Assembly: GCA_903905285.1 (NCBI GenBank)
Contig: CAIVFQ010000090.1
Location: 1 to 11,839, forward strand
Reading direction: 5' to 3'
Source: an uncultured Alphaproteobacteria bacterium
GTDB lineage: Bacteria > Pseudomonadota > Alphaproteobacteria > Paracaedibacterales > CAIULA01
DNA: 11,839 nucleotides
Positions 1 to 11,839 of the stretch are shown in pieces (within the stretch, counting starts at the first letter, position 1; every line of letters starts with the position of its first letter). A program made the position numbers and the translations under genes. The notes under the pieces are model-generated. The model was given only the letters and a program-made list of their open reading frames with translations, was not told the DNA's origin and ran no database searches.

Positions 1-2
1 AA

Positions 3-902
3 GAAGAACGGATGGTGCAAGCTTTAGAACTACAAAGACGAGAGTTATTGGAAGCCTCAGAAGTACAAAGACGAGAATCATCAAGAGAACTCAGAAGACG
101 TTTTGAAGAAGAAAGACAAGTCATGTTGGAGGCTTTGAAGGTTCACCAGCGTTCTTTACGCGCCGAGCAAGAAGCACAACACGCCCTTTTAGTGGCCAAA
201 GAGGGCGCTGAGGGTGATGCCATGCGTCAAAACCGAAGAGCTGAAATACTAGAACAAACAGTTCGGGAAAGAGACGCTATGATCGAGCCCCTGAAAAAAC
301 TGGAAAGTGAGTTGAGGGATTTAGTCAAAGAAAAAGAAAGATTAACAGCTCAATTACAAGATGCATTAGGAAAAGCCGAACAAGATGCTGATCTAATAGG
401 TAGGTTACAAGCTGGCGTAGAAGAAACGCGCACTAAAGAACAAAGATTAAGGCTAGAATTCGAAAGGCTACAAAAAGAACAAGCAGAGAAAGATGCTTTG
501 ATCGCAACATACCAACAAGCTCATCGCGGGGGTGATCCCTATACTTATTTGTTGGATCTGATTAACAATAAAGGTTGCTCAGATGATGAACTGGCTCGAC
601 AAATCTACGCAACAACAGTTCGATCCGGAAAACAGTTAGGCCAGCTTCATTCAGGCGATCAGCCAAGCTTGGTTGTTGCTTTGATGAAAGTTACACGCCC
701 TTATCGAGCACAATATTCCTCAGCCAGAATTGAACCAGGCAGCGCTGGTGATCAATATAAATTGTGCTTCCGTGAACTGGGGAATCAACTGAAAGAATTA
801 GGTTTTGGGGGAGACCACATAGATTTTAAAACAGTCAGATTTGAAGAGTCAAACTTAGCAGGCCGTTTCCAAGGTGCTTCACGTTTATTAGCAGCAGGAT
901 AA
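3..902 (+). CDS. Long coiled-coil protein, 5' end outside window
   Basis: The reading frame is open from base 3 with coiled-coil residues before the first ATG (base 12), so the gene almost certainly starts upstream and this is its C-terminal part. About 170 residues are charged, Glu/Arg/Gln-rich heptad-like sequence with no hydrophobic segment, typical of an extended alpha-helical rod. From about residue 175 of the ATG-numbered frame the composition changes to an ordinary globular domain of roughly 120 residues (starts DPYTYLLDLINNKG, ends near ASRLLAAG). The rod contains an 11-residue repeat reflected in DNA at a 33-base period: bases 27-43 and 60-76 match at 16 of 17 positions. I do not recognise the C-terminal domain, and no catalytic motif is evident. 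It could be a cytoskeletal or scaffold protein, or a secreted effector. The frame is secure; the function is unknown. Confidence 0.8.
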   Translation, partial: EERMVQALELQRRELLEASEVQRRESSRELRRRFEEERQVMLEALKVHQRSLRAEQEAQHALLVAKEGAEGDAMRQNRRAEILEQTVRERDAMIEPLKKLESELRDLVKEKERLTAQLQDALGKAEQDADLIGRLQAGVEETRTKEQRLRLEFERLQKEQAEKDALIATYQQAHRGGDPYTYLLDLINNKGCSDDELARQIYATTVRSGKQLGQLHSGDQPSLVVALMKVTRPYRAQYSSARIEPGSAGDQYKLCFRELGNQLKELGFGGDHIDFKTVRFEESNLAGRFQGASRLLAAG

Positions 903-912
903 AGATAGTAAC

Positions 913-960
913 TAAGGGGATGCATACTGTCAGAGCGTTAGGATCAGACTGCTCCCCTTA
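913..960 (+). terminator. Possible terminator hairpin after the coiled-coil gene
   Basis: An 8-base inverted repeat, TAAGGGGA (913-920) and TCCCCTTA (953-960), lies 10 bases after the stop codon. The loop is long (32 bases) and the following sequence (ACGGTTTCTT) is only partly T-rich, so it is a poor intrinsic terminator. The position fits; the structure is weak. Confidence 0.3.
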
Positions 961-985
961 ACGGTTTCTTAAAAATTTTATTGTT

Positions 986-1026
986 AAGCTTACAACATGT
1001 TTAATCCATAATTGTGTTGTAAGCTT
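986..1026. repeat. Perfect 12-bp inverted repeat overlapping a start codon
   Basis: AAGCTTACAACA (986-997) and TGTTGTAAGCTT (1015-1026) are exact reverse complements separated by 17 bases. The right arm covers the first two bases of the TTG start at 1025. No T-run follows on either strand, so this is not an ordinary intrinsic terminator. In RNA it would put the start codon in a stem; in DNA it could be an operator. Neither role is shown. Confidence 0.6.
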
Positions 1027-1537
1027 GAAAAATCCCTTAGACAGTAAAATTATCCAAAAGGTTTTAAAATATTGGCTGTTGGTTTGCCTTGTTTTTTCCG
1101 CTCATGCTGGCGATGACGAACACGTTAAACGTCACCCCCCTGCGGCCCTTGCCGCCGTTTCCGGAACAATATCTGACACATCAAAGCTTCCCACTTTTTC
1201 ATTCTCAACCCCAATACCCGTGGGAAACACAGGGAGAACTGTAAAAATTACAGAGAAATATGTACCTTATAGTGCTGCTTTCGCCTTAGAAGAAAAATAT
1301 AAAACAAGAGAGAAAGATCTTCTTGATCAACTGGCAAACGCCAATCACGAACTAAAAAGATTAAAAGAAAGATTAAGATCTTTAAGAGTATCACATAATA
1401 ATAATGCCGATCATCCCTTGGCCAGAGAACAACAACACACCGCAAACAGAGACGTAGTGAACAAATGGATCATGAAGCATTGTTGTTTTGAAGAGCGACT
1501 CAAAGTCCAAAACCAACTCCAAGACGTCCAGCAATAA
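1025..1537 (+). CDS. Small exported coiled-coil protein, unknown function
   Basis: The frame encodes 170 residues from a TTG start. The N-terminus is a convincing Sec signal peptide: a basic n-region with KIIQKVLK, a hydrophobic core YWLLVCLVFS and a likely cut after AHA, before GDDE. The mature part has a Pro/Ser/Thr-rich stretch (residues about 40-70), then a charged helix LEEKYKTREKDLLDQL continuing to about residue 125 that looks like a coiled coil, then a His/Asn-rich segment and a C-terminus with a Cys-Cys pair. I do not recognise a family. No ATG or GTG lies in frame before the signal peptide, so TTG is the only conventional start, but no Shine-Dalgarno is visible and the codon overlaps an inverted repeat. 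It follows another coiled-coil gene on the same strand 122 bases away. Confidence 0.65.
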   Translation: MKNPLDSKIIQKVLKYWLLVCLVFSAHAGDDEHVKRHPPAALAAVSGTISDTSKLPTFSFSTPIPVGNTGRTVKITEKYVPYSAAFALEEKYKTREKDLLDQLANANHELKRLKERLRSLRVSHNNNADHPLAREQQHTANRDVVNKWIMKHCCFEERLKVQNQLQDVQQ

Positions 1538-1641
1538 ACTGACCCAACAGATAATCTCAACAAACCTTGTTATTTACACCGATATCGGCTAAATACATAC
1601 AAATGCAAGAAACATTAAGTTTGATTAAGAAAGGTACCAAC

Positions 1642-1977
1642 GTGGTTAATCCAGAATGGGGCGTTAAAAGAAGCTGTCAAGGGTGCGGGGGTCGTTTTTA
1701 TGATCTATTAAAAAGCCCGATCCTGTGTCCTAAATGCGGTGCGACTTTTGAATTACAAACCTCTGGTCGTGGCAGACGGGGTCGTGCTGTCGTTGACGTG
1801 GCGGCTAAGGATATTGGCTTAGATGACAACTTATTGGTTGGTGATATTGACTTGGTCGATGATTTGGATACCGACTTAGCCGATGATAACAGCTTGATGG
1901 AAGACACCTCTGAATTGGGCGAAGATCTAGACGATATTCCTGATGTGTTAGACCATGAAGGCAATGACGATAGGTAA
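1642..1977 (+). CDS. TIGR02300 family protein (FYDLN acid zinc-ribbon protein)
   Basis: This short protein (111 residues from the chosen start) begins with a zinc-ribbon: NPEWGVKRSCQGCGGRFYDL then SPILCPKCG, giving two CxxC pairs around the FYDL motif. A basic RGRRGR linker follows, then a strongly acidic tail rich in Asp/Glu to the C-terminus. That architecture is the TIGR02300 'FYDLN acid' family, known mainly from Alphaproteobacteria and without a defined function. The open frame extends upstream to a TTG at 1567 and an ATG at 1603, but I prefer the GTG at 1642. It has a good Shine-Dalgarno (AAGAAAGG, 1627-1634, seven bases away), and it starts the protein where I recall family members starting, just before (A/V)xPEWGxKR. 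The start is an inference; the identity is firm. Confidence 0.85.
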   Translation: MVNPEWGVKRSCQGCGGRFYDLLKSPILCPKCGATFELQTSGRGRRGRAVVDVAAKDIGLDDNLLVGDIDLVDDLDTDLADDNSLMEDTSELGEDLDDIPDVLDHEGNDDR

Positions 1978-1998
1978 CATAATCCTCACGGATAAAAA

Positions 1999-2064
1999 TG
2001 TCATTCCCGTGAAAACGGGAATCCAGCTGTATTTTCCTGGACCCCCGCCTGCGCGGGGGTGACA
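1999..2064. repeat. 66-bp double-palindrome intergenic repeat (dRS3/REP-like)
   Basis: TGTCA (1999-2003) and TGACA (2060-2064) bound two perfect hairpins. The first is ATTCCCGT-GAAA-ACGGGAAT (2003-2022), which has a GNRA tetraloop and fits the ATTCCC-N8-GGGAAT pattern of Neisseria dRS3-type repeats. The second is ACCCCCGC-CTGC-GCGGGGGT (2041-2060). TCCAG (2022-2026) and CTGGA (2037-2041) add an inner pairing. It sits between convergent genes and could stop transcription from both sides. Such elements are usually dispersed in many copies; copy number cannot be judged here. Confidence 0.75.
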
Positions 2065-2103
2065 AAGATCACGGCATTCATTTTAACCTCTGCTTAGCAC
2101 AAA

Positions 2104-3150
2104 TTAAGACAAAAAAGATAAAACCTTCTTCATCACCGTTGGCAGGGCATAACGTTCAAGGGCGTTGGTATCAGCCCAAAAGCCCTCCGTTTCCTGTGGC
2201 ATTTCGTTTGTTTTATACACTGTCAGGCGCAAATGGAAATGCGTAAACGTATGTTTAACGACGCCGCGTTGTAATCCCCCACTAACGGGTTCAACCGGCA
2301 CCTCTGTCCATTCTGTGCCCGGCACCTCAATCATTCCGCCCAGCAGGCCCTTTTCTGGTCGACGCCGCAACCAAATTTGTCTGTGTTCATTCACATTAAG
2401 AAACGCAATCCCGTAACGGGTAGGCTTGGGAAGCTTCACGGCTTTAACAGGCAAAGTCTGTTGCAAACCTTCTTTATACCCCACACACATACTCACCACT
2501 GGGCAGATTTCACAGCGTGGCTGCTGTGGGCGACATACCAACGATCCTAAATCCATCAGGCTTTGGGCAAAATCCCCTGGCCGATCAGAATCAGCTAACA
2601 GCAATGCTTTCTCCGCAACCGTTTTCTTAAGCATCGGCAAAGGCTGTGTTAATGCAAACACACGTGCCAATACCCGAATCACATTGCCGTCTATGGGTAC
2701 GACCGCCTGATTAAAAGCAATCGCAGCAACCGCATTGGCTGTATAGTCCCCTACCCCCGATAGTTTTTTTAGATCGTCAGGTGCCTGGGGAAATGATTGT
2801 TGTTCAGACAACTGGCGCAAAGCCTTATGCAAATTTCGCGCGCGGCTGTAATAACCTAACCCCTGCCATGCTACCAAGATTTCATCCAATGAAGCTTGAG
2901 CCATAGCGTTCAAGGTTGGCCATTGATCAACAAACCTCTCAAAGTATGCCTTAACAGTTGCCACCGTGGTTTGCTGTAACATAACCTCGCTTAACAGTAC
3001 GTAATAAGGGTTTTGTTGTTGCCCTTTCAAAGCCCGCCAAGGCAAGGTACGGGCATGTTGATCATACCACCGCAACATACATTGACGAAAAGCAACAGGA
3101 TTGACAGGCAGGGTATTTCTGACCTTAATGAAGGGAAGTTTTCCTGACAA
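2104..3150 (-). CDS. mutY: A/G-specific adenine glycosylase MutY
   Basis: MutY removes adenine mispaired with 8-oxoguanine, the last guard of the GO repair system. All hallmarks are present in 348 residues: SEVMLQQT with catalytic Glu55, the helix-hairpin-helix LSGVGDYTANAV (130-141), VPIDGNVIRVLAR with catalytic Asp154, and the 4Fe-4S ligands C206-x6-C213-x2-C216-x5-C222. The C-terminal NUDIX-like 8-oxoG recognition domain ends with the FTHFHL motif (302-307). Length is normal for the family. The listed start is a TTG without a clear Shine-Dalgarno; an in-frame stop (TAG, 3160-3162) lies just upstream, and the next ATG is residue 25, which would leave only a few residues before the conserved WYDQHARTLPW. 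It is divergent from the DUF721 gene, with 59 bases between the starts. Confidence 0.95.
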   Translation of the reverse strand: MSGKLPFIKVRNTLPVNPVAFRQCMLRWYDQHARTLPWRALKGQQQNPYYVLLSEVMLQQTTVATVKAYFERFVDQWPTLNAMAQASLDEILVAWQGLGYYSRARNLHKALRQLSEQQSFPQAPDDLKKLSGVGDYTANAVAAIAFNQAVVPIDGNVIRVLARVFALTQPLPMLKKTVAEKALLLADSDRPGDFAQSLMDLGSLVCRPQQPRCEICPVVSMCVGYKEGLQQTLPVKAVKLPKPTRYGIAFLNVNEHRQIWLRRRPEKGLLGGMIEVPGTEWTEVPVEPVSGGLQRGVVKHTFTHFHLRLTVYKTNEMPQETEGFWADTNALERYALPTVMKKVLSFLS

Positions 3151-3209
3151 TAAAAGGTTCTATCATCGTAAAGCAATATTCTTCTAGACACTTAAGAACG
3201 GGCCGCTCT

Positions 3210-3656
3210 TTGGGGGCTGTGTTAGGGAAGGTTATGACCCCGCTTTGTCGCCAACAAGGGTTAATAACAGCTGACCTTGTGTTAGAATGGCCACGTGTTG
3301 TGGGGCCAGAGTTGTCGGACGTTTGCCAAGTCATAAAAATCAGTTTCAATGCCGGTCGCCGTCAACAGGGGTGTTTGCACCTTCAAACCAGCAGCACCAT
3401 GGCAGCTGCCTTGACCTATAGCCAAGCCACGATTATTGATCGGGTCAACCAATATTATGGCTATCAGGCGATTGATCGCATTCGGGTATTTCATAAACCT
3501 TTGTCAACACCTGCCCCTATAAAATCTAAAGATCTTGTAACCGTTAGAGCGCCTTTGCCTGATGCTTGGCAAGGTCTTCTGCAAGACTTTACCGATGACA
3601 GCCTTAAACAGGCGTTAGAAAATCTTGCCAGCTCCCTTCAATCTAAGAGCCTTTAA
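3210..3656 (+). CDS. DUF721 (DciA-like) protein
   Basis: The 148-residue frame carries the DUF721/DciA signature near its N-terminus (LVLEWPRVVGPELSDVC), followed by the beta-rich core (GCLHLQTSSTMAAALTYSQ, IIDRVNQYYGYQAIDRIRV). DciA proteins act with the replicative helicase DnaB; many alphaproteobacterial DUF721 members are annotated only by domain. A gene of this family next to mutY is a familiar alphaproteobacterial arrangement. The only conventional in-frame start candidates near the front are TTG 3210 and GTG 3219. However, the frame stays open back to 3132, and the upstream residues (SSRHLRTGRSLG) resemble the usual family N-terminus, so the real start may lie further upstream. It ends one base before gshA, suggesting translational coupling. 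Confidence 0.8.
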   Translation: MGAVLGKVMTPLCRQQGLITADLVLEWPRVVGPELSDVCQVIKISFNAGRRQQGCLHLQTSSTMAAALTYSQATIIDRVNQYYGYQAIDRIRVFHKPLSTPAPIKSKDLVTVRAPLPDAWQGLLQDFTDDSLKQALENLASSLQSKSL

Positions 3657-3657
3657 C

Positions 3658-4893
3658 ATGTTAACAAAACAAGATTTAATTGACGATCTGGCTTCAGGTT
3701 GCAAGCCTCCAGAACAGTTTCACATTGGTACTGAACATGAACAGTTTGTGTATCTAAAAGGCCATCAACGCGCCCCTTATGCCTCTATTGAACAGATTTT
3801 AAAACGCTTACAACAGTTTGGTTGGCAACCCGTCTTGGAAAATGACCACTTGATTGGTTTGCAGTCACCTTACGGGCTTGCCGCTATTAGTTTGGAACCC
3901 GGCGGGCAATTTGAACTGTCAGGCGCCCCTTTCAAAACCTTGCACGAAACCTATGAAGAATTGCTAACCCACCAACAGCAATTGACTGTGATTGCTCAAG
4001 ACCTAGGTTTAGAATTTCAGGCCGTAGGGTTTGACCCCTTTAACAAGCGTGAAGACGTGCCCTGGATGCCAAAGGACCGCTATGCCCTTATGCGTCGTTA
4101 CATGCCGACAAAAGGCACCTTAGGCCTCGATATGATGACACGCACATGTACCGTGCAGGCCAATTTGGATTATCAGTCAGAGTCTGACATGGTGACAAAA
4201 ATGCGCGTAGGAATGGCATTACAACCAATGGTCACCGCCTTGTTTGCCAATTCAACATGGGTTGAAGGCAAAAAAACTGATTACCAATCCTATCGTTGCC
4301 AAATATGGCAAGATACTGATCCTGATCGATCTGGCCTTTTACCTTTTGTGTTTGAGGCAGGCATGGGGTTTGAACGGTATGTTGATTATATGTTGACGGT
4401 GCCCATGTATTTCGTAAAGAGAGACGGAGTTTACTTGGATGCGACCGGTCAATCATTTCCTGATTTTATGCAAGGCACCCTACCCGCTTTACCAGGGGAA
4501 TATCCTACCTTAAAAGATTGGCATGATCACCTGACCACCGCCTTTCCCGAAGTGCGTTTAAAACATTATCTAGAAATGCGGGGTGCTGACAGTGGCCCGC
4601 TTGAACAACTTGTGGGGCTGCCCGCTTTGTGGGTGGGTTTGTTGTACGATGAACACAGTCTAAAAGCTATAGCCGATTTAACCTTTGATTGGACATACGA
4701 TGACGTGCAAAACCTTTATCAACAAGTGCCCAAACAAGGAATGAGCGGTACCTTTAAAGGTTTGTCAGTAAAACACTGGCTTCAACGTATCTTAGCGATT
4801 GCCTATGAAGGCCTAGAGCACCGTCAGTTTTCAAATGATCAAGGCGAAACAGAAGCGGTTTATGTGCAGCCGTTGATTGATAAGTTAAGTTGA
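3658..4893 (+). CDS. gshA: Glutamate-cysteine ligase (GCS2 type)
   Basis: This enzyme joins glutamate and cysteine using ATP, the first and committed step of glutathione synthesis, in the cytoplasm. Diagnostic segments are the IGTEHEQF motif (23-30), LEPGGQFELSGAP (79-91), the AVGFDP block (122-127), VPWMPKDRYALMRRYMP (134-150), the RTCTVQANLDY strand (162-172) and FEAGMGFERYVDYML (232-246). Together these mark the plant/alphaproteobacterial GCS2 form rather than the E. coli GshA. I chose the ATG at 3658 (411 residues): it begins one base after the DUF721 stop, has a modest AAGAG Shine-Dalgarno eight bases upstream, and puts the first motif at the expected distance. A longer frame to 3625 would only overlap the upstream gene. 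At 411 residues it is somewhat shorter than the roughly 450 I recall for relatives. No gshB is present here. Confidence 0.93.
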   Translation: MLTKQDLIDDLASGCKPPEQFHIGTEHEQFVYLKGHQRAPYASIEQILKRLQQFGWQPVLENDHLIGLQSPYGLAAISLEPGGQFELSGAPFKTLHETYEELLTHQQQLTVIAQDLGLEFQAVGFDPFNKREDVPWMPKDRYALMRRYMPTKGTLGLDMMTRTCTVQANLDYQSESDMVTKMRVGMALQPMVTALFANSTWVEGKKTDYQSYRCQIWQDTDPDRSGLLPFVFEAGMGFERYVDYMLTVPMYFVKRDGVYLDATGQSFPDFMQGTLPALPGEYPTLKDWHDHLTTAFPEVRLKHYLEMRGADSGPLEQLVGLPALWVGLLYDEHSLKAIADLTFDWTYDDVQNLYQQVPKQGMSGTFKGLSVKHWLQRILAIAYEGLEHRQFSNDQGETEAVYVQPLIDKLS

Positions 4894-4938
4894 TAGTGTG
4901 ATCGTAGCCGACACAAAGTCGCTTGAAACTGAAAAATT

Positions 4939-4967
4939 TTGACAACATCTCTGGTCGCAGGTATAGT
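4939..4967 (+). promoter_or_regulatory. Sigma70-type promoter for tRNA-Met
   Basis: A perfect -35 box TTGACA (4939-4944) is followed after exactly 17 bases by TATAGT (4962-4967), five of six matches to the -10 consensus. Initiation would fall near 4974, just before the tRNA 5' end at 4979. It is the best promoter in the window and may also drive efp. Confidence 0.85.
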
Positions 4968-4978
4968 CGTTAGGAAGT

Positions 4979-5055
4979 GGCGGGGTAGCTCAGTTGGTTA
5001 GAGCAGCGGAATCATAATCCGCGTGTCGGGGGTTCGAATCCCTCCCTCGCTACCA
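4979..5055 (+). tRNA. tRNA-Met(CAU), elongator type
   Basis: A full cloverleaf folds by eye: acceptor GGCGGGG/CCTCGCT with G-U pairs at 1:72 and 5:68, D arm GCTC/GAGC, anticodon arm GCGGA/TCCGC, T arm GGGGG/CCCTC around TTCGAAT, discriminator A and an encoded CCA. The anticodon CAT is at 5013-5015. The anticodon stem lacks the three consecutive G:C pairs of the initiator, so this is elongator Met. A lysidine-modified tRNA-Ile2 shares the CAU anticodon and is the alternative, but the body resembles alphaproteobacterial elongator Met. Confidence 0.93.
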
Positions 5056-5093
5056 TCTTCTTAGATAAATCTTAATCAATCAGGAATAAGTTC

Positions 5094-5660
5094 GTGAAAA
5101 TCAACGGTAATTCGATTCGTATTGGCAATGTGATTGAACATCAGGGCAAGCTTTGGGTTGCCGCTAAAACCCAACATACCCAACCAGGTAAGGGCGGTGC
5201 CTATATGCAGGTTGAACTGAAAAATCTGATTGATGGCACGAAAATGAATGAACGATTCCGGTCATCTGAACAGGTTGAACGCGTTTATCTAGATGAAGCA
5301 CCCTATCAATATTTGTATGCTGAAGATGAAAACTTTGTGTTCATGGATCAACAAACCTTTGAACAAATCAACTTATCAAAAGACTTTGTTGGCGATGCCG
5401 CTGCTTATTTGCAAGATGGAATGGTAGTCGATGTTTCTTCTTATGAAGGAAAACCAATCAGCGTACAGTTACCTGACACAGTTATTTTAACCATCGTAGA
5501 GGCAGAACCTGTCGTTAAAGGGCAAACGGCTTCTTCATCGTTCAAGCCTGCCATCTTGGAAAATGGCCTGCGCGTCATGGTCCCCCCCCATATTGATTCA
5601 GGTATTCGTATCGTGGTGAACACAGCCGACAATACCTATGTTGAACGGGCTAAGGATTAA
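5094..5660 (+). CDS. efp: Elongation factor P
   Basis: EF-P binds ribosomes stalled at consecutive prolines and promotes peptide bond formation. The 188-residue protein has the normal family length and three-domain layout: an N-terminal KOW-like domain with the PGKGGAY loop (31-37) whose Lys33 is the residue that is modified in many bacteria, a central OB domain (about 65-128) and a C-terminal OB domain containing [19 protein letters not shown] (143-161) and ending [10 protein letters not shown]. Translation starts at GTG 5094 with Shine-Dalgarno AGGAA (5082-5086) seven bases upstream. It lies 38 bases after tRNA-Met with no visible terminator between, so co-transcription from the tRNA promoter is likely. 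No Lys-modifying epmA/epmB genes are in the window. Confidence 0.97.
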
Positions 5661-5697
5661 CGCGGCCAATTTACTTACGCAGCAGCTATTAAGAAAA

Positions 5698-6414
5698 TCA
5701 ATTTCGGGTAACTGGGAGACTATGTCTTCTGTGTTTTTTGCTATGGGCAATTGAAGTTCTGTGCTTTTTACCGTGGGCGACTGGAGCGCTGTGTCTTCTA
5801 TTCGAATGTGGGAAAACGCGTTCTGATTGTCTGAAGATCGTTTTAAGGCAATGTCTTATGCGCTTAGGAACATTGCATAAAAAATAAATAGAATAGGGGA
5901 TAGTACTCGCCAGAAAAATCTTGAGAGCTACGTCGTCATCCGTTGTAAGTGCAGTTGTGAGAATGACCCCATATGATAGATCGGGCGTCCATGGAACCAA
6001 AGGTTTTACCCAAGGCCACAGCCTGTGACACAGTGAAACCCTTGGTCGAACAACTGGCATTATAACATCTAAACGTTTGTCTTCTTGGCTTGTGGTAGGT
6101 GCGCTTACAACAATAACAAAATTAGGATTATCCCTAGCAGATTGGATTCCCTCGCTGGCGTCAGTTTCTGGATTTTCAATTCGTGCTAATGACGGCTCAG
6201 GATAAATAAAATGTAGTGCCCCTGGGTTACTAATCAAGCCGGCATTCCAAAGGTCCTGTACAATATCATGCTCACATTCTAGATATTCCCTAGTTGGAGC
6301 AGGCATTACCAATTGACTTTGGATTGACACACTTCGTTTACTAATTTCTTGCACTTCAGCTGCACAGCATATTCCCTGAACCAGGAAAATAAAAAATAAT
6401 AATATAATATTCAC
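5698..6414 (-). CDS. Exported or membrane protein with basic repeated tail, unknown
   Basis: From the GTG at 6414 the protein has 238 residues. I prefer this start over the TTG at 6420 because GAAGAG, overlapping the cyclase stop region, then sits seven bases upstream. The N-terminus NIILLFFIFLVQGICCA is a signal peptide or anchor. A Glu/Asp-bearing region follows to about residue 155, then a second hydrophobic stretch VALKIFLASTIPYSIYFLCNV (about 160-180). The last ~55 residues are strongly basic and end in roughly 10-residue repeats (RRHSAPVAHG, KKHRTSIAHS, KKHRRHSLPV). If both hydrophobic stretches span the membrane, the basic tail would be cytoplasmic, as the positive-inside rule expects. 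I recognise no family. It is the last gene of the cyclase operon, convergent with efp across 37 bases. Confidence 0.65.
   Translation of the reverse strand: MNIILLFFIFLVQGICCAAEVQEISKRSVSIQSQLVMPAPTREYLECEHDIVQDLWNAGLISNPGALHFIYPEPSLARIENPETDASEGIQSARDNPNFVIVVSAPTTSQEDKRLDVIMPVVRPRVSLCHRLWPWVKPLVPWTPDLSYGVILTTALTTDDDVALKIFLASTIPYSIYFLCNVPKRIRHCLKTIFRQSERVFPHSNRRHSAPVAHGKKHRTSIAHSKKHRRHSLPVTRN
5706..5812 (-). repeat. 30-bp imperfect tandem repeat inside a gene
   Basis: Two full units (5730-5759 and 5760-5789) match at 21 of 30 bases, with nearly all differences transitions. Partial units flank them on both sides (5706-5729 and 5790-5812). The period is a multiple of three, so it encodes about ten residues per unit in the basic C-terminal tail of the minus-strand gene. 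Confidence 0.65.
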
Positions 6415-6427
6415 TGTCAAACTCTTC

Positions 6428-8008
6428 TTACTTAGAAGTTAAATGACAGACGCCATCCCAGTCATCTTCAGGTGGGGTTTTAAGATACATCTGACACCGT
6501 TCAATATAGCTTTTAACAGATTCATCATAAGCAGGAATTGATCCCAATAACTTTTCAAACTCTGACAGGGCTCTTTCCCAATTCATCTTCAGATAAAATT
6601 CAAATGCTTTATCAAAAGCTACAACAAAATCTTGTTGTTCTGCGCTAACGGCTAAATAGTCTTCGGCATTTCTTTGGCCTAATAACTCGTAAATCTTCAC
6701 GCCTTTGTTTTTTCCTTTCACGGCCACTATGTCTAAAGTCCGGCACAAGAAATCGTCTTTAACCTCTTCATAAACGGAATGGCTAACGATAATCTTTGTG
6801 CCATAGAACTTGTTCGTTCCTTCTAAACGGGCACTCAAATTTACAGAATCTCCAATTAAGGTGTAATTCATCCGTTCAGAGGACCCCATATTCCCAACCA
6901 CCACTTCGCCACAGTGAATACCCATACGTGTATTCAAAACTGGTTTGCCTTGGCTTCTCCAATTAGAGTTTAAGGTTTCTAGGGCATACTGACATAACAG
7001 CGCGGCCCGACAGGCATGGAAACTTCGCAATGCATCTTCATCAGGCGCACCCCAAAATGCCATGATGGCGTCACCAATATATTTATCGATGGTCCCATTT
7101 TGTTGAATAATAATTTGTGTGAGCTGTTCAAAATAATCCGAGATGTGGGTCATTAAAGCCTGAGGCGTCATGCCTTCAGAAACGGTTGTGAACCCAGCCA
7201 CATCGGTAAACATAATGGTTAATTTCTTAGATTCACCACCCAGTTGAATGTCTTGGTTTTTTTCTAACAAGCGCATGACCAAGCGCCGCGGCATATATTT
7301 TGTAAATGACTTTAGACTGACTTTCATTGTTTGCATGGTTTGCCCAAGAGTTATGACCTCTTTAATTTTCGAATCGGTTTTCACCTCACCATCAAACTGA
7401 AAACGACGAATTTTAATAGCTTCTTCGGTTAGTTCCTCAATAGGTTCTGACAGTTTTCTGGAAAGGATAATGATTCGCAACAAAACCAAAATAAAAGCAA
7501 AAATATAGATACCAAAATTATCTTGTTGAGATTGCAAAAAGACAGAAAACATCTCGTTAAAAGGCACCAGACTTACAAGCGTCCACTTTTTACCAAAGGA
7601 ATCGTAAAAAGATGTCGTGAACCGGGTAAAGTTAGCAACGTAAGTCTTTTCGTTATTAACAAATTCAAATTGGTCTTGTTTTTCATTTTTATGTTTTTGA
7701 TAAACATTCGCGTAGATGCTATTTGCCATTTCTTTTAAGGTCAACCCTGCAGCATCACCCCCATTACCAGTGGGGACAGACCTTTCCAAGTTCGAAGCGG
7801 CAATGACTTCCTCATTATCATCTAAGATAAACATCACAGAGCCAGGAGAAAGAATATTGTCTTTTAACAGTTGAGAAATGCGTCTCACGTCTATATCAGC
7901 GGATGCAACTCCCCAAACATCATTATTTTCATCTAAAAAAGGACGAGAGGTTGAAATAACCAAATTCTTAATAAAAAAACTCACCCTAATAACAGGGGAG
8001 GTGCTCAT
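6428..8008 (-). CDS. Class III adenylate cyclase, N-terminally truncated Cache sensor
   Basis: A membrane class III nucleotide cyclase that makes cAMP from ATP. From ATG 8008 (526 residues): the second half of a periplasmic Cache domain (about 15-150, including VWGVASADIDVRRI), one membrane segment (about 164-183), a HAMP-like linker, and the catalytic domain (about 260-445). Metal-binding Asp269 (FTDVAGF) and Asp313 (YIGDAIMAFWGAP), adenine-selecting Lys309 and Asp387 (LIGDSVNLSARLEG), and transition-state Asn390 and Arg394 are all present, so the enzyme should be active on ATP. A helical C-terminus ends near the typical WDGV motif. The coding sense of the Cache domain continues upstream of the ATG (GYGSFYDPRSREWY) up to a TAG at 8078-8080 with no start codon, and the first membrane helix is missing. 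The 5' part is therefore damaged. Third gene of the operon. Confidence 0.88.
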   Translation of the reverse strand: MSTSPVIRVSFFIKNLVISTSRPFLDENNDVWGVASADIDVRRISQLLKDNILSPGSVMFILDDNEEVIAASNLERSVPTGNGGDAAGLTLKEMANSIYANVYQKHKNEKQDQFEFVNNEKTYVANFTRFTTSFYDSFGKKWTLVSLVPFNEMFSVFLQSQQDNFGIYIFAFILVLLRIIILSRKLSEPIEELTEEAIKIRRFQFDGEVKTDSKIKEVITLGQTMQTMKVSLKSFTKYMPRRLVMRLLEKNQDIQLGGESKKLTIMFTDVAGFTTVSEGMTPQALMTHISDYFEQLTQIIIQQNGTIDKYIGDAIMAFWGAPDEDALRSFHACRAALLCQYALETLNSNWRSQGKPVLNTRMGIHCGEVVVGNMGSSERMNYTLIGDSVNLSARLEGTNKFYGTKIIVSHSVYEEVKDDFLCRTLDIVAVKGKNKGVKIYELLGQRNAEDYLAVSAEQQDFVVAFDKAFEFYLKMNWERALSEFEKLLGSIPAYDESVKSYIERCQMYLKTPPEDDWDGVCHLTSK

Positions 8009-8139
8009 GCTTTTAGAGGCTTTCGCCTCAATGTACCATTCTCTCGAACGGGGATCATAAAAAGAACCATAACCTCTCTAATGATGTACGTTTTTAGGTC
8101 ATTTCCTCTGACATATGAAAGAAGTCTTCTCATTTTCAT
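8005..8139 (-). pseudogene. Remnant 5' segment of the cyclase, now a 44-residue frame
   Basis: ATG 8139 opens a 44-codon frame six bases after the upstream gene's stop. Its front (SYVRGNDLKTYIIRE) looks like the piece of Cache domain that should precede GYGSFYDPRSREWY, which is encoded in the next frame from 8077 on. The frames join at AGAGAG (8074-8079); removing one AG, or adding one base, fuses them. The small frame ends in TGA (8005-8007) overlapping the cyclase ATG 8008 as ATGA, so termination-reinitiation could feed the cyclase. The first half of the sensor and its membrane helix are absent in any frame. That the small frame is a remnant is inference; it could be a chance frame. Confidence 0.5.
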
Positions 8140-8145
8140 TACCCA

Positions 8146-9198
8146 CTATTCAAAATACATTTGGCTGACGCGTGCAAAAGCCGTATAAATTTCCGGTAAA
8201 ACCATAGAAAATTTTTCCATTAATTTTGGTCGCATTGAAACAATAAAATATTTTGGACTTTGAATCGGAATTTGATTGGCCGGAATTTTTTCTTGAATAA
8301 TTCTTAACGCCATCTTTGCCGCTTCTTCACCTTGCTCAACAGCCGACGTTGAAACGGCAAAGGGGGCTCCATCTTCTACGACAAAATTATTCAAGCCGAT
8401 AATAGGAATTTTGGCATTTTCAACCGTCCATTTCATAATTTCTTTGGGCGGCACAAGCGTCTGATTATCCTGGGAATAAATTACGTTTCTGTAATTAGAA
8501 ATCATAATAAAATCCCAATCATTATTGGCATCAAGAATAGCTTTTTTCCATTCGGGAAATGTGTCAACAAGTCGTGACGGTTTCATCACAATTCGATCCC
8601 AGTTTTTATACTGGTGCAAATAGGCATCATCTAATTTGATAGTAAGGGCCGTGGTGCCAACGTGACCAATACGGATAGGAGATTGAATTTTACTGTGTTC
8701 TGCCATTCCAAGAATAGCATCTTTAATTCCATCCATGGGCAAACGTTCAAGAATACCTGTAACGTTATTCATTTTGTCAAAATCATATTCTTCTATGTTG
8801 GCATTAACACCAGCAAAAACAAATGAAATGGTTGGGTGATTTTTGTAATAGGTTGTGACATAACTTTGCGCATCGTCATCACAAATAATAACCACATCAG
8901 GTTGTAATTGATTGATTGTTTGACGCGCTGCCAATCCGTCTTGCTCTTTAAGGTGTTCCTTATACCGTCTCTTGGTGTCCATGTAAAAATATGCAACTTT
9001 TACAGAGCTAGAATTTTTAAAAACTTTTTCTAACCCAGCGTTAATTTCGTTTACCCAGGTGTAGTCTACGTAGTAACTGTGGACGACCAAAATCTTTTTA
9101 TAGGCTTGATTGTAAATCACAAAAAACATAAAAAGTAAAAGAATCAGAATAAAAGGGACAATGACATCCAGACCTAGTTTTTTAAAAAAATTTTCCAT
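8146..9198 (-). CDS. Membrane-anchored periplasmic binding protein (ABC_sub_bind-like)
   Basis: From ATG 9198 (350 residues; Shine-Dalgarno AAGG about nine bases upstream, favoured over the GTG at 9207). One N-terminal membrane anchor, DVIVPFILILLLFMFFVIY (11-29), is followed by a type I periplasmic-binding fold starting KKILVVHSYYVDYTWVNEI, with DTKRRYKE and PDVVIICDDDAQSYV further on. The HSYY...W...GL opening and the YMDTKR motif resemble the ABC_sub_bind-type domain (PF04392) found as free binding proteins and as sensor modules of signalling proteins. No ABC ATPase or permease gene is nearby, and a stable anchor rather than a cleavable signal suggests sensing rather than import. It starts 16 bases after the transporter stop and ends just before the cyclase segment, so it belongs to the same transcript. 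Its ligand is unknown. Confidence 0.8.
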   Translation of the reverse strand: MENFFKKLGLDVIVPFILILLLFMFFVIYNQAYKKILVVHSYYVDYTWVNEINAGLEKVFKNSSSVKVAYFYMDTKRRYKEHLKEQDGLAARQTINQLQPDVVIICDDDAQSYVTTYYKNHPTISFVFAGVNANIEEYDFDKMNNVTGILERLPMDGIKDAILGMAEHSKIQSPIRIGHVGTTALTIKLDDAYLHQYKNWDRIVMKPSRLVDTFPEWKKAILDANNDWDFIMISNYRNVIYSQDNQTLVPPKEIMKWTVENAKIPIIGLNNFVVEDGAPFAVSTSAVEQGEEAAKMALRIIQEKIPANQIPIQSPKYFIVSMRPKLMEKFSMVLPEIYTAFARVSQMYFE

Positions 9199-9214
9199 TA
9201 CTATCACCCTTATT

Positions 9215-11047
9215 TTACAAAAGACCTATTTGCCGCCAATAAGGCATTGATAAATACAAAGAAAGAATACGGGCAAAATTGATTAATAAATTATACGCCA
9301 GGAATTTCTTACGTTCATAAGGCAGCTTCCCTTCAAAAAAACTTTCAAAATTCATATAGAATGTTGATTGATAAGGGAAAAACCAGACCTCGCTTGCCAC
9401 CAAAAGGGAAAAGGTCATAATCCACAAATTAATTTGGTAGAATTCCCCAATAGGAATCCCTATCATCATCATGATAATAAAGCAGGGCCCTATGGGAAAA
9501 ACAAACCGCGCTAAAATGGTCACCAGAATAAGGGCCGTTAGAACCTGTGGCTTCCCGTCACCCAAAAAGCTTAAGTAAACGGATAAATTATCTTTTATTA
9601 GTGTATCAACATTTAAAAACGCCAAAGATTTCACAATGCCTAAGCTGGCCCCTACCATCAATAAGAAGGACCAATCGGTTTGAGCCGCCCATTCTTTAAT
9701 CTTGATTATTTTTAAAGAAGACAAAGCAAAAAACAAAAACAGGCTTAACCAAGAAAACTGAATTTGGTGAAATGAAAGCGTCAAAATGGCAGCCACAAAA
9801 AACAGAATAACGATAATCGCATGCCATTCTACCGATTTTAAAGGACCCAATATTTCCAGCTGCTGCATAACTTTTTTCTTAGAAATTACCAGGCGCGTAT
9901 TGTCATGGAACAACAAAGATAAACCAAATAAATTTGTCACAATAAGCACTATGGCGGAAACAACAGCCATTGTTGCCCACCCCACTGACGTGATTCGGTT
10001 ATAACTTTGTAATGGCAAAATACCCATAGCAATAAAGTTAATAAGCGACCCTGTGAAAAAGGCACTATTCAAGCTTGTAATACCATAAAAGTTAGAGACC
10101 GCAATTTTGGTGGCTAGGGAAGATTGGTTTTCTACCTTCAAAACTTCGATTAAATCTTCCGTTAAAGGCGCCATCAAACGTGTACGCATCATTGCCGAGG
10201 GAACAATTGGCGTCATGATCGAACCAACCAAGAATAATCCCGCCGAATACCACGATTGTTTCGATGGCAAACTCTTGATCATAAAGATGACAAACCGATA
10301 AACCAACCCAGATGAAATAATAGCCGATGCAATGCCTGATAAAGTCAAAATCAACAAATAGCTATCTGATGAAAATCCTTCTAGGACAATTCGTGATGGC
10401 ACAATGCCCAAAACAAGCAGCGTGATTAAAATAAAAAGGGCCGGGACAAATTCATAAACAATGTTGAAACTCCATAATACCAAACCACAGGATATCGTCG
10501 CCAAGAAAACACGAACGTTATCTCCCAGAGTGGGACTAAGCATATGGTAAGTCACCATGGGTACAATGAATGCAAAAATCCAAGCAAGCAAAACTCTTAA
10601 AGTCGACGCAGAGTTTTTAGACGCGTCCTCTGCTGCAAAGCTGTGCTTTGGAACGGATAATTTGGTGTTATAAAAAAATAAATTAATACCCAGCTCAGGA
10701 TAATTTTTTAATAACTTTTCTAATACCTCTGAGGGAAGCTTGACCAAGACAGCATTTTCCTGCGTTTTGGCCGTATATTCATATAAGTTATCTTTAAAGG
10801 CTGCTTCAGAGCCAAATGATTCATTAACATCGCGCGCCATTTTATGCCGTCGACTTGTCAGCAAAACGGACCCTTTAGCAATGAAATAGACACTGTCAGC
10901 CCGTTCACCTTGTGTAAAAATAACTTGATCAGGCTGACAATCCATAACCTCTATGTAAGGCAGAATGCGTGCTTTTTCAGAATCGTCAATATGAAGAAAA
11001 AAAGGATGAGAGTGCATGAACTCAACAATGGATAATTGTTCGTCCAT
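9215..11047 (-). CDS. SLC13/ion-transporter-like permease with N-terminal cNMP-binding-like domain
   Basis: The 610-residue protein fuses two modules. Residues about 15-125 form a cyclic-nucleotide-binding-like beta barrel (VIFTQGERADSVYFIAKGSV, then SFGSEAAF and LPSEVLEKLLKNYPEL). Residues about 150-610 contain around twelve hydrophobic segments resembling the ion-transporter superfamily (DASS/SLC13, ArsB/NhaD): a P-S-A segment TPIVPSAMMRTRLMAP (279-294), a polar re-entrant-like block ITSLNSAFFTGSLINFI (323-339), WSFLLMVGASLGI (459-471) and a late Pro/Gly-rich block around 515-535. The phosphate-binding cassette is unusual: GSE replaces GE, and no Arg occurs where the cAMP-phosphate Arg belongs (83-100). 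Substrate is unknown. Start ATG 11047 has a strong Shine-Dalgarno, GGAGG (11056-11060), eight bases away. First gene of the four-gene operon. Confidence 0.82.
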   Translation of the reverse strand: MDEQLSIVEFMHSHPFFLHIDDSEKARILPYIEVMDCQPDQVIFTQGERADSVYFIAKGSVLLTSRRHKMARDVNESFGSEAAFKDNLYEYTAKTQENAVLVKLPSEVLEKLLKNYPELGINLFFYNTKLSVPKHSFAAEDASKNSASTLRVLLAWIFAFIVPMVTYHMLSPTLGDNVRVFLATISCGLVLWSFNIVYEFVPALFILITLLVLGIVPSRIVLEGFSSDSYLLILTLSGIASAIISSGLVYRFVIFMIKSLPSKQSWYSAGLFLVGSIMTPIVPSAMMRTRLMAPLTEDLIEVLKVENQSSLATKIAVSNFYGITSLNSAFFTGSLINFIAMGILPLQSYNRITSVGWATMAVVSAIVLIVTNLFGLSLLFHDNTRLVISKKKVMQQLEILGPLKSVEWHAIIVILFFVAAILTLSFHQIQFSWLSLFLFFALSSLKIIKIKEWAAQTDWSFLLMVGASLGIVKSLAFLNVDTLIKDNLSVYLSFLGDGKPQVLTALILVTILARFVFPIGPCFIIMMMIGIPIGEFYQINLWIMTFSLLVASEVWFFPYQSTFYMNFESFFEGKLPYERKKFLAYNLLINFARILSLYLSMPYWRQIGLL

Positions 11048-11054
11048 AATTTGC

Positions 11055-11118
11055 TCCTCCCCTAGAAAATAAAAATTTAAGTTTTAGAAACCTATATAAT
11101 CTTCATTCTAAGGGAGGA
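11055..11118 (-). promoter_or_regulatory. Inverted repeat enclosing the operon's Shine-Dalgarno
   Basis: Bases 11055-11067 and 11106-11118 can pair over 13 base pairs with one G-U, leaving a 38-base loop. The downstream arm on the minus strand is TCTAGGGGAGG, which contains the transporter's Shine-Dalgarno. If the transcript starts upstream of 11118, the stem would hide the ribosome site; if it starts inside the AT-rich loop (ATTATATAGG on the minus strand resembles a -10 region), the repeat is more likely an operator flanking the promoter. Confidence 0.45.
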
Positions 11119-11143
11119 TGTATTAACAGAGACTTAATATCCC

Positions 11144-11692
11144 TTATTTACTGGGAGATACTTTATCCCTTAAAGCCGCAGCATCTTCGGCCATGTCACC
11201 CAAATCTTGATTGCGAGCCGCTTGGTCTAACCAATAATGGGCTTGTTGAGGATTCGGGGCCAAAGTCTCGTGGCCGTCTTTTAACAACGCCCCTGCATTA
11301 AATTGACCAGGGCCATAACCCCGTCTTGCCGAACATTCGTAATAATACAAAGCCATTGCAGGGCATTTTCTCACACCATCACCACTTAGATAACTGTCAC
11401 CTAGTGCCTTAAAAGCGGGTGCAAACCCTAAGTGTGCCGACCGAAAGAAATAAGCATTTGCCAAATTTAAATCTTTTTTAACGCCATAACCGTTTAAATA
11501 AAACGCCCCTAAAATAAACAAACTTTCAGGATGGTTCGTTTGTTCCAAGGTTTTTAAAAAGTTTAAAGCAGCATCAGGATTATTATGATGCAGGTGATAA
11601 GAGACATAATTTTCAACGGCGGAATCAAGGTTGTCTGCTGACGCCGTGCCGCTTAAATAAAGATAAGCAAGGAAATAAAGGGATTTTTTCAT
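11144..11692 (-). CDS. Exported Sel1-repeat protein
   Basis: The 182-residue protein starts with a signal peptide (MKKSLYFLAYLYLSGTASA, likely cut before DNLD). It then has three Sel1-like helical repeats: PESLFILGAFYLNGYGVKKD with AYFFRSAHLGFA (about 55-92), PAFKALGDSYLSGDGVRK with ALYYYECSARRGYG (about 93-128), and a degenerate PGQFNAGALLKDG with QAHYWLDQAARNQ (about 129-163). The LGxxYLxGxGVxxD and A..Y...SA..G spacing is diagnostic. Sel1 repeats mediate protein-protein contacts; in host-associated bacteria exported Sel1 proteins are often linked to host interaction, which is only a possibility here. It precedes the transporter on the same strand by 96 bases. No clear Shine-Dalgarno precedes the ATG at 11692, which follows an A-rich stretch. 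Confidence 0.85.
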   Translation of the reverse strand: MKKSLYFLAYLYLSGTASADNLDSAVENYVSYHLHHNNPDAALNFLKTLEQTNHPESLFILGAFYLNGYGVKKDLNLANAYFFRSAHLGFAPAFKALGDSYLSGDGVRKCPAMALYYYECSARRGYGPGQFNAGALLKDGHETLAPNPQQAHYWLDQAARNQDLGDMAEDAAALRDKVSPSK

Positions 11693-11747
11693 TTTTTAAA
11701 ACATAGCTTTAGATAACTTATTCACAAATGCTACACGATTCTATCTC

Positions 11748-11777
11748 TTGCCAAAAGGTTTTTATTGGTGCTATTAA
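11748..11777 (+). promoter_or_regulatory. Possible promoter for tRNA-Val
   Basis: TTGCCA (11748-11753), five of six -35 matches, is followed after 18 bases by TATTAA (11772-11777), four of six -10 matches. Initiation would be near 11784, just ahead of the tRNA at 11790. It is weaker than the tRNA-Met promoter but well placed. Confidence 0.45.
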
Positions 11778-11789
11778 GAAAGCCTGACT

Positions 11790-11839
<50 letters not shown>

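Follow-up and report, generated by a model that had tools for sequence, protein, structure and literature searches.

Four neighbouring genes on the minus strand of an alphaproteobacterial contig bring together a putative permease with a CNB-like domain, a substrate-binding protein (SBP), a class III adenylate cyclase and a small protein with a basic tail. A preliminary description had read them as one circuit, in which an extracytoplasmic ligand controls local cAMP and cAMP in turn gates the transporter. Which of these genes belong together, and what might the conserved part do? As judged from gene neighbourhoods across genomes, the conserved unit is the pair of permease and SBP and not a four-gene cAMP circuit. 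With moderate confidence, we interpret this pair as a DASS transporter that depends on a binding protein and whose permease bears a CNB-like domain; it would be a candidate for a new class alongside TRAP, TTT and TAXI-GltS.

Gene content of the window

The window, i.e. the whole stretch of 11,839 nucleotides that was analysed, equals contig G000:C90. Its minus strand encodes the permease (610 aa, 9215–11047), the SBP (353 aa, 8146–9207), a cyclase ORF (6428–8008) and an ORF of 240 aa (5698–6420), and all four ORFs were found as previously described. Of the short gaps (about 5 to 16 bases) reported between them, those between permease and SBP (7 bases counted from the GTG start, 16 from the ATG) and between the cyclase and the last gene (7 bases) are real. 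The gap between SBP and cyclase is not of this kind, as 137 bases separate the end of the SBP gene from the first start codon in frame with the cyclase; what follows the SBP after a short gap is a remnant of the cyclase N-terminus in another frame (8139–8005), which does not belong to the cyclase ORF. Other genes of the window were named by Pfam as FYDLN_acid, DciA, GCS2 and Sel1, and a tRNA gene at 11790–11839 is broken off by the contig end. According to an excerpt of a study on the Holosporales (PMC11909080), members of this group are mostly protist-associated.

The permease consists of an N-terminal CNB-fold domain (residues about 5–127; 10667–11035) and a DASS/SLC13-fold transport domain (residues 146–610; 9218–10612), the latter assigned by profile and fold match. 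Its earlier classification as a CNB-like/SLC13-like transporter agrees with Pfam matches to cNMP_binding (1e-11) and Na_sulph_symp (4.8e-13) and with structure models that show a CNB fold for residues 5–127 and a DASS fold for residues 146–610. A profile of the transport domain matched AtDiT2.1, AtDiT1 and LaINDY at 9e-19 to 6e-17. For the full protein, PF00939 gave 49.4 bits, exceeding the cut-off of 27, and the NCBIfam DASS model TIGR00785 gave 54.5 bits, which is below its cut-off of 198.6. Up to E 1, Pfam gave no DctM match for the window permease; a relative (L036) reached 26.9 bits with DctM (cut-off 23.8) but 67.3 bits with Na_sulph_symp. The transport domain is full length, and R251, W357 and a YQ near the C-terminal end are invariant in 27 aligned permeases. 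N337, the Asn of the first hairpin, is nearly invariant, and a second SNT motif could not be recognised by eye in the permease alignment; the two SNT motifs are the ion/substrate motifs of DASS transporters.

For the SBP, PF04392 (ABC_sub_bind, 4.6e-10) was the sole Pfam match up to E 1, with no DctP or TAXI type among the results. The model showed an anchored protein of type I fold, in line with the anchored periplasmic binding protein previously proposed. The predicted N-terminal transmembrane anchor is formed by helix 12–35 (9103–9174), and a simple pattern found no lipobox. In a structure search four ABC_sub_bind entries ranked on top; lower-ranking rows reflect the type I fold in general, and we did not take them as evidence of kinship. 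The closest solved structure is the Trp-binding 3lft, and identity to ABC_sub_bind structures is about 15%. A search of PDB sequences with the SBP profile gave no match at 0.01, and the NCBIfam TrpX model scored 25.7 of 390 bits.

The 240-aa ORF has a signal-like start and a basic tail. It had no Pfam match up to E 1 and no NCBIfam match up to E 0.01, and tblastn at E 1e-3 detected no match in 20 neighbourhoods of the same order. No tie of this exported, basic-tailed protein to the other genes was found, and we place it outside the conserved system.

Pairing of permease and binding protein

The window permease alone, used as query against the genome contigs, gave no match, and the permease alignment as query led to 34 loci. 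Besides the window, the 57 distinct loci compared comprise 27 from its order and 29 from the rest of the phylum or from named records. L164, L165, L166 and L168 were left out as copies of L127, L126, L129 and L130, respectively, and further copies of order loci were not counted. The SBP gene lies directly after the permease gene on the same strand in 56 of the 57 loci. The exception, L175, has a permease truncated where its contig ends, and a permease tail together with the SBP is present on contig C159 of that genome. Order and adjacency of the pair are near-constant over several classes. Some copies are damaged or incomplete: the permease is split over two frames in L052, L186 and L187, L187 also has a split SBP, and in L169 the SBP runs into a contig end.

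The two genes also coincide at the level of whole genomes. In a sample of 398 genomes of the phylum the permease was detected in 16 (E 1e-60 or better). The SBP profile, run on what is apparently the same draw of 398, matched 30 genomes at 1e-30 or better, comprising the 16 with a permease, at 2.4e-54 or better, and 14 without, at 5e-43 or worse. When the cut for strong SBP matches is placed in the gap between 2.4e-54 and 5e-43, as was done after the gap had been seen, strong SBP and permease matches fall in the same 16 of 398 genomes. Within the order, 22 of 42 genomes have the permease (E under 1e-40) and all 22 have the SBP. This is the tightest bond in the neighbourhood, and it points to binding-protein-dependent transport, an aspect that the preliminary description did not name.

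Architecture, predicted folds, the strong pairing and the features of cyclase and CNB-like domain given below (cyclase recurrence, Arg loss, truncation) were computed directly. From them we infer physical coupling of the two proteins, the direction of transport, its dependence on the SBP and its regulation, as follows. The membrane-anchored type I SBP, facing the periplasm, would capture a small solute and deliver it to an elevator permease of DASS fold, much as TRAP systems supply their DASS-like permease through a binding protein. The CNB-fold domain at the cytosolic end of the permease might then tune its activity by means other than classical cAMP binding. Several findings count against binding-protein dependence: the SBP occurs without a permease in two order genomes (G037, and G034, where it is split), a second, solitary SBP is present on C168 of G038, weaker SBP matches appear in the 14 sample genomes lacking a permease, and the NCBIfam DASS score is under its cut-off.

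These SBP-only genomes would be expected if SBP and permease were independent proteins, co-transcribed for a shared nutrient, with the SBP acting elsewhere and the permease alone. The same holds for the protein database, where at least 945 SBP relatives (1e-30) and at least 17 permease relatives (1e-3) were found among the matches listed; each search scored about 8000 candidates that shared most words with the query, so the two figures are not comparable, but many SBPs may lack a permease. Furthermore, ABC_sub_bind proteins usually belong to ABC systems, serving importers and also sensors. Independence is nevertheless improbable in our view: both genes coincide in 16 of 398 genomes, they keep their adjacency and order almost without exception across several classes, and no ABC ATPase-like ORF is adjacent. 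A pattern scan for ABC ATPases in the fetched stretches found none in 50 of the 57 loci and non-adjacent ones in the other 7; an unlinked ATPase may exist.

Some hints at the substrate of the putative transporter come from further neighbours. In 8 of 57 loci the third gene encodes a PstS-like binding protein (PF12849 above cut-off; TIGR02136 below, 133.8 of 206.6). The pair is adjoined by an alkaline phosphatase gene in L171 and L172 and by a gene for a PF04185 phosphoesterase in L126, L127 and L129. These neighbours, seen post hoc and without a background control, suggest phosphate or phospho-compounds, which is at odds with the binding of Trp by 3lft. Our leading guess is phosphate or a phospho-compound, with an amino acid as the other candidate. 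A second group of permease–SBP paralogues (L053, L054, L182–L187) is followed by the PstS-like protein and has two binding proteins for one DASS-like permease. Moreover, 11 of 20 order loci (L036–L042, L044, L046, L047, L052) have a gene of cluster cl2 next to the pair or close by; the cl2 gene of L038 codes for a HAD-family hydrolase.

Linked cyclases and the CNB-like domain

The neighbourhood of SBP, cyclase and CNB-bearing permease is not confined to this genome. A class III cyclase lies within three genes of the pair in 17 of the 57 distinct loci, with varying orientation and side. It is directly adjacent in nine (the window, L035, L043, L045, L114, L115, L132, L134 and L144), separated by one gene in seven (L038, L040, L042, L044, L047, L177 and L178) and by two genes in one (L046). 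In the same-genus relative L035, permease, SBP and a full-length cyclase of 724 aa follow in succession. Four-base gene overlaps occur in L035, where the cyclase overlaps the SBP, and in L114 and L115. The remaining 40 loci have no cyclase in the fetched stretch; because several stretches end short of three genes on one side, 17 of 57 is a lower bound. For six further permease/cyclase pairs (P0004/P0022, P0005/P0024, P0006/P0031, P0007/P0033, P0008/P0023 and P0010/P0025) the longest contig is equal for both, which suggests that they are linked as well.

Seven of nine linked cyclases scanned by Pfam carry dCache (half of it in the window), the exceptions being L177 and L178. In five betaproteobacterial genomes the linked enzyme is a dCache-HAMP-cyclase; these five fall into a single clade (SH-aLRT 100), separate from the alphaproteobacterial cyclases. 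Each of the five genomes has 4 to 10 cyclase matches in 2.5–5.4 Mb, from which, assuming one gene per kb, chance adjacency would be roughly 0.15 to 0.65% per genome. The cyclase tree was calculated without identical copies, nine long-branch or far rows and the cyclases of L177 and L178. A single clade for the 15 linked and 8 presumed linked cyclases was rejected (AU p 5e-9, quick tree), and the label linked/unlinked changes 5 times, P rows uncounted. The simplest reading of this tree is that cyclases were repeatedly recruited beside the pair; an old linkage with later losses may also be compatible with it. Within the order, class III cyclases are present in 39 of 42 genomes and are thus commoner than the permease, so that they must have other roles. 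Where a cyclase, usually of the dCache type, has been kept beside the pair, it would probably sense the same or a related extracellular cue.

Other signalling proteins are found next to the pair too. In L177 (9752–14621) and L178 (10007–15238) the pair is followed by a dCache-SpoIIE-HATPase protein and then by a cyclase without dCache, so that in these two loci the pair and the cyclase are separated by a predicted SpoIIE-type phosphatase with dCache. A response-regulator/histidine-kinase protein adjoins L130, L167 and L170 (of these, the L167 copy was scanned with Pfam), and a dCache protein adjoins L173 and L174. Such recurrent neighbours, together with the linked cyclases, the barely recognisable DASS ion-binding motif and the existence of solitary SBPs, would fit a sensor instead of a transporter, in which the SBP and a permease-like protein make up a receptor that signals to the cyclase or the SpoIIE phosphatase, or by way of its CNB-like domain to an unlinked partner. 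We consider this unlikely, if somewhat less so than independent action of the two proteins: many loci have no signalling neighbour, and the permease has kept both a full-length transport domain and the residues that are invariant in 27 rows.

The window's own cyclase has a damaged sensor. The catalytic domain (6683–7228; PF00211, 87.6 bits) is intact and confirms the earlier assignment to the class III adenylate cyclases (Guanylate_cyc, 5.9e-24). It aligns with CyaB (3r5g) at 8e-39 and has kept two Asp, the Lys, the Asn and the Arg, which we take to be the metal, substrate and transition-state positions of this enzyme class. The protein as a whole, 526 aa, is truncated and frameshifted and comprises only the second dCache half, a transmembrane helix and the catalytic domain. 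dCache_1 matches at positions 126–239 of 240, under the model cut-off. Four relatives (719, 723, 715 and 724 aa) match the window near their N-terminus in one frame and from residue 172–180 onward in another, and the two matches overlap on the window. For P0019, residues 1–29 correspond to 8133–8047 in frame -3 (72% identity) and residues 180–723 to 8065–6431 in frame -2. The window cyclase has therefore lost about 150 codons, including most of the first transmembrane helix and half of dCache, and has suffered a frameshift; this internal deletion leaves the dCache sensor with its two transmembrane helices incomplete. The N-terminal remnant (8005–8139) has 44 codons, and its stop codon overlaps the ATG at 8008 of the 526-aa ORF (ATGA), which makes coupled re-initiation conceivable. 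The 526-aa protein belongs to a 90% cluster with 7 member sequences, which may differ from one another, on 5 contigs (longest 43,107 bases), so that an error confined to this assembly is an improbable cause of the truncation. Elsewhere in the genome a single further class III cyclase match was obtained (L189; G000:C43:3147–3618). It is split between two frames, and both damaged genes together suggest that cAMP synthesis is decaying in this lineage.

Canonical CNB domains bind the ribose and the phosphate through a Glu and an Arg, respectively, of their phosphate-binding cassette. At the cassette position FGSEAAFKDNLYEYTA of the window permease (10769–10816, minus strand), Glu is replaced by Ser and Arg by Tyr. 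We read these positions by alignment to a model built from 27 permeases, for 48 permeases with a CNB domain and, as controls, for 23 CNB proteins of other kinds. Of the 37 CNB matches that the order has outside the permease, the 24 that had been given a locus were entered as controls, and all but L092 gave an alignment. None of the 48 permeases has the Arg (Tyr in 41, His in 4, Cys in 3). At the Glu position 30 have Glu, 9 Thr, 4 Cys, 3 Gln, 1 Ser and 1 Met, the window permease and its close relatives having Ser or Thr at this ribose-binding site, and the residue that follows is Glu in all 48. Among the 23 controls Arg was present in 22 and Glu in 22, the exception being L103, which lacks both. 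By this comparison the permease CNB domain is a conserved yet non-canonical subfamily. Its family-specific cassette suggests that the domain may hold some ligand. The CNB domain is missing from nine of the 57 permeases (L043, L045–L051 and L188), four of which lie near a cyclase (L043, L045, L046 and L047). No CNB match was obtained in nine order genomes with a class III cyclase (G004, G006, G007, G010, G013, G015, G033, G034 and G037).

The cassette comparison took weight from the idea that cAMP gates the permease. In this scheme an extracellular ligand, acting via the SBP or the cyclase, would raise local cAMP, which binds the CNB domain and gates transport. The recurrent linkage of the cyclase, including the four-base overlaps, is consistent with such a circuit, as are cyclases that fall into more than one clade and might have been recruited repeatedly, and the conservation of the cassette in its own form. 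Moreover, seven of the 42 order genomes (G000, G001, G020, G024, G038, G040 and G041) gave no CNB match besides the permease, and all seven have a cyclase. The loss of the Arg in every permease, as opposed to one of 23 controls from the order, speaks against classical gating, as do the altered ribose Glu, the CNB-less permeases near cyclases and the loss of the sensor half of the window cyclase. In addition, 40 of 57 loci lack a cyclase in the fetched stretch, and a complete one-contig genome that carries the pair (G473) gave no class III cyclase match. The proposed gating is hence not supported, and we regard the circuit as about as improbable as independent action of SBP and permease. The family-wide change from Arg to Tyr also makes the permease a clear-cut case of a CNB domain put to a new use on a putative transporter.

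Comparison with known systems

To our knowledge, the known DASS/SLC13 members work without a binding protein. Compared with NaDC3, NaCT, VcINDY, LaINDY and AtDiT, the window permease has an added CNB domain and a score under the TIGR00785 cut-off. The yeast phosphate transporter Pho90 combines the DASS fold with an N-terminal SPX domain; it differs from the pair described here in carrying SPX in place of CNB, in being eukaryotic and in having no SBP. The transport fold of SLC9C1 is unrelated to the DASS fold. Like the window permease, SLC9C1 is a solute carrier bearing a CNB domain, and unlike it, a Na/H exchanger with a voltage sensor, as far as an excerpt of the report goes (PMC6052114). On the side of the SBP, TrpX and other ABC_sub_bind proteins (3lft, 3lkv, CD0873) share about 15% identity, and no ABC partner is seen here. 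TRAP transporters (SiaPQM and the like) use another SBP family, and the window permease has no DctM match. An excerpt of a survey of sulfate transporters mentions neither cyclic nucleotides nor cNMP and gives a periplasmic binding protein for SulT only (PMC5840216). Literature searches of titles and the starts of abstracts, covering few subscription journals, listed no match describing a DASS permease together with a type I SBP and a CNB-like domain. Binding-protein-coupled secondary transport as such is already known; this putative combination is absent from the literature matches listed.

The closest parallel is TAXI-GltS of Bordetella pertussis, described, as given in an excerpt of that study (PMC12344293), as a single-component secondary transporter, presumably of the elevator type, whose gene overlaps that of an SBP and which has no TRAP membrane genes. 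TAXI-GltS differs in pairing a TAXI (TRAP-type) SBP with GltS, where the present pair has a type I ABC_sub_bind SBP and a DASS-fold permease with a CNB-like domain; and unlike in TAXI-GltS, no fusion of permease and SBP was seen among the examined loci. According to the same excerpt, only TRAP and TT transporters had been known to use a soluble binding protein before TAXI-GltS, some feature of the elevator mechanism may permit the use of binding proteins, and further classes would allow this to be tested (PMC12344293). Since DASS proteins and TRAP transporters have a common fold and elevator mechanism (PMC12344293, excerpt), an SBP-coupled DASS transporter would provide such a test case.
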